The notes under the pieces are model-generated. The model worked only from the letters and a program-made list of their open reading frames with translations. It made no database searches and had not been told where the DNA came from. From positions 391,659 to 455,658 of the forward strand of contig NZ_JXCA02000016.1 in NCBI RefSeq assembly GCF_000828085.3: a stretch of 64,000 nucleotides of DNA, in the 5' to 3' direction. Positions 1 to 64,000 of the stretch are shown in pieces; position 1 is the first letter of the stretch; every line of letters starts with the position of its first letter. Origin of the DNA: Scytonema tolypothrichoides VB-61278 (GTDB lineage: Bacteria > Cyanobacteriota > Cyanobacteriia > Cyanobacteriales > Nostocaceae). A program made the translations under genes and the position numbers.

Positions 1-429
1 CATTCGTTCCCCATTGGTCGTGAACTCATTCCAGCCTAGCCAACCCCCAACTCTGTGTTCATCCCAAGAGGCAGAGAGAACACCATAAGTTATCCCCAAC
101 ACCCCCAAACCAAAAAATCCCATGTTCACTAGTAATACGGCGATGGGAGTTAGTTTAACTCCAGCATAAATCAACAGCAAGTAACTGGCAATCAGGGTGC
201 TGAGTCCCAAAGCTGTTGGTATACCACAAAAAACAGCCACTCGGCGAATCATTCGTTGGCTAACAACTTGGGGTATTGCCATCTCTTCTTTGGTAAAAGG
301 TGGCTTCTTCTCGTCCTTTTTCCCAGATTCCTGCTTAGTTTCTGGTTGTTTGCCTTTTGCTTTTGCTGGTTTTTGGCGCTTTTTGTTTGGTTCAAAAGGC
401 AACTGACTGCGTTCAGATTCAGCAGACAT
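1..429 (-). CDS. PAM68-like (DUF3464) membrane protein, C-terminus cut by window edge
   Basis: The gene starts at an ATG at 429 and runs off the left edge, so 143 codons are visible and no stop is seen. The first ~50 residues are rich in Lys, Pro and Gln and should be disordered. Two hydrophobic segments follow (about residues 64-88 and 94-118), then a Trp-rich stretch containing SWDEHRVGGWLGWNEF. This arrangement is that of PAM68/DUF3464 proteins (Sll0933 in Synechocystis), thylakoid proteins that help assemble photosystem II. It lies downstream of rpsO on the same strand, separated by about 120 bp that contain a tandem repeat. The family call rests on remembered features of the family; the missing C-terminus cannot be judged. 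Confidence 0.8.
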   Translation of the reverse strand, partial: MSAESERSQLPFEPNKKRQKPAKAKGKQPETKQESGKKDEKKPPFTKEEMAIPQVVSQRMIRRVAVFCGIPTALGLSTLIASYLLLIYAGVKLTPIAVLLVNMGFFGLGVLGITYGVLSASWDEHRVGGWLGWNEFTTNGERM

Positions 430-451
430 AAGCACTAGTACCGCTTCGCGG

Positions 452-482
452 AATTCAAAATTCAAAATTCAAAATTCAAAAA
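452..482. repeat. ATTCAAA heptamer tandem repeat
   Basis: About four tandem copies of the heptamer ATTCAAA lie between rpsO and the PAM68-like gene. Similar runs occur at 37832-37863 and 56815-56838, and one sits inside the tamB coding region at 25762-25782. Short tandem heptamers of this kind are typical of heterocystous cyanobacteria. Confidence 0.85.
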
Positions 483-548
483 GCTTGAGAAACAAGGGTT
501 TTGGATTTTCTGGATGATAGCTTTATTTCCGCCGCCCTGTACTAGTCT

Positions 549-818
549 CTATCCACGAATGCCGAGACGACCAATCAAGGCTTGATAACGTTCTCGGCTT
601 TCTTCCAGAATATAAGATAAAAGACGCTTACGTTGACCAATAAGCTTCAACAATCCTCGACGTGAAGAATGGTCTTTCTTATTTGCCTGGAGATGTTCGC
701 TAAGACGGTTAATGCGCGCTGTGAGCATAGCGACTTGAACATCAGCAGATCCAGTGTCAGTTTCGTGAACTTGGTACTGTGTCAGTATTTCTTGTTTGCG
801 CTGTTGCGTTAAAGCCAT
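549..818 (-). CDS. rpsO: 30S ribosomal protein S15
   Basis: An 89-residue protein beginning [19 protein letters not shown], the usual S15 start and length. It carries the family hallmarks: a TGSADVQVA segment, [11 protein letters not shown], the basic [19 protein letters not shown] 16S rRNA-binding region and a C-terminal [13 protein letters not shown] longer reading from 830 adds four residues (MIGL) and is not supported by the family. S15 is a primary binder of the central domain of 16S rRNA in the small subunit. The PAM68-like gene follows on the same strand. Confidence 0.97.
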
Positions 819-1017
819 GAGACCAATCAACTTCTAAATGTATGCAGCAGTTTCCCATAATATCATAGCCATTCGGGAGCATTCCAACTTTCCCAAAAGA
901 CTTGGCGATGAGAAATCGCGGACAGGCGAAATTCAGCTATGTGGAGTCATTTTAGCCGGTCGTTGGCATCCTCTTTTGAGTGTGCTCTTTAGCAAGACGA
1001 GGATTTCTACATTTTTC

Positions 1018-2688
1018 CTACTGCTGGACAAGAATTTTTGCTTGGAATGATTCTATATCAATTATGATGCCGTCTTCCCCAGCTTCGACATCATAATTAC
1101 CAGTCCACTCATGCCATATCCCCGCACAAGGGAAGCGAGGAACATGATATCCACTCTTGTTTTTGTCTGAAAAATTTGCGACAACAACAACGCGAGAATC
1201 TTCTTTCTGACCGCGAACATATGCTAGTACTTTTTCGTCTAGATTCTCATGGAAAAATTCAATGTCCTCACTTTGCAAAGCAGAAAAATTTTTGCGTAGG
1301 GCAATCAGTTTTTTATAGTATTCAAATAAATCGCGATTCTCGTCTCTCTCTAATAAAGACCATGCAATTTTTTTCGGCTGAGTGACAGTTTCACTTTTGC
1401 GTTTGTGTTCTCCAAATTCTTCGCCCATCCACAGCATAGGTACACCCATTGCTGTTAGCAATAGCGCTGCGGCTAACTTGGCTCGTCTAAATGCATCTTC
1501 GCCAAAGATACCGTGCTCGCCCAACTCTCTAAAAATATGTTCCCGGTCATGAGTCGCTAAGTAATTGACTACGTTTATACTAGCCTCATAACCCTGTTTT
1601 CTTGGATCGAAAACCTCCTTGAGCTTTTGGGGTTCAAACGTCTCACCACAAATATGCGGAATCACAAAATAGCGAAAACTTTCATGCCAACAAGCATCTA
1701 GTGGTCCCTCTGGAGTCGTCACTTTACTGGTATCAGGAATATTCTCAGCAATGTTGTAAAATGGCTTAGGGGAAGTGTTCTTTTTCGCTTGTTTAGCTAC
1801 CCAATCTAGAAATTTGTAGTTAGCTAATTGACGCACCGCATCAAAGCGAATTCCATCAATGTGATACTCACCAACCCAAAACCGTATAATATCACCAACA
1901 TATTTCCATGCAGGCTTAACGTCTAACTTCTCGTCATAGTTGTCATAGTTAAATTCCGGACCCCAATAATTACCTGGATCTTCCGGATAATGCATATATT
2001 CGTAATACCAATAATTCCTATCAATCAGCATTAATGGACATTCTTCATCTGTGTGGTTGTAGATTCCATCAAGAAAAACGCGAATTCCTCTAGCATGACA
2101 CTCGTCTACAAACCGCTTTAAATCTTCTGTTGAGCCGTAGCTAGATTCTGTAGCGAAGTAGTGACGTACTTTGTATCCCCAATTATAATCACCAGGGTAC
2201 TCATTAACTGGCATTAATTCAATCGCGTTAATTCCTAATTCATGAAGGTAATCTAACTTTTCAATGGCATCTATATATTTTCCACGTTTCTCAGGGTCAA
2301 CTTCGCCACCCGTAAAATCGGCAACGTGCATTTCGTATATAACTAATTCATGATTTTCTGGTAACGGTGCATCGTCGTGTTGCCAAACATAAGTATCAAC
2401 AATCTTTTTTCCATTTTTAATTCTGACTATACCGACTTTTAGCTTTTCATCAACCTCTGTCGCATAAGGATCAATAACATCTATCCATTGATCTGGTTCA
2501 AATTGTGGACTTTTCGTTTGAATACGGAATTTATATTGATAGATATCATCCTTTAATTCTATTTGAGTACGGAAATAGCCATCATCTCCTTTTTCCATTG
2601 GTATTTCTTGCCATTCAGAAAAAGAGCCAATTAAGGCGGCTTTTTGATTTCGAGGAGCAAATAAATGAAATTCAGTACGAGTTGCCAT
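1018..2688 (-). CDS. GH13 alpha-amylase-family protein with N-terminal CBM48-like domain (copy 1)
   Basis: A 556-residue protein. Residues ~1-100 resemble the glycogen-binding/branching-enzyme N domain (IGSFSEWQEIPMEK, DGYFRTQIEL, YQYKFRI). The rest is a GH13 catalytic barrel with all conserved regions: DGIYNH (~207-212, region I), GIRFDAV with the predicted nucleophile Asp283, AEN with predicted acid/base Glu315, and THD (~379-381, region IV). It should act on alpha-1,4/1,6-glucans or maltooligosaccharides; branching, debranching or trehalose-related specificity cannot be decided by eye. It is closely related to the 552-residue protein at 20689-22347, including identical stretches such as PDQW and GINAIELMPV. 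It is flanked by non-coding AT-rich DNA and looks monocistronic. No signal peptide is seen, so it is probably cytosolic. Confidence 0.85.
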   Translation of the reverse strand: MATRTEFHLFAPRNQKAALIGSFSEWQEIPMEKGDDGYFRTQIELKDDIYQYKFRIQTKSPQFEPDQWIDVIDPYATEVDEKLKVGIVRIKNGKKIVDTYVWQHDDAPLPENHELVIYEMHVADFTGGEVDPEKRGKYIDAIEKLDYLHELGINAIELMPVNEYPGDYNWGYKVRHYFATESSYGSTEDLKRFVDECHARGIRVFLDGIYNHTDEECPLMLIDRNYWYYEYMHYPEDPGNYWGPEFNYDNYDEKLDVKPAWKYVGDIIRFWVGEYHIDGIRFDAVRQLANYKFLDWVAKQAKKNTSPKPFYNIAENIPDTSKVTTPEGPLDACWHESFRYFVIPHICGETFEPQKLKEVFDPRKQGYEASINVVNYLATHDREHIFRELGEHGIFGEDAFRRAKLAAALLLTAMGVPMLWMGEEFGEHKRKSETVTQPKKIAWSLLERDENRDLFEYYKKLIALRKNFSALQSEDIEFFHENLDEKVLAYVRGQKEDSRVVVVANFSDKNKSGYHVPRFPCAGIWHEWTGNYDVEAGEDGIIIDIESFQAKILVQQ

Positions 2689-2910
2689 TTTAATGACTGA
2701 ATAAGTTTAATAAAGTAAAATGCAATAAACATAAATATTTTTTAATAAAAATAGAAACACATCTTCTTTCTTGAGTTATATTTATTTTTTAAATAAAATT
2801 TTCTTTTGTAGAGTCTATATCAACATGTTGTACTTGATCATATCAGTACAAATTTTTGTATTCTTCGATAATTTGATCATGAGAAAGAAATCAAAAGTGA
2901 GAAAAAAAGC

Positions 2911-2934
2911 GGGAACTAGTATTCTCTAGTTCCC
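2911..2934 (-). terminator. Rho-independent terminator of cphB
   Basis: A perfect inverted repeat, GGGAACTAG / CTAGTTCCC with a 6-nt loop, lies 40 bp past the cphB stop. In the minus-strand direction it is followed by GC and a run of seven T. Confidence 0.8.
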
Positions 2935-2973
2935 AGTTTGTCACAGTACATTTGGTGAAAAGATAAGTATTTT

Positions 2974-3816
2974 TTAAGCCGCTGGTGCAGGGACAGTTGT
3001 TACAGTACGACTATCTAGGATAGGCTTGCGGGTTTTCAAGTCAAATTTGTATCCATGTGGTAGGATATGAAGCTTTGCTCCGCAAACTGCTAAAGGTTCA
3101 TCCTTCAAAATCTCGTCAACGTTGCTGTGCATGACCTCTGAATCATCAACAACTGTCACACAACCTTGCCCAACCACTTCAAACTGGTTATCGGTTACTA
3201 CCATAGCCGTGTTTTCATCAATACCAAATCCCAAGACAGCAGGTTGCTGTGCCAAAGCTGCAACTAAGCGTCCCAAGCGTCCGCGCTGTGAGAAATGTTG
3301 GTCTATCACCACTCCTGGGAGAAAAGCTAAACCAGGACCTAAGTCTACAATTTCCATTCGAGGGTTTGTCTCAGAGTCGCCTTCCACAATCATCACATCT
3401 GGCATGACAGCGGCTCCTGCGCTTGTACCTCCTATAACTATACCTTCAGAGAAGCGTTTATGAATAGCTGCGTCCAGTTCAGTATCCTTGAGAACACTTG
3501 TAATCCGGGCTTGGTCTCCTCCTGTAAAAAATACACCAGTCGCTTTATTTACCGCTTCTAACGCTGTAGATGAAGACGCATCCTCACGGCTTTCAGTGTC
3601 AAGTATACGAACATGCTCGGCACCTAGCCGTTCAAAAACTCTAATATAATTCTCTCCTACTTCTCTTGGCAGTTCTGTCGCGGCTGTCATGATCACAATT
3701 CTGGCTTTTGTACCCCCAGCGTAGCGAACAAACTCTCGAAGAATTTGGCAATCTCCGTCCCTATCTTCCGCCCCCCCAATAATGACTAATTGTCGCTTAA
3801 TCTCACTAGCTACCAT
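2974..3816 (-). CDS. cphB: Cyanophycinase
   Basis: A 280-residue peptidase-S51-family protein, slightly longer than the ~271-residue Synechocystis enzyme. The catalytic residues fall at the expected positions: Ser132 in GGTSAGAAVM, His174 in IDQHFSQRGR, and Glu201 in GIDENTAM. The enzyme cleaves the storage polymer cyanophycin (multi-L-arginyl-poly-L-aspartate) into beta-Asp-Arg dipeptides in the cytoplasm. It has its own terminator downstream. The upstream gap of ~400 bp carries no other gene and should hold its promoter. The CphA2-type synthetase lies 1.8 kb away on the opposite strand, which suggests a dipeptide recycling function. Confidence 0.95.
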   Translation of the reverse strand: MVASEIKRQLVIIGGAEDRDGDCQILREFVRYAGGTKARIVIMTAATELPREVGENYIRVFERLGAEHVRILDTESREDASSSTALEAVNKATGVFFTGGDQARITSVLKDTELDAAIHKRFSEGIVIGGTSAGAAVMPDVMIVEGDSETNPRMEIVDLGPGLAFLPGVVIDQHFSQRGRLGRLVAALAQQPAVLGFGIDENTAMVVTDNQFEVVGQGCVTVVDDSEVMHSNVDEILKDEPLAVCGAKLHILPHGYKFDLKTRKPILDSRTVTTVPAPAA

Positions 3817-4216
3817 AGAGCCTCCTGATAAAAGTTATTTATTTCTATAAAACATGATGATTTGGGTGGTAAAAACTACCATTTGGTAGAGAAAGATACA
3901 AAAATTGAATGCAGACTATCATAAGGAAAGTAAAGAACCAAATGTTCATGTGTAAAAATGAGCAAAAATGTAGTAAAAATAACGACTTTTTTTTAATTTC
4001 GGTTTAAGTAAATAAATAAAGTCAAAAGTCAGAAACATTTAGCTCTAATGACTTTTAACCCGTAAAAATATGGTATTCGCTTTTGTATAAATTTTAAATG
4101 AAATTTTTAGAATTCATTCCACGGCACGTGAAAACATTAAGACCGTTCATTTATGCCTAACGCCACGCAGTCGCGTTCAGAAAAAGCTGTGGAATGAAGA
4201 TTATTTTTGGTTGACT
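3817..4216. other. Non-coding region upstream of cphB, with a wide inverted repeat
   Basis: About 400 bp, AT-rich, with no convincing gene. Near 4117-4200 an 8-bp inverted repeat (CATTCCAC ... GTGGAATG, ~75 bp apart) brackets a segment just before the small ribbon-helix-helix gene. It could be part of the left end of the decayed IS200/IS605 element next door, but this is inference. Confidence 0.4.
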
Positions 4217-4369
4217 TTAGCTTAACGTGATGTTTTCTTTTTGCAAGTTACGTATAAGTTTTCTCAGTACATCACTTTGCGTTCTGCCTTGTTTTTCGGA
4301 GTAATTACGCAAGATTTCTTTCTCTGGGTCATTCACTCGAAATGTAATAAAATTTGTTGGTTTTCCCAT
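4217..4369 (-). CDS. Small ribbon-helix-helix (CopG-like) protein beside a TnpB remnant
   Basis: A 50-residue protein starting MGKPTNFITFRVNDPEKEIL, followed by RNYSEKQGRTQSDVLRKLIRNL. The pattern of a short beta strand (ITFRV) and two helices, with GRTQSDVLRKLI in the second, is that of a CopG/Arc DNA-binding protein. A longer in-frame start at 4435 adds 22 residues without RHH character and overlaps the TnpB remnant, so the internal ATG is preferred, although no strong ribosome binding site is seen. It diverges from the TnpB fragment at 4434-4649; from memory, small RHH genes next to tnpB are common in cyanobacteria, and it may have been a passenger or regulator of the element. Confidence 0.6.
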   Translation of the reverse strand: MGKPTNFITFRVNDPEKEILRNYSEKQGRTQSDVLRKLIRNLQKENITLS

Positions 4370-4433
4370 AGCACTGACATCAATATGTGGCAGCCTAGAA
4401 ACATAGCACAGGTAGGCAGCATAACTGCGCCTC

Positions 4434-4649
4434 ACAAGCCAAACCTGTCATCAATGTCTACATATTGGTTTGCGCTCTGAGAAGAAGTTCAAGTGTGGTA
4501 ACTGCGGGTTGTCCTGCGATGCCGATTTGAACGGAGCAAAAATGATTGAATTATTGGGGCTGTCTGTAAGCCAGCCTGGAGGCTCGAAACGTTTGTGTTG
4601 TTCTCTCAGCACCGACGTTTCAGGGCTACTACAAAGCCCCTGCCTTTAG
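4434..4649 (+). pseudogene. C-terminal remnant of an IS200/IS605-family TnpB
   Basis: An open frame reads TSQTCHQCLHIGLRSEKKFK, then CGNCGLSCDADLNGAKMIEL. This has the zinc-ribbon cysteines (CHQC and CGNC) and the D-A-D-x-N-G-A motif that close TnpB RNA-guided nucleases, with a stop at 4647-4649. An in-frame stop lies just upstream and nothing resembling the RuvC I/II part of TnpB is present, so the gene is a truncated relic. A hairpin at 4637-4657 (CCCCTGCC/GGCATGGGG) overlaps the stop codon, as in typical IS605 right ends. Confidence 0.8.
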
Positions 4650-4800
4650 GCATGGGGTTCGCTTACTTGACAATACAAATTTGTGAAGTCCAGATTTGAC
4701 TGGCTAGGGTCTAATCCTGAACCTGGACACGACTATTAAGGTTAGATAAGTTTAATCAGGTTTTAGCCGTGTCTTTGAGAGTAAATTTATATTTCTAGGT

Positions 4801-4905
4801 CAGAACGCCAAGGAACACCTTGGAAAGTTCCATCACTGGCTGTTTGAATGTTGGTACAAACCCCCGCTATACCGCTTGCGGTTAGCGGTGGGAGGATGTC
4901 ACAAT
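4801..4905 (+). mobile_element. Second IS200/IS605-like right-end remnant
   Basis: A strong hairpin at 4862-4891 (GCTATACCGC, TT loop, GCGGTTAGCGG) is followed by GGAGGATGTCAC. This is the layout of the right end (and of the omega-RNA 3' part) of TnpB-only elements in cyanobacteria. Just before it, 4801-4860 reads in one frame as AKEHLGKFHHWLFECW, possibly a scrap of a TnpB-type protein. No complete element remains. Confidence 0.5.
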
Positions 4906-5017
4906 CAAGATGACTCTAGAAATCAAAACACCTCCCGATTTCCATAAGTTCCGGAGGTTTATCTGACTGAGTGCCGCGCACTCTTGACGATAAATTGTGG
5001 TGTTTTATCGTTTAACG

Positions 5018-5245
5018 TCAAACACTCAATTCTTCAGAATGTTGATCAACCTGTGTTTCAAACAGTAACTCGCATAAAAAAGAACGTGCTTCTTCTAGAG
5101 TGAAATGCCTAGGTTTACCCTGAAATACAATTTGGTACTCATTATTATCTGGACCATCTCCATACCCAGAAATGAGCTTGTGGTGAAAAGCTTCCTCAGC
5201 AAGATGCTGAACCTCCTTTCTGAGAACAGCTTTCGCGTTACTCAT
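5018..5245 (-). CDS. Conserved-looking small hypothetical protein
   Basis: A 75-residue protein beginning MSNAKAVLRKEVQHLAEEAF and ending in an acidic tail. A good ribosome binding site (AAGGAG) sits 11 bp before its ATG. The middle part (NEYQIVFQGKPRHFTLEEA) looks like a small mixed alpha/beta fold with no motif I recognise. It is divergent from cphA2 and shares the ~380-bp intergenic region with it, so the two may be co-regulated. No function is assigned. Confidence 0.65.
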   Translation of the reverse strand: MSNAKAVLRKEVQHLAEEAFHHKLISGYGDGPDNNEYQIVFQGKPRHFTLEEARSFLCELLFETQVDQHSEELSV

Positions 5246-5628
5246 ACTTGCCGTCTCCTTAGCGCTTCTTAGTGCTTACTATTTATAAAATTAACTAGAG
5301 TCTAATTGCACCTTTCAAAGGTTATATATTTAGCTACTAGTCAATAGCAATGGTTTAACGTTGATGCACCTGTTATTTTAACTATTGAGTATTAATTTAG
5401 TATAACAGCTTAACTATATCTTTAGATAGCTGAATGTTCTTGGTAACACTGAGTACAATGTTGAAATAAACGTAGCTATTGATGCCAGTGTTAACCAGAA
5501 AGCACAGATGTAGCGTAGGCATTAGCCCTCGCTTCCCAAAGGGTATTAAACTCATAGACAGTAAATACGTCTGGGGAAACGCTAGTATTTGTTCAGATTT
5601 CAGGGTGTTTAGTCAGAGGTAAGAGTCA
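5246..5628. promoter_or_regulatory. Divergent promoter region between the 75-residue gene and cphA2
   Basis: A 383-bp gene-free region, AT-rich, with several TATAAT-like hexamers (for example near 5324-5330). It must contain promoters for both flanking genes. No operator I can name was recognised. Confidence 0.5.
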
Positions 5629-7539
5629 ATGGTTCAAGATAAAATCACCGATACGGTTCGCGTTAATGCCAGAAGAACTGATGCATTCGACATCTTCAAG
5701 TTCAAGCATTACATAGGACCAAATCCTTACTTGGACGCAGGGGCATTAGTATTTGATTTTGCTGTCACTGAGTTTACAAGACCTTTGCCGATTGAGGATT
5801 ATGTCTCAATATTGAGCGATCGCTACCCCCACCTACGCGACCAAACATTTGATACCTATGCTCATCTGTTTGCCCGCACCGTGTCAGAGGTTGGAAAGCT
5901 GGATATGGGTTTGCACCTCGACCGTTGGAGTATCAAGCCATATGAAAATTATGCGACAATTAGCATACAGTCGCTTCACGAGCGTACAACTCGAAGTGTA
6001 CTTTACTTTGTCTGGGATTGGTTTGAAGCCATAACTCAGCACAAAGACATTAATTTTGACGAGCAACTTTCAACGCTTCAAAGTAAATTCCGGTTATCAG
6101 TCTATGGTGGTCCTACAGTTTACGCTTTATTGCGTACAGCTGACAAAAAAGCTATTCCCACCTTTTATCTATGGGACGAAGGACTGACGCAGTACGGATA
6201 CGGAAAAAAACAGGTTCGCGGGGTAGCAACAACATTTGACTGCGATAGTCATCTAGATTCCGACTTCACCACGCGTAAAGATGACTGCAAAGCGTTTTTA
6301 AAAACCTTAGGTTTTCCAGTGCCAAAGGGTGATATTGTGAATTCAGAAAAGCAGGCTGTTGCAGTAGCTAGAGACATTGGTTACCCAGTAGCAGTCAAAC
6401 CTGTAGCTGGTCACAAAGGAATTGGAGTCACCGCAGAAGTACGAGACGAGTATGAACTGAAATCTGCTTATAGAAGGGCACTTCAAGCAATTCCAGAAAA
6501 TGAGCCGACCCGAGTTATTGTTGAAAAAAGTATTGTGGGGTCAGACTTCCGCTTATTGTGTGTGAATGGCAGGTTTGTTGCTGCGATTGAACGTCGTCCA
6601 GCATGGGTTGTGGGTGATGGTTACTCAACTATTGAAGAGTTAATCCGAGACGAAAACCGAAAACCTGGGCGTTTGGACACACCCACCTCGCCGATGACAA
6701 AAATTCAGTGCGACGAAGCGATGGAACAGTATCTTGAACAACAGGGCTTGTCATTGGACAGCGTGGTTGAGAAAGATCGTAACGTTTCTCTTCGCAAAGT
6801 TGCTAACCTCTCGGCTGGAGGTGTGAGCATTGATGCAACCCGTACTGTTCATCCTGACAATATCATTTTGGCACAAGATATTGCTCAACACTTCCGTCTC
6901 GTTTGCCTGGGGATTGATGTTATTGCACCAAATCTGAGTGAATCTTGGAAGTCTAACGACTTTTCGATCTTAGAAATCAACGCTGCACCAGGAATTTTGA
7001 TGCATCTCAATCCTTCTATAGGTGAAAGCGTTGATGTACCCTCACACATTCTCGAAACTTTTTACAAATCGAGTACAGATGCCAGAATACCAATCATCAC
7101 GTTCAACCATATCTCGGTTCACGAAATTCAAGAAACAATTGACCATATTCTTTTACAACACCCAGATTGGAAAATAGGTGCTGTCTGTCGTGATGGTGTT
7201 TTTATAAATCGTTCAGCAAAAGTTTTGAGTGAAGATTACAACACTAATATCCTTTCTTTGTTGCGTAATCCTAAGCTTGATATGCTGATTGCTGAATACA
7301 AAGAAGACATTTTGGAAAAGGAAGGAATGTTTTACTACGGAAGTAACATGGTAGTGTTAAACAATCCTACTGAAACCGAGATGACGCTAGCGCGGGATGT
7401 TTTTGATGATTCAACTGTTGTGATTAAAAATGGAGACAACATTTCTATTAGACGCAAGGGTTTGATTGAAGAATATACTCTTGGTGTGGATGAACCATTT
7501 ACACGGGTTTATTTGAAGGAAATTGGAACAGTTTTGTAA
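5629..7539 (+). CDS. cphA2: Cyanophycin synthetase 2 (beta-Asp-Arg dipeptide polymerase, CphA2 type)
   Basis: A 636-residue relative of cyanophycin synthetase, clearly shorter than CphA1 (about 870-900 residues). It has the N-terminal domain and a full ATP-grasp region: FPVPKGDIV, GYPVAVKPVAGHKGIGVTAE, VEKSIVGSDFRLLCVNGR, KVANLSAGGVSIDATRTVH and ILEINAAPGILMHLNPSIG. The C-terminal Mur-ligase-like part (~residues 470-636) is reduced and shows no Gly-rich ATP-binding loop. This matches CphA2 of N2-fixing cyanobacteria, which builds cyanophycin from beta-Asp-Arg dipeptides, the product of cyanophycinase. A weak Shine-Dalgarno (AGAGGTAAGAG) precedes the ATG. Together with cphB it fits a recycling loop for stored nitrogen. 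Confidence 0.9.
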   Translation: MVQDKITDTVRVNARRTDAFDIFKFKHYIGPNPYLDAGALVFDFAVTEFTRPLPIEDYVSILSDRYPHLRDQTFDTYAHLFARTVSEVGKLDMGLHLDRWSIKPYENYATISIQSLHERTTRSVLYFVWDWFEAITQHKDINFDEQLSTLQSKFRLSVYGGPTVYALLRTADKKAIPTFYLWDEGLTQYGYGKKQVRGVATTFDCDSHLDSDFTTRKDDCKAFLKTLGFPVPKGDIVNSEKQAVAVARDIGYPVAVKPVAGHKGIGVTAEVRDEYELKSAYRRALQAIPENEPTRVIVEKSIVGSDFRLLCVNGRFVAAIERRPAWVVGDGYSTIEELIRDENRKPGRLDTPTSPMTKIQCDEAMEQYLEQQGLSLDSVVEKDRNVSLRKVANLSAGGVSIDATRTVHPDNIILAQDIAQHFRLVCLGIDVIAPNLSESWKSNDFSILEINAAPGILMHLNPSIGESVDVPSHILETFYKSSTDARIPIITFNHISVHEIQETIDHILLQHPDWKIGAVCRDGVFINRSAKVLSEDYNTNILSLLRNPKLDMLIAEYKEDILEKEGMFYYGSNMVVLNNPTETEMTLARDVFDDSTVVIKNGDNISIRRKGLIEEYTLGVDEPFTRVYLKEIGTVL

Positions 7540-7566
7540 GTTGATGTAAGCAAGAACGGTAATCTC

Positions 7567-7652
7567 TGTAGAGACGTTGCATGTGAGTCCAGCGCTGCGG
7601 GAGGGTTTCCCTCCGCAGGCGACTGGCGAACCCGAAGGGCAACGTCTCTACA
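7567..7652. repeat. Palindromic repeat with a second repeat nested in it
   Basis: Outer arms TGTAGAGACGTTGC (7567-7580) and GCAACGTCTCTACA (7639-7652) are exact inverted copies. Between them lies a different repeat (CTGCGGGAGGG ... GCGACTGGCGAACCCGAAGG), whose relative occurs in reverse orientation at about 20536-20602. It appears to be one interspersed repeat inserted in another. Confidence 0.8.
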
Positions 7653-7799
7653 TTATTCAATGTATAAACTACAAATTAGCAGGTTTTGAACAAGATAATG
7701 CCCGCCTAAAAGCTAAACTGCAAACAATCTTTTTAAAACCACACTCAATGTAAATAGGTTGTAAACTTCAGCTAGATTAAGTTTCAAATATTTTGCAAA

Positions 7800-8501
7800 A
7801 TGTTAGATCTTTCCTGGTTAAGGTTGAGTTTATATTGCGGCTATATGGACGCACAAGGCGAGGTGTACAAACGTGTACTAGAAGAACTTGGAAAAGCTAT
7901 TGAAAAATCTACCTCTCTAGCTAATGAGTTAGAAACAGATCAAAAACTTCTACCACAACAAAAAGACTATATTGACTATATTATTGATGATGAATGTTTA
8001 TTTGTTGAATATCTTCTTTGCACTGCTTTTGTGCTTTGTCAAGCATATATAGTAAATGTTGTTTCTACTGTTGAGAAAATTCATGTTAGAGCTAAACAAT
8101 CTTTGGGTAGAGATTTGAAAACAATTCCAGTTTGTAACGAAAAATCAAAAGAAAGGAGAAAAAAAATTCTTCAATTTGGTCAGACTCTTGCATTTTCTTA
8201 TGAAGGGGATTATTTTTCAGCAATTCAACTCATTAATGCTTTCGCAAATTATTTCAAGCATCGCGATGAATGGGACGTAAATTGGGAAGAGCTAGAAGGT
8301 ACACAAAAAGATACTGCCAAGCTCATTCAATCGGTAGGAGCTAAGTTTGGTTGTAGTGGTAATTTACGACAAGGTTCATCCGCTTTAGGAAATCCAGAAT
8401 TTACCAATACACTAATCTTCTTTGAAAAACTACAACAATGGCATATCGATCTAGCAAGTGCGTATGATAAAGAGTTAAGTAGTTATGATAGTGTATTCTG
8501 A
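7800..8501 (+). CDS. Hypothetical, mostly alpha-helical protein
   Basis: A 233-residue protein, with an alternative start at 7845 (MDAQGEVYKRVLEELGKA). The sequence is largely helical with no signal peptide. A segment around residues 150-163 (LINAFANYFKHRDEW) resembles the N-x-x-x-x-H-R-D-E-W helix seen in HEPN-like proteins, but the catalytic RxxxxxH spacing of HEPN nucleases is not clear. Base composition is more AT-rich than its neighbours. It is followed after 135 bp by the PD-(D/E)XK-like gene on the same strand. I do not recognise the family. Confidence 0.6.
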   Translation: MLDLSWLRLSLYCGYMDAQGEVYKRVLEELGKAIEKSTSLANELETDQKLLPQQKDYIDYIIDDECLFVEYLLCTAFVLCQAYIVNVVSTVEKIHVRAKQSLGRDLKTIPVCNEKSKERRKKILQFGQTLAFSYEGDYFSAIQLINAFANYFKHRDEWDVNWEELEGTQKDTAKLIQSVGAKFGCSGNLRQGSSALGNPEFTNTLIFFEKLQQWHIDLASAYDKELSSYDSVF

Positions 8502-8636
8502 TCCAGGCACACCAATGACATAGAAAAGTCGGCAGTGCGCGCCTTACAAATACAGGCTCAAGTTGAATTATCAGCATTAACACCAGCAGAAGTCAACTTA
8601 AATTAAAGTATGGATATAGGCTAAACAGTATTTGCA

Positions 8637-9239
8637 ATGCCATACAGCGACTTCACACTGGCAAGAATAAAACGTGATTTCGGCATAAAGACGGCTGAAG
8701 GCGGACGATTTTTACCAGAAACTCAACTTATAGAACCCAGTCTCTACCTAAAAGAAGCATTGAGTGAAGGGCTACCACTCGCAATTGCAACAGGTTCAGA
8801 AAAAGCTCGTTCCGAACTCATTATCAGTCCTATTCTCGTAGAAGTACGTAAGATTTTACAACGAAAAGTCAGCTTTTTTTCTGGTGAAGACTTCACTGTT
8901 GCACCAGAGTTGGGATTAAGCGGGGTGTGTGATTTTTTAATCAGTCGTTCTTGTGAGCAAGTCTTTATTGAAGCACCTGCAGTTATTGTTGTGGAAGCTA
9001 AAAAAGCTGACTTGAAAGCTGGTTTAGGACAGTGTGCAGCAGAAATGATTGCAGCACAAAAATTTAATGAGGCTAATAATATCCCAATTCCTACAATTTA
9101 TGGCAGTGTTAGTAGTGGTACTGCATGGCGATTTCTCAAATTAGAAGGACAAATATTGAGTATAGATTTCAATGATTATCCTGTTCCACCAGTGGAAGTC
9201 ATTTTGGGAATGTTGGTTTGGATGGTGCGAGAAGGGTAA
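8637..9239 (+). CDS. Putative PD-(D/E)XK-fold protein
   Basis: A 200-residue soluble protein. It shows the order expected of the restriction-endonuclease-like fold: Glu60 in ARSELIISPIL, Asp99 in GVCDFLI, then hydrophobic VIVVEAKKAD with Glu120-x-Lys122, and a helix with Gln132 (GQCAAEMIAAQKF). The spacing of Asp99 to E120xK122 is as in type I restriction HsdR-like nuclease cores. From memory, proteins of this type are common and scattered in cyanobacterial genomes with unknown role. No methylase or helicase partner is present nearby, so a restriction function is not supported. The preceding 140 bp contain the end of another open frame that looks like a gene scrap. Confidence 0.6.
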   Translation: MPYSDFTLARIKRDFGIKTAEGGRFLPETQLIEPSLYLKEALSEGLPLAIATGSEKARSELIISPILVEVRKILQRKVSFFSGEDFTVAPELGLSGVCDFLISRSCEQVFIEAPAVIVVEAKKADLKAGLGQCAAEMIAAQKFNEANNIPIPTIYGSVSSGTAWRFLKLEGQILSIDFNDYPVPPVEVILGMLVWMVREG

Positions 9240-9265
9240 TAGTTTCTCGCTATCCCGGTTAGAAG

Positions 9266-11008
9266 TTATTCATTTTTTTTAGAAACTGCTTCAGCCGAAA
9301 CATATTCTTGAGTAGACATCAACTGCCAATTAGAATCGCCATCCAGCTTTAAAACATACTCGTGATACTGCAACAAGCTGGCGCGGTGTCCAACGCTAAT
9401 CGTAGTAGTTCCAGTAGCCTTCAATCGTTGATACAGGGATTGTTCGTTGCTAATATCTAACGCGCTAGTTGCTTCATCCAGGATGGCATACCTCCTAGCA
9501 CTTAGTAGAAGGCGAGCAAAAGCAAGGCGCTGTTGCTCTCCTAAGGAGAGAAAGTTTGCCCAGTCTAGTTCTGCATCAAAGCCTCCAAGTCGTTCTGGTA
9601 AGTCTTTTAAGTTCACCTCCTCTAAAACTTGACGCAATTGTATTTCACTGATGTTGGGGTTGGTGTTGGGATAGAGTAACTGACTTCGCAGGGAACCCAG
9701 TACCATATAGGGACGTTGCGGTAAAAACATCATCTCCGTCAAGGAAGGGTGAATAATATGACCTGTACCCGCATTCCATAAACCCGCAATTGCACGTAAG
9801 ACAGAACTCTTGCCGCTACCACTGTGTCCTACAATCACCAGTCCTTCTCCTGGCTTTACGGTAACAGAGAGTTCCCTCACTAAGGTACGTTGATAATTGG
9901 GAGTCAGTAGTGTGACATGGCGTAAAGCTAATCTGGAGTTTTCCGTCATGTCGATAGTTGTCGTTTCTGTTGGCTTTACGGATGGTGTTTCTAAAGCATC
10001 GGCTAAGCTATCCAAGCGCTCAATTCCTGCGACGAAAGCAGTCAGGTTTTCAAACTGGCTAACGATAATAGATAAGGAATCAAAAATTTGACGAAATGCT
10101 ATCGCTGCTTGGGTGAATGTCCCAAATTCGGTATTGCCTGCAAAGTAGATAGGTGCGATGATTATGTATGGCAGTGCAGCAACAAAGTAATTATAACTGG
10201 TTGTAAAGAAACCAAGATTTCGCTGCCAGCTAATCAACAAATCAAAGTTGCGAATCGCGGCCAAAAAACGCTGTTTTAACTGAACTGATTCTTGCGTTTC
10301 ACCTTGGTAAAAAGCAATCGATTCGGCATGATCTCTCACATGAACAAGACCGTAACGAAAGTTCGCTTCTTGTTTGAGTTGGTCATAGTTAATTCCAATT
10401 AATCTTTGACCAATAAAAGCAGTAATAATTGTACCTACAATTGCATATAAAAGAATTGAAATAGATAAGTTAATAGAGATAGATAATAATACACCCGTGA
10501 AAGAAACTAGAGTGACAATTGATGTGAGAATTACCAATAAAAAAGAAAGACTGGTGCGGGTAAATGCTCTAATGTCTTCAGAAATTCGTTGGTCTGGGTT
10601 GTCAATTTTTTCATTAAAATTAATTTGATAATAAGCGCGTTTTTGCAAATATTTATCTAGAAACCGACCTGTCAGCCACTCCCGCCAGTATAATCCTAGC
10701 TTATCCTGGAGATAGCCGAACATGACAACAATGGGAGTACCAATCACCAAAAGACCAGCATAAATAGAGATAAATCGCCAAAAGGTTTCTGTATCTTTAG
10801 TTTGAGGAAAATTAGCCAATGATGTATTGATGTTACGGAAAATAAAGCTAATGCCAACGTTGATAGCATTAACGGCTAATGCCAGTAGTAACAGCACGAG
10901 TACCAGTCCTCTAGCTTTCCATTTTTGTTCAGAAAACCAGTAGGGTTTGGCAAGTGCTAAAAATTTTCGCCAAAGTTGGCGATTGAATTGATTAGGCTTT
11001 TCACTCAT
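9266..11008 (-). CDS. ABC transporter, fused permease-ATPase (SbmA/BacA-YddA type)
   Basis: A 580-residue half-transporter. The N-terminal ~330 residues hold about six membrane segments and a conserved REWLTGRFLDKYL region with NPDQRISEDI, a signature of the SbmA_BacA/YddA (ABC_membrane_2) group related to eukaryotic ABCD proteins. The ATPase domain has Walker A GHSGSGKSS (~394-402), signature LSLGEQQR (~487-494) and Walker B AILDEATSALD (~508). It probably works as a homodimer in the cytoplasmic membrane; the cargo (peptide, cobalamin-like or lipid) cannot be inferred. The gene stands alone, with a MITE-like repeat just upstream. Confidence 0.88.
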   Translation of the reverse strand: MSEKPNQFNRQLWRKFLALAKPYWFSEQKWKARGLVLVLLLLALAVNAINVGISFIFRNINTSLANFPQTKDTETFWRFISIYAGLLVIGTPIVVMFGYLQDKLGLYWREWLTGRFLDKYLQKRAYYQINFNEKIDNPDQRISEDIRAFTRTSLSFLLVILTSIVTLVSFTGVLLSISINLSISILLYAIVGTIITAFIGQRLIGINYDQLKQEANFRYGLVHVRDHAESIAFYQGETQESVQLKQRFLAAIRNFDLLISWQRNLGFFTTSYNYFVAALPYIIIAPIYFAGNTEFGTFTQAAIAFRQIFDSLSIIVSQFENLTAFVAGIERLDSLADALETPSVKPTETTTIDMTENSRLALRHVTLLTPNYQRTLVRELSVTVKPGEGLVIVGHSGSGKSSVLRAIAGLWNAGTGHIIHPSLTEMMFLPQRPYMVLGSLRSQLLYPNTNPNISEIQLRQVLEEVNLKDLPERLGGFDAELDWANFLSLGEQQRLAFARLLLSARRYAILDEATSALDISNEQSLYQRLKATGTTTISVGHRASLLQYHEYVLKLDGDSNWQLMSTQEYVSAEAVSKKNE

Positions 11009-11045
11009 TGCTAACAGTTTTTCCCTTAACTTAAATGAAATTTAC

Positions 11046-11180
11046 AGGACTTACGCAACGAGAGGCTTCGTTGTGGGAGGGTGTAATGGGGTAAGGGTGT
11101 ACGGGTTTGAACACTTACACCCCTATACCCCTATACCCCTTGCCCAAACCCTTGATTTCTCGTTTCCATGCGTAAGTCCT
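11046..11180. mobile_element. MITE-like element with AGGACTTACGCA ends
   Basis: A 135-bp segment with exact 12-bp terminal inverted repeats AGGACTTACGCA (11046-11057) and TGCGTAAGTCCT (11169-11180). The interior is low-complexity (CACCCCTATACCCC-like) and has no gene of its own. A second element with the same ends lies at 59438-59565, and single related ends occur at 36240 and 47153. It overlaps the 3' end of the DUF2459 gene. Confidence 0.75.
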
Positions 11181-11800
11181 AAATTTAGATAATCATACCG
11201 CAAATGGTGCATGATGGCTCCAGAAAGCCCAGCCCAAAGTGGTGTATTAATGTTAGCAATTTTCAGCCCTTCTGCTGTCCAATTATTACTGTTTCTGAGG
11301 ATTGAGTAAGTTCCTTTTGCTTCGTAAAAGCTGATATTTGTGTAGGGGTTATTGATTAATCTAATTTTTTCACCTCCTTGAGATAATTGGAAAGAATTAT
11401 TAATAAACTCCATTAATTCTAAATAATCTGTTTGCTTGACTTTGATACATTCAATGTCATAGTTTTGAGGAAAATTGTCATGCTTTTGTACTCTTAACAC
11501 AGACGGGTTGGGGAAAAATAATGCTCGAAATCCCTTGCGAAGCATGAGAGGGAGTTCGGTTGGTGGATTCATGTACCAATTGCGTTCTCCCCAACCAAAA
11601 CCCAGATAGCGATTATCTGAGTTTTTCAGTTGAAAGTCATTATTCAAAGTTAGATATTTACGCCAATCAAAGATTTCATTTTTTACCGGAACAATGATAT
11701 TAGTATGAAATCCAAACTGTGCAACACAGACTTGAAAACAACAACTGGCTCTAACATCATTACCCCATTTATGAGGAATTAATAAACTAAAAAAAAGCAA
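11123..11800 (-). CDS. DUF2459-like protein with 3' end replaced by a repeat
   Basis: The 225-codon frame contains FGFHTNIIVPVKNEIFDWRK and YLGFGWGERNWYMNPPTEL, the H-T-x-(I/L)-V-x-P and G-W-G-E/D-R motifs of DUF2459 (TIGR02117) proteins, whose function is unknown. The frame opens only with a TTG (11800), and a hydrophobic N-terminal stretch (LLFFSLLIP) may be the rest of a signal anchor, so the true start may be upstream in a damaged region. The last ~19 residues (from GLTHGNEKSRVW on) are encoded by the MITE-like element, so the native C-terminus is lost or altered. It could be a decaying gene. Confidence 0.6.
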   Translation of the reverse strand: MLFFSLLIPHKWGNDVRASCCFQVCVAQFGFHTNIIVPVKNEIFDWRKYLTLNNDFQLKNSDNRYLGFGWGERNWYMNPPTELPLMLRKGFRALFFPNPSVLRVQKHDNFPQNYDIECIKVKQTDYLELMEFINNSFQLSQGGEKIRLINNPYTNISFYEAKGTYSILRNSNNWTAEGLKIANINTPLWAGLSGAIMHHLRYDYLNLGLTHGNEKSRVWARGIGV

Positions 11801-11890
11801 GAGAGGAAGAACTTAAAAAACACTTGAACAATATAAACAGATGTTTTTGTGTTTCATTGATGAGAGAGAGAATAACTTGGGTATCTGCAA

Positions 11891-12616
11891 TTACTTCAAG
11901 AAGACCTCGCCTGTTTTTTCAATTTTCATCGCAATTTTATCTTCACCAAAATTATTCCCTTCATCCAACTTTACTTCTAATAATCCGGGTGCTGTTTCTT
12001 TTTGAAGATTAACAGTAAGCAGTCCTTTATCCTGTCGCCGGAAGCTAACAGCTACGGCGACTGGTAAGTCTTTTAAGGTGACAGTTGATTTTCCGGAAAG
12101 GGTGCGTTGTTTGGTATGTCCAATGACTTCGTATGTCAGCACAGCGTTAGTTTGGTTAGTCAGCTTCACGCTTACCTTCCCATTTACAGGTACAACCTTA
12201 CCACTTGGAGGTTGTAGTTTTTCTGGCATAGGTGGGATCACAGAATCATTAGAAGTCTTGGGTGTTTGTTGAGCTTGGGCGCTTTGTGCTAGAAAAATTG
12301 GGATTGGAATTGATGATAAACCAATTAGTAAGCTTCCACAAATTGCTCCTAGCCTCAGAAAATTATTTTTGATAGAGTGTTTGGATTTAGTCATATTTTT
12401 ACTTTTCCATAGCTTTGCATAAGTTTTGATTTTCTCATTTTTTTCTAACTTTTTATCATACATATTTTGAGTAAGAGGAATAAAAAGTTTTACTCCAGGA
12501 ATGAGTATAATGACTTCTGGATTAGCATCATAAATTTGTTGCCATCGACTGCGAACGCCATAAAATTTTTCGGCTATTTTTGGTAGTGTATCTCCATCTT
12601 TTACGGTGTAAAACAT
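11891..12616 (-). CDS. LysM-domain protein joined in frame to a secreted-protein-like region
   Basis: From the ATG at 12616 the frame gives 241 residues. Residues 1-48 form a LysM module (MFYTVKDGDTLPKIAEKFYG, then IYDANPEVI and LIPGVKLFIP), which binds peptidoglycan or chitin-like glycans. At residue 75 (ATG at 12394) a second protein-like start follows, MTKSKHSIKN, then a hydrophobic segment and an AQSAQAQQ cleavage-like site, and a ~120-residue beta-rich domain (VNGKVSVKLTNQTNAVLTYE). An internal signal peptide behind a LysM is unusual: two proteins may be made, or the LysM was fused recently. It is 46 bp downstream of the HtrA gene on the same strand and may be co-transcribed. Confidence 0.65.
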   Translation of the reverse strand: MFYTVKDGDTLPKIAEKFYGVRSRWQQIYDANPEVIILIPGVKLFIPLTQNMYDKKLEKNEKIKTYAKLWKSKNMTKSKHSIKNNFLRLGAICGSLLIGLSSIPIPIFLAQSAQAQQTPKTSNDSVIPPMPEKLQPPSGKVVPVNGKVSVKLTNQTNAVLTYEVIGHTKQRTLSGKSTVTLKDLPVAVAVSFRRQDKGLLTVNLQKETAPGLLEVKLDEGNNFGEDKIAMKIEKTGEVFLK

Positions 12617-12662
12617 AAGTGCCTTCTCGTGAATAAAACTATTAACGTATTTCTGATTTGAG

Positions 12663-13952
12663 CTACTGTATCTGAACAGGAATTGCACCTGTTCGCACAG
12701 ATAGATCGATATTTGTTCCCTGACGACGCAATTGCAAGCGCAAATTCTCACCAACGGAGCTATTTTCTACAGTTTGTTGTATTGTTTGAGCCTCTGTCAC
12801 TGATTTACCATTGAGCTTTTGAATAACATCGCCAGCACGTAGACCGGCTTTAGCAGCTGGAGAATTAGGTACGACTCTGACGACTAAAACACCATTAGCA
12901 GCATCCACCTTCATCAAACGGTTGGGGTCACTATTAATTTCTTGTTTAAGTTCTGGGGTAACATCCACCATTTGGATTCCCACAAAAGAATGTTCTATCT
13001 TACCGTTAGCTACCAGTTGATTGGCGATGCGTTGAGCGGTATTAATAGGGATAGCAAAGCCTAATCCTTGAGCGCCTTGGATTATCGCTGTATTCATCCC
13101 AATCACTTCACCCTGTTGATTTAGCAGTGGCCCACCAGAGTTACCAGGATTAATCGCAGCATCTGTTTGAATAAATTTGACACGTTGATCGGGAACACCA
13201 ACAGCACTGCTAGAGCGACCTGTGGCACTTATGATACCAGTGGTGACGGAGTTATCAAGACCGAGGGGATTACCAATGGCGATCGCCCATTCACCTGGTG
13301 TGAGCTGATCTGAGTTACCTAACCTGACAGTTGGTAGCCCTGAAGCTTGAATCTGGATCACTGCTACATCGGTTACTGGGTCTGTTCCTAACACCTTACC
13401 TTCAAATGAGCGTCCATCCTTCAACCTGACTCTCACCGTCTGGGCACCATCAACTACATGGGCATTAGTAAGAATACGACCATCGGAGCTAACAATAAAA
13501 CCAGAACCAGTTCCGCGTTCCGTCCGCCTGCGGGGTTGCATCGACCCCAATCCAAAGAAATCACGAAAGAATGGATCGTTAAAAACCTCTGGTACGCGAC
13601 TGGTTACAGTTCTAGAAGCATCAATCCGCACCACAGCTGGTCCGATTTTGTCCACTACAGTAGTCACAAAGTTGTTGTTTGTAGTCGGTGGTAAGTTGGA
13701 TTGGGCAGTTTTATTATTCGATACAGCTACTTCTTGAGAATTAGGTTGTTGGGGTGATAGTGGATTGCCTGCAAGCAAATAACCACCTGAAAGGGTGACG
13801 CCACTTCCTAATAGCACTAAAGATAAATGGGTAACTGACTTTTGCCAAGAAAACCTTTTTTGAGTTTGGTTGTTGTTGGCGGAAGGATCAAACGGGACAA
13901 TCTGGTTACCTTGTTCAGAATTATGCTCAAAATCACGTCGTCTGAATTTCAT
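12663..13952 (-). CDS. HtrA/Deg-family serine protease (HhoA/HhoB/HtrA type)
   Basis: A 429-residue protein with one N-terminal membrane anchor or signal segment (~residues 40-62), a trypsin-like domain and a single PDZ domain. The catalytic triad is His165 (LTNAHVVDG), Asp195 (PVTDVAVIQ) and Ser272 (NPGNSGGPLLN). The PDZ domain includes NSPAAKAGLRAGDVIQKLNG. The single PDZ and size are those of cyanobacterial Deg proteases, which degrade or refold damaged proteins in the periplasm or thylakoid lumen during stress. Its upstream region carries two CTCATC-type boxes shared with the PepSY-ATPase promoter, which suggests control by the two-component system encoded at 18164-20259. Confidence 0.93.
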   Translation of the reverse strand: MKFRRRDFEHNSEQGNQIVPFDPSANNNQTQKRFSWQKSVTHLSLVLLGSGVTLSGGYLLAGNPLSPQQPNSQEVAVSNNKTAQSNLPPTTNNNFVTTVVDKIGPAVVRIDASRTVTSRVPEVFNDPFFRDFFGLGSMQPRRRTERGTGSGFIVSSDGRILTNAHVVDGAQTVRVRLKDGRSFEGKVLGTDPVTDVAVIQIQASGLPTVRLGNSDQLTPGEWAIAIGNPLGLDNSVTTGIISATGRSSSAVGVPDQRVKFIQTDAAINPGNSGGPLLNQQGEVIGMNTAIIQGAQGLGFAIPINTAQRIANQLVANGKIEHSFVGIQMVDVTPELKQEINSDPNRLMKVDAANGVLVVRVVPNSPAAKAGLRAGDVIQKLNGKSVTEAQTIQQTVENSSVGENLRLQLRRQGTNIDLSVRTGAIPVQIQ

Positions 13953-13998
13953 TTGAGTTTATTCTTATTTGCTTATGTCTTCATGTTAAATAGGCTTT

Positions 13999-14087
13999 CT
14001 AAGAAAACGATGAGAAAACCAGAAAATTTTGGTTGAGTCAAAGCGAAGTTGAGCAATATTAACAAGAGAAATTAAAAAAATGATGAG
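13999..14087 (-). promoter_or_regulatory. Paired regulatory boxes upstream of htrA
   Basis: Read on the minus strand, two boxes (CTCATCATTTTTTAATT at 14071-14087 and CTCATCGTTTTCTTAG at 13999-14014) lie about 72 bp apart. Box order, spacing and much of the flanking sequence match the region upstream of the PepSY gene (17462-17552). The proximal box is followed in both by a TTTAA-x-ATGAAG segment that could be the -10 region. Confidence 0.6.
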
Positions 14088-14205
14088 AGGATAAATGACA
14101 ACTCACTCCCATCATGCCCATGATTATTCCACTGAGAAAAACGTAGAGGCTACCGAAAAAGAGCAGGATGATGACAATATAGTCTAAGTCTGTTCGTCTC
14201 ATCAT
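14038..14205 (-). CDS. Small single-span membrane protein (tentative)
   Basis: A 55-codon frame from ATG 14205 with an AGGAGAT ribosome binding site 6 bp upstream. It starts MMRRTDLDYIVIILLFFGSL and contains one strong hydrophobic helix (about residues 9-32). The last third of the frame overlies the conserved promoter boxes of htrA, so that part of the protein is constrained by DNA function or the gene is younger. It sits between the ATPase and htrA genes on the same strand, about 40 bp after the ATPase stop, and could be translated from the ATPase mRNA. Confidence 0.45.
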
Positions 14206-14247
14206 CAGCCATCTCCTGCTCTTGCTGATTCTTTCTATATTTTATTT

Positions 14248-17031
14248 TTAATTCGGAGGGTCAAAGCGATTAACAAAGGCAGCCCAAGGAATCATTGGTA
14301 AACCCACGGCCAAACAGAACAACCATTGGTCAAAGCGTAGGGGTACTGTGAAGAAAAGCTCATTAATGAAAGGTACATAAGAAAAGCAAAGCTGCAAAAT
14401 TATTGCGCCAATAATACCAAAACCAATGGCTGGAATATCAACATTTTCTTGAATTGTACCGTCCATTTTGGCAATCAGATTAGGCACTAATTGACTAAGG
14501 CTCAACAGATAAAAGATTCTGCCTGCAATTAAAGAATTGATTGCCATAGTACGAGCTAGATTGATATCCCCCGTAGTTTGTCGAATGTATTCAAAAACTC
14601 CAAATATCACAATCCAGTTAAACAGAGAAATCGCCAAGATGCGTTTGATTCTACTACCCGACAGCAACGCTTCATTGGGACGACGGGGCGATTGCTGCAT
14701 GACATTTTGAGGTTTCGGCTCAAAAGCTAAGGGAACTGTCATGGTAATGGAATTAATGACATTCAGCCAAAGAATTTGCAATGATAATATCGGTAATTCT
14801 CTGCCTACCAGCGTGCTGAATAAAATTGTCATCGACTCTCCACCATTGACTGGGAGAATAAAGCACATAGCTTTGACGAGGTTTTTGTAAACAGCACGCC
14901 CTTCCTCAACCGCAGCTTTAATTGAAGCAAAGTTGTCATCAGTCAGTAGCATATCAGCCGCTTCCTTTGCAACCTCGGTTCCCGCCATACCCATCGCAAT
15001 GCCAATATCGGCTTGTTTCAAGGCGGGTGCATCGTTAACTCCATCCCCCGTCATGGCGACAATTTCGCCTTTTGATTGTAACGCTTCTACTAGACGCAGC
15101 TTTTGTTCTGGTGCGACGCGGGCGAATACAACCCCATCTTCTGCAACTTGGGCAAGTTCTTGGTAGTCCATTTTAGCAAGTTCAGCGCCGGAAAATGCCA
15201 GCACCGAACCATTTTTATTGATGCCCATACGAGTCGCGATCGCCTGCGCTGTGACAGCATGGTCGCCAGTAATCATTTTTACCTGAATACCCGCTTCTTG
15301 ACAGGCTTTCACCGCTTTCATCGCACTTTCGCGTGGTGGGTCAATCATCCCCTGTAAGCCCAAGAAAATCAACCCAGTGTCAATATCTACGTGATCTACG
15401 GTAGTTTGTTCGTTTGGTACAAGCTTTTTTGCCAACGCCAACACCCGTAAGCCTTGACGTGCCATAATATTGACTTCCCGCTCGATAGAGGAGGTATTTA
15501 ATGTCTCTTGGCAGTCGATTCGTTTGAGTTGTCCGTTGCTATTTAACATGAAAGTGCAGCGCTTGGCGATCGCCTCTACTGAACCCTTAACATAAATCGT
15601 CTTACTTGTTGGAGTTGCGTGCAGAGTCGCCATGTACTGAAACTCAGACTCAAAAGGAATCGAATCCAGTCTCGGCATTTGCTGTTCTAGAAGCGGCTTG
15701 ATTAACCCCAATTTATTAGCAGAGGTGATTAACGCCCCCTCAGTCGGATCACCAACAACTACCCATTTACCGTTTTTGGTTTCCAAGTGAGAGTCATTGC
15801 ATAACAATCCAGCGCTGAGACATTCCTGCAAACCGAGATCACCACTCAAGTCGATTGGTTTGCCATCCTGTAAAATTTTCCCTTCCGGAGAATAACCCAC
15901 ACCATTGACTGCATACTGATGTCCCCCCGCATAGATGGCTTGCACTGTCATTTGATTTTCGGTCAAAGTGCCAGTTTTATCGGAACAAATGACAGTAGCA
16001 CCGCCGAGAGTTTCTACTGCTGGCAACTTGCGGATAATTGCGTGGCGACGAGCCATGCGGGATACACCGATAGCTAGTGTCACAGTCACTACCGCTGGTA
16101 ATCCTTCCGGAATCGAGCCGACAATTAATGCCACAGTAGCTTCTATAGCATCTCTCCAAGGTTTGGTTTGCAGTCCCACCATCAAAGTCAGGGTTGCAAC
16201 CCCCAAAACCATGTACAGCCAATTTTTGCTGAACTTGTCGAATTTTCGGGTTAAGGGGGTAGAAAGGTCAACTTTATTTTCTAATAGCTGAGAAATTCGC
16301 CCTGTTTCGGTAGTATTACCCGTGGCTACTACTATACCTGTCGCCTGTCCAAAAGTAACGAAGCCACCTGCATAAGCCATATTTTTGCGTTCTGCTAACG
16401 GGATATCTGGCGGTAGGGGCGGCGTCTCTACACCCGCCTCTTTTTCAACAGCTACAGACTCACCAGTCAGGGCGGATTCATCTACTTGCAGATTCCGCAC
16501 TTTAATCAGTCGTAAGTCAGCAGGTACTTTGTCACCAGAAGTCAACAGCACCACATCGCCAGGAACTAACTCTCGTGAGGGAATGCGTAACTTTTGGCCC
16601 TCGCGGATAACAGTTGCTTCTGTAGTGATGGATTTAGCTAGGGCTGCGATCGCCCCTTCCGCTTTCGATTCCTGAACATATCCAATAATGGCGTTAGTTG
16701 TAGTTACACCCCAAATCACAAAAGCGTTGACAAACTCACCTATAATTGCCTTGGTTGCACCCGCAATTAGCAAGATGTACAGTAGCGGCTGGTTATATTG
16801 CAAAAGAAATTTTAACCACCAAGGTTTTCCTTTCTTTCCGAGTAATTCATTGAAACCAAAACGCGCTATTCGCTCTTTGATTTCAATACCACTCAAGCCT
16901 TGTACTGGGTCAGTTTTTAACAAGTCTATGGTTTGTTCTATAGGTTGGGAATGCCAGTTTTCAGGCAGCTTGTCTTGCATTGGGGGAACTGGTTTCACCT
17001 TAACTTTATGGGTAGATACAGACTTAGTCAT
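14248..17031 (-). CDS. P-type cation-transporting ATPase (P2A, CtpF/PMA1-like)
   Basis: A 927-residue P-type ATPase with the cation-ATPase N-terminal domain (LSGIEIKERIARFGFNEL), LTGES (~188-192), PEGLP in M4 (~308-312), the phosphorylation site DKTGT at Asp351, and the hinge motif GDGVNDAPALKQADIGIAMG. M5-M6 reads LPVNGGESMTILFSTL and LQILWLNVINSITMTVPLAFEPKP, close to CtpF-like and PMA1-like pumps rather than classic SERCA. The transported ion (Ca2+, Na+, K+ or Mn2+) cannot be read from sequence. It is 28 bp behind the PepSY gene, so the two form a likely operon controlled by the boxed promoter at 17462-17552. Confidence 0.93.
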   Translation of the reverse strand: MTKSVSTHKVKVKPVPPMQDKLPENWHSQPIEQTIDLLKTDPVQGLSGIEIKERIARFGFNELLGKKGKPWWLKFLLQYNQPLLYILLIAGATKAIIGEFVNAFVIWGVTTTNAIIGYVQESKAEGAIAALAKSITTEATVIREGQKLRIPSRELVPGDVVLLTSGDKVPADLRLIKVRNLQVDESALTGESVAVEKEAGVETPPLPPDIPLAERKNMAYAGGFVTFGQATGIVVATGNTTETGRISQLLENKVDLSTPLTRKFDKFSKNWLYMVLGVATLTLMVGLQTKPWRDAIEATVALIVGSIPEGLPAVVTVTLAIGVSRMARRHAIIRKLPAVETLGGATVICSDKTGTLTENQMTVQAIYAGGHQYAVNGVGYSPEGKILQDGKPIDLSGDLGLQECLSAGLLCNDSHLETKNGKWVVVGDPTEGALITSANKLGLIKPLLEQQMPRLDSIPFESEFQYMATLHATPTSKTIYVKGSVEAIAKRCTFMLNSNGQLKRIDCQETLNTSSIEREVNIMARQGLRVLALAKKLVPNEQTTVDHVDIDTGLIFLGLQGMIDPPRESAMKAVKACQEAGIQVKMITGDHAVTAQAIATRMGINKNGSVLAFSGAELAKMDYQELAQVAEDGVVFARVAPEQKLRLVEALQSKGEIVAMTGDGVNDAPALKQADIGIAMGMAGTEVAKEAADMLLTDDNFASIKAAVEEGRAVYKNLVKAMCFILPVNGGESMTILFSTLVGRELPILSLQILWLNVINSITMTVPLAFEPKPQNVMQQSPRRPNEALLSGSRIKRILAISLFNWIVIFGVFEYIRQTTGDINLARTMAINSLIAGRIFYLLSLSQLVPNLIAKMDGTIQENVDIPAIGFGIIGAIILQLCFSYVPFINELFFTVPLRFDQWLFCLAVGLPMIPWAAFVNRFDPPN

Positions 17032-17059
17032 GAGTAAATTCCGATTACAGGGATATAAA

Positions 17060-17398
17060 TTAATTAGGAATCCAGTTTGCTAAGAGAGGAACATCTGTCA
17101 AATTCCAGCCTTGCTCAGTTTTCACAATTTCTTTTGTGTTGGCATCGATGTACACTTCTAAATCATTGTTTAGTTCAATTTCCCACACTAAATTATTATT
17201 TTCATGCTCTAAATTGACATCAATTGCTGCTGTACCTGGGTTAGCAGCAAGAACCGTTTCTATGGCTTCAACCATTGTGACCGCAGGTGCTGTGTTGTCA
17301 GGGGAAGCTTGAACAGGTCTAATTCTAAAAAACCAACTTCCTACAAGAATCAAAGCTACTACTCCACAAGCAGCTATAATGGTTTGCTTAATTCCCAT
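17060..17398 (-). CDS. PepSY-domain exported protein
   Basis: A 112-residue protein with an N-terminal hydrophobic segment (IIAACGVVALILVGSWFF) and a PepSY-like domain (AVTMVEAIETVLAANPGTAAIDVNLE, then WEIELNNDLEVYIDANTKEI). PepSY proteins often regulate or chaperone neighbouring envelope enzymes. It is the first gene of the PepSY-ATPase unit and has the paired CTCATC boxes upstream, so it is probably induced by the adjacent two-component system. Confidence 0.8.
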   Translation of the reverse strand: MGIKQTIIAACGVVALILVGSWFFRIRPVQASPDNTAPAVTMVEAIETVLAANPGTAAIDVNLEHENNNLVWEIELNNDLEVYIDANTKEIVKTEQGWNLTDVPLLANWIPN

Positions 17399-17461
17399 AA
17401 TTAAACCTCAGAATTGAAGTTTTGATGTTATTAGCTCATACCTTCATATTAAAGAGGGTTT

Positions 17462-17552
17462 TTAAGAATACGATGAGAGGAAAAAGAAAGTTTTGGTATG
17501 ATAAAAGCTTAAATGAATAGATATTAGCAAATTAGATTAAGAAATAGATGAG
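17462..17552 (-). promoter_or_regulatory. Paired regulatory boxes upstream of the PepSY-ATPase operon
   Basis: On the minus strand a distal box (CTCATCTATTTCTTAATC, 17535-17552) and a proximal box (CTCATCGTATTCTTAA, 17462-17477) are about 74 bp apart. The arrangement is nearly the same as upstream of htrA, including an ACCAAAA-TTTC stretch between them and TTTAATATGAAG after the proximal box. Confidence 0.6.
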
Positions 17553-17611
17553 AGTCTAGAAAATAAATTTTTATATAGCAATCCAATATGAATGCTGAAA
17601 ATTGAAAGTCT

Positions 17612-17746
17612 GAGAAACCCGGTAACTTGTCCGAAACCGGGTTTCTCATTTTTCATGATTGATTTAGAATTGCTAAGTAGAACCACCAAATTAAACATAA
17701 AACGCGTGGTGTCAGAAACCCGGTTTCTTAAAGAAACCGGGTTTCT
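17612..17746. repeat. Two AGAAACCCGG hairpin repeats
   Basis: Two palindromes of the same family: 17612-17647 (GAGAAACCCGG ... CCGGGTTTCTC) and 17714-17746 (AGAAACCCGGTTTCT with its inverse). Repeats of this sequence are scattered in many filamentous cyanobacteria. They lie in the 465-bp gap between the PepSY gene and the 69-residue protein gene. Confidence 0.85.
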
Positions 17747-17863
17747 AGATTTTACGTTTTTTTATGTTGACCTACTTATATGCAAGTAAAGATAAATATA
17801 TATAATAATTGTAGGTTTGCGTGAACGTTGCGACTGTCTACGCTAACCTACAATTTATAATTA

Positions 17864-18073
17864 TTAAAACACTAGCATCAGTACGCCAATCGCACTTACC
17901 CAAAAGACAATAGAGAAAAAAAGACCCCACAAAAATCCTCTCATAGCATACGGATAGCAATCAATCATATATTGACTAGCTTCAGTTTCACATATCGTGT
18001 CTTCAGATATCTGCTGCAATTGGGATATTTGCTCTAATGAAGTTGCATTCAGTCTCATTTCACTTACTGTCAT
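17864..18073 (-). CDS. Small membrane protein of the htrA-region regulon
   Basis: A 69-residue protein with a polar N-terminal half (MTVSEMRLNATSLEQISQLQ) and a C-terminal membrane segment (FLWGLFFSIVFWVSAIGVLMLVF). No family is recognised. Its upstream region carries the same CTCATC-N2-TTTCTTAATCT box as the htrA and PepSY promoters. It lies directly downstream of the histidine kinase gene on the same strand, but a separate promoter is indicated by the box. Confidence 0.65.
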   Translation of the reverse strand: MTVSEMRLNATSLEQISQLQQISEDTICETEASQYMIDCYPYAMRGFLWGLFFSIVFWVSAIGVLMLVF

Positions 18074-18119
18074 GGTCTAACTCCATTTCAACTCGCTATA
18101 ATTTCAAGTTACAAAACGA

Positions 18120-18137
18120 GATTAAGAAAATGATGAG
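18120..18137 (-). promoter_or_regulatory. Single CTCATC-type box upstream of the 69-residue gene
   Basis: Minus strand CTCATCATTTTCTTAATC, followed by TCGTTTTGTAA. It shares 16 of 18 bases with the distal box upstream of the PepSY gene, and lies about 50 bp before the gene start. Confidence 0.6.
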
Positions 18138-18163
18138 AGTCAACAACCATTAGTCCATACCCG

Positions 18164-19582
18164 TCAAAGTTTGTGTGGTGGAGTACTATGTTGGGCAATC
18201 GGTAGAGTCACGGTAAAAGTAGTTTCTTTGTTAGGAATGCTGTCAGCAGTAATAGTACCGCCATGCAAGCGAGCAATTTCGTGAGCGATCGCCAACCCCA
18301 ACCCAGCTCCACTTTTTCCTTGGGAACGGGCTGAGTCTGCGCGATAAAACCGCTCAAATAGGTGAGGTAGATGCTCTTTTGAAATACCATACCCTGTGTT
18401 AATTATCATCACCTGCACTACATTTGAGTGCAAATTTGACCGCACCCAAACAATACCTCCTTGTGGTGTGTATTTAACGGCGTTGTCTACCAGGTTCAAA
18501 AACAAACTGGTTAACTGGTCGGGATCGCCCCGCACCCACAAATCGGGGGTCAAGTTATTTAGCAGCTTAATCTGTTGCGATTCTGCAGCATGTTGCACTT
18601 GTTCCACAATCACTTCCAACAAGTTGCTTAAGTCCACAGGTAATGGCTCAAAAGGCAACTGTCCCCGGTCAATCCTTGCTAGTAACAGTAAACCATTGCT
18701 GAGGCGAATGAGTCGGTCTACCTGTTGTTCTAAATCCTGCAAGGTTTGCTCGTATTCATCTGGAGTGCGTTCGCGACTCCGGGTTACATCTATACGTCCC
18801 TTGATAACCGTCAGGGGAGTGCGTAATTCATGGGCTGCATCAGCCGTAAACCGTTGTTCCCGCTCAAAACCTGCTTGTAAACGTTCTAACATCTGGTCAA
18901 AGGTGGTCGCCAACTGTCCCACTTCATCTTTTGCCCCTTTGTAGTTTAGACGTTGGGCAAGGTCAATGGCGCTAATAGCTTGAGCAGTCTGGGTGATTTG
19001 ACTGATCGGTTGCAATGCTCTTGATGAGAGAAATAAACCACCACAACCCGCGATTAAAAGTATAAATGGTAATGAAAACAACAGTTCATTAGGTAATTCC
19101 TGGGATATTTTCTCTAATGCCTCAAGAGACTTTGCTATTTGCAACCAGCCGATAATCTGACCTTGACGGATTACTGGCTGGCTAATTAGTCGCCAGTCTG
19201 CCTTATTTCTTGCCACTCTTGTGTATCCACTGGCACTTGGTATCCAGAGAGGTACTTCTTGGTATTTGCCAAAGCCGTCCACTATTTTGCCTTGGGGAGT
19301 CATCAGGCGAACTGCAAATCCAGCCTCTATCAAACGTTGTACGGTATTTTGTCGGCTTGGCTTGTCCACAAAGGCAAGGGCGTTATTCTTATCGCTTAAA
19401 TAAACCAAGGACTGAGAACCTGCTATTTGCAGAGCGGTATCCGCCTGGTTAATTATTTTACGCTCAAGTCGGAAATACAAGTAGCCCGTGAAACCGCCCA
19501 GAGTCAGCCCCAACAACAGGAGATACCAGGCAGTTAATTTTATACGTACAGGGATGTGATTGGGCCACTTCAAACTAATCAT
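18164..19582 (-). CDS. Two-component sensor histidine kinase
   Basis: A 472-residue membrane kinase: first membrane helix (~residues 16-37), a periplasmic sensor region of ~130 residues, second helix (~168-190), HAMP linker, HisKA with the phospho-acceptor His251 (TADAAHELRTPLTVIKGRI), and a HATPase_c domain with N-box NLVDNAVKYTP and G boxes GYGISKEHLPHLFERFYRAD and GAGLGLAIAHEI. It is close to the CutS/RppB/BaeS type. The start overlaps the response-regulator stop by 4 bp (ATGA), so the two are translationally coupled. The stimulus is unknown; targets in the same neighbourhood suggest envelope or ion stress. Confidence 0.95.
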   Translation of the reverse strand: MISLKWPNHIPVRIKLTAWYLLLLGLTLGGFTGYLYFRLERKIINQADTALQIAGSQSLVYLSDKNNALAFVDKPSRQNTVQRLIEAGFAVRLMTPQGKIVDGFGKYQEVPLWIPSASGYTRVARNKADWRLISQPVIRQGQIIGWLQIAKSLEALEKISQELPNELLFSLPFILLIAGCGGLFLSSRALQPISQITQTAQAISAIDLAQRLNYKGAKDEVGQLATTFDQMLERLQAGFEREQRFTADAAHELRTPLTVIKGRIDVTRSRERTPDEYEQTLQDLEQQVDRLIRLSNGLLLLARIDRGQLPFEPLPVDLSNLLEVIVEQVQHAAESQQIKLLNNLTPDLWVRGDPDQLTSLFLNLVDNAVKYTPQGGIVWVRSNLHSNVVQVMIINTGYGISKEHLPHLFERFYRADSARSQGKSGAGLGLAIAHEIARLHGGTITADSIPNKETTFTVTLPIAQHSTPPHKL

Positions 19583-20259
19583 GATTCAGCATCTGCGGTG
19601 AGACAATATCCTACACCACGTACTGTGTGCAGGAGGGGTTTGTCGAAACCGTGGTCTATCTTGCGTCGCAAGTAGCCAATATAAACATCAATAACGTTAG
19701 AATTTTCGTAAAAGTCAAAATTCCAGGTATGTTCGGTTATTTGATTCCGGCTAAGTACTTGGCGAGGGTGGCGCATAAGATACTGTAGCAGTGTAAATTC
19801 ACGAGGGCTAAGGTTGATACTTTTTCCAGCGCGACGTACTTCCCTAGTAGCAACGTCCATCTCCAAGTCTCCGACTCGCAGTATTGTGTCCTGTTGCATC
19901 GGAGGACGACGTAGTAACGCACGTAGACGCGCCAATAGTTCGCTCAAAGCAAAGGGCTTAAACAAATAGTCATCAGCACCAGCATCTAGACCTCGAACCC
20001 GATCTTCTATAGCATCACGGGCGGTTAGTAGCAGTACAGGGGTTTTAAGACCTTGCGATCGCAGTTTCCGCAAAACCACAAGACCGTCCATTTGAGGCAA
20101 CATTATATCCAATACGATAATGTCATACTCTGCTGAAGCAGCATAATCTAGTCCCTCCTGACCATCAGTAGCTATATCTGTTGCGTAACCTGCTTCTTTC
20201 AATCCCTGACTAATAAATTGAGCAATGCCAGGTTCATCCTCTACTAGTAAGACGCGCAT
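19579..20259 (-). CDS. OmpR-family response regulator
   Basis: A 226-residue regulator with a receiver domain (VEDEP, phospho-acceptor Asp51 in IIVLDIMLP, Thr in LLTARD, Lys in YLFKPF) and a winged-helix C-terminal domain (LSPREFTLLQYLMRHP, YIGYLRRKID, VRGVGYCL). It is the first gene of the RR-HK pair. It is the best candidate to bind the CTCATC-N2-TTTCTTAAT boxes of the region. No such box was seen in its own upstream region. Confidence 0.95.
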   Translation of the reverse strand: MRVLLVEDEPGIAQFISQGLKEAGYATDIATDGQEGLDYAASAEYDIIVLDIMLPQMDGLVVLRKLRSQGLKTPVLLLTARDAIEDRVRGLDAGADDYLFKPFALSELLARLRALLRRPPMQQDTILRVGDLEMDVATREVRRAGKSINLSPREFTLLQYLMRHPRQVLSRNQITEHTWNFDFYENSNVIDVYIGYLRRKIDHGFDKPLLHTVRGVGYCLTADAES

Positions 20260-20688
20260 AAGTCAAGCAATGCATAGATTTTGAAAACCACTCCGTTGCA
20301 AAAGCAGGGGAGTGCAGTGAATCATCCCTATATAGTTGTATTTTCCAATAATTCTTAATTGGTGGCTACACTCGCTACAATCAAAAGAGTTGCCAAGCTG
20401 TGTAAATCTTCGTGCGCGATTCTGCTACCACGAATTTTGAATTGTTTTGACCACTCTACTTCATGCATCCGTAAAAAAGCGGGAAGTATGAAGCAACTGG
20501 GACAAGCGAAGCGTCAAAAATCTAAATTTACTGGTCTGGTTACCCCTTCGGGGTTCGCCAGTCGCTCATGGGGGAAACCCCCAAGACCGCGCTGGCTCAC
20601 AAAAACCCAGACCTCTACGTTAGAGCAGTAGATCTGGGTAGTTCATTTCGTCGAACTCACGTTATATTACCTTTAGCTAATAACTGAT
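20260..20688. other. Gene-free region with interspersed repeat
   Basis: A 429-bp gap upstream of the response regulator. It holds an interspersed repeat at about 20536-20602 (CCCCTTCGGGGTTCGCCAGT and a GGGGGAAACCCCC hairpin), a reverse-oriented relative of the repeat nested at 7590-7638. The rest has no clear gene; the regulator's promoter should lie in 20260-20400. Confidence 0.6.
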
Positions 20689-22347
20689 TTACTGCCAAAC
20701 AAACACTTTAGCTTCGTATGGCCCAATGTCAATCATAATACTATCGTCGCCAGCTTCCACATCATAATTGCCTGTCCACTCATGCCATGTACCAGCACTG
20801 GGGAAGTTAGGAACATGATAGCCTGCTAGAAAGTTTTCTGAGAAATTCGCCACAACCACAACACGAGAACCTTCATCGTTCCAACGGCTGTAAGCTAGCA
20901 CTTTACCATCTGGATTTTCGTGGATGAAATCAACATTTTCTGTGTAGAGAGCATGATTGTTTTTACGCAGGTTTATTAACCCTTTGTAGTATTCAAACAA
21001 GCCACGATTTAAATCATTACCTAGCAATCCCCATTCAATTTTAGATGACTCTTGTGTTTTCGGCTTGTACTCGCCAAATTCCTGACCCATCCAAATCATG
21101 GGTATACCCATTGCTGTCAAAAGAATAGCAGCGCCCAACTTAAGCCGCCTAAAAGCTTCTTCATCAAAAATATTGTTGTTACCCAGTTCCACCATTAAGC
21201 GATCATGGTCATGGTTGGTGAGGTAATTCACAACGTTCGTCGCACCCATAAAGCCTTGGCGCTTTGCGTCAATCACATCTTTGAGGCGTTCTAAATCAAA
21301 GGTATTACCACAGATATGGTCTTTAATACAATGATAGAAACTATCATGCCAGCAACCGTCCATTGGTCCATCAACGTTGGTAATACTAGTCGTTTCTGGA
21401 ATATGTTCGGCAATATTATAAAAAGGCTTCATGCTGGCTGTATTTCTGGCTTCTTGCGTAATCCAGTGCATGAAATCATAGTTAGCAATTTGCCGTGCTG
21501 CATCGTAACGAATACCATCAAGGTGATATTCACTAACCCAATAACGGACTGTATCACCAATAAATTTGCGAGCCGGATAAGTTTCTAAATTTTCGTCATA
21601 GTGTTCGTAATTAAATTCTGGTCCCCAGTTATTATCGGGGTCGCGAGGCTCGTGATGATACCAATAATCGTGGTCAATTTGTGTTAATGGGCTTGATGCT
21701 TCTGAATGGTTATAAATACCATCCATAATCACACGAATTCCTCTCGCGTGGCACTCATCAACAAGATTTTTCAATCCCGATGTCGGACCATAACTTGATT
21801 CTGGAGCAAAGAAGTGACGTGGATTGTAACCCCAACTATAATCACCCGGATACTCTTTAACTGGCATTAATTCAATAGCATTAATTCCCAGTTCATTCAG
21901 GTAATCTAACTTTTCAATGACGTGCTTGTACTTTCCTCGTGCATAAGGATCATCTTCACCACCAGAAAAGTCACCAACGTGCAATTCATAAATGACTAAT
22001 TCGTGGTCTGCGGGTAGGGGTTTATCATCGTGTTGCCAAACGTAAGTATCAACAACACGTTCTCCATCTTTTATGTGTACAACACCGTCATCTTTCCCAC
22101 TCAACTCATCAATATCAGTTGCATAGGGGTCTGTCACATCTACCCATTGATCTGGTTCAAAAAACCAAGATTTTGACTGCACGCGAAATTTATATTGATA
22201 AGCACCATCTTCTAATTCAACAGTTGTGCGAAAATAACCATCATCACCTTTTTCCATTGGAATTGGTTCCCAATCCGAAAAAGAACCAATTAAAGAAGCA
22301 GCTTTGTTGTAAGGTGCAAATAAATTAAATTCAATTGGTTTTGCCAT
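20689..22347 (-). CDS. GH13 alpha-amylase-family protein with N-terminal CBM48-like domain (copy 2)
   Basis: A 552-residue paralogue of the protein at 1018-2688, co-linear along its whole length. It has the N-terminal glucan-binding-like domain (IGSFSDWEPIPMEKGDDGYF) and the GH13 motifs DGIYNH (~209-214), predicted nucleophile Asp282 (GIRYDAARQI), acid/base Glu314 (NIAEHIPE) and NHD (~378-380). It differs from copy 1 in the loop around residues 83-90 and after region I. It is probably cytosolic and acts on alpha-glucans such as glycogen. It is monocistronic, with long gene-free flanks on both sides. Confidence 0.85.
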   Translation of the reverse strand: MAKPIEFNLFAPYNKAASLIGSFSDWEPIPMEKGDDGYFRTTVELEDGAYQYKFRVQSKSWFFEPDQWVDVTDPYATDIDELSGKDDGVVHIKDGERVVDTYVWQHDDKPLPADHELVIYELHVGDFSGGEDDPYARGKYKHVIEKLDYLNELGINAIELMPVKEYPGDYSWGYNPRHFFAPESSYGPTSGLKNLVDECHARGIRVIMDGIYNHSEASSPLTQIDHDYWYHHEPRDPDNNWGPEFNYEHYDENLETYPARKFIGDTVRYWVSEYHLDGIRYDAARQIANYDFMHWITQEARNTASMKPFYNIAEHIPETTSITNVDGPMDGCWHDSFYHCIKDHICGNTFDLERLKDVIDAKRQGFMGATNVVNYLTNHDHDRLMVELGNNNIFDEEAFRRLKLGAAILLTAMGIPMIWMGQEFGEYKPKTQESSKIEWGLLGNDLNRGLFEYYKGLINLRKNNHALYTENVDFIHENPDGKVLAYSRWNDEGSRVVVVANFSENFLAGYHVPNFPSAGTWHEWTGNYDVEAGDDSIMIDIGPYEAKVFVWQ

Positions 22348-22960
22348 AGTAAGTATATCAAGATATGAGATAGAGATGTGCTGACAAAAGACAGACGAAT
22401 CATTATGTTGCTAATGACTATAATGATTAATGGCTCAAAGCGATTAACTTGTAGTGATTAGCAAACGTCGAATGAATCATGCCAGTCATGAGTATTTTCT
22501 AATTTCTAAACAAACTAGCCAATCATCCTCTAGAGATAATCAAATACTTTTTACCTCTATCTTAAGAATGAATTTTTCAAAAAACTATATTTTTCTTTAA
22601 TTGCTTAATTAATTATAAGTTTTTGGTTGCTTTTCTGAAAAATCGTGCATGCTCAGATTCATGACAACTTTTGCGAAGTCGGGAATCTTGTTGTTCACTA
22701 ATGATTGAAAATTGCTATATCTTATATAGAGTCTTATTTTATTTTGGCTAAAATAGGTACAGTTTCTGTTAACCTCTAAGAGTTTCCTGTTAAGAGTTCT
22801 CTAGCTGTCATCACCCAAAGTTGATATGACTTGAAGTTCATCTAAAATACTTAGAACAAACGAGTCAAAAGCTTATTCATCAAGAAACAGAAAAATTGTG
22901 AGTGAGGAATCAGTCACTCCTCATTTCTCACTTTTTGAGTTATGACTCGAAGTAAAATTT
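22348..22960. other. Gene-free AT-rich region
   Basis: A 613-bp region with no open frame of note. It should contain the promoter of GH13 copy 2 near 22348-22500 and the murQ terminator at its right end. Nothing else is recognised. Confidence 0.6.
22898..22931 (-). terminator. Terminator of murQ
   Basis: An interrupted stem (GTGAG + TGAGGA pairing with TCCTCA + CTCAC) lies 30 bp past the murQ stop. On the minus strand it is followed by AATTTTT. Confidence 0.65.
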
Positions 22961-23890
22961 TCAGGCTTGCTCGTTGTTTTTATAACTAGCAACAGCCGCC
23001 CTGAGATTACCCTGGTATTGTGACAAGAGTTGTAAACCCTCCTCTTTTTCCAAACCAGTCCAATGCATTAATAGCGCCAATTTTACCCATTTACCACTGC
23101 GTTCTAATAAAAAACCAGCGGCTTCTCGACTTAAACCTGTGAGGTCTTGTAAAATACGCATGGCGCGATCGCGTAACTTTTGATTCGTTACAGCCACATC
23201 CACCATACGATTACCATAAACTTTACCCAACTTGACCATCACACCTGTAGACAGAATATTTAAGGCAAGTTTGGTGACTGTACCAGCTTTGAGACGAGTT
23301 GAACCTGCAAGTATTTCTGGTCCAGTCAACAAGCGGATATCAATATCAGCCTCACACTCCACTTGTTCAACAGGGACGCAAGCTATAAATATAGTCGTCG
23401 CCCCTCGTTGACGGGCAGCAGTCATAGCGCCGTGGACGAAAGGTGTTGTTCCACCGGCTGTAATACCAACGACTACATCGAGTTGGGTGATTTGTCGTTG
23501 GGCGATCGCCGCTTCACCATCCTCAGCACTGTCTTCCAAATCTTCGGAACTACGTACGAGTGCACCCGCACCACCTGCAATAATTCCCTGTACCATTTCT
23601 GGAGGTGTACAAAAAGTAGGTGGACACTCTGCGGCGTCTAACACTCCTAATCGACCACTTGTCCCTGCTCCGATGTAAAAAAGACGTCCTCCGTTACGCA
23701 AACACTCAGCAGTACGTTCAATCGCTTCAGCCAACTGAAGTTTAGCCGCAGCTACTGCAGCCACTGCCTTTGCATCTTCGCGATTAAATAACTCTACCAG
23801 TTCAAGAGAACTCAGCTGATCTAGGTAAACACTATCAGGATTAACCTGCTCTGTCAAAAGATGACCGCGCCCCTGCAAATTCGTCGTCAT
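22961..23890 (-). CDS. murQ: N-acetylmuramic acid 6-phosphate etherase
   Basis: A 309-residue SIS-domain protein from ATG 23890 (MTTNLQGRGHLLTEQVNPDS, the usual family N-terminus). The extra 11 residues from the TTG at 23923 are not typical. Hallmarks are RLFYIGAGTSGRLGVLDAAE, CPPTF, IAGGAGALVRSSEDLED and GITAGGTTPFV. MurQ cleaves the lactyl ether of MurNAc-6-phosphate to give GlcNAc-6-phosphate and D-lactate during cell-wall recycling. No anmK or other recycling gene is adjacent. Confidence 0.95.
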   Translation of the reverse strand: MTTNLQGRGHLLTEQVNPDSVYLDQLSSLELVELFNREDAKAVAAVAAAKLQLAEAIERTAECLRNGGRLFYIGAGTSGRLGVLDAAECPPTFCTPPEMVQGIIAGGAGALVRSSEDLEDSAEDGEAAIAQRQITQLDVVVGITAGGTTPFVHGAMTAARQRGATTIFIACVPVEQVECEADIDIRLLTGPEILAGSTRLKAGTVTKLALNILSTGVMVKLGKVYGNRMVDVAVTNQKLRDRAMRILQDLTGLSREAAGFLLERSGKWVKLALLMHWTGLEKEEGLQLLSQYQGNLRAAVASYKNNEQA

Positions 23891-24003
23891 TTGTTTTTTG
23901 TCCAAAGTGGAATTGGGAGACAATACTGTGAGCGGGTTTTCCGGAAGTACTGCCGTTCATTCGTTTTTTGTCTAAAGTCCAGTGACTCATGAGTCATGAC
24001 TCA

Positions 24004-24414
24004 TTACAGTAATCCTTCCAGTTTGCGGCGAATACTGTCTAGTTCCGAATCCGAAAGTTCCGGTTTTTCCTGCGACTGTTGGTTGCGAGGGAGAGTTTCC
24101 TCAGCAACATTTTCTTGGGACTCTAATTTCCAGTCTGTTTCTTCAACGTTGATTTCTGGGGGAATTGCTAAAGCACTGTCAGTTTGGACCAATTCCCAAT
24201 CATAGTCCGCAGCTTGACAAAACTCTTTCACTTCCTCTGAATCAATCGCTTCTACAGTTGGTGATAGGAAATCTTGAGCTTCCAGCATGAGGGCAAAGCG
24301 TGTCGCGTCGTCTTCTGACTCGAACATCAGAACTTTATTGCGATCGCCCACCTGAATTGTGTGGATTCCCTCATTTTCTGTCCGAGCATTAAACAGTAGT
24401 ACAAAAACACGCAT
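24004..24414 (-). CDS. DUF3110 protein
   Basis: A 136-residue protein. The ATG at 24414 (MRVFVLLFNARTENEGIHTI) matches the DUF3110 N-terminus better than the upstream ATG at 24426. The ~90-residue DUF3110 domain includes KVLMFESEDDATRFALMLEAQDF. It is followed by an acidic, Gln/Glu-rich tail of ~45 residues that ends in a predicted helix (LSDSELDSIRRKLEGLL). This family is nearly confined to cyanobacteria and plants; its role is unknown. It lies upstream of murQ on the same strand. Confidence 0.85.
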   Translation of the reverse strand: MRVFVLLFNARTENEGIHTIQVGDRNKVLMFESEDDATRFALMLEAQDFLSPTVEAIDSEEVKEFCQAADYDWELVQTDSALAIPPEINVEETDWKLESQENVAEETLPRNQQSQEKPELSDSELDSIRRKLEGLL

Positions 24415-24426
24415 GGGTGTAATCAC

Positions 24427-25176
24427 TAATCTTGCATCTTGGATCTATTTTTAATTAAAGTTGTAGAACGTGTCCAAAGAAAAGTCGAAGCAAAAATTTT
24501 CATTTTTTTATAAACTCTTAATATTTTGCTGACAAGGTAAAGACGACGATATTTATAATCTTCTTCAAGAAAGTAAGTAGTCTTTTAAGAAAGGGAACAG
24601 GGAACAGGGAACAGGGAACAGGGAACAGGGACCAGAGACCAGGGAACAGGGAACAGGGAACAAAGTGACAAAAAACTCCTCCCGTCTTTTGTATCGTCGG
24701 TTATCCTGGAGTAGGCGCAATCCAATTGTGTACCAATCAGTTCTACCAGCGTGGCAGTTCCATCCGTATTTTGAGTGCCAAGTTCTGAATAAATCCTTAC
24801 AGATACATTCGGGGGATGAAATCAGGAAAAAAGGCTATGATGGCTCCACAAAGAAATTCGGAACGCAGTGCTGTGAGCAGCTGTACCGACTTGATGTAAA
24901 TGCCGTGGGTTTTTTGCCTAAGATGGTTCCCAGACTTAGGGCAGCAAGCAGGTTGCATAGGATAGTGCTGTGTAGGAAAGCTACTCCAAGGGAAGCCGGT
25001 TTACCAGCAGTCAGTGCAAGTGGCGTTTTCCCCAAAAGCGACTGTTATGCGACTGGCGTAGCCTTCAAACCTCTTTCTCAGCGCTGAGTCTTTCAAAGAA
25101 TGTAAACTGATGAGACTTTCAGAATTTACACTCGGTGCTCAAGACTGTTTCGGTGAGTCAGTAGTAGTGAGACGAC
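24427..25176. other. Gene-free region with tandem and dispersed repeats upstream of tamB
   Basis: A 750-bp gap. It holds the GGGAACA tandem repeat (24592-24662) and, at about 24985-25070, a degraded copy of a GCGACTGGCG-type interspersed repeat. A 140-codon plus-strand frame within it (24665-25087) has no protein-like character and runs through the repeats, so it is not called. Confidence 0.55.
24592..24662. repeat. GGGAACA heptamer tandem repeat
   Basis: About ten head-to-tail copies of AGGGAAC/GGGAACA, two of them mutated (GGGACCA, GAGACCA). A short run of the same unit occurs at 36671-36688. Confidence 0.9.
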
Positions 25177-28100
25177 ATGACCAAAGCTTTTAATCCAGAT
25201 GATCACTCCCAATCCCTCCATTTTTATAAAAAGCATCAATGGCTGCTGATTTTAAATCGTAGTGGCATTGCCTTGGGTGGAATTTTGCTTATTGGAATGA
25301 TGGGCAGTGCTTGGCGACTGTGGAATTTGATTCGTAAAGACTTAGTGCCACTGGCACAAAGCAATCTTACCACTACACTGAACCGTCCAGTAGAACTGGG
25401 ACAAGTCAAACAACTGTCGCTTACGGGAGTGAAATTTGGGGCTTCAGCCATCCCAGCAACACCCATAGATCCAGATAAAGTGACAGTCGAGGGTGTGGAG
25501 GTCGGTTTTGATCCATTACAGTTGTTGTTTAACCGAAAGCTCAACTTAGACGTCACCTTAGTCAACCCAGATGTTTACATTCAACAAGATGAACAAGGGC
25601 GCTGGCTAACCACAAAAATAATGCCCTCTGCTCAAAAAGGACCAATTAAAACAAATTTAGACAAACTGCGGTTTCGTAATGCCAAGCTGATCCTGGTACC
25701 GCAGTCCAATTCAAAATCACCGAAGATTGGAGCGGAGGTTTCCTCCGATCCAACTTCTCTCAAAATTCAAAATTCAAAATTAGGAGTCGCTTCCTCATCT
25801 GCCTCATCTGGTGTAACATTCTCGCAAATCAACGGAACTGCACAACTATTAGAAAACTACAAACTGATTAAATTTGATTTGGGTGGGGAACCAGATCATG
25901 GTGGTAATCTTTCCCTACAAGGAGACTTTCGCCCAAAAACACAAGAAATTAATTTACAGTCGCTGCGTGGGCAAAACTTGCTTGCTACTGATATTACTCG
26001 CATCGTTAAGTTACCCGTACAATTTCAGGCAGGTCGAGTTGAGGGTGATTTAAAAATTCTCAACATTCAACTCAAACAAAAACAGCAAAACCCGCTCATT
26101 TTCGGTAATGCTACTTTGCAAGGGGTTCAACTTCAAGTTCCCCGGATGCTACAACCATTTATCAACTCTAGAGGTGATGTACGCTTTCAAGGAACTCAGA
26201 TTCAACTAGAGAATGTCACCACTGGTTATGGCAAAATCCCGTTGATGGGTAACGGCACTATTGACCCAAAAGCAGGGTACAATCTGGTTGCACGTGTGAA
26301 TTCGGTGAATGTGGCAGATGCCCGGGAAACTCTCAAGGTAAAATTGCCAGTACCAACAATTGGGGAAGTTAAGGCAAACTTACAGTTTGTTGGACCAACG
26401 ACCAACCCAATTCTCTCTGGTACAGTCGCCACCATCAAACCAGCAAAAATTGATAAAGTCGATTTTAATACTGTTCAGTCACAGTTTGAGTTTTCTCCTG
26501 TTGCTTCTGTGATTACTTTTAAAAATATTCAAGGCAAAGCCACAGTCGGTGGTGAAATCACAGGGGCTGGTAAAGTTCAATTTGTTAACAAAATTCCTCA
26601 GATCAACTTTAACGTCACAGCAAAGAACGTTCCGGGAGATGCGATCGCCTCTGTTTATGACTCAAAACCAGCATTTCAAATTGGCACTGTCTCAGGTACA
26701 GCCCAGATGACTGGTAGTGATAACAAGGTTCAGACAACAGTACAATGGCAAGCACCCCAAGCAACTTACCCCGGAAGCGGAGAAACAATCATCGCCCCAG
26801 ACAAATCTGTTTCTTTCCGGAATGTTGATCTTAATGTTGCTGGTGGAAAAGTACAAATTGCTGGTAATTGGGCTAATCAGCGTTGGGAGGCGATCGCCGA
26901 CACCTCACAAGTACAACTCCAACGTTTTGTCAACCCCACCCAACTACAAAATGTCTCTGTTGATGACGCACGCTTCAACGGTCGTCTCATCTTATCAGGA
27001 ACCTCAACCCCATTCAAAATTGCCACGATTCGCACCACAGATAACACAAAAGTTCAACTTGCAGGTGGCACTGTTGCTATTTCTAACATTCAATTTAACG
27101 AAGAAAGTTTTTCTGCTCAATTAATTGCAGATGGTGTACAGTTGGGACGCTTACTCAAACAAGCACCCCCAAGTTTACAAGGACCATTAGCGGGTAAGTT
27201 CCAAGTCTCAGGAAACACAAACGCTTTCAACCTCAAAACATTGCGTGCGACGGGCGTTGGACGGCTATTAGTTGCGGGTGGCGCAATTACAGCTTCTAAG
27301 ATTCAAGTGGCAGAGGGTTTGTACAAAGCACAACTTAACGCTAATAACGTTGATTTGAAACAGTTAGCCCAATCATCCCAGCAACTTCAGGGAAAGCTAA
27401 CCGGACAGTTCAACGTTGCAGGTTCCGTTGAATCTTTCAAACCAGAAGCTGTGACAGCGACAGGACAAGCACGTGTGAATTTTGGAAGTAATACAGTCAC
27501 CGCCTCCAACATTGAACTTGCTAATGGTCGTTATCAAATGCAACTTCAAGCAAATAACGTACCATTGCAGCGTTTGACACAAGTTCCACCGCAATTTAAC
27601 GGTAATTTGACTGGTCAATTCAATGTTGCTGGTCTTATTAATTCGCCTCAGCCACAAGCAATGAAAGCGACAGGTCAGGCACGGTTAAATGTGGCAAATG
27701 GCACTGTGACTGCTTCCAATATCCAAGTGGCAGATGGTCGCTATCAGGCTGTGGTTGATGCTTCTGGTGTCGAATTAAAACGGTTGTCGCAGCAGTTGCA
27801 GGGGCAGTTTGGTGGTAAGCTACAAGTCGCAGGCACCCTGGGAACTTTCAATATATCTAACGTGCGTGCCTCTGGTCAGGTACAGTTTTCTCAAGGTCTT
27901 GCTGGTATTGATCAACCATTGACAGCAGCTGTTGGCTGGGATGGACAAAAGCTGAACATTGAACGAGCGACTTCCTCTGATTTGAATGCTAATGGTTACA
28001 TTTTAGCCAAAGATAGTGGGACAAGTATACCAGAAATTACTGAATTGAATTTCAATGTGCAGGCACAAAATTTCAATCTGCAAAAGTTGCCAATAGAGTT

Positions 28101-30993
28101 ATCTAAGACTGTGGGCATAGTGGGTAAAGCCGATTTTGGTGGAAGAATCAACGGCACACTACAAGCACCAAATATACAAGGGGAACTGAGGTTACGCGAC
28201 TTGGTGGTGAATCAATTGCCTTTTGAGTCGGTGTTAACTGGGAATATTCAGTCGGTTCAGGGACAGGGTTTAAATTTAGATGTGGTGGGCAAACGCGATG
28301 GGCAAAGCCCCGCCAAGGGCGATCGCATTACACTAAACGCAGATGCAAACAATCGCCCCAACTCTTTCTTAGTGCGGTGGCAAGATTCATTAGCCACCGG
28401 TCAAAGTCAAGGGGATAATTTGGCAATGAAAGTAGACAATTTCCCCTTGGCGATATTGAATCTTACCCCGCCTCCTAACAGTCATCTTGGTAAGGGTACA
28501 ATTGCAGGAGTTTTGACTGGGGATTTTCAAATTAATCAGAAGACTTTTGCGACACAGGGGGATGTTGCAATTGCGAAGCCTCAAGTGGGTCGAATAAAAG
28601 GCGATCGCCTAAATGCACAGTTCAGTTATGGTAATGGTCAAACGACCATTTCCAATGGCGAATTTATCAAAGGTGCTAGTCGCTACGCCCTTGCTGGAAC
28701 CTTCAGCCAAACTGCCAAAGGTCCGCAAATCAAGGGTAAACTGAACGTGACTCAGGGTGAAGTGCAAGATATCTTGACTGCCCTACAGATATACGAATTC
28801 CAAGATGTCCAACGCGGTTTGTCAAAACCAAATCATGGGACAGCTGCTGATTTGAGTTCTATTAACTCAGTCGGGCTTGAAGATAATCAGTCTTTGTTAA
28901 CCCAACTTAACCGCTTTGCTGAAATCGAATCCCAGTTCGCACAACAAAAACAACAGCGTCGCGACGCTTCTCCCATACCAGAATTAGCAGATTTAAAAGG
29001 AACTTTCAACGGTGAAGTTTCTATAGATACCGCAGCTGCAAACGGACTGGATGTCAGCTTTAATTTAAATGGTCAAAACTTTGTTTGGGGTAGAGGAGAT
29101 AAACCAGAGCAGTTGTATAAAATAGACCAGGTGATTGCTCAAGGCAGATTTGAAAACGGTGTTCTCAGATTTTTACCTTTGCGAATTGAATCTCAGAACC
29201 AGCTTATCGCTTTGACAGGTGACATTGGTGGTAATGAACAATCTGGTCAATTGCGAGTGATCAACTTCCCCGTACAAGTGCTGAATCATTTTGTCAAAAT
29301 GCCAGTTGGTATCACAGGTAATCTTAACGGGACAGCAGCAATAGCCGGGAACATTAAGAATCCACAGGCAAAGGGAGAATTGCAAATTACACAAGGGACT
29401 CTGAATCAAAGGGCAGTAGAGTCAGCAACTGCTAGTTTCAACTACGCCAATGGTCGCTTGGATTTTGGCAGTCATGTTGTGGTTTCTGGTTCAGAACCTG
29501 TTAAGATTGCTGGCAGTATACCATATCAGTTACCTTTTGCTTCCGTAAAACCAGACAACGATAATCTTAGTCTGGAGATGAAAGTGCAAAATGAAGGATT
29601 GGCAGTCTTAAACCTGTTAACCAACCAGGTCGCCTTTGAAAAAGGTGAGGGAGAAATAAACCTCATGGTACGGGGTACAAGTCAACAGCCAATCATAGAA
29701 GGACTTGCCACTGTCAATAATGCGACGTTTTCAGCTCAAGCGTTACCAGGAAAGTTGACAGATATTACAGGAAAAGTGCAGTTTGATTTAGACCGCATCA
29801 TCGTGCAAAATCTTCAAGGTAAGTATAATAACCAAGGTAAAGTAGAGGCAAAAGGGGAAATTCCTGTCGCCAATCAAGGAACGAAAATAGATAGTCCTCT
29901 CAATATTACCCTGAATCAATTGGCTTTGAATATCAAGGAGCTTTACCAAGGAGACGTCAGTGGTAACTTACTTTTGACTGGTTCCGCCCTTAACCCAATG
30001 GTTGGAGGTCAATTGCAGTTAGATAATGGTAAAGTCTTACTCGCAGAATCTACAAATGCCAAAACTTCTGCAAATAGCGATGAGATGAATGTATCATCTC
30101 TAAAAGCGGCAAAGCAAGATGAGCCTAAACTTAGTCCTAAACTTGGCAATACAGCCACTAAGTTTCACGATCTACAGTTAAAGCTAGGCAAAAACGTAGA
30201 AATTACCCGTCCACCTATTCTCAGTTTCCGTGCAACCGGTTCCCTAACCGTCAACGGTTCGTTTGGCGATCCAATACCAGAAGGAACTATTCGGCTTAAG
30301 GGAGGAAGCGTCAATTTATTTACGACTCGGTTTAACCTTGTCAATGGGTATAAGCATAAGGCTATTTTTCGGGCAAATCAACCTCGTGACCCCGACTTAG
30401 ACATCCAACTATTTGCCAAAGTACTCGACGTTCTTCAAAATACCGACATCAATAAACCGAATATCACAGGATTGGCAGCTTTAGAAAATGTTCGTGTTGA
30501 CGCTAGGGTACAAGGTCCTGCGAGTAAACTAGATAAAAGTGTAGAACTCACAAGCAGTCCCGCACGCAGCGAAACAGAAATTGTTGCCCTGCTTGGGGGT
30601 GGATATGTGAACACTCCAGAAGGCGTCAACGATGCTACCTTAGGACTGATTAATATAGCAGGTTCGGCTGTGCTGAACAATCTTCAGCAACCTCTCAACG
30701 AAATTGGTACTGCACTGGGTTTAAGTGAACTGCGTTTATTCCCAACGATTCTCTCCGACACTGTAGAAGCAGGTAGAGAAACAGGTAGGATTAGCTCAAG
30801 TTTGGAGTTGGCGGCGGAGGCTGGAGTAGACTTGAATCGTAAGATTTCTATTTCTACCCTCAAAATTTTGACAACAAGCGATCCGTTCCAATGGGGTGTT
30901 AATTATCGACTCAATAATTCCGTTCGTCTGCGTGCAACTACCAATTTCTTAGATGATAATCGCGCTGTCGTTGAGTATCACAAGAGGTTTTAG
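25177..30993 (+). CDS. tamB: TamB/DUF490-family translocation and assembly module protein
   Basis: A 1938-residue protein with a single N-terminal membrane anchor (~residues 29-50) followed by a very long, repetitive beta-rich region of the AsmA/TamB kind and the conserved C-terminal DUF490 domain (from about residue 1500, with ENVRVDARVQGPASKLDKSV, LLGGGYVN and GVNYRLNNSVRLRATTNFLD). Residues ~670-890 contain three to four ~72-residue internal repeats (QFNVAGSV..., GKLTGQFNVAG). TamB-like proteins span the periplasm and take part in outer-membrane protein or lipid transport. Residues ~184-206 are encoded by dispersed-repeat DNA, including the ATTCAAA heptamer. The last 285 bp are duplicated at 36389-36636. 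Confidence 0.93.
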   Translation: MTKAFNPDDHSQSLHFYKKHQWLLILNRSGIALGGILLIGMMGSAWRLWNLIRKDLVPLAQSNLTTTLNRPVELGQVKQLSLTGVKFGASAIPATPIDPDKVTVEGVEVGFDPLQLLFNRKLNLDVTLVNPDVYIQQDEQGRWLTTKIMPSAQKGPIKTNLDKLRFRNAKLILVPQSNSKSPKIGAEVSSDPTSLKIQNSKLGVASSSASSGVTFSQINGTAQLLENYKLIKFDLGGEPDHGGNLSLQGDFRPKTQEINLQSLRGQNLLATDITRIVKLPVQFQAGRVEGDLKILNIQLKQKQQNPLIFGNATLQGVQLQVPRMLQPFINSRGDVRFQGTQIQLENVTTGYGKIPLMGNGTIDPKAGYNLVARVNSVNVADARETLKVKLPVPTIGEVKANLQFVGPTTNPILSGTVATIKPAKIDKVDFNTVQSQFEFSPVASVITFKNIQGKATVGGEITGAGKVQFVNKIPQINFNVTAKNVPGDAIASVYDSKPAFQIGTVSGTAQMTGSDNKVQTTVQWQAPQATYPGSGETIIAPDKSVSFRNVDLNVAGGKVQIAGNWANQRWEAIADTSQVQLQRFVNPTQLQNVSVDDARFNGRLILSGTSTPFKIATIRTTDNTKVQLAGGTVAISNIQFNEESFSAQLIADGVQLGRLLKQAPPSLQGPLAGKFQVSGNTNAFNLKTLRATGVGRLLVAGGAITASKIQVAEGLYKAQLNANNVDLKQLAQSSQQLQGKLTGQFNVAGSVESFKPEAVTATGQARVNFGSNTVTASNIELANGRYQMQLQANNVPLQRLTQVPPQFNGNLTGQFNVAGLINSPQPQAMKATGQARLNVANGTVTASNIQVADGRYQAVVDASGVELKRLSQQLQGQFGGKLQVAGTLGTFNISNVRASGQVQFSQGLAGIDQPLTAAVGWDGQKLNIERATSSDLNANGYILAKDSGTSIPEITELNFNVQAQNFNLQKLPIELSKTVGIVGKADFGGRINGTLQAPNIQGELRLRDLVVNQLPFESVLTGNIQSVQGQGLNLDVVGKRDGQSPAKGDRITLNADANNRPNSFLVRWQDSLATGQSQGDNLAMKVDNFPLAILNLTPPPNSHLGKGTIAGVLTGDFQINQKTFATQGDVAIAKPQVGRIKGDRLNAQFSYGNGQTTISNGEFIKGASRYALAGTFSQTAKGPQIKGKLNVTQGEVQDILTALQIYEFQDVQRGLSKPNHGTAADLSSINSVGLEDNQSLLTQLNRFAEIESQFAQQKQQRRDASPIPELADLKGTFNGEVSIDTAAANGLDVSFNLNGQNFVWGRGDKPEQLYKIDQVIAQGRFENGVLRFLPLRIESQNQLIALTGDIGGNEQSGQLRVINFPVQVLNHFVKMPVGITGNLNGTAAIAGNIKNPQAKGELQITQGTLNQRAVESATASFNYANGRLDFGSHVVVSGSEPVKIAGSIPYQLPFASVKPDNDNLSLEMKVQNEGLAVLNLLTNQVAFEKGEGEINLMVRGTSQQPIIEGLATVNNATFSAQALPGKLTDITGKVQFDLDRIIVQNLQGKYNNQGKVEAKGEIPVANQGTKIDSPLNITLNQLALNIKELYQGDVSGNLLLTGSALNPMVGGQLQLDNGKVLLAESTNAKTSANSDEMNVSSLKAAKQDEPKLSPKLGNTATKFHDLQLKLGKNVEITRPPILSFRATGSLTVNGSFGDPIPEGTIRLKGGSVNLFTTRFNLVNGYKHKAIFRANQPRDPDLDIQLFAKVLDVLQNTDINKPNITGLAALENVRVDARVQGPASKLDKSVELTSSPARSETEIVALLGGGYVNTPEGVNDATLGLINIAGSAVLNNLQQPLNEIGTALGLSELRLFPTILSDTVEAGRETGRISSSLELAAEAGVDLNRKISISTLKILTTSDPFQWGVNYRLNNSVRLRATTNFLDDNRAVVEYHKRF
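25762..25782 (+). repeat. ATTCAAA repeat inside the tamB coding region
   Basis: Three ATTCAAA-type heptamers, preceded by a GGAGGTTTCCTCC palindrome (25735-25747), are read in frame within tamB and encode a linker with LKIQNSKL. The same heptamer is intergenic elsewhere in the window. Confidence 0.8.
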
Positions 30994-31055
30994 TGAAGGC
31001 GTATAACGATGGAGTTGTGCCGCGATCGCTACATCACCAGCGTTTCAGTATGTCA

Positions 31056-31448
31056 CTAGACTTCATCTGCTGACGAGAAATCAAAAATAGTATGCTCCTC
31101 AGTCAGAAAAGCACGGGATTGAGAAAAATCAACAAAGTTTGCTTCATCCGCAACATACTGTTTCGCTGCCTCGATTCCTTCTGGGGAATTCACTCCGGCT
31201 AGAAATTCTTCCATACTGTCCCACCAAATCTCGGTTATGCCATCATAAGCTAATGGCTCCAATCCACGCGATTTGACAAGTTCTGCATTAATCGGGGTAT
31301 CCATTTTGTGACTCTGGATATACTTCTTGGCGCGAATGGTTTTGGCAAGGCTGCGAATAAATGCGCCATGATTTTCTCGCCAATAAGTCTGGAATTCCTC
31401 GTTCGACAAATCAGAGCGTTTGCAAATGCAGTACACAAATTTAATCAT
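31056..31448 (-). CDS. EthD-domain protein
   Basis: A 130-residue protein with the EthD / dimeric alpha-beta-barrel pattern: MIKFVYCICKRSDLSNEEFQ, TYWRENHGAFIRSLA and DGITEIWWDSMEEFLAG. Such proteins are small partners or isomerases in degradation and polyketide pathways. It is the last gene of a seven-gene minus-strand cluster that starts with the AraC regulator, 27 bp after the MDR dehydrogenase stop. Confidence 0.85.
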   Translation of the reverse strand: MIKFVYCICKRSDLSNEEFQTYWRENHGAFIRSLAKTIRAKKYIQSHKMDTPINAELVKSRGLEPLAYDGITEIWWDSMEEFLAGVNSPEGIEAAKQYVADEANFVDFSQSRAFLTEEHTIFDFSSADEV

Positions 31449-31475
31449 ACTTGACTCCTTGCTCTATCAAAAGCT

Positions 31476-32480
31476 TCAAAGTTGAATAACGACTTTGCCA
31501 AAGTGACTGCCACTTTGCAGGTAACGATAGGCTTCTGGTGCTTCGGTTAACGGAAATACGTGATCGATAACAGGTTTGATTTGATGGAGAGCGATCGCCC
31601 GATTCATTGCTTCAAACATGTCTCGACTCCCCACATAAATACCCTGCACGTCAATGCATTTCATCAGGATTTGAGTATGATTTACATCACCCGCACCGCC
31701 CAAGACGCCAATCAAACTAATCCGTCCACCGACACCTGCCGATCGCAGAGATTTTTCTAACGTGCCTGCACCGCCGACTTCAATCACCTGATCAACACCT
31801 TGCCGCTGGGTCAATTCGTAAACTTTTTCTTCCCAATTCGGGAACGTTTTGTAGTTAATGGTTTCATCGGCACCCAGTTGCTTTGCTTGCGCTAATTTTT
31901 CATCGCTACTTGAGGTAATAATTACCTTCGCTCCGAGTATTTTGGCAAATTGTAGCGCAAAGATCGAAACACCGCCCGTTCCCAACAGCAGTACCGTTTC
32001 ACCTGCCATCAGTCCGCCTCGATGTACTAAGGCTTGCCAAGCGGTAACAGCAGCACAAGGCAAGGTCGCACCATCTTCATAAGACAAGTGTTCCGGTAAG
32101 AGAACCACGCCATGTTGGCTGAGAACGACATACTCTGCTAACATGCCATTGATCGCGCCACCCAAAGCCGATTTGATTTTCTCGCGGGTGAGTTTGCCTG
32201 CGATCCAATCTTGAAAGAAGATGCCCGCAACGCGATCACCCACTTTCACCCGTGTCACCCCTTCACCGACTGCAACCACCTCACCCGCACCATCCGATAA
32301 GGGAATGACGGGCAGCGTTTGACCAGGATACATTCCACTAACGACAGCGGTATCCCGGTAATTCAAGGAAGTGGCTCGTACCCGCACTAAAATTTGCCCT
32401 GCTGCTGGTTTGGGTTCGGGTAAATCCACCAGTTTAAGCCCGTCAATTCCCGCAGCCGTTTGAATCTGATACGCTTTCAT
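31476..32480 (-). CDS. MDR-family NAD(P)-dependent alcohol dehydrogenase
   Basis: A 334-residue protein starting MKAYQIQTAAGIDGLKLVDL at 32480, with an AGGA box just upstream. The longer frame from 32513 would overlap the preceding gene's 3' end and is rejected. It has the GroES-like N-terminal domain (VRVRATSLNYRDTAVVSG, DGAGEVVAVGEGVTRVKVGDRV) and a Rossmann fold with GTGGVSIFALQFAKILGAKV and HFGKVVIQL. The structural-zinc cysteines of classical ADH are absent, so it is closer to zinc-free quinone/enone-type reductases. It is part of the 31-36 kb cluster. Confidence 0.87.
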   Translation of the reverse strand: MKAYQIQTAAGIDGLKLVDLPEPKPAAGQILVRVRATSLNYRDTAVVSGMYPGQTLPVIPLSDGAGEVVAVGEGVTRVKVGDRVAGIFFQDWIAGKLTREKIKSALGGAINGMLAEYVVLSQHGVVLLPEHLSYEDGATLPCAAVTAWQALVHRGGLMAGETVLLLGTGGVSIFALQFAKILGAKVIITSSSDEKLAQAKQLGADETINYKTFPNWEEKVYELTQRQGVDQVIEVGGAGTLEKSLRSAGVGGRISLIGVLGGAGDVNHTQILMKCIDVQGIYVGSRDMFEAMNRAIALHQIKPVIDHVFPLTEAPEAYRYLQSGSHFGKVVIQL

Positions 32481-32487
32481 TATCATC

Positions 32488-32781
32488 CTATTGCTGTGCA
32501 AAAAGTGAGGCATAACCTGTATAAGGCTTGAGTGGCAAGACTTCGCAGGCGAGGATACCTTCTTTCACCATTGGGAGCTTTTGCACCTGCTGGGCGATGG
32601 ATTCAACACTTTCACCTTCCCAGAGCATCACTGCACCACTCATATCAGCGATGTAATACATCTGACGAATTTGCTCTGAAGCATAAAACTCCCAAGCCTG
32701 AGTTGCTTCTGCACTCACAAAGGGCAAAACCTGCTCGACAGGAATTCCTGACTTGACACGAGCGATGACTAAAACTTGCAT
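32488..32781 (-). CDS. Small dimeric alpha/beta-barrel-like protein (muconolactone isomerase/YciI-like)
   Basis: From ATG 32781 it is 97 residues: MQVLVIARVKSGIPVEQVLP, then FYASEQIRQMYYIADMSGAV and VKEGILACEVLPLKPYTGY. The pattern is that of small ferredoxin-like-fold proteins of the muconolactone isomerase or YciI type. An upstream in-frame start at 32835 overlaps the neighbouring gene and adds unrelated residues. The substrate is unknown; its context is the oxidoreductase cluster. Confidence 0.7.
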   Translation of the reverse strand: MQVLVIARVKSGIPVEQVLPFVSAEATQAWEFYASEQIRQMYYIADMSGAVMLWEGESVESIAQQVQKLPMVKEGILACEVLPLKPYTGYASLFAQQ

Positions 32782-32831
32782 AATACGACGACCTTTGAAT
32801 GGATGGCTGGAATGATTTGTTGTGTGATTCT

Positions 32832-33245
32832 TCAATGCATTTGGTTATATTCCTTCGCTTTGCCCTCAAAGCTAGCGGGATCATAGAAGTAGCGTTCGTG
32901 GATAATCCTGCCATCCTTCCAGGTCTGCAACCCAACTTCTTCAACGTGGATGTGATAGCCATCTTGAGTGGTCGCATCTAAGTGCATTTCTACCATTGAG
33001 CGATCGCCATCCACTAACACCGCACCAATTTTGAAATCATGAATTTCCTTGATGTTGGCGTTCATCAACTTCTGTCGCTCAATACTGAGGGCACGTCCGA
33101 TGCGCGGCGGTTGCAGGTTTTCCTGCACCACCACATTTTCATCGTAGTACCGTTCGTAGACTTCTTCAGGCGGGTGGTTGGTTTTGAAAAACTCTAGCAA
33201 CTCGTGCATTCGATTGTTCATGATGTTCTCTGACTCTGTGTTCAT
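32832..33245 (-). CDS. NTF2-like (SnoaL-type) protein
   Basis: A 137-residue protein with the cone-shaped NTF2-like fold pattern: MHELLEFFKTNHPPEEVYER, YYDENVVVQE, VEEVGLQTWKDGRIIHERYF and YDPASF. Members are small isomerases, hydrolases or binding proteins in secondary metabolism. It lies between the SDR and the small alpha/beta-barrel gene. The start could also be at the second Met (MNNRMHELLEF). Confidence 0.8.
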   Translation of the reverse strand: MNTESENIMNNRMHELLEFFKTNHPPEEVYERYYDENVVVQENLQPPRIGRALSIERQKLMNANIKEIHDFKIGAVLVDGDRSMVEMHLDATTQDGYHIHVEEVGLQTWKDGRIIHERYFYDPASFEGKAKEYNQMH

Positions 33246-33326
33246 AATTTTTCCGAATGTTTAAGTGATCATTATTGGTATTCATACAACAATACGGTTG
33301 AGCGACAAAAAAGCAATATGCGCTTT

Positions 33327-34079
33327 TTATTGCACTGTGAAACCACCATCAATGACTAGGTTGTGTCCTGTAATGTAGGATGCTGCATCAGAACACAACC
33401 ACACAACTGCGGTTGCAATGTCGTGTGCTTGCCCTGCTCGTTTCATGGGAATGCTATCAATCATCTGTTGAAGGGATTCCTGCGGCACATTAGAGAGAAT
33501 ATCTGTTGCAATCAATCCTGGACTGATGGCATTGATCCGAATTTTCTGTCCAGCAAATTCCATTGCTGCCGATCGCGTTAACCCGATAACTCCTCCTTTA
33601 GCTGCGTTGTAGCTGGAAAGACCAGGAACACCAATGACTCCACCGCCCATTGATGCCATATTGACAATTGCTCCCGATCCGGTTTTGAGCAGTGCCGGAA
33701 TCTGATATTTCAGACATAGCCATACGGCTTTGAGATTGACATCCGTTTCTGCATCCCATTCTTCCTCTGAGCGTTCAGTCAGCGGAACAGTTTTGCCAAA
33801 ACCCGCATTATTACAAACACAATCTAATTGACCGAAGGCTTCTAGCGTTTTGCTCACTAATGCTTCTACATCAGCAGCTTTGGTTACGTCAGTTTGCACA
33901 AACAGCGCCTCAGCGCCAACATCTTTGACAAGACGAACCGTTTCTTCACCTTCTTGAGTACGCCGTGCTGCCACAACAACCTTCGCTCCAGCTTGAGCAA
34001 AAGCAACTGCGGTTGCCCGACCAATCCCAGAACTGCCACCCGTAACGAGCGCAACTTTTCCTTTCAAACCGAGTTCCAT
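33327..34079 (-). CDS. Short-chain dehydrogenase/reductase
   Basis: A 250-residue classical SDR: cofactor motif TGGSSGIGR (~13-21), NNAG (~90-93), catalytic Ser143, Tyr157 and Lys161 (SSYNAAKGG), and C-terminal SDAASYITGHNLVIDGG. Arg residues after the second strand (VVAARRTQE) favour NADP(H). It resembles glucose-1-dehydrogenase or 3-oxoacyl reductase types, but the substrate is not predictable. It is part of the AraC-led cluster. Confidence 0.93.
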   Translation of the reverse strand: MELGLKGKVALVTGGSSGIGRATAVAFAQAGAKVVVAARRTQEGEETVRLVKDVGAEALFVQTDVTKAADVEALVSKTLEAFGQLDCVCNNAGFGKTVPLTERSEEEWDAETDVNLKAVWLCLKYQIPALLKTGSGAIVNMASMGGGVIGVPGLSSYNAAKGGVIGLTRSAAMEFAGQKIRINAISPGLIATDILSNVPQESLQQMIDSIPMKRAGQAHDIATAVVWLCSDAASYITGHNLVIDGGFTVQ

Positions 34080-34167
34080 AATTTATTCTTACCTTGTAAC
34101 CATTGGAATTCCAAAATGACAGTTACTTGATTGGCGTGCTGCGCCTCCGGCAATCGCTTTCCTCGCC

Positions 34168-35160
34168 CTACATAGTCAGCACGACTTTAGCGCCAGCCCC
34201 TTGATGCACTTGTGCGATCGCCTCAACTGCCTGCTCTAGCGGCATTGTTTTAACAGTCAGATCCTTAAAGATGCCATCTTGATGCCAACTCAAAATCTCA
34301 GCTAATCCTTGACGCACTAAATCCAAATAGTGAACGGTATAGTGAGCGAAATCAGTACCGATGATCGCAAAATTACCTGTTAATACCCGAATCATGCTCA
34401 CTTCAGGAATAATCCCACTCGCCATACCGATCGGCAGCAATCGTCCTTCTGATGCCATCGATTGAATCGCGGCTTCAAACAAATCACCGCCCACAGTTTC
34501 AAAGGCAACATTCACGCCTTTGGCTTGGGTGAATTCTTTGATGCGATCGCTCACGTTTTCTTGCTTGTAATCAATCACATAATCTGCGCCCAAGTCTTTA
34601 GTTTGCTGCACTTTTTCTGCGCCGCTTGTCGTAGCAATGATCGTTGCCCCCAGATGCTTGCCGATTTGCACAGCGGCTGATCCTGTCGCCCCAGTTGCGC
34701 CTGTGACTAACAGGGTTTCACCCACTTGCAATTGGGCGCGATGTTTGAGGGCAATATATGCCGTTCCATACATGACGGGGATGGCAGCTGCGATAGCAAA
34801 ATCAACACCATCGGGGATTGGCACTACGTTTTTGGCAGGAAGGGCGACCTGTTGAGCAAACGCACCAAAGTTCGCAGTCCCTTCGCTCAGATAGGGCAAG
34901 GTCATCAGAACGCGAGTACCAGGTTGTAGATCTGTCGCACCTCCAGCCGCAATAATCTCACCTGCTGCTTCAAATCCTGGTGTGAAGGGTAATGCAGGCG
35001 GAATTTGAAACATGCCATTGACCACGTACCAATCCGCCGGATTGACGCCCGCTGCTTTGACTCGGACAACCACTTGATCGGCGGTCGGTTGGAGATTGGT
35101 AACCTCTTGGACTTCAATCGCCGTTGGATCGGCAAATTTCTGAACTTGTAAGGCTTTCAT
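34168..35160 (-). CDS. MDR-family zinc-free quinone-oxidoreductase-like protein
   Basis: A 330-residue protein starting MKALQVQKFADPTAIEVQEV at 35160; the longer frame from 35250 overlaps the AraC gene and is not family-like. Motifs: VVRVKAAGVNPADWYVVNG, PFTPGFEAAGEI, and TGATGATGSAAVQIGKHLGA for the NADP-binding loop. Zinc ligands are missing. It is about 24-30% similar by eye to the other MDR enzyme of the cluster, so they are different subfamilies. It is the first enzyme gene after the regulator. Confidence 0.88.
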   Translation of the reverse strand: MKALQVQKFADPTAIEVQEVTNLQPTADQVVVRVKAAGVNPADWYVVNGMFQIPPALPFTPGFEAAGEIIAAGGATDLQPGTRVLMTLPYLSEGTANFGAFAQQVALPAKNVVPIPDGVDFAIAAAIPVMYGTAYIALKHRAQLQVGETLLVTGATGATGSAAVQIGKHLGATIIATTSGAEKVQQTKDLGADYVIDYKQENVSDRIKEFTQAKGVNVAFETVGGDLFEAAIQSMASEGRLLPIGMASGIIPEVSMIRVLTGNFAIIGTDFAHYTVHYLDLVRQGLAEILSWHQDGIFKDLTVKTMPLEQAVEAIAQVHQGAGAKVVLTM

Positions 35161-35242
35161 GGGACTTTCCTGATTTGAATCATTCAGGTTTAGAGTCTTG
35201 CCTGAACGATTTATAGAGTAGGACTTTTCCTGATCGCTTTTC

Positions 35243-36178
35243 TTACACAATCTTGCTCGTTTTTTGATACATTCTTGCGATTTCTTTAGGAGTCGTGCCC
35301 GTCAGCCGCTTAAAGTGCCGATTCAGATGTCCCTGGTTGGCAAAGCCACACTCTAAAGAAATCTCTACGAGACTCAACTCGCCCTTGCGCAACAATTGTT
35401 TTGCCCGTTCTACTCGTTGCTGAATCACATATTGATGGGGTGTAATTCCTAAAGACTGCTTAAATAACCGACTGAAATAAAACTGGCTCATGCCAACCTC
35501 TTGCGCCAGTTCTTCTAGTTCCAAGCTACAGTCTAGATGAGCTTCAATATAGTCCAGTACCTGATTCAATTTGTGCTGAGGTAAGCCATCGACATAAGTA
35601 GCGATTTGGACTTTTTGAACGCCATATTTTCGCAGCAAGTGCGCCACAAGGGTTGTCTTAAGCTGATCGACAAATAGATGAGTATTAATGCCTTCCGTGA
35701 TTAATTCCTGTTTTAGGGTGAATAGAATTCCTTGAATTAATGGATCTTGAATGGTGGCAAATTGGGGGATCAGTTCGATGCGATCGCGATTAACGAGTTC
35801 CTGACCCACCTGAATAAACACATGGGGATCAAGCCCAACAAACATAAACTCGATATCCTGTTGCCAATGGCAGCGATGCAATAACCCTGACGGAAGAATA
35901 AAAGCGTTGTTTTGCCCAACTAAATTGTACTTAGATTGCCCATCAATCGATTGGTTAACGGGTGTTCCAGATGTAACCATTGTCAAGATATGCATTTGGT
36001 GACAGTGTTCGCCTGTGTCATGCGCGGGCTGTTGCTGCACTTCAAAATGCCAGTGAGTCCATTGAGCTGGGCTAGATAAAGCAGCAGATTTTGGCAAGAC
36101 CAAATTTGAGGCTTCTGGCTGTTCACCATAGTCAAGTACAGGGATTTCTTTAGGTTGTACTGGTTGTTCTGCTGTCAT
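35243..36178 (-). CDS. AraC-family transcriptional regulator
   Basis: A 311-residue regulator. The N-terminal part has a cupin-like sensing region (HWHFEVQQQPAHDTGEHCHQ), and the C-terminal ~100 residues have two helix-turn-helix motifs (LELEELAQEVGMSQFYFSRL and LVEISLECGFANQGHLNRHF, then GTTPKEI). It is at the 5' end of the oxidoreductase cluster in the same orientation and probably activates it in response to a small molecule. Promoter sequences should lie in 36179-36300. Confidence 0.92.
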   Translation of the reverse strand: MTAEQPVQPKEIPVLDYGEQPEASNLVLPKSAALSSPAQWTHWHFEVQQQPAHDTGEHCHQMHILTMVTSGTPVNQSIDGQSKYNLVGQNNAFILPSGLLHRCHWQQDIEFMFVGLDPHVFIQVGQELVNRDRIELIPQFATIQDPLIQGILFTLKQELITEGINTHLFVDQLKTTLVAHLLRKYGVQKVQIATYVDGLPQHKLNQVLDYIEAHLDCSLELEELAQEVGMSQFYFSRLFKQSLGITPHQYVIQQRVERAKQLLRKGELSLVEISLECGFANQGHLNRHFKRLTGTTPKEIARMYQKTSKIV

Positions 36179-36239
36179 GCTGGGCGTTTTGAGTTAAGAC
36201 CTCACTCAAATTATTATTGTTGTCCAATCAGAGATCAAT

Positions 36240-36352
36240 AGGACTTACGCATTGACAAACTAGGCAGGATATGGATTTGGGGGAAAAGAAGGTAAGACTT
36301 TCTAATTAGGCGATTGCGCGGTGCGCAGACGCTAAGGGCGTATCGCTAATTA
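36240..36352. repeat. Single MITE end followed by a TAATTAGGCGAT palindromic repeat
   Basis: 36240-36251 is AGGACTTACGCA, one end of the MITE family seen at 11046 and 59438, continuing ATTGACAAA as at 47153. At 36303-36352 a second repeat has inverted ends TAATTAGGCGAT and ATCGCTAATTA. Together they mark a rearranged junction next to the duplicated tamB end. Confidence 0.7.
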
Positions 36353-36388
36353 CGGTCGAAATAGAGTATAATACGTAACAAAATAGCA

Positions 36389-36636
36389 ACTGCACTGGGT
36401 TTAAGTGAACTGCGTTTATTCCCAACCATTCTCTCCGACACTCTAGCAGCAGGTAAAGAAACAGCGGAGTAGACTTGAATCGTAAGATTTCTATTTCTAC
36501 CCTCAAAATTTTGACAACAAGCGATCCTTTTCAATGGGGTGTTAATTATCGACTCAATAATTCCGTTCGTCTGCGTGCAACTACCAATTTCTTAGATGAT
36601 AATCGCGCTGTCGTTGAGTATCACAAGAGGTTTTAG
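36389..36636 (+). pseudogene. Duplicated 3' end of tamB
   Basis: This segment is a near-identical copy of the last 285 bp of tamB (30709-30993), ending at the same TTTTAG stop. It carries one 37-bp internal deletion (near 36467) that breaks the frame, and about seven substitutions. The final ~160 bp are almost unchanged. It has no start and no known function; it brackets the 31-36 kb gene cluster together with the intact tamB end. Confidence 0.95.
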
Positions 36637-36696
36637 TTACCAAAAAAGAACTCAGATTCAAACAGTGAACAGGGGGAACAGGGAACAGTAAATACC

Positions 36697-36759
36697 TGAT
36701 AACTGATAACTGATAATTGGTAACTGATAACTGGTAACTGGTAACTGGTAACTGGTAAC
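36697..36759. repeat. TGATAAC/TGGTAAC heptamer tandem repeat
   Basis: About nine tandem heptamers, first TGATAAC then TGGTAAC, directly abut the stop codon of the ROK kinase gene. A few GGGAACA units precede them (36671-36688). Confidence 0.9.
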
Positions 36760-37680
36760 TCACACCAGCCCTACTTTTGAAAAAGCCAACTTTGCAGCAC
36801 CTGCTATTCCTGCAAAGTTCCCTAATTCTGCTGGTAATATTTGTAAACCCAGACGTGAAGTCAGCTGCACTCTCCGTTCAATTTCCGCTTTGACTGATGG
36901 TATGAAAAACTCGGCACTTGCACTCACTCCGCCACCAATCACAACTGCTTCTGGCGTCAGCACATAAATCAAAGTGCTCAATCCAATGCCTAAATTCTTA
37001 CCATATTCCTGCCAAAAAGTCAATGCTTCTGCATCTCCGGCTTTCGCAAGAATACCCAGTTCTGCTGGTTCTTTCCCCGTACGACGACGAATTGCTGTAA
37101 CTGACAAATGCTGCTCCAAAGAGCCTTGATTACCACTATTACACATTGGACCATCTGGGTTGAGGGTAATTAATCCCAACTCACCAGCTGCGCCTAGATG
37201 ACCAATAAACAGTTTACCATCCAAGATAATTGCACCACCCACTCCAGTTCCCAAAGTGAGTAGAATAAAATTTTGAAAGCGACGACCTACTCCCAACCAA
37301 GCTTCTCCCAAACCTGCACAGTTAGCATCGTTGGCGATAATGGTAGGTTTTCCTGTCTTTGCTTCCAGCCACTCCGCTAAGGGAACATCATTCCATCCTG
37401 GCAGGTTAATGGCGACTTTGGCAATACGTCCTGCTGCATCCGCTGGTCCTGGAGTCCCAACACCAATAGCAATGGTATGACTTTGGTTGTCAAGTTGAGC
37501 GTTCGCGGAGCGTTCCAGAATGGAAATCGCATCTACCATTGCCAGCATAACCGCCTCTGGTGTCGCTGGTTGCGGCGTTGCGACTGTTAACGATTGTAAA
37601 CAAGTGCCATCTGTGGCAACACGCCCCAGCTTAATTGCTGTTCCACCTAAGTCAATGCCAATGACTTGAGAATCTGCCAC
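36760..37680 (-). CDS. ROK-family sugar kinase (glucokinase-like)
   Basis: A 306-residue ROK protein: N-terminal phosphate loop IGIDLGGTAIKLG, catalytic region IANDANCAGLGEAW with the general-base Asp, second loop LLTLGTGVGGAIILDG, and GGGVSASAEFF near the C-terminus. The usual zinc motif CxCGxxGCxE is degenerate (CNSGNQGSLEQ), with only the first Cys left, so the structural zinc is probably missing. Glucose or another hexose is the likely substrate. It is monocistronic and ends in a tandem repeat. The function is inferred from family and motifs. Confidence 0.87.
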   Translation of the reverse strand: MADSQVIGIDLGGTAIKLGRVATDGTCLQSLTVATPQPATPEAVMLAMVDAISILERSANAQLDNQSHTIAIGVGTPGPADAAGRIAKVAINLPGWNDVPLAEWLEAKTGKPTIIANDANCAGLGEAWLGVGRRFQNFILLTLGTGVGGAIILDGKLFIGHLGAAGELGLITLNPDGPMCNSGNQGSLEQHLSVTAIRRRTGKEPAELGILAKAGDAEALTFWQEYGKNLGIGLSTLIYVLTPEAVVIGGGVSASAEFFIPSVKAEIERRVQLTSRLGLQILPAELGNFAGIAGAAKLAFSKVGLV

Positions 37681-38039
37681 TTTCTAACCCCTTACAAATA
37701 AGCACAAAGTTGTCAGTGATTTGGCAATGGATGAGTAGATTTTTTGCAAAAATTTGGTTTGGGAGATTGGGAACCGCAGATGCACGAGGCAGTTTCAGTC
37801 GGGGTTGAAATCCCCGTTTGAAACTGTCTTCAATTTTGAATTTTGAATTTTGAATTTTGAATTGTTAACTGTGGTTCCATGTTCCAAAAAATTGACATTC
37901 GCAAGAGGCAGCATGAGCAAACGCTCACAAAAATGAATGAAACTAGACTTTTCAGGCAAATTTAGTTATTTGAACGTTCAACAAACAATCTGCGACATTG
38001 GCTAAAAAATTCGTTGTCACCCCTGCCAGATCTACTACT
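37681..38039. other. Gene-free region with a hairpin and ATTTTGA repeats
   Basis: A 359-bp gap with an imperfect 35-bp hairpin at 37791-37825 (AGTTTCAGTCGGGG against CCCCGTTTGAAACT) and, right after it, the heptamer repeat TTTTGAA at 37832-37863. The promoter of the kinase gene should be near 37681-37760. Confidence 0.65.
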
Positions 38040-38243
38040 TCATTTTTTACCAGTTTTGCTACCAAAAAATTCTACGTTCTCACTAGTCTTTGGTGCGGGT
38101 TGTAAAGTAGCAACGGTCAGAGGATGAAAACTGGGGTTACCCTGCAAAGATGCGACAGGAGTACCTCTTAAAATGCCAGTCAGGGCAACGGAAAGCATGA
38201 AGCCACCAGTAGCGGCAGCAATTAAAGAAAAATTATCTTTCAC
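38040..38243 (-). CDS. Small hypothetical protein with N-terminal membrane segment
   Basis: A 67-residue frame opening with GTG (38243), MKDNFSLIAAATGGFMLSVA, then a polar tail ending GSKTGKK. The N-terminus could be a signal peptide or anchor. A purine-rich GAGAG lies upstream. No family is recognised; coding status is moderate because of its size. Confidence 0.5.
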   Translation of the reverse strand: MKDNFSLIAAATGGFMLSVALTGILRGTPVASLQGNPSFHPLTVATLQPAPKTSENVEFFGSKTGKK

Positions 38244-38364
38244 ACAAATCTCTCAATGACAGGTACAACAGATATTAGGGTAGCAAACGATCTCAAGTAT
38301 GCTTTTCTTATCGTTAGTTGTTGTATTAACGACTAACCACTATTTAATAACAAATAAGTCTCGA

Positions 38365-39255
38365 CTATTTCCGGATGTCTTTTCGTAAACGCGGATTAAT
38401 ATACTCATTTAACCCTTCACCAAATAGCGACAGCCCCACAACCATTATTGTCATTGCTAATCCGGGGAAAAGCGCAGTCCACCAAACACCAACGGGTAGC
38501 GCTTGCAAAGCTTGTTGTAAATCGCGTCCCCATTCTGGCGTTTCTCTTGGAAGCCCTAACCCTAAAAAGCCCAAACCTCCCAGAATTAAGATTGCGTCAG
38601 CAGCGTTAAGGGTAAAAAGCACGGGTACGCTTTGAATCACGTTGAAAAACAGGTATCGAGAAAGAACCTGCCAGGTGTTGGCACCCATTGCCTGTGCTGC
38701 TTCGATGAACACTTCAGTTTTAACACTCACAGTGTGGTTGCGAACAACACGATAATACTGTGGTACATAAGCAATACTAATAGCAAGAGCCGCGTTTAAG
38801 ATTCCACGTCCCACGATAAATGCTAGCGTTATCGAAAGCAGCAGCCCCGGTAGAGTGTAGATACTATCCATAATGAATAGTAATGCTTTATCTAATCTAC
38901 CCCCCGCGTAGCCACTCAACATACCCAGAGGTACACCAACAAACATACTAATCGCCGTAGCTAATAAAACGACTTGTAAGGCAGCTTGAGCACCGAATAG
39001 AGTGCGTGAGAAGACGTCATAGCCTTCGCGGCTAGTACCAAACCAATGTTGAAGTGAGGGTGGTTCTTGAATGGGGTTACTTAAGGAATCTATGGGGTTT
39101 TGCACCAAACCCAATAACTGAAGTAAGGGAGCGAAAAGAGCTAAAAACACGAAAAATAGAGTCATAGTTAACCCCATCAGCATCAGTTGCTGGGAAAGGG
39201 TGGGGCTTTTGGGAAACCGTAAAAATCTTAGTTGGGGACTTTTTGTAATGGTCAT
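38365..39255 (-). CDS. ABC transporter permease, peptide/nickel type (DppC-like)
   Basis: From ATG 39255 it has 296 residues; an alternative start at 39324 adds 23. It has five to six membrane segments and the permease EAA loop (EAAQAMGANTWQVLSRYLFFNV). N-terminal HWFGTSREGYDVFSRTLFGA is typical of DppC/OppC permeases. No binding protein, ATPase or DppB partner is adjacent, which is normal for scattered cyanobacterial peptide transporters. It is an inner-membrane component. Confidence 0.9.
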   Translation of the reverse strand: MTITKSPQLRFLRFPKSPTLSQQLMLMGLTMTLFFVFLALFAPLLQLLGLVQNPIDSLSNPIQEPPSLQHWFGTSREGYDVFSRTLFGAQAALQVVLLATAISMFVGVPLGMLSGYAGGRLDKALLFIMDSIYTLPGLLLSITLAFIVGRGILNAALAISIAYVPQYYRVVRNHTVSVKTEVFIEAAQAMGANTWQVLSRYLFFNVIQSVPVLFTLNAADAILILGGLGFLGLGLPRETPEWGRDLQQALQALPVGVWWTALFPGLAMTIMVVGLSLFGEGLNEYINPRLRKDIRK

Positions 39256-39498
39256 AAACGGAGGGAGGAGTTCGCGGCTATGAGCTATAAATGACCATTC
39301 TACATACCAGATGGTTTCATGCAATGATCCAAAGACGAGTCACGATGTCCAATATCAAAAATTAAATTACTTATAAAGTTTTGTAACATTATTTAACATG
39401 GCGATAATATCATTTAAAGTAGCAGAAGCCAGTACCTAACCACCGAAAGTGACAGCGCTGGCTCTGCCTCCTAAATTTTTGAAGAAGATAATCTCATT

Positions 39499-39681
39499 AT
39501 GGCTTATCAAGAACGCCTCAAACCCTGGGCGGTTATCAATTCAGTGTCTCCATCAGAAAGGGTAGTCGTCAGCCGCCACCGGAGTCGCGTTGATGCAGAA
39601 GAATACCTTAGGTTATTGCGTCAGCAAAAGCCCACTAGCCAACATGAAATCGTTTTCGGGCTAGCAGAGGAAAGGGTGTAG
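39499..39681 (+). CDS. Small conserved-looking soluble protein
   Basis: A 60-residue protein, MAYQERLKPWAVINSVSPSE, then RVVVSRHRSRVDAEEYLRLL and RQQKPTSQHEIVFGL. The strand-helix-strand pattern (WAV..., RSRVDAEEYLRLLR, EIVF) looks like a compact SPOR-like or ferredoxin-like domain. It is followed by a short intergenic space and the convergent NTR/Trx gene. From memory it has counterparts in other filamentous cyanobacteria. Confidence 0.6.
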   Translation: MAYQERLKPWAVINSVSPSERVVVSRHRSRVDAEEYLRLLRQQKPTSQHEIVFGLAEERV

Positions 39682-39733
39682 ACAAAAGTAAGGAGATGAA
39701 GCAATTTCATCTCCTGTTTTTTCGACTCACCAC

Positions 39734-41107
39734 TTACAAATTGCTTGAAATCAATTGGCGGTACTCACTCTTTTGCTTAACGCCTTTGATTTCTTTGAGT
39801 AGATCCTTATCTTTGAAGAACTGAACTGTAGGTGTTCCTGTGACACCAGCATTTTCAGCAATGTCTCGGTCTTTGTCGATGTCAATTTCGACAAAGTGAA
39901 TTTTGCCGTCAAATTCATCCACGACTTTGTTTAAGATGGGCTTGAGGGTATGGCAAGGACCACAGCCAGGAGAGACGTATTTGACGATGAGTAGGCGATC
40001 GCTATCATGGAAAAGCTTCCGCAAAGCATAACCCCCCTGATGGCGGGTTGCATTCAAATCAAATTCAGCGGCTAGCTGTTCTTCAGTTTTCTTCTCGGCT
40101 AACTCTTCTAGTTCGTTATCTGGTGTTTCCGGCTTTTGATGGAATTCCTGAATTAAGCCACTGGAAGATAACCAGCGTTCTGCCAACATCGCCGCCGCAC
40201 AGCCACTACCTGCAGCAGTAATTGCCTGACGGTATTCATGATCTTGTACATCGCCTGCAGCGAAAACGCCCTCTACACTTGTTTCAGGAGAACTAGGCTT
40301 GGTGACAATGTAACCCACGTCATCGAGTTCTAGTTGTCCCTTAAATAAGGATGTATTGGGGTTATGACCAATGGCGTAAAATAAACCCTTCACTTGTAGT
40401 TTACTCTGTTCGCCAGTTTTGGTGTTGCGGATTTTTATCCCTTCCATGTGCTTGTCGTTCCCAAACACATCCACTGCTTCTGTGTTCCAGTGAACTGTAA
40501 TTTTGGGGTTACTCAAAACCCGGTCTTGCATGGCTTTAGAGGCCCGCATCTTCTCGGTTCGCACCAGCAAATTCACTTTAGACCCGTACTTGGTCAAGTA
40601 AATCGCTTCTTCCGCTGCTGAGTCACCACCACCAACCACGGCTAATTCCGCACCGTGGAAAATAGGCGTCGCACCGTCGCAGATAGCACAAGCAGAAATT
40701 CCTCGACTCCAGAATTGATGTTCACTGTCTAAACCCAAGCGCTTTGCTGTCGCACCTGTGGCGATGATAATGCTGTGGGTTTTCAATTCCCGTTCGTCTG
40801 AACGGACTGTAAAAGGACGCTGAGTAAAATCAACTTTAACAACATCTTCTGTATATAACTCAGCCCCCCAGCGTTCTGCTTGACCTTTCATTTTATCCAT
40901 CAATTCGGGTCCGGTAATTCCTTCGGGAAACCCAGGAAAGTTCTCGACTTCAGTGGTTGTCATTAACTGACCACCAGGTAACCCGCCGGCTTGGAAACCC
41001 TCAAAGACAACTGGTTTGAGGTTAGCCCGTCCTGCGTAAATGGCAGCTGTATATCCTGCTGGACCAGAACCAATAATGACCACGTTTTCTACTGTCGGGT
41101 TAGTCAT
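39734..41107 (-). CDS. NADPH-thioredoxin reductase/thioredoxin fusion (NTRC)
   Basis: From ATG 41107 ([20 protein letters not shown]) it has 457 residues; the upstream extension from 41200 is not family-like. An FAD/NADPH reductase domain has Cys140-x-x-Cys143 (ACAICDGA), the [10 protein letters not shown] motif and the C-terminal FAD motif [10 protein letters not shown]. After a ~60-residue linker a thioredoxin domain has the CGPC active site (~382-385). NTRC delivers NADPH electrons to 2-Cys peroxiredoxin and other chloroplast/cyanobacterial targets. It is convergent with the small gene at 39499 and divergent from the pilin gene. Confidence 0.95.
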
Positions 41108-41335
41108 ACTTTTACATATAAACTCATAACGACTATGAGTTAGTATAGCATACCAAACAGGGCATGATAGAAAATTCCGAGTTGGGAATACTAATACCAA
41201 GTTGCGGCGAAATCACCTCACCAGGTGCCCCATTACCCCTCTCCAAAGCATTTGGTGAGGAGTGATTTGAAACTGGGAAGAACTGAGAAAGTTCTGTTTG
41301 TAACTAAAAAAGTGACAAATTACGGTAAAATACTG

Positions 41336-41890
41336 ATGAAGATAGAAAGAAAAGTTAAATTACTACAGCACGTTCTTAAGAAAAAAAAGGAGGACGAAGG
41401 CTTCACACTCATTGAACTGCTAGTAGTAATTATTATTATAAGTATTCTATCTGCTATTGCTTTGCCCTCGTTCCTTAGCCAAGCGAACAAAGCAAAACAA
41501 TCAGAGGCTAAAACCTATGTGGGTTCAATGAACCGAGCGCAGCAAACTTATTACTTGGAAAATAGTCAGTTTGTAACTGATACAAGTAAGTTGGGGATTG
41601 GTATTAAAGATACTGAAAACTATAAATACGTAATTACGGCAAATACTGGTAATCAGGTTGTCATCAATAATGGCGTCTCTCAAAAAGACGGTCTGAAATC
41701 TTACGCAGGTGTTGTCATTTTATCAAAACAAGACAGTACCACTCAAGGAGAAATTTTAGCCATCTTGTGTGAGTCTAATAATATTGGTAAAACAGAAGCA
41801 CAAAACCCAAGTAACGAAAGCTCCTCAGCACAACCAAAATGCCCGAATAACTACACGGAGCTTAATAAGTCGCAGCAGTCCGACAAATGA
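41336..41890 (+). CDS. Type IV pilin-like protein (pilin G/H type)
   Basis: A 184-residue protein from ATG 41336, with 37 more residues only if translated from 41225. The prepilin signature is KKEDEG|FTLIELLVVIII, with Gly-Phe cleavage, Glu at +5, and the hydrophobic helix ISILSAIALPSFL. The globular part has YVGSMNRAQQTYYLENSQF and two C-terminal Cys (LCESNN, KCPNN) that can form a disulfide loop. It is a general cyanobacterial type IV pilin-like protein, possibly a minor pilin. A terminator follows. Confidence 0.9.
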   Translation: MKIERKVKLLQHVLKKKKEDEGFTLIELLVVIIIISILSAIALPSFLSQANKAKQSEAKTYVGSMNRAQQTYYLENSQFVTDTSKLGIGIKDTENYKYVITANTGNQVVINNGVSQKDGLKSYAGVVILSKQDSTTQGEILAILCESNNIGKTEAQNPSNESSSAQPKCPNNYTELNKSQQSDK

Positions 41891-41958
41891 TACCTCAAGG
41901 AATTAGTCTCCTGAAAAAAATTTAGCTGTTTCAATCTCGAATTGAACCGTTGATAAAG

Positions 41959-41989
41959 GTGGGTAGTCCAAACGACCCACTTTTATTTT
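41959..41989 (+). terminator. Terminator of the pilin gene
   Basis: A GTGGGT/ACCCAC stem with a 10-nt loop is followed by TTTTATTTT, about 70 bp after the pilin stop. Confidence 0.75.
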
Positions 41990-42583
41990 GGTTTGAATTC
42001 TAGCAACACAACTTTTTACCAGCAAATTTATACCATTTCAAAATCTGATTTACGTATAATTTTCCTGTCTTCTTTCTTTTGGAGCGTATTTTTCCGAGTC
42101 TTTACGTTTTTTGTACAATGTCTTTATATAATGCTAAATGTTTACGATATTGTATATAACTAAATAATTCCGCATAGCTCCAGCTAACTGCATAGTTCAC
42201 CTTTCCGTCAAAACTTCAAAAAACCTCCAGTTATATAAGTTTTTTAAAACCTGCACACATCATGCTGAAAGAAAAAAATAACATTTTGCATATATCCTCA
42301 AAACGTGCCCAAAACGTACTCTTTGTGCAAGATGTAGGGTGGCTATTGTTTGAAATTTGTTAAAAGTAATGACTTTCTGGCAAGAAAATGTAACTCCTGT
42401 AGGTGGGGATTACCGTACAAAAGCGAATGAAATAGTCACTCACTTGAGTTAAGTTATGATATAGTTAGAAAGTTGAGACTTGCTTTGCCAAAGTAAAAAG
42501 CTCCACGCATCGGCAAGAATTCCAATACGGAAAGCAGTTTTGATTAAGCATTTACCCAACCAAATCTGAATTTAATCGAGGTT
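41990..42583. other. Gene-free AT-rich region upstream of the DUF4327 gene
   Basis: About 590 bp without a usable open frame. A TAAAGTT-rich stretch precedes the DUF4327 gene. Nothing else was recognised. Confidence 0.6.
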
Positions 42584-42805
42584 ATGAGTAAGCAGCAAGT
42601 TATTCACCCAATGGTGAAGTTGCAGCGTAATGTGCGTTCACTCGTAGATTCTAGTATTATCAAGCCCACAGATAATATCTGGAAAATCGCTTTGCTCTTC
42701 GGCAATGAATGGCAGCACTGGAAGCAAGAATTGCTAGACTACGGGTTTAGTATGCAAGACCCAGTAAGCGAATTGCTAGCTGTGGAAGCTTGGGATGAAG
42801 AATAA
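42584..42805 (+). CDS. DUF4327 protein
   Basis: A 73-residue protein: MSKQQVIHPMVKLQRNVRSL, then IIKPTDNIWKIALLFGNEWQ and HWKQELLDYGFSMQDPVSEL. This is the DUF4327 family, confined to cyanobacteria, of unknown function. It is convergent with the kinase gene downstream. Confidence 0.85.
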   Translation: MSKQQVIHPMVKLQRNVRSLVDSSIIKPTDNIWKIALLFGNEWQHWKQELLDYGFSMQDPVSELLAVEAWDEE

Positions 42806-42851
42806 GAAGTAGGGCATGGAAGTCTCTATTTCCTGTTCTTATACCTTTTCC

Positions 42852-44075
42852 CTAGACTTTGCATATTGCTAAAGCCGCCACTAAATCCTTGGCTGTTTGA
42901 TAGCGATCGCACGGCAAAGGTTCCGTGGCGCGGTCAATCACTTCTCGTAACTGGGGAGTAATCGTGGGCACATTTGCGACTTCAAACCGGAAACTTCGCC
43001 CCCTCTGGCGGTAGAACTTAAAAGGGCTTTCGCCAGTCAGTAAAAAAATGAGTGTCGGTCCAATGGCATACAAATCGGATTGGGTGACGGGTTGTCCCCG
43101 TTCTTGTTCGGGGGCACAATAACCCTCTGCACCAATACGAGTCCCTGGCGTTGTCGCAATCTCTTTGACTGCGCCAAAGTCCAGCACTACTATACGATCA
43201 TTGCAGTTTTGCACCATGAGATTAGCGGGTTTAATATCTCGGTGGATCAGGGGTGGTTCTTGGCTATGGAGATATTCCAGAATATCGCAGGTTTGAATCA
43301 TCCAATTAATCGCTTGATTTGGGACGACTGGTCCTTTTGAATAAACTAGTTTTTCTAAATCCTGTCCATGAATTAATTCCATTGCCAAATATTTCTTTCC
43401 ACCTTCGACAAAAGAATCATAATACTTAGGAATTCCACTATGGCTTAAGGATTTAAGAGTATTTGCCTCTCGTTCAAATAATTCTTGTGCCTTAGCAATT
43501 TTTGCCATATCAGCATTCATCTGCTTCAACACCAGCAATTGTGGGTGTCCAGCTATTGTTCCTAGCCCATCCCAAGCTAGATAAGTAGTACCCATACCTC
43601 CCTGTCCCAGAATTCGCAATACTTGATATTGACGAATTGTTTGCATAATGGACAAAGGTTGACCGCAGTGGATGCAAAACAAGTTGTTCGGCGAGTTTCC
43701 TTCGTGAGTGCAACTTGTATAAGGTAACGCGGGAGTTGGAGAATATTGTGGAGTCGTTTGCTTGTGAATTTGGAATTTCAGAATAGGACCCTTTTGTGCC
43801 AGTTGCAGGACAGAGTTATCTGACAATGAAGTTTGAGTGATTAAAACGCCATTGAGAAAGGTGCCATTTGTGCCTTGACTAATGACCTGCCAAGAACCGC
43901 CATTTTTATCCGAACCAATTTGCCGGAGTTCTAAATGATATCGTGACACCAAACTATCACTTAAAACCACGTCATTATCTGCTGAACGACCAATCCGAAT
44001 GACAGATTCGTCGTCAAAATGCCACTGCTGGAGAGGTATCTTTTGTTGCGGTTCTAACAGGGTCAGCGTGACCAT
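42852..44075 (-). CDS. FHA-domain serine/threonine protein kinase with zinc ribbon
   Basis: A 407-residue protein. Residues ~1-105 are an FHA domain (IRIGRSADNDVVLSDSLVSRY), then a short zinc-binding segment (Cys122, Cys134, Cys137), then a kinase domain with GQGGMGTTYLAW (~157-168), Lys in VLKQM, HRDIKPANLM and DFGAVKE. FHA binds phosphothreonine, so the kinase may sense its own product. It lies just downstream of the PP2C gene on the same strand; this is a signalling pair. Confidence 0.92.
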   Translation of the reverse strand: MVTLTLLEPQQKIPLQQWHFDDESVIRIGRSADNDVVLSDSLVSRYHLELRQIGSDKNGGSWQVISQGTNGTFLNGVLITQTSLSDNSVLQLAQKGPILKFQIHKQTTPQYSPTPALPYTSCTHEGNSPNNLFCIHCGQPLSIMQTIRQYQVLRILGQGGMGTTYLAWDGLGTIAGHPQLLVLKQMNADMAKIAKAQELFEREANTLKSLSHSGIPKYYDSFVEGGKKYLAMELIHGQDLEKLVYSKGPVVPNQAINWMIQTCDILEYLHSQEPPLIHRDIKPANLMVQNCNDRIVVLDFGAVKEIATTPGTRIGAEGYCAPEQERGQPVTQSDLYAIGPTLIFLLTGESPFKFYRQRGRSFRFEVANVPTITPQLREVIDRATEPLPCDRYQTAKDLVAALAICKV

Positions 44076-44218
44076 AGGTAATTTTTAATTGAGGAGAAGG
44101 GAGTAGAAAGTGGCGAAGAAGGAGTTGGGGAGAAGGAGTGAGAAAGCAACAGAAGTTTCCCGGACTCTGTTACTCTCGGACTCTGTTGCTCCTGTTTCTC
44201 CTTGTCTGTAATTTACAA

Positions 44219-46177
44219 TTATTGCTGTTGGTTTATACTTTGGCGCACTCTTGCCCGAATAAGTACAGCAGTAATATTGTCATGACCATTGTAATGGTTT
44301 GCCAAATCAATTAAAGTTTGAACGCCACTTTCCAGATTGGCAGAATGACTTAACAAAGGTGCTAAGTAGTTCTGCCAATGAAGAGTCAGCAAATCATTAT
44401 CAGATAAACCATCCGAAGCAAGAAGAAAAAGGGTATCTTCATTGATCTCAAAAAACTGGATATCGGGAATGATAGACTGTTCATCGCGAGGACCAAGGGC
44501 TTGAGTTAATTGGTAAGCATCAGGGCGGGAGTATGCCACACTACGTTCTACACCCCGAGAAATTTCCCGTTGACCAACTTCATGATCCATTGTGACTTGT
44601 TCCAGTCCTCTTTTGCGAGTGACACGGTAGAGACGACTGTCTCCCACATGAGCAACCGCAACTTGAGTATCTTGGATTAAAATCATAACTACAGTCGTAC
44701 CCATACGCCCAACACCAGAACGGGCGTCTTGTTGATTGACATTAAAAATTGCTTGATTGGCTAGCCGTACTGCTGCGCGGATATTATCTTCTGTTGGCAG
44801 TTGGTTAGAAGCCCAGTGGGTTTGAAAGTACTCGCGCAAAGATTTGACAGCCAAAGCACTTGCAACCTCGCCACCTGCGTGTCCGCCCATTCCATCACAC
44901 AGAATATACAAACCACGCGCCTGCAAAATATGGGTGTTCGGTGATTCTAGTTTGTATACTTTTGTATCAATACCGAAATAATCTTCATTATGGTCGCGTT
45001 GACGCCCGACATTGGTAAGTCCTGCATTTTCCAAGCTTATTAACTGCATAGGCAGCATACCTATGGACTTATCATCGCTTTTGAATTCAGTGTCATCCTC
45101 TTGGTGATCCAATTGCAAGACAGTGGGCGCAGCAGTACTCTTGAATAATGTAGAAGGAGTTGAAACGCTTGTAGAATTGCCTTGCAATTCAGACGTGATG
45201 TCTGACAAACATGATTGCAGCTGGGCCAGCGTCTGTACGTTACCTAGTTCCAACTCTCCGATCAGGTGCAAAACAGAACCAAATTGAGTACGTTGAGACT
45301 GTCTAAAAAGTGCGTGCCAAACCCGCCCTAAAGCTTGGATTGTCAAAGGCTGCACAACTGTCGTCTGTGGTAGTGTTGCTTCTGTATCTTCTGGAAACTG
45401 AGTAGCTGTCTTGTCTGGTGATTCTACGTACAACTTTTGTAGTGCTAATGATAGTTTTTCATCAACTCGTAGATTGGACAATTCCAACAAACTTTGACGG
45501 CAGTGAGCTTTTTCCAGCACTGACCAAAGTTGGGTCATTTGGGAAAAAAAATGTACAATTTGTAACGAGCTTAGTGAATCATCCTGCCACAAATGAAGTA
45601 ATTCCTGCCAATTCGAGCGGTCTTCGATGAGTACCACCTGCATGTCATCCTGCTGCCAAGCATCATGAATGGGCGGTATTCCCAAATGGCACCATGATCG
45701 TAAGGCAATATAAGGTTTGGCGAGACTGGGAATTTTATCAACCCCAACTGATGCCATGACTAGTCCCTTTTGCTGATTTGTCAGCATAACCTCAAGGAGT
45801 GAGACTTGGTATGGTTGGCAATCTAGAACTCTCACACAGACTTCAGTGTTAGGAGCAATTTCCTGTAACGCGGGCAGTGGTTCTAGCAGCTGATAACGCT
45901 TTTGTGAGTCTAAGTAAGAACCTGGTGATAAAGGAGATGAGGAGGATGAGGAAGCAAAATCTTCCTTATCCTCCCCAACTCGCCAACTGTCTTCTTTCGT
46001 AATAATTGCCCACAAAACGCTTCCGCATGCTGCGCCACAGTTATCACATTCTCGTGCATTTAAAGCCAAATGAGTACCGCACTCTTGACAGACCTTGTGA
46101 GTCAGTGAAGCGCCACAGCTTTGACAGAATTTGTTAGCATTGGGGTTTTCAAATTTACACTGAGGGCAAATCAGCAT
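44219..46177 (-). CDS. PP2C-type protein phosphatase with N-terminal zinc ribbons
   Basis: A 652-residue protein. Residues ~4-52 contain Cys pairs of two to three zinc ribbons (CPQCKF, CQSCGAS, CQECGTH, CDNCGAACG). A middle region of ~300 residues resembles a degenerate kinase fold without catalytic motifs. The PP2C domain (~residues 405-645) has GRQRDHNEDYFG, CDGMGGHAGGEVAS, AHVGDSRLYR and LASDGLSDND, with the metal-binding Asp residues intact. It probably dephosphorylates substrates of the adjacent FHA kinase, which is read next. Confidence 0.92.
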   Translation of the reverse strand: MLICPQCKFENPNANKFCQSCGASLTHKVCQECGTHLALNARECDNCGAACGSVLWAIITKEDSWRVGEDKEDFASSSSSSPLSPGSYLDSQKRYQLLEPLPALQEIAPNTEVCVRVLDCQPYQVSLLEVMLTNQQKGLVMASVGVDKIPSLAKPYIALRSWCHLGIPPIHDAWQQDDMQVVLIEDRSNWQELLHLWQDDSLSSLQIVHFFSQMTQLWSVLEKAHCRQSLLELSNLRVDEKLSLALQKLYVESPDKTATQFPEDTEATLPQTTVVQPLTIQALGRVWHALFRQSQRTQFGSVLHLIGELELGNVQTLAQLQSCLSDITSELQGNSTSVSTPSTLFKSTAAPTVLQLDHQEDDTEFKSDDKSIGMLPMQLISLENAGLTNVGRQRDHNEDYFGIDTKVYKLESPNTHILQARGLYILCDGMGGHAGGEVASALAVKSLREYFQTHWASNQLPTEDNIRAAVRLANQAIFNVNQQDARSGVGRMGTTVVMILIQDTQVAVAHVGDSRLYRVTRKRGLEQVTMDHEVGQREISRGVERSVAYSRPDAYQLTQALGPRDEQSIIPDIQFFEINEDTLFLLASDGLSDNDLLTLHWQNYLAPLLSHSANLESGVQTLIDLANHYNGHDNITAVLIRARVRQSINQQQ

Positions 46178-46488
46178 TGTGGAAGTTCCTTAATTCCCGT
46201 TCCAAGGTGCTTCTAGCCACTACAATCCAAAAGTGCCACACTTGTTAGCACCTGCCTACAGTAGATCTACAATATATTGTGATTCATCTGGCGAATTTTA
46301 GTGGCAGTCTTAATGTTGACGCATACTAACTATAGATTTGAGATATTGGCATTAGCTTTTTTTTACAAAAAATTGCCATGTAAACTAGGCATTATCGCAT
46401 ATTCCGACACATATCTTTAGGTTTAGGAAACTCAGAAGGTAATTAGATTTGGGATGATAGGCTCTACAATGATAACTACTGTCATATT
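46178..46488. other. Gene-free AT-rich region
   Basis: A 311-bp gap with the PP2C gene's likely promoter and no gene. Nothing further recognised. Confidence 0.55.
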
Positions 46489-47121
46489 TTAGTTATAATC
46501 TAAAAGCGTTGTTCTCTTGCCCTTAAACTTTTTTGAGCCTGTAAAAGCTAAATCGAGTAACAACTTAAGTTCCTTTGAGGTTAGCTCACGCCATTCACCT
46601 GGTTGTAAGTCATCTAATTGTAAGTGGGCAATGCTTATCCTCACAAGCCGCAAAGTCGGAAATCCCACAGCCGCCGTCATTCTCCTGACCTGACGATTTT
46701 TGCCCTCTGTCAAAGTCATTTCTAACCACGCTGTCGGCACATTTTTGCGAAACCTAATCGGCGGATCACGTTCTGGTAAAGAAGGTTCTGTTGGCAATAG
46801 TGCCACCTTTGCTTGTCGAGTGCGGTAATCTTGAATCGTCACACCTTGTTGTAGCTGCGTCAAAGCCGCAGCATCAGGAATTCGTTCTACTTGCACCCAG
46901 TAAGTTCGTTGGTGTCCAAATTGAGGGTGAGAGAGGCGATGTTGCAATTGCCCATTGTTGGTCAATAGCAGTAACCCCTCACTGTCCCAGTCCAAACGAC
47001 CCACAGGGTAGACATCGGGAATATCGATATAGTCTTTGAGGGTGCTACGAGTGGGAGTGTCTTTTGTAAACTGGCTGAGAACACCATAGGGTTTGTAAAA
47101 CAGAATGTGTCGGTCAGTCAT
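46489..47121 (-). CDS. rRNA pseudouridine synthase (RluE/RsuA family)
   Basis: A 210-residue protein. It has the family motifs [34 protein letters not shown] with the catalytic Asp in GRLD, and [20 protein letters not shown]. There is no S4 domain, which together with the size favours RluE-like over RsuA. It isomerises a uridine in 23S rRNA. The intergenic DNA upstream contains repeats. Confidence 0.92.
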
Positions 47122-47705
47122 GAGTAAAAAATTAAAACAAAAATTAAAATTTAGAACTTACGCATTGACAAAGTGGTAGTGTAATAGCTTTTTAAATTGA
47201 GTCGTCTACTTCCAGGTGTCGGACAATCAGAGAAATAAACAAACCCAAGGGCAGCACCATGCAATCTAGACCACTACACGTTGTTTTTGCTTTCAAAGAC
47301 AAAGTTTGGGAGGTGTAGTAGGGTTTCGTTCCAACGGCCCAATCTAAACATTTTATTTTCTTGAGCTTAACCAAGTAGTATTGATATTCAACCTTCATGT
47401 GGACGAGGCGATAAGCGAAGCTTAATGCCCAAGCGTAAAGCGCACGCTACGCGTACCCCTACCGGGGGCGCTTTGCGCATACGGCAGATCGTATTGAAAA
47501 GCGATTGCATTAATTCACAGATCTTACTTTGACAGGAGGATTACACCACGGCGTGGCGTAATCCTCCTGTCAATTGGGTATTATGACACAACTTTTTTAT
47601 TATGATCGCCCGATTTCTCGGTTTGCGAACTATTCGCAAGCACAACGCGCCCTCTCCAACCAACTTCACAAAGTTTTTTCTTTGTTTTGTATGAAATCAT
47701 CCTCC
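47122..47705. other. Repeat-rich gene-free region
   Basis: A 584-bp gap. It holds a MITE-type end at 47153-47172 (AGAACTTACGCATTGACAAA), a GC-rich dispersed repeat at about 47436-47470 (GTACCCCTACCGGGGGCG), and the long hairpin at 47531-47571. A 68-codon minus-strand frame (47192-47398) starts in a repeat and is not called. Confidence 0.6.
47531..47571. repeat. 41-bp near-perfect hairpin
   Basis: Arms of 20 bp, GACAGGAGGATTACACCACG and its inverse with one mismatch, surround a single G. Each arm contains GGAGG-like sequence. It lies 135 bp past the 197-residue exported protein gene and may act as a bidirectional terminator or an RNA structure. Confidence 0.75.
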
Positions 47706-48299
47706 TCAATTGGCACTCGTAATGGCAGGTTCATTAGCTGCTGAAATAGCCGTCTCTATAATTTGCTGCTGAGACATTGCAAAAGCCGCAGTTCCCAATG
47801 CAAATTCTAGTCCATTTTGTTTCCAAAAGACGTATCTAAGAGTATTATGTCCACTACCTCTGGTGAGGTAAAAGCCACGAATCCCATTGCCCAAATCTAC
47901 TGGTGTGATATTCTCCCCTTTTGGAGGCCAAAATTTTGATTTGCCACTTTTAAAAACACCAATACCTCCAATGGTACACTGGTCAGGTTTAGCAGAGTTA
48001 GCACAGTTTGGTATTACGCCAAAATTAACTGCAATAGCTTCATTCTTAGAATCAACATAAGGATAAATGTTGCCATCAACAGGAAAATCAGAAAATGCTT
48101 TTGAAAGCAGTGAGCGATTAAAAGTGGGAAGAGTAGAAGGCAACCGTATTTCTGTTCCTTGTGGCAGTTGCTGACGAATATCGCTAAGAATTGGTTGAAA
48201 AACAGTTGCAGGCTGTGCTGGTGTGCTTTGGATCTTTGTTAGCAAGCCGACACCCAAAACTACTAGACTCACACTAAAGCTTATTAGTGATGCTTTCAT
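47706..48299 (-). CDS. Secreted hypothetical protein
   Basis: A 197-residue protein with a clear signal peptide (MKASLISFSVSLVVLGVGLL, cleavage near STPAQP). The mature part is mostly beta (VNFGVIPNC, CTIGGIGVFKSGKS, LRYVFWKQNGLEFALG) with two Cys that may be bridged. No family is recognised. It is divergent from the STAND ATPase gene across ~190 bp, so the two may share regulation. Confidence 0.75.
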   Translation of the reverse strand: MKASLISFSVSLVVLGVGLLTKIQSTPAQPATVFQPILSDIRQQLPQGTEIRLPSTLPTFNRSLLSKAFSDFPVDGNIYPYVDSKNEAIAVNFGVIPNCANSAKPDQCTIGGIGVFKSGKSKFWPPKGENITPVDLGNGIRGFYLTRGSGHNTLRYVFWKQNGLEFALGTAAFAMSQQQIIETAISAANEPAITSAN

Positions 48300-48484
48300 T
48301 GACTCACTCCTCTGAGGTCATTTATTCCTGCATAAAATCTCTGTGCAGGCAAGTTATTTCCTATCTAACCGCAAGCCAATAATACTTACGCTTTGTTTGA
48401 GAGCAATTTGAAAGCAATTTAAAAACAAATTGGCAAAAAACTGAGCGATAAACTAGGATTAGAAATTGCCTTGTAGCCCTGTCG

Positions 48485-50221
48485 TTGCTTGCCAATATGC
48501 ACACTGATGCTGCACCACAAATGAATAACCACCTCGTTTCTGTGACTCCATCTTTGCGGCGGAAGCTCAAGTTGGCGTTTGGACAGCGGTTTAAGTCAAC
48601 AGAGGATTTTTTGCGAATGTGGCATCAGCAAGCCGACATTCTGGGTAAGCCTCCTTCTGAAGCAGACATTCAAAACATTTTGTACTCGGTGACACAAAGC
48701 ACTTGTGTTTATTGGATAATTAATGGTGTCTGTCAGCTACTACTTGACCGTTCTTATAGAGATAACAGCTTAAAACAAGTGCCTCTTGTTTTAAAGCAAA
48801 AGCTTCTCGACAAGTTTAATGAGCAATTCAAGGTGGGAAACCAAACTGCTTGGGGAGAATTCTCTGTTGCTTGGGTAAATTATCTCAAGGATTCAGATCC
48901 ACCTCGGTATCAAACTATCAGAAGTTTTTTAGCGTCGGAGCATCGAGACTCGTGTGAGCATTGGTTAATTAACGGGCTGTGTCAATTGTTGTTTCATTGT
49001 TCATTTGATGAATGGATAGAGCAAGAACTAGAGGACAGCAAAACGCTTTCTCCTAAACCCAAATCTGTAATAACTTCCACAATAACTCTTGAAGATAATG
49101 GAGTTCGATGGGTAGGACGTACAGAACTGATTACTAAATTAAAACATCAATTGCAAGAAGAATGCCGAGTTTTATCGATAGTTGGAATTAGTGGGATTGG
49201 AAAAACATCTTTAGCAATGCGTCTCACTTTAGAGCCATCATTTGCTATCAGCTTTCGAGAGGTTTATAGTGTCAGCATTTCGCAAAAATCATCCAACGTT
49301 TTGGTGATAGCACGTCGGCTTTTAGGGGAGCAAGTAGCACTGGAAGAAAAGCTGCAAAAAGAACCCGATTTATTGGTGAAGGCGATGGTGGATAAGTTGC
49401 GATCGCATCCCTATCTGCTCATCCTAGATATGGTTGAAGAGACTTTAGAAGCAGATGGTTCAGGAGGGCATCAATTTATCGAGCCAACTTTTGCACAATT
49501 GTTGGAACAGGTTGTTAAAGCTGAACAAATGTCTAGTCGAATTATCTTAACATCTCAAGACCAACCGCCAATTATTGCACAAGGACGATATCCGTTGCGA
49601 TCGCGAAGCGAACGACTCAAAGGTTTGGAGGAATCAGAAGCCCTAGAATTGTTTTCAACTTGGGATGTGCAGATACAATCAGATGTAGATTTGGAGAACC
49701 TCAAACGAATAATTCATGTCTACGAAGGGCATCCCTTAGCATTACGAGTTATTGCTGGTGAAATCCGTATGCCACCCTACAATGGAGATATTCAAGCTTA
49801 CTGGTATGATTACGGCGATGAAATTATTACTGTAGAACGCCTAAAAAATGCCCCAGAAGAAAAATCTAAACAGGACAAACCCAGGCTTGACCGCTATAGT
49901 ATTGCCTTAACTGATTTGGTAAAAGTGCGCATAGAACGTACCTTTACTCGATTATACCAGGCAGAGCCATTAGCTTGTTTAATGCTTTGCCAAGGAGCCG
50001 TGTATAGACGTGCTGTTGAGCGTCCCGCTTGGTTGCTGATCATTGGTGAATATGCGAGTGAAGCTCAAACCTTAGCGTTTCAATCGCTACAGCGTCGGTT
50101 TCTCTTGGAAGAGGAATACACTGAGCACAGAGTTTTTTATCGACTACACAGTCTTATTCGCCGAGTGGCGCTGGATTACTTACAGAAGCTGGAAGTGGAG
50201 GTTTACCGCCTTGAGTCATGA
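48485..50221 (+). CDS. NB-ARC (STAND) ATPase with tandem N-terminal modules
   Basis: A 578-residue protein, with the first start TTG at 48485 or ATG at 48497. Residues ~22-175 are two copies of a ~75-residue helical module ending in (S/T)C-x-(Y/H)W-(I/L)-ING-(V/L)-CQLL; the function of this module is unknown. An NB-ARC core follows: VGRTELITKL (~210), Walker A GISGIGKTS (~234-242), Walker B LLILDMVEE (~311) and GHPLALRVIAGE. C-terminal helices LMLCQGAVYRRAVERPAW resemble the winged-helix part. STAND ATPases are ligand-gated signalling switches. The sensor appears to be the TPR protein in the next, overlapping frame. Confidence 0.82.
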   Translation: MLANMHTDAAPQMNNHLVSVTPSLRRKLKLAFGQRFKSTEDFLRMWHQQADILGKPPSEADIQNILYSVTQSTCVYWIINGVCQLLLDRSYRDNSLKQVPLVLKQKLLDKFNEQFKVGNQTAWGEFSVAWVNYLKDSDPPRYQTIRSFLASEHRDSCEHWLINGLCQLLFHCSFDEWIEQELEDSKTLSPKPKSVITSTITLEDNGVRWVGRTELITKLKHQLQEECRVLSIVGISGIGKTSLAMRLTLEPSFAISFREVYSVSISQKSSNVLVIARRLLGEQVALEEKLQKEPDLLVKAMVDKLRSHPYLLILDMVEETLEADGSGGHQFIEPTFAQLLEQVVKAEQMSSRIILTSQDQPPIIAQGRYPLRSRSERLKGLEESEALELFSTWDVQIQSDVDLENLKRIIHVYEGHPLALRVIAGEIRMPPYNGDIQAYWYDYGDEIITVERLKNAPEEKSKQDKPRLDRYSIALTDLVKVRIERTFTRLYQAEPLACLMLCQGAVYRRAVERPAWLLIIGEYASEAQTLAFQSLQRRFLLEEEYTEHRVFYRLHSLIRRVALDYLQKLEVEVYRLES

Positions 50222-51728
50222 CTATGCTAAACCAGTAGAACTACAGAAGATTTCAGTATCAAACATTTTGCATATCTGCTGCGATCAAGCAGGTCAATTA
50301 CTGCTTATGCAAGCAAACAGTAAAGTTGACCGAATCGAACCTCCCCAAACAAAGCATGAGTCATCAACACCAACATTGAGAAAATTGACCGTGCTAGAGT
50401 TAGCTCACCTAAAAGCAGCTTTTTACTGGTTAAACTTTTATGAGCCAGAGTGTGGTGCTTCTAACTTAGAGCAGGTACGTGGTTATCTGGAAGCATTTCA
50501 TCATCTGTGCGAAATCTCAGCATGGCAGTCAGCTAGCGAGATACTCTTCACATCAACCAAAACTTCTGATGGTAAACAATTGTACCAGCAACTAAGGAGT
50601 TGGGGCTATTACTCGGAACAAATAGAACTTTATAGTCGGCTTCTCGGTAAGCTGAATTCAGAGATAGATTGTTTTTGTCTACAAGGTTTAGGTCGTGCTT
50701 ATGCTTACTTAGACCAAACATCACAAGCAATGAGCTACTATAAGCAACAATTAGAACTGGCGCGTCAAATCGGTAACCAAAAAGCAGAAGCAGAAGCACT
50801 AGGTGGACTAGTTGGTATTTATTCTTCATTAGCACAGCATCAGACTGCAATCAATTGTCTTCAGCAGCAGTTAGCCGTTGCTTGTGAAAATAATGCTCAA
50901 AAAGAGGAAGCCCAAGCCCTAGGTGGTTTGGGAGCTTATTATATTTTGAGAGGAAATTACAGAAGAGGTATTAAATACGGGAAGCAAGCGCTGGCGATCG
51001 CACAAGAACTAGGCGATCTTGAACTGTCAGCCCTAGTTTTAGGATGGATGGGAGGGACTTACTTATCCCGAGGAAGATACAAGCAAGCAATCAATTACCT
51101 GCAAAAGCAATTAAGTATCAGTATCCAAATTGGTAACCAATGTCAGAGATATTTAGCCTCATACTATCTAGGTAATGCCTACACGCTTCTAGGACAATTC
51201 CAACTTGCTATTGAATACTTAAGTGCAACTCTACATTTTGCTCGTGAAACAGCTTCTAAAGGTACAGAAGCATCAACCTTAAACGCTTTGGGTTCTGTTT
51301 ATAGTGACTTAAAACAATATCAAGACGCCATTGCATACTATGAGCAAGCTTTAGAAATGAGTCGTGAAATTGGAAACCGAACAACACAAGCGGGAGTGCT
51401 ATTTAATCTCTGCTATTGTTACGGTTGCTTGAAACAACCTCAGTTAGCCATAGAATACTGCGAGCAAGCCCTCGCTATTGCTTATGAACTTAAACACCAA
51501 GAAGCAAAAGGGCGAGGACTGGCATGTTTAGCAAATATTTCTTTTCATCAAAAGCAATATTTTCAAGCTTTGTGGTTAGTTTTGCAAAGTTTGCTGATTC
51601 TACCTCCGTGGACTAGTGCTAATAGTCGCTTGATTTTGAAGAGAACATTTGAGGAAATCATTCTATTGGTTCACAGACTTATCCAGGAACGTTTAAAAAC
51701 TGGCGACACCGAAATTTACCCAGGGTAA
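50211..51728 (+). CDS. TPR-repeat protein partner of the STAND ATPase
   Basis: A 505-residue protein opening at TTG 50211, overlapping the STAND gene stop by 11 bp in another frame. About seven TPRs of the TTC12/SEL-like kind occupy residues ~160-480: CLQGLGRAYAYLDQTSQAMS, ALGGLVGIYSSLAQHQTAIN, ALGSVYSDLKQYQDAIAYYE and so on. STAND proteins usually have such repeats as the C-terminal sensor in one chain. A coupled pair or a frameshifted single gene are both possible. Cytosolic. Confidence 0.85.
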   Translation: MSHDYAKPVELQKISVSNILHICCDQAGQLLLMQANSKVDRIEPPQTKHESSTPTLRKLTVLELAHLKAAFYWLNFYEPECGASNLEQVRGYLEAFHHLCEISAWQSASEILFTSTKTSDGKQLYQQLRSWGYYSEQIELYSRLLGKLNSEIDCFCLQGLGRAYAYLDQTSQAMSYYKQQLELARQIGNQKAEAEALGGLVGIYSSLAQHQTAINCLQQQLAVACENNAQKEEAQALGGLGAYYILRGNYRRGIKYGKQALAIAQELGDLELSALVLGWMGGTYLSRGRYKQAINYLQKQLSISIQIGNQCQRYLASYYLGNAYTLLGQFQLAIEYLSATLHFARETASKGTEASTLNALGSVYSDLKQYQDAIAYYEQALEMSREIGNRTTQAGVLFNLCYCYGCLKQPQLAIEYCEQALAIAYELKHQEAKGRGLACLANISFHQKQYFQALWLVLQSLLILPPWTSANSRLILKRTFEEIILLVHRLIQERLKTGDTEIYPG

Positions 51729-51929
51729 GCGCATTTTTCTTGAGTTGACAAGTATAAGTATTCTCTATTAACAGTCAGGATTTTACTCCCCGACTCCCTT
51801 AAAAGTTGTCGGGGTTCTGGGGGAATAAGCTATTTTTTTGGAATTTTGAATTTGCGCGTCAGCGAGAGTAGCTTACAAATTTTTAACTTCCTTGCTCCGA
51901 CCGATAACGAAAATGCTAAGATGATTTCT

Positions 51930-53408
<1,479 letters not shown>

Positions 53409-53440
53409 AAATTGGGAATAGTTAGTTTCAGTAATTAGCT

Positions 53441-53464
53441 GGTAGTAGAAAATTCACTACTACC
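53441..53464. terminator. Bidirectional terminator between thiC and pyrE
   Basis: A GGTAGTAG/CTACTACC stem with an 8-nt loop sits in the short gap between the convergent thiC and pyrE genes, and is extended by TAGTTAGT/ACTAACTA flanks. Confidence 0.65.
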
Positions 53465-53473
53465 AACTACCCA

Positions 53474-54097
53474 CTAACTATTTATAAACTGCCGATATCG
53501 CTCTTGAATTTCCTTAATCGTATACACCGCCTTAAACTGCAAGCCTGCTTGTTGGTAGAATTCGGCTCCTCCTTGTTGACGATCCACTAGTGAAATCACT
53601 TGATTGACGGTATAACCCGCTTCTCTCAGTCGTTCAACGGCTTTCATAGCAGATTGTCCAGTTGTAACCACATCTTCCAAAACTACTACTTTTGCAGCTT
53701 CTGGCAAGCTGGGACCTTCAATATATGCCCTTGTTCCATGTCCCTTGGCTTCTTTGCGAATAATTAATGCTGGTATCGGTCGGTTTTCATAGGCAGAAAC
53801 CACACTTACGGCGCTGACAATAGGATCAGCACCTAATGTTAAACCAGCAACTGCTTGAGTTTCTAATGGCAGCATAGATAGGAGAATACGACCAATTGCC
53901 AAAGCGCCTTGGGGGTGAAGTGTTACTTGCTTGCCGTTGATATAGTAAGAACTACGCTGTCCGGAAGAGAGGACAAAATCACCTTCTTTATATGCCAGTT
54001 GACAAAGTAAATTGAGTAAGTATTGGTTAATGGTTACTAAATCAGTAGTTATTGCCCCGATATTCGGTTGGGCATGAGTTTCGGCTTGATATGTCAT
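53474..54097 (-). CDS. pyrE: Orotate phosphoribosyltransferase
   Basis: A 207-residue protein from ATG 54097 (MTYQAETHAQPNIGAITTDL); the ATG at 54112 is an alternative with five more residues. It has VLSSGQRSSYYINGKQVTL, the GADPIVSAVS loop and the PRPP motif VVVLEDVVTTGQSAMKA. It forms OMP from orotate and PRPP in pyrimidine synthesis. Confidence 0.95.
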   Translation of the reverse strand: MTYQAETHAQPNIGAITTDLVTINQYLLNLLCQLAYKEGDFVLSSGQRSSYYINGKQVTLHPQGALAIGRILLSMLPLETQAVAGLTLGADPIVSAVSVVSAYENRPIPALIIRKEAKGHGTRAYIEGPSLPEAAKVVVLEDVVTTGQSAMKAVERLREAGYTVNQVISLVDRQQGGAEFYQQAGLQFKAVYTIKEIQERYRQFINS

Positions 54098-54231
54098 AAC
54101 AATACGCTCCACTGCGTTGCGCTCATAATCAGAAAAATATACTTCTGAGACATCGTACCAATAAGTGCTCAGTCCTGAGTTATTTTTCTGTTACGGGAAA
54201 TCCAAAGAGTTTTTGCTAACTATTTTTAACA

Positions 54232-54316
54232 GTTACCAGTTATCAGTTATCAGGCAGGAAACGGACTCGTCCACCCCTTGTTCACTGGTCACTGGTCACT
54301 GGTCACTGTTCACTGT
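54232..54316. repeat. Heptamer tandem repeats (AGTTATC and ACTGGTC types)
   Basis: 54232-54253 carries AGTTATC-type and 54281-54316 carries ACTGGTC-type heptamers (about five copies). They lie between the pyrE gene and the tRNA gene. Confidence 0.85.
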
Positions 54317-54323
54317 TTTAAAT

Positions 54324-54395
54324 CCAGGGTGCAGGAGTTGAACCTGCCTAGCGCGAATTATGAGTTCGCTGCCTCAACCGCTCGGCCAACCCTGG
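54324..54395 (-). tRNA. tRNA with CAU anticodon (annotated Met)
   Basis: A 72-nt cloverleaf: acceptor CCAGGGT/ACCCTGG, D arm GCC/GGC, anticodon stem GCGAA/TTCGC with loop CTCATAA (anticodon CAT), 5-nt variable loop, and T arm GCAGG/CCTGC with loop TTCAACT. The anticodon could serve Met, or Ile if the C is modified to lysidine. The D arm (GCCGAGCGGTTGAGGC) is atypical for a bacterial tRNA-Met and rather Leu/Ser-like. CCA is not encoded. Confidence 0.9.
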
Positions 54396-54583
54396 TCGGG
54401 CTTTAATTCTAGCACAAGTCAATAGAATTTGACAATGTTAATATGATATACCAGATTTTCATACCATATACTTTGACGTGGCAGTAGTGGAGACTAATAT
54501 TGATTAAGCTCCTCTAGATATTGAAGTAAATAACTTCGATACTTTTAAATAGACCAGCATTCTTTTGCAATGACTTGTCGGCA

Positions 54584-55288
54584 ATGAAACTAAATTCTAC
54601 CGTACTTCTGACTTTAATTTTGCTAGTTCTGATGTTAGGGGCTGGCTCTGTAAGTGCATTTTGGGGATTTACTTTAGGAAGTGCAGCACTCAAAGGTGTT
54701 ACAGCACCAGATGCTCGTCCTACCAGCAAATTTACCAGCAGTAAATCAGCTAAGGAGCAACACGCAGGGGTTGCTTTTCTCAAGGAGGATCAAATCCTGA
54801 AAATTGTCAAATCCCGAATTGAGGGCAAAACAAAGGCTGCTAAATCTAGAAAAAAAGATGATGATGATGACCAGGTAAATACCAGTAAGGTCAAGAAGGA
54901 GGATAAATCAACGCCCGCAGCTGAACAAGAAAAGCCTCAGGAAGGATTTCCCATTAACGCCCAAAGCGAAGGTGTTAGCCTTTCCGTACAATCTGCTCGC
55001 TTTTCTGGTGGTGCTTTGCTTCTAAAAGTACAAATGCAGAACAAAGGCAAAGATTCTGTACGCTTCCTATATAGTTTTTTGGATGTATCTGATGATAAAG
55101 GACGAACCTTAAGTGCGAGTACAGAGGGTTTACCTTCTGAATTACCGGTAAATGGATCTCCTGTTTCTGGTACAGTGAGCATTCCTACACCTTTACTTGA
55201 TAATGTCAAGCGTATTTCACTCGCCCTGACAGATTATCCTGCTCAAAGACTGCGGCTAGAAGTACCAAATATTCCCGTAGAAAGATAA
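54584..55288 (+). CDS. Exported hypothetical protein with charged linker
   Basis: A 234-residue protein from ATG 54584, with an N-terminal membrane or signal segment (MKLNSTVLLTLILLVLMLGA). A Lys/Asp-rich low-complexity linker (~residues 75-125, KSRKKDDDDDQVNTSKVKK) precedes a beta-sandwich-like domain (VSLSVQSARFSGGALLLKVQ, RFLYSFLDVSDDKGRTL). No family is recognised. It is followed by the CNNM-like gene on the same strand, 43 bp downstream. Confidence 0.75.
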   Translation: MKLNSTVLLTLILLVLMLGAGSVSAFWGFTLGSAALKGVTAPDARPTSKFTSSKSAKEQHAGVAFLKEDQILKIVKSRIEGKTKAAKSRKKDDDDDQVNTSKVKKEDKSTPAAEQEKPQEGFPINAQSEGVSLSVQSARFSGGALLLKVQMQNKGKDSVRFLYSFLDVSDDKGRTLSASTEGLPSELPVNGSPVSGTVSIPTPLLDNVKRISLALTDYPAQRLRLEVPNIPVER

Positions 55289-55331
55289 GTGTTAGTGGTT
55301 AGTAGCACAACTAACTACCAATAAAATATTC

Positions 55332-56717
55332 ATGGGGCATCAGTATTATACGGCAACGAAGGTGAGTGCTTTTCTTGGCTTAAGTTGGACAGATGTGGGG
55401 CTGCGATTGTTATCAGTGCTAGTGCTGATTGCTATCAATGCCTTTTTTGTAACAGCGGAATTTTCTATGGTGACAGTGCGGCGATCGCGCATCCATCAAC
55501 TGGTGGAGGCTGGCGATATTCAGGCGATCGCCGTTGAAGTTTTGCAACACAGTATGGATCGATTGCTATCCACAACTCAATTAGGTATTACTCTCTCTAG
55601 TTTGGCACTAGGCTGGATTGGGGAAAGCACCATCGTTGTGCTAGTAAAATCATGGTTACTATCTTTACCTCTACCTATAGGAATGAGTATAGTCGTAGCT
55701 CATTCTCTATCAATTCCAATTGCCTTTTTTTTCATAGCTTATTTGCAAATAGTTTTAGGAGAACTCTGTCCCAAATCAGTATCCATACTGTATTCAGAAC
55801 AACTGGCAAGATTTTTAGGACCTTCGGTCAGAGCAACTGTCAGATTTTTCAGCCCTTTTATCTGGATTCTTAACCAATCAACTCGCTGGCTATTGCGACT
55901 TTTTGGTATTGAATACACAGGTCAAAGTTGGAAGCCACCTGTTACACCCGAAGAATTACAACTCATTATTTCCACAGAACGCGAATCTACCGGATTGCAA
56001 GCACAAGAACGACAACTACTCAAAAACGTCTTTGAGTTTGGGGACGAGACAGTACAAGCAGTTATGGTTCCTCGTACGAGTGTTATCGCTTTGCCAAAAG
56101 TCGCTACCTTAGCGACTCTTCTCCAAGAAATAATAGCTACAGGTCATTCTTGTTACCCTATTATTGGAGAATCTTTGGATGATATTCGCGGCATAGTTTA
56201 CTTTAAAGACTTGGCAAAACCCTTAGCTGTGCGAAAGCTGACTTTAGAAACACAAATTCAGCCTTGGATGCGCCCTGTAAGATTTGTGCCAGAACATACT
56301 CCCTTAAAAGAACTCTTGCCAACCATGCAGCGAGAGGAACCAACTATGGTGATGGTGGTAGATGAATTTGGTGCGACTGTTGGATTGGTCACTATCCAAG
56401 ACATCATTGCTCAAATTATCGGTTATCCCGGCGAACCAGACACCACAGATGATTTGCTCATCAAAATTTCAGACGAGCAAACTTTTCTTGTGCAGGCTCA
56501 AACAAATCTGGAAGACCTGAATGAGGTTTTGCATCTTGATTTGCCCTTGAGAAAAGAATACCAAACTTTAGGAGGCTTTTTACTTTACCAGTTAGACAAA
56601 GTTCCTACCCTTAGCGAAACCTTTCGTTATGAAAATCTAGAATTTACTGTCGTCTCAGTCACTGGACCACGCTTACATCAGATTCAGGTGCGACGGTTGG
56701 AGGAGTCAACAAACTAG
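55332..56717 (+). CDS. CNNM/CorC-type membrane protein (DUF21-CBS-CorC_HlyC)
   Basis: A 461-residue protein. About four membrane helices form the DUF21 domain (INAFFVTAEFSMVTVRRSRI, TLSSLALGWIGE, LGELCPKSVSI). A CBS pair follows (VMVPRTSVIALPKVAT, MVMVVDEFGATVGLVTIQDI), then a C-terminal CorC_HlyC domain (LGGFLLYQLDKVP). Members are linked to Mg2+/Co2+ or other ion homeostasis. Probably in the cytoplasmic membrane and co-transcribed with the preceding gene. Confidence 0.92.
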   Translation: MGHQYYTATKVSAFLGLSWTDVGLRLLSVLVLIAINAFFVTAEFSMVTVRRSRIHQLVEAGDIQAIAVEVLQHSMDRLLSTTQLGITLSSLALGWIGESTIVVLVKSWLLSLPLPIGMSIVVAHSLSIPIAFFFIAYLQIVLGELCPKSVSILYSEQLARFLGPSVRATVRFFSPFIWILNQSTRWLLRLFGIEYTGQSWKPPVTPEELQLIISTERESTGLQAQERQLLKNVFEFGDETVQAVMVPRTSVIALPKVATLATLLQEIIATGHSCYPIIGESLDDIRGIVYFKDLAKPLAVRKLTLETQIQPWMRPVRFVPEHTPLKELLPTMQREEPTMVMVVDEFGATVGLVTIQDIIAQIIGYPGEPDTTDDLLIKISDEQTFLVQAQTNLEDLNEVLHLDLPLRKEYQTLGGFLLYQLDKVPTLSETFRYENLEFTVVSVTGPRLHQIQVRRLEESTN

Positions 56718-56814
56718 GGGCAAAACAAGTCAAAAGTCTCAAGTCAAAAGGAGCCAGTGCGTTGGGCGGCTATGCCGACTTGTAGCACCTGGCGTTCAAA
56801 ATTAATACTTTTGA

Positions 56815-56838
56815 CTTTTGAATTTTGAATTTTGAATT
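56815..56838. repeat. TTTTGAA heptamer repeat
   Basis: About three TTTTGAA units, the reverse complement of the ATTCAAA-type repeats elsewhere, in the gap between the CNNM-like gene and queC. Confidence 0.8.
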
Positions 56839-56913
56839 CCCCAAAGGAGGTGGGGGTATTGGGGTATTGGGGAAATCCATTTATATTCTCATCCCCCTTA
56901 CACCCTTACACCC

Positions 56914-57591
56914 CTACTTCGCATAAGCCAATGGGTCTTTCAATCCCAGTTCCCCAAAAGCTGCAAGACGCAAACGGCAAGAATCACAGACACCACAAGC
57001 AACATCGTCTCCTTGATAGCAAGACCATGTGAGTTCCCAAGGAACACCCAATTTATTCCCAAGTTGGATAATTTCAGTTTTTTTTAGCTGAATTAAGGGT
57101 GTCTTGATGGAAATGCTTTGCCCTTCGCGTCCTTGTTTTGTTCCTAAACGAAACACTTCCTGCATTGCTTGGATGTAGTCAGGACGACAATCAGGATATC
57201 CAGAGTAGTCTAGGGCATTAACACCTATGTAAACACACTGAGCAGAAATGGTTTCGGCATAGGCAAGGGCAAAGCTTAAAAAGATAGTATTGCGAGCCGG
57301 AACATAGGTGACAGGAATACTTTGAGACATTTCCTCCAGGTCACGCTTCTGAGGTAATTCGATCGCATCATCCGTAAGAGCCGAGCCGCCCCATTGTCTT
57401 AAATCAAACTTTACCACTTGCTGGTCTACCACACCAGCTTTTTGAGCAATTGCCAAAGCTGAGTCTAACTCTCGTCGATGTCGCTGTTGGTAATCAAAGG
57501 AAATGGTATGGCAGTTATAACCATCGGCGATCGCTTGGTATAAAACCGTGGAAGAGTCTAAACCACCAGACAATAAAATGACAGCTTTCAT
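56914..57591 (-). CDS. queC: 7-cyano-7-deazaguanine synthase
   Basis: A 225-residue protein from ATG 57591 (MKAVILLSGGLDSSTVLYQA), two residues shorter than the alternative start. The SGGLDSS P-loop, the substrate region YVPARNTIFLSFA and the zinc-binding Cys cluster near the C-terminus (CYQGDDVACGVCDSC) are intact. It makes preQ0 from CDG, for queuosine or other deazapurines. Confidence 0.96.
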   Translation of the reverse strand: MKAVILLSGGLDSSTVLYQAIADGYNCHTISFDYQQRHRRELDSALAIAQKAGVVDQQVVKFDLRQWGGSALTDDAIELPQKRDLEEMSQSIPVTYVPARNTIFLSFALAYAETISAQCVYIGVNALDYSGYPDCRPDYIQAMQEVFRLGTKQGREGQSISIKTPLIQLKKTEIIQLGNKLGVPWELTWSCYQGDDVACGVCDSCRLRLAAFGELGLKDPLAYAK

Positions 57592-58144
57592 AATCAACTT
57601 GCGGCAGGTGTCGAAACCCAGTACCTAGAGATCTGGGTTGAGGTATAATACCGTTTTACTTTAAGGTTGATACAAATGAACAGCAATGGAGTTGGGAGCA
57701 AGGGGAAATCATTGTAGAAAAATCATTTGTATCAGGCATTTCCTGAAATGGTCTAACACGTAACAAATGAAACTAGGTCGACAACTAATTATCACACAAA
57801 GACTTAACGGTAGTAAAAACCGCCTATGTTCACATTATTCGCTTTGATTTCAAAATACGGGGCTACCACGCTCCCACGTTATTGTAGATTTCGTTTTCGG
57901 TAATCATTTTTTTGTGAAACAAAGAGCACTTGACTAACGTCTTAGTTAGTTTCTAAAACGAATAAAAAGCTCATTAGAATTTTCGTAAAGTGCAAAAAAA
58001 GCATCAATTTAAACACTTCTTATAAAACCGAGTCATATGGCGGGAACTCACAAGAAACTTTGAAATTCTTCATAAATAGAACCTCTATGTTACCATCTGG
58101 ATGGTTTTAGACGCATAGCCATTGGCAGTTGAATATCAAATCCA
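57592..58144. other. Gene-free region with a 12-bp inverted repeat pair
   Basis: A 553-bp gap. TGATACAAATGA at 57668-57679 and its exact inverse at 57723-57734 form a 67-bp palindromic structure. Otherwise it is AT-rich and gene-free. The promoters of the two flanking genes must lie here. Confidence 0.6.
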
Positions 58145-59263
58145 ATGACTATAACGTCTCTAAGTGTGGTGGTTGAGGAGAGAATAACAGTGCAAAATAG
58201 AAGTATGTCAGTGGGAGAACAAAATGGTCAACTACAGCGTAACCATCCACGACCGATCCGCATAGGCGTGATCGGCGTGGGTAATATGGGGCAGCATCAC
58301 GTCCGAGTACTGAGTTCAATGAAGGACGTTGAACTGGTTGGTGTAGCAGATATTAATGTTGAACGAGGATTAGAAACCGCCAGCAAATACAAGGTGCGCT
58401 TTTTTGAAGATTATTGCGACCTGCTGCCTCATGTACAGGCAGTTTGTGTTGCCGTACCCACGCGTTTGCATTACGCCGTTGGAATCAACTGTCTTTTGGC
58501 GGGAATTCATGTTCTGATTGAAAAGCCAATCGCGGCAAGTATATCTGAAGCAGAATCATTAGTAAATGCTGCCGCCGATTCTCAATGTATTCTACAAGTC
58601 GGTCATATAGAGCGGTTCAGCCCAGCATTTCAAGAATTGAGGAAGGTGTTGAAAACTGAGGAAGTGCTAGCGCTAGAGGCACATCGTACAAGTCCATATT
58701 CAAGTCGGGCAAACGATGTCTCAGTTGTTTTGGATTTAATGATTCATGACATTGACCTGCTTTTGGAATTAGCCGCAGCTCCTGTAGTGAAGTTAACAGC
58801 TAGTGGTAATCGTACATTAGACTCTGGTTATTTAGATTACGTAACTGCGACATTAGGATTTGCCAATGGTATTGTTGCTACTGTGACTGCCAGTAAAGTG
58901 ACTCACTGCAAAATTCGTCGTATTGTTGCCCATTGTAAAAATTCCTTTACTGAAGCAGATTTTCTCAGAAATGAAATTTTGGTTCACCGACACACCAACG
59001 ACTATCGACAAGCAGCATTATATAGACAGGATGGCGTGATTGAAAGAGTTTCTACAAGTAATACTGATAAACTAGGTGCAGAGTTGGAGCATTTTGTCAA
59101 CTGCGTGCGTGGAGGTAACCAACCTTCAGTTGGTGGTGAACAAGCACTCAAAGCTTTAAGACTAGCAAGCTTAATCGAGCAGATGGCTTTGGAAGACCGT
59201 GTTTGGAACCCATTAGATTGGCAATCTGAACCAAAAGTACAATCTTTGACACCCACTGTTTAA
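58145..59263 (+). CDS. Gfo/Idh/MocA-family oxidoreductase
   Basis: A 372-residue protein; the start is uncertain (ATG 58145 or ATG 58205). NAD(P)-binding GVIGVGNMGQHHVRVL (~41-56) and EKPIAAS are intact, with a C-terminal substrate domain (ASGNRTLDSGYLDYVTATLGF and a His in MIHDIDLLLEL). The family reduces or oxidises sugars, inositols or biliverdin; the substrate is unknown. It is monocistronic. Confidence 0.88.
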   Translation: MTITSLSVVVEERITVQNRSMSVGEQNGQLQRNHPRPIRIGVIGVGNMGQHHVRVLSSMKDVELVGVADINVERGLETASKYKVRFFEDYCDLLPHVQAVCVAVPTRLHYAVGINCLLAGIHVLIEKPIAASISEAESLVNAAADSQCILQVGHIERFSPAFQELRKVLKTEEVLALEAHRTSPYSSRANDVSVVLDLMIHDIDLLLELAAAPVVKLTASGNRTLDSGYLDYVTATLGFANGIVATVTASKVTHCKIRRIVAHCKNSFTEADFLRNEILVHRHTNDYRQAALYRQDGVIERVSTSNTDKLGAELEHFVNCVRGGNQPSVGGEQALKALRLASLIEQMALEDRVWNPLDWQSEPKVQSLTPTV

Positions 59264-59437
59264 GGGAACACCAGACAGATTACAACGGGGTACACAATGT
59301 ATAGAAAGGGAATGGGGGATAGTTTGTAGGGGGTAAGAGAATAGAATCTCGTTATCATCCATAAGCTGTAACCCATACCCTTTTTCATTTATGGAAAGTG
59401 TATTTTTTCACAAAATTAGCTAAAAAGTATTTAGATT

Positions 59438-59565
59438 AGGACTTACGCAAAAACTCTCTCAAACTTGTATTTCTTTGTGTCCTTTGTGGTGCATGCTACG
59501 TCTATGCCTGCGGGACCCGCAGGTATACGCGGAGATCGTTTTTCGCTTATTCCAGCGTAAGTCCT
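59438..59565. mobile_element. MITE-like element with AGGACTTACGC ends (second copy)
   Basis: A 128-bp segment with 11-bp inverted ends AGGACTTACGC and GCGTAAGTCCT and no gene. The interior differs from the copy at 11046-11180 and includes a GCGGGACCCGC palindrome. It lies upstream of the DedA gene. Confidence 0.75.
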
Positions 59566-59639
59566 GTAAATAAAGCAAGTTTGATGTAGTAACAACAAAT
59601 GACTACGAAACTTCTGTCGTAATTTCAGGAATACAGTTG

Positions 59640-60254
59640 ATGCTTGAATGGATAACCAATACTATTAACTCTCTGGGCTACTGGGGAATTGCTCTGTTGA
59701 TGTTTCTCGAAAATGTCTTTCCTCCAATTCCTTCAGAACTTATTATGCCATTGGCGGGATTTACAGCAAGGGCAACCCCAGAAAAGCTTAATGTCATCGG
59801 CGTATTTTTTGCAGGACTGCTGGGTTCAGTATTAGGCGCACTTATCTGGTATTACCCTGGTAAATTATTAGGGCAAAAGCGTTTACAAGCTTGGGCAGAT
59901 AGATACGGTAAGTGGCTAACTATATCAAGTAAAGACATCACTAAAGCAAAGGGCTGGTTCGACCAGCAAGGTGCCAAAGCAGTTTGTATTGGTCGGCTTG
60001 TCCCGGGAGTCCGGACCTTGATTTCCGTACCCGCAGGCATGAGTCATATGCACCTTCTACCATTTTTAATCTACTCAACTTTAGGTAGCGCTGTATGGGT
60101 CGGTTTGCTAACATACTCAGGATATGCCTTGGGTAGTCAGTATGAACTCGTGGACAAGTATCTGGCTCCTGTTTCTAAAATTGTGGCTGTAGTTCTGATC
60201 CTGGCATTTGTCGTCTGGGTGATGAAGCGTAAGCGAAAAAACAGGAGACAGTAA
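59640..60254 (+). CDS. DedA-family membrane protein
   Basis: A 204-residue protein starting MLEWITNTINSLGYWGIALL (ATG 59640). It has the DedA motif set FLENVFPPIPSELIMPLAG (with the conserved E), GSVLGALIWY and the central RFVPG-like GRLVPGVRTLISVPAGMS. Such proteins are likely lipid or undecaprenyl-phosphate flippases. It has four to five membrane helices. Confidence 0.92.
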   Translation: MLEWITNTINSLGYWGIALLMFLENVFPPIPSELIMPLAGFTARATPEKLNVIGVFFAGLLGSVLGALIWYYPGKLLGQKRLQAWADRYGKWLTISSKDITKAKGWFDQQGAKAVCIGRLVPGVRTLISVPAGMSHMHLLPFLIYSTLGSAVWVGLLTYSGYALGSQYELVDKYLAPVSKIVAVVLILAFVVWVMKRKRKNRRQ

Positions 60255-60520
60255 AAATTATTGTTTCTAATTAGCGTTGGAAAAATAAGTATTATCTGTG
60301 TAAAAGCAAGTGTTCGCAACTCTCTAACTCTGCTTGTTAGCTTTGTGATTATATGGTATCAAGTGAAACTTAAGCGCTATCTATGTTTATCGCTCAACAA
60401 CTAAGTGGTTCTTTGTATATTGCTTGCTACAGTTGACGCAACAGATGTTTTCTGGTACACCCATTTTTGTAAGATGAGCATGATAACTTGTGAGAGCTAA
60501 GTTAAGTACTAGGAGCTTTT

Positions 60521-61666
60521 ATGACAGATCAACCTTCCGCTGCCACTCCCATGAACGCCGCTGCTATTCCAATGAATAGAGTTTCGGCATCTACTCCGAT
60601 AAATGCTGCTCCCCCTCAACCAGTTGCTGGCGTTTCGGGGAAAAAGATTCTCAGTATTGATTTAGGTAGAACTTCTACAAAGACTTGTATTAGCCGCGAG
60701 TCTAATAATGTGACTTTCGTCTCGGCCAACGTGAAGGAGATGTCAATGGAACAAGTGCGTGGAGGTGTTTTTGAAGCCCGCGCGACTGACCCTTTGATGG
60801 ATCTTTGGCTGGAGTATCAAGGCAATGGATACGCTGTTGGTCAATTGGCAGCAGATTTTGGGGCTAACTTAGGAGTGGGTCAATCTAAGGTCGAATACGC
60901 ACTGATTAAAGTCTTGGCTTGCGCTGGCTACTTTAAGCTCAAAGATGAAATCTCTGTGGTGCTGGGTCTGCCTTACCTTTCTCAAGAACAATTTGAGAAG
61001 GAAAAAGCACAGATCATCAGCCAACTCAATGGTCCTCATGTGATGAACTTTCGCGGAGAATCCGTATCGTTGAATATCAACAAGGTTTGGGTCATGCCAG
61101 AAGGCTATGGCAGCTTACTATGGTGTGAGGGTCAACCAAAGAAAGCCGCAGGAATGCCTGATCTTACCAAAGTCTCCGTGGCAATTGTTGATATTGGACA
61201 TCAAACAACCGATTGTTTGATGGTTGATAACTTCCGCTTTGCCCGAGGTGCCTCAAAGAGTGAAGATTTCGGTATGAGCAAGTTTTATGAACTAGTTGCT
61301 GCCGAAATTGAGGGCGCAGATAGCCAGTCTCTATCTTTAATTGCTGCAGTCAACCGAGCCAAGGGCGATCGCTTTTACCGTCCCAGAGGTGCCAGCAAAC
61401 CCACCAATTTAGATGACTTTCTTCCTAATCTGATAGAAATGTTTTCTCGCGAAATCTGTAACCGCGTGCTAGCATGGCTACCAGAGCGCGTTACCGATGT
61501 AATTCTCACCGGAGGTGGTGGAGAATTCTTCTGGGAAGATGTTCAACGCTTGCTCAAAGAAGCAAAAATTAATGCCCATTTAGCTTCACCGTCTCGGCAA
61601 GCAAATGCTTTAGGGCAATATATTTATGGAGAGGCACAGTTATCCAACGCTCGCGCTAGAACTTAA
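60521..61666 (+). CDS. ParM-like actin homologue (chromosomal)
   Basis: A 381-residue protein. The first ~40 residues are Ala/Pro-rich and probably disordered, an extension not found in plasmid ParM. An actin-fold ATPase follows: phosphate-1 DLGRTSTKT (~47-55), phosphate-2 DIGHQTTD (~224-231) and adenosine loop TGGGGEFF (~330-337). These match ParM/StbA-like actins, which form ATP-driven filaments. The ParR-like gene starts 5 bp downstream, so the pair forms an operon. No iteron-type parC repeats are seen upstream, and there is no plasmid gene near. A chromosomal cytoskeletal role rather than DNA segregation is plausible; I recall reports of such a repurposed ParMR system in Anabaena but could not verify this here. 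Confidence 0.85.
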   Translation: MTDQPSAATPMNAAAIPMNRVSASTPINAAPPQPVAGVSGKKILSIDLGRTSTKTCISRESNNVTFVSANVKEMSMEQVRGGVFEARATDPLMDLWLEYQGNGYAVGQLAADFGANLGVGQSKVEYALIKVLACAGYFKLKDEISVVLGLPYLSQEQFEKEKAQIISQLNGPHVMNFRGESVSLNINKVWVMPEGYGSLLWCEGQPKKAAGMPDLTKVSVAIVDIGHQTTDCLMVDNFRFARGASKSEDFGMSKFYELVAAEIEGADSQSLSLIAAVNRAKGDRFYRPRGASKPTNLDDFLPNLIEMFSREICNRVLAWLPERVTDVILTGGGGEFFWEDVQRLLKEAKINAHLASPSRQANALGQYIYGEAQLSNARART

Positions 61667-61671
61667 CACTA

Positions 61672-62190
61672 ATGTTCCAATGGTCAAAAAAAGTAGTGAA
61701 ATCCGTTACGTTTGAGCCAGGGGTGGCTGACGAAAGCTTGTTAGCTCTTGTGGAAAGTCATTTGGAAAAAGATCCCGAAAAGACTTTCAGCGACCTCTGT
61801 AAAGAAGCCTTATGGCAATCTTTGTGCGTACCGGAATCTGTACGACCAGCCCCGAAACCAGCAGCAGCAACAGCAACAACAACACAAGGGGTGGAACAAC
61901 AAATTGCTGCACTGCAAAGTCAGATGGCTGACCTTGAGGAACGTTTTTTTGCCAAGGAATCTAATCGGTTGCAAATTATGGAACAGCAACTGATACAGCT
62001 GAGCCAACAAGTGGCTCAGTTGGCTATTATGCTGAATAATGTTTCAAGCAGTTCCCCTCCAACCGCTCAACAGGTCTCAACCCTAGAAGTGATCAATCAT
62101 ACTTCTAGTCCTACTTATGCTGCTGCCACTTCTTCTCAAGAAATTGATCCAGTTATCAGCCGTATTAGTCAATTTCTGGATGATTTCTGA
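61672..62190 (+). CDS. ParR-like adaptor protein
   Basis: A 172-residue protein beginning MFQWSKKVVKSVTFEPGVAD. Residues ~8-52 fit a ribbon-helix-helix (VKSVTFEP strand, then DESLLALVESHLEKDPEKTF and DLCKEALWQSL helices). A Pro/Ala/Thr linker follows, then a coiled coil at about 73-122 (VEQQIAALQSQMADLEERFF), and a short C-terminal helix (DPVISRISQFLDDF) like the ParM-binding tail of ParR. It sits 5 bp behind the ParM-like gene. In plasmid systems ParR links DNA and filament ends; here the partner may be something else. Confidence 0.75.
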   Translation: MFQWSKKVVKSVTFEPGVADESLLALVESHLEKDPEKTFSDLCKEALWQSLCVPESVRPAPKPAAATATTTQGVEQQIAALQSQMADLEERFFAKESNRLQIMEQQLIQLSQQVAQLAIMLNNVSSSSPPTAQQVSTLEVINHTSSPTYAAATSSQEIDPVISRISQFLDDF

Positions 62191-62227
62191 GGAAATTTCA
62201 GGGTGTGAATGTGTTTGACTCCTAGAA

Positions 62228-62262
62228 AACCTCCTTAATGAAATCCTCATTAAGGGGGTTTA
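62228..62262 (+). terminator. Terminator of the ParM/ParR-like operon
   Basis: A long stem AAACCTCCTTAATG/CATTAAGGGGGTTT with a 7-nt loop, 38 bp past the ParR-like stop. The T-run is short. Confidence 0.7.
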
Positions 62263-62329
62263 ATGTTTAGATATTTTAATTTTAGTGTTGCTTTATAAGC
62301 TAATCTGTTTATAGCTATTCTATATCTGT

Positions 62330-63538
62330 GTGTTCTGGAAAACTTTACTTTTACCTGACTCCCAATCTGTCAGCCATCAAGATAAGAACTCTCAATTGCC
62401 AGAGAAAAGAGTCTCAAGCTTGAGCGAGATTCAAAAAATTATTCAGCAGCTAGTCACTGCAATTCTAACTGGCTTTCTATTCCACTGGCTGCACATTCCA
62501 GTAGGTTGGCTACTGGCTCCAATCCTGGCGGGAATTGCCTATGTAATTCTCAACGGTAGTCGCCAAGCCCTACCTTCGACGTTTAAAATTGTTGGGCAAG
62601 TCATCATCAGTCTTGTTACTGCGACTCGCCTTTCCCCGGAGACACTCAGTGTGGCAACAAGCTACGCCATCCCTGTGGTACTGTGTGTTTTGACCACGGC
62701 TAGCTTAAGTATGCTCAGCGGCTACCTGTTAAGTCGTTGGGCTGGCATTGATCGCACCACAGGTTTTTTGGGTTTTATACCCGGTGGCGCTTCTAGCATC
62801 GTTGCCATGAGTGAAGAAATGGGGGCAGATACAGTTGCTGTTGCCCTCATCCAGTATATCCGGGTATTGCTAGTCGTGTTAATCCTGCCAGCTGTAGCCA
62901 CCTTACTTTTTCCCGCCAACCCAGACACCCAAACCATAGCTACCGTTGTGACAACAAATAACCTACCAAGACTGCCAATGTTGTTGAACTTATTGATACT
63001 GGCTGTGTGTGGCGGCTTGGGAATTTGGGGAGGAAGGCAATTGCGTCTCCCCTCATCCGGGTTTTTAGGTCCGTTTCTCGTTGGCTTAGTTGTGTTTTGG
63101 ATGCTACCGTACCAAATACAAGTGCCTCAGCCCCTTTTTTGTGCAGGACAACTGCTGATTGGACTGTCTATTGGTGTACAGTTTGACTGGGAAACTGCCC
63201 GCAAACTCTTGCGAGCTGTATTCATTGAGGTAGGTTTGGTTATTGCGTTAATTCTCCTTTGTTTGGGAGTTGGATATGAGTTTCATCTGGTAACACACGT
63301 TGATACAGCAACGGCAGTCTTAGGATTCACTCCTGGGGGAATTGAGGCAATGATTGCCACAGTTATGCAGCTAGGTGGTGACACTGGGTTAGTGCTGGCA
63401 ATGCAATTGACGCGGATGTTGAGTATTTTGTTGATTGCCCCGCCCTTAGTGGCTTTTTTGCTCAAACGTGCCAAACCTGCTCATTCTCAAGCGGAGGAAG
63501 AAGAGGCATTGGTGGAATTGAACCGTCTTGAACCTTGA
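62330..63538 (+). CDS. AbrB-family membrane protein
   Basis: A 402-residue protein from GTG 62330. It has two halves, each with helices ending in GF-(I/T)-PGG-(A/I): GFLGFIPGGASSIVAMSEEM and VLGFTPGGIEAMIATVMQLG, the internal duplication of the AbrB (PF05145) family, named ammonia monooxygenase/AbrB in old annotation. About ten membrane segments. Transport function is suspected, substrate unknown. Its last ~77 bp overlap the convergent homocitrate-synthase-like gene. Confidence 0.88.
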   Translation: MFWKTLLLPDSQSVSHQDKNSQLPEKRVSSLSEIQKIIQQLVTAILTGFLFHWLHIPVGWLLAPILAGIAYVILNGSRQALPSTFKIVGQVIISLVTATRLSPETLSVATSYAIPVVLCVLTTASLSMLSGYLLSRWAGIDRTTGFLGFIPGGASSIVAMSEEMGADTVAVALIQYIRVLLVVLILPAVATLLFPANPDTQTIATVVTTNNLPRLPMLLNLLILAVCGGLGIWGGRQLRLPSSGFLGPFLVGLVVFWMLPYQIQVPQPLFCAGQLLIGLSIGVQFDWETARKLLRAVFIEVGLVIALILLCLGVGYEFHLVTHVDTATAVLGFTPGGIEAMIATVMQLGGDTGLVLAMQLTRMLSILLIAPPLVAFLLKRAKPAHSQAEEEEALVELNRLEP

Positions 63539-64000
63539 AAGCAGAGTAGAGGATTTCATCAACTTTATCCAGAGTAAGATGTTGTTGATCCGCTAAGGCT
63601 TTAATCCTCTTGGTAATCCTTTGAAGTTGGAATTTGTCCAAGTTTAGCCCCAATTGACTTGCTCGATGAGCAATTGCATGCTTTCCTGTAAGCTTGTGAT
63701 TAATCAAAAACGAGCGTGTCAAACCAAAATCACTGGGATTAATCACTTCGTAAGTCTTGGGATTATTGAGGATTGCTTGAGTATGAATACCAGCTTTGTG
63801 GCTGAAAGCTGCTGAACCAAGAATGTAGTGGTTGAAGGGAATAGTGATGCCAACTTTATCAGCGACTAGGTGATGTAATTCTTGGAGGTGATGCAGACAG
63901 TATTTACGCTTCAACTGCTCTGGATCGACAGTGTAAAGGCGAGCAATCAAGCCAGCAAGAGGCGTAATCCCATTACGCTCACCAATTCCTAAGATAGTCG
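63462..64000 (-). CDS. Homocitrate synthase-like protein, N-terminal part beyond window
   Basis: Only the C-terminal ~179 codons are in the window, and the gene runs off the right edge. It reads LGIGERNGITPLAGLIARLY, then the HMGL-like barrel end AFSHKAGIHTQAILNNPKTY with the metal-binding His pair (FSHKAGIH), and DFGLTRSFLINHKLTGKHAI. These resemble fungal/AAA-type homocitrate synthases more than bacterial NifV or LeuA. In a N2-fixing strain homocitrate is needed for FeMo-co, but this type could also serve lysine-like or secondary metabolism. It is convergent with and overlaps the AbrB-family gene by 77 bp. Confidence 0.8.
   Translation of the reverse strand, partial: TILGIGERNGITPLAGLIARLYTVDPEQLKRKYCLHHLQELHHLVADKVGITIPFNHYILGSAAFSHKAGIHTQAILNNPKTYEVINPSDFGLTRSFLINHKLTGKHAIAHRASQLGLNLDKFQLQRITKRIKALADQQHLTLDKVDEILYSAFKVQDGSIPPMPLLPPLENEQVWHV

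Follow-up and report, generated by a model that had tools for sequence, protein, structure and literature searches.

Two adjacent genes of Scytonema tolypothrichoides VB-61278 match the fcmBC (corMR) operon, and copies of FcmB occur in a fused module elsewhere in the Nostocaceae

The genes at positions 60521-62190 of the window, that is, of the whole 64,000-nucleotide stretch of Scytonema tolypothrichoides VB-61278 DNA analysed here, are almost certainly the fcmBC (corMR) operon of this organism, which encodes a membrane-filament actin and a ParR-derived partner for rod shape. Both proteins score above the curated equivalog cut-offs, FcmB with 739 bits to NCBIfam NF052678 (cut-off 300, full profile covered) and FcmC with 222 bits to NF052682 (cut-off 90). 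The FcmBC pair of Nostoc punctiforme was described in mSphere in October 2025 (PMC12645912), and the equivalog matches together with this description make the operon a member of a known system. Since its equivalogs had already been described in 2025, and the family is present in NCBIfam and the PDB, the operon is a further example of a published system and is itself not new, and the novelty hoped for in a first, sequence-only reading of the window finds no support. The gene order given by that reading, a ParM-like ATPase gene followed after 5 bp by a gene for a ParR-like protein (described there as a ribbon-helix-helix (RHH) and coiled-coil protein), is borne out by the ORF list, in which both frames lie on the + strand with a gap of 5 bp, and by the FcmB and FcmC matches. 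The N. punctiforme pair (Npun_R4472/R4471) to which the equivalog scores of both window proteins point, has the same order, strand and adjacency and shows no difference of substance from the operon in the window.

FcmB has the Pfam domains ALP_N (residues 46-197) and MreB-like_C (residues 222-339), and contains the runs DLGRTSTK, VDIGHQTTD and TGGGGEFF, which we take to be its nucleotide motifs. The nearest solved structure is PDB 9rmi (716 bits), whose chain is named CorM; 321 of 378 aligned residues are identical (85%), including 29 of the first 30, and small indels occur in the linker after the N-terminal tail. We assume that this CorM belongs to the CorMR system of Anabaena. The sequence-only reading had mentioned similar ParMR systems from that genus, and the chain name fits this. 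The nearest named relatives of FcmB are found in Brasilonema and Scytonema species, with up to 98% identity in a list that may omit the source organism's own record; by these relatives the host is probably Brasilonema-like and heterocystous. The source genome has one FcmB match and one FcmC match and, apart from these, a gene of MreB type (481 bits). The operon sits on a contig of 914,713 bases, and this length together with the conserved neighbours points to the chromosome.

Because ALP_N begins at residue 46, about 40 residues precede the actin fold, which agrees with the length given earlier for an N-terminal extension; the disorder attributed to it was judged from composition and is presumably present, and its first 20 residues are strongly conserved. 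Conservation was computed over 45 extension-bearing sequences, nearly all from Nostocaceae, with a position counted only where the residue of the source organism is the majority residue. It averages 0.89 over residues 1-20 (60521-60580) and 0.42 over residues 21-40, and lies between 0.57 and 0.94 in 20-residue blocks of the core; residues 1-20 are as conserved as the actin core in this set. The extension is short or different in 16 FcmB sequences of other lineages. Given its conservation, the low-complexity tail is probably a binding motif; the Results and Discussion of PMC12645912, as far as consulted, give no role for it.

For FcmC, no Pfam domain was found above the cut-off and no FcmC chain was found in the PDB. 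The AlphaFold model (32 aligned sequences) is of low confidence, with pLDDT 61 and pTM 0.25; its helices at residues 21-33, 39-52, 71-126 and 160-171 stand in the order expected of an RHH fold followed by a coiled coil, with pLDDT of about 63-70. A profile search of the PDB returned mostly coiled-coil chains, none of them named as RHH. Given the low-confidence model and the coiled-coil matches, the RHH fold is plausible and not proven, and the description of FcmC as an RHH-coiled-coil protein with a ParR-like tail fits the low-confidence model in helix order, coiled coil and tail helix and is weakly supported for the RHH part. On this model, FcmC could plausibly consist of a ribbon-helix-helix, a coiled coil and a C-terminal tail helix. 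The N-terminus reads MFQWSKKVV in 76 of 80 named relatives, and the C-terminus is a variant of DPxIxRxSxxxxDF in all 80. Among 32 aligned sequences there are 47 invariant columns: residues 1-53 hold 29 of them, the coiled coil 11 and the tail 7. Beyond the closest relatives the N-terminus differs (e.g., MALWAKNK) and the tail is still recognisable, as seen in an alignment of 60 FcmC sequences.

Table 1. Positions of the operon features in the window, and of the fused module in other loci
Feature	Position	Strand	Basis
fcmB/corM, ParM-type actin-like ATPase, 381 aa	60521-61666	+	NF052678 and PDB 9rmi CorM
fcmC/corR, ParR-like partner, 172 aa	61672-62190	+	NF052682, FcmC alignments, low-confidence model
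FcmB N-terminal low-complexity extension, ~40 aa	60521-60640	+	Conservation in 45 extension-bearing sequences
Single-copy conserved upstream block and ribosome-binding site (probable promoter and leader)	60432-60520	+	12-row DNA alignment
Hairpin after fcmC, possible terminator	62222-62270	+	-22 kcal/mol, z -4.27
Fused module: HNH-like gene and N-domain fusion	L150:4569-7125, L152:4537-7110, L054, L061, L175-L206		

In N. punctiforme, deletion of either fcmB or fcmC gives rounded cells, FcmB forms circumferential membrane filaments whose placement at the membrane needs FcmC, the two proteins interact with each other and with themselves in two-hybrid assays, and the genes are co-transcribed (PMC12645912). 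The proposal made from the sequence, a filament system for cell shape and not for plasmid segregation, matches what the consulted parts of that paper say of the orthologue and the equivalog scores given above. By analogy, the operon of the source organism would have the same role in rod shape and membrane filaments: the FcmB ATPase would polymerise into membrane-associated filaments around the circumference of the cell, the ParR-derived FcmC would bring these filaments to the membrane, and both together would be required for rod-shaped cells. FcmC may dock on the filament ends via its conserved C-terminal helix and may dimerise via an RHH-like fold whose parC site has been lost, and its aromatic-basic N-terminus, MFQWSKK, is a candidate membrane contact. 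The latter is a testable detail, as is the highly conserved N-terminal tail of FcmB in an otherwise known system.

The gene pair resembles the plasmid ParM-ParR-parC systems (including AlfA, Alp7A and the cyanobacterial plasmid ParMs), in which an actin-like ATPase gene is likewise followed by a ParR-like gene, and FcmB has a weak match to the ParM model NF010498 (58 bits, well short of the cut-off of 417). The differences are that no parC was found beside fcmBC and that it is not on a plasmid. A working chromosomal ParMRC that segregates DNA, with its parC elsewhere, has been discussed for the cParMR of Desulfitobacterium and Clostridium, where chromosomal ParMs and a cParR binding its parC are reported (PMC12270681), and the ParM-type fold and ParR-like partner seen here would suit it. 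However, no direct repeat of 8 nt or more is present in the 266 bp upstream of the operon or in the 213 bp from the fcmC stop, and the best 9-mer occurs in 2 copies in 300 bp upstream, compared with a shuffle mean of 2.25. This iteron score averages 2.39 over 61 free fcmB loci versus 2.22 for shuffled DNA, with 2 of 61 loci above all 20 shuffles; the test is weak, since its control is small and responds partly (four plasmid-type ParM loci, 4.0 versus 2.45 shuffled, one of the four above all shuffles). The earlier statement that there is no parC or iteron array upstream holds within these limits, and the array that was named as a refutation of the cell-shape reading was found neither by the repeat search nor by this weakly controlled score. 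Moreover, no obvious nucleoid defect is reported for fcmBC mutants in the parts of PMC12645912 consulted. Segregation of DNA by this operon is thus very improbable.

The conserved upstream block is probably promoter and leader; a promoter-like site at 60394-60421 is among 5 sites found where 3.3 were expected. Two start sites are described for the N. punctiforme operon, and their use is reduced in sigJ and sigC mutants (PMC12645912). The hairpin downstream of fcmC was equalled by 0 of 200 shuffles. It is a possible terminator of the operon, and this role is unproven because a clear U tract is absent on the + strand and the terminator consensus scan calls the hairpin on the - strand only (1 site found versus 2.0 expected); of the earlier view that a terminator closes the unit, the strong hairpin remains. 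The three neighbours scanned with Pfam are a Gfo/Idh/MocA gene, a VTT/DedA gene and an AbrB-type membrane gene, and the supposed absence of plasmid genes nearby is correct for these three. Two further ORFs of the window, both on the - strand, resemble in translation a QueC-type enzyme (56914-57597) and a homocitrate/isopropylmalate synthase-like protein (63462-63950).

Across the phylum, 62 of 386 genomes have an FcmB match above the cut-off. HetR is a mark of filamentous forms, and HetR_C is matched in 58 of the 62 FcmB-positive genomes (the other 4 have no match) versus 22 of the 324 FcmB-negative ones. The fcmBC genes are described as absent from unicellular strains, and as chromosomal in the loci examined (PMC12645912). 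In the family, FcmC is above the cut-off in 216 of 217 genomes, and the only one without it (G414) has a partial FcmB match alone (98 bits, profile positions 1-80). With the FcmC of the source organism as query, FcmC was recognised 3' of FcmB in 61 of the 62 free loci of the phylum sample, with gaps of -4 to 389 nt; a 175-aa ORF occupies the fcmC position in the remaining one (L065). The gap is 5 bp in all 80 named relatives. Among the 80 loci fetched, 56 have full flanks, and a Gfo/Idh/MocA gene lies upstream in all of these, DedA upstream in 48 and an AbrB-type gene downstream in 4, so the synteny is one-sided. Comparison across genomes, proposed as a check, thus found a conserved Gfo/Idh/MocA and DedA side and FcmB mostly in genomes with HetR_C. 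In one strain (L014, G068) fcmC is split into two overlapping frames 3' of an intact fcmB, and the gene may be broken there or the sequence in error. Two fcmB matches (L055 in G360 and L063 in G374) have one internal stop codon each.

Homologues confined to plasmids had also been named as a refutation, and this is not what was found: a search of 72,556 plasmid records at E 0.01 gave nothing for FcmC, and the four plasmid-borne relatives of FcmB with 64-70% identity are all fused copies that lack an accompanying FcmC. Among the 30 plasmid records listed (104 more matched), 26 are 21-28% identical to the source FcmB. That the operon is the remnant of a plasmid's partition locus, left after integration and now without function, for which one could cite the ParM ancestry of FcmB argued in PMC12645912, is hardly credible, given the near-universal FcmC of the family, the constant 5-bp gap, the invariant FcmC residues, the conserved neighbour, the three scanned neighbours with no plasmid gene among them and the mutant phenotype, which already refutes it for the orthologue.

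The fused copies of FcmB lie outside the window. Besides the four on plasmids (L150, L151, L152 and L153), there are second copies in two genomes (G030 and G245). These genes begin with about 140-290 extra residues, an N-domain that combines a hydrophobic stretch (19-residue hydropathy between 1.9 and 2.5 across the N-domain proteins) with a coiled-coil-like part, which resembles YtxH/SLATT weakly and at scores below the cut-off. The annotated starts of the plasmid ParM/StbA genes omit most of this N-domain; in L150, L152 and L153 the open frame reaches about 140-150 residues beyond the annotated start, and in L151 about 265. No FcmC lies alongside. In 5 of these 6 loci the fused gene is preceded by a gene for a 336-aa protein. 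The distance is 19-33 bp except in L061, where the two are separated by a 281-aa N-domain protein; the 336-aa gene is absent from the stretch seen of the Dolichospermum plasmid (L151). The 336-aa protein keeps the run ASHxkphSkGGSnxpxNIxWExxkxNxxR in a 32-row alignment, presumably an HNH motif; its Pfam HNH matches are below the cut-off, and some distant plasmid relatives are annotated as HNH endonuclease. It matches 71 of 217 family genomes (E ≤0.001), and all 35 places above 300 bits were fetched. We tabulated 38 loci of this module, including L174 (repeating L150) and L182 (close to L152); as they were chosen by FcmB or 336-aa matches, their proportions do not amount to a census. Attached to the N-domain is FcmB in 19 loci (2 of them incomplete), a dynamin-like GTPase in 10 and GUN4 repeats in 1. 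The N-domain protein has nothing attached in 6 loci, of which 3 have a separate dynamin-like ORF following; no N-domain was recognised in the other 2. Pfam confirms Dynamin_N in all 5 dynamin-type proteins that were scanned, and GUN4 in 1 protein. The module is found on plasmids and on chromosome-sized contigs of Nostocaceae. A search of 30 module genomes found FcmB above the cut-off in 29, and all 29 have a free copy of full length. The source genome has no match to the 336-aa protein, and none to the N-domain query, an empty answer which alone shows little.

The 17 complete fused proteins all have the DLG...K and DIG runs, and 16 have TGGGG (TGGSG in L193). The 12 fused sequences of the DNA set, which had been selected by a nucleotide-motif filter, keep 86-97% of 185 nearly invariant free-copy positions, compared with 95-97% in the four divergent free copies that served as controls, and all 12 have another residue in place of alanine 241. 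Left out of the DNA trees were host_G395, L027 and the fused L176, L193 and L152, which failed the motif filter, as well as 16 free sequences of other lineages, L063, the host loci L232-L236, the incomplete fused L204 and L205 and the duplicates L174 and L182. The trees put the fused copies among the free ones in several places, with 5 changes for 12 fused copies in the whole-gene DNA tree and 6 changes for 15 in the protein tree, where a single fused clade has an AU p of 0.047 (0.060 without L151). At least two fused genes, L179 and L192, are mosaics with the free fcmB of their host. Against the free copy of its own host, L179 has 98 and 97% identity in segments one and two and 79% in the third, its last segment being 81% identical to its best match; L192 is 98 and 97% identical to the host's copy and then at best 90 and 87% identical to any. 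The two were compared with the free copies L221 and L220, and no such jump with the host's fcmB is present in the other 10 fused sequences. Front and back trees disagree for both mosaics, and one fused clade is rejected with p of 4e-43 in front and 0.0004 in back, for groups named after the tree had been seen. More than one exchange between free and fused fcmB is thus supported. Independent capture of fcmB by the module was considered and dropped, as the mosaics leave it indistinguishable from gene conversion.

A defence-island setting of the module was likewise rejected. PADLOC matches among 107 ORFs (at least 120 aa) flanking 34 of the 38 loci are scattered over 56 families, including SspB, BrxH-like helicases and DpdE; of the 25 families shown, 4 have two members and 21 have one. 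In the control, 107 of 112 listed ORFs flanking 22 free fcmBC loci, there are 66 families, with QueC in 12 members, IetA in 6, and methylases; in view of this control we claim no defence enrichment. No description of the fused module was found by literature searches on cyanobacterial or anti-phage HNH, dynamin-like, GUN4 and actin-like systems. GUN4 and HNH are placed in conflict systems of cyanobacteria or multicellular prokaryotes in PMC7159879 and PMC8195603, the consulted parts of which mention neither 'ParM' nor 'actin-like'. The architecture is an observation, and any function is guesswork: the module might be a conflict system that maintains an up-to-date copy of the host's shape actin to lure or sense invaders attacking FcmB filaments, the HNH protein being the effector, a reading that we consider rather doubtful. 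FcmB and dynamin may equally well be no more than membrane polymers in the module.

If real, the fusions would mean that a shape-determining actin has become part of a nuclease-membrane module that in its other forms contains dynamin, and that sequence passes between free and fused fcmB; they would then matter more than the two testable details of the operon. The operon itself represents a striking published case in which machinery for DNA segregation has been put to use as a cell-shape skeleton, and here it was recognised from raw sequence.
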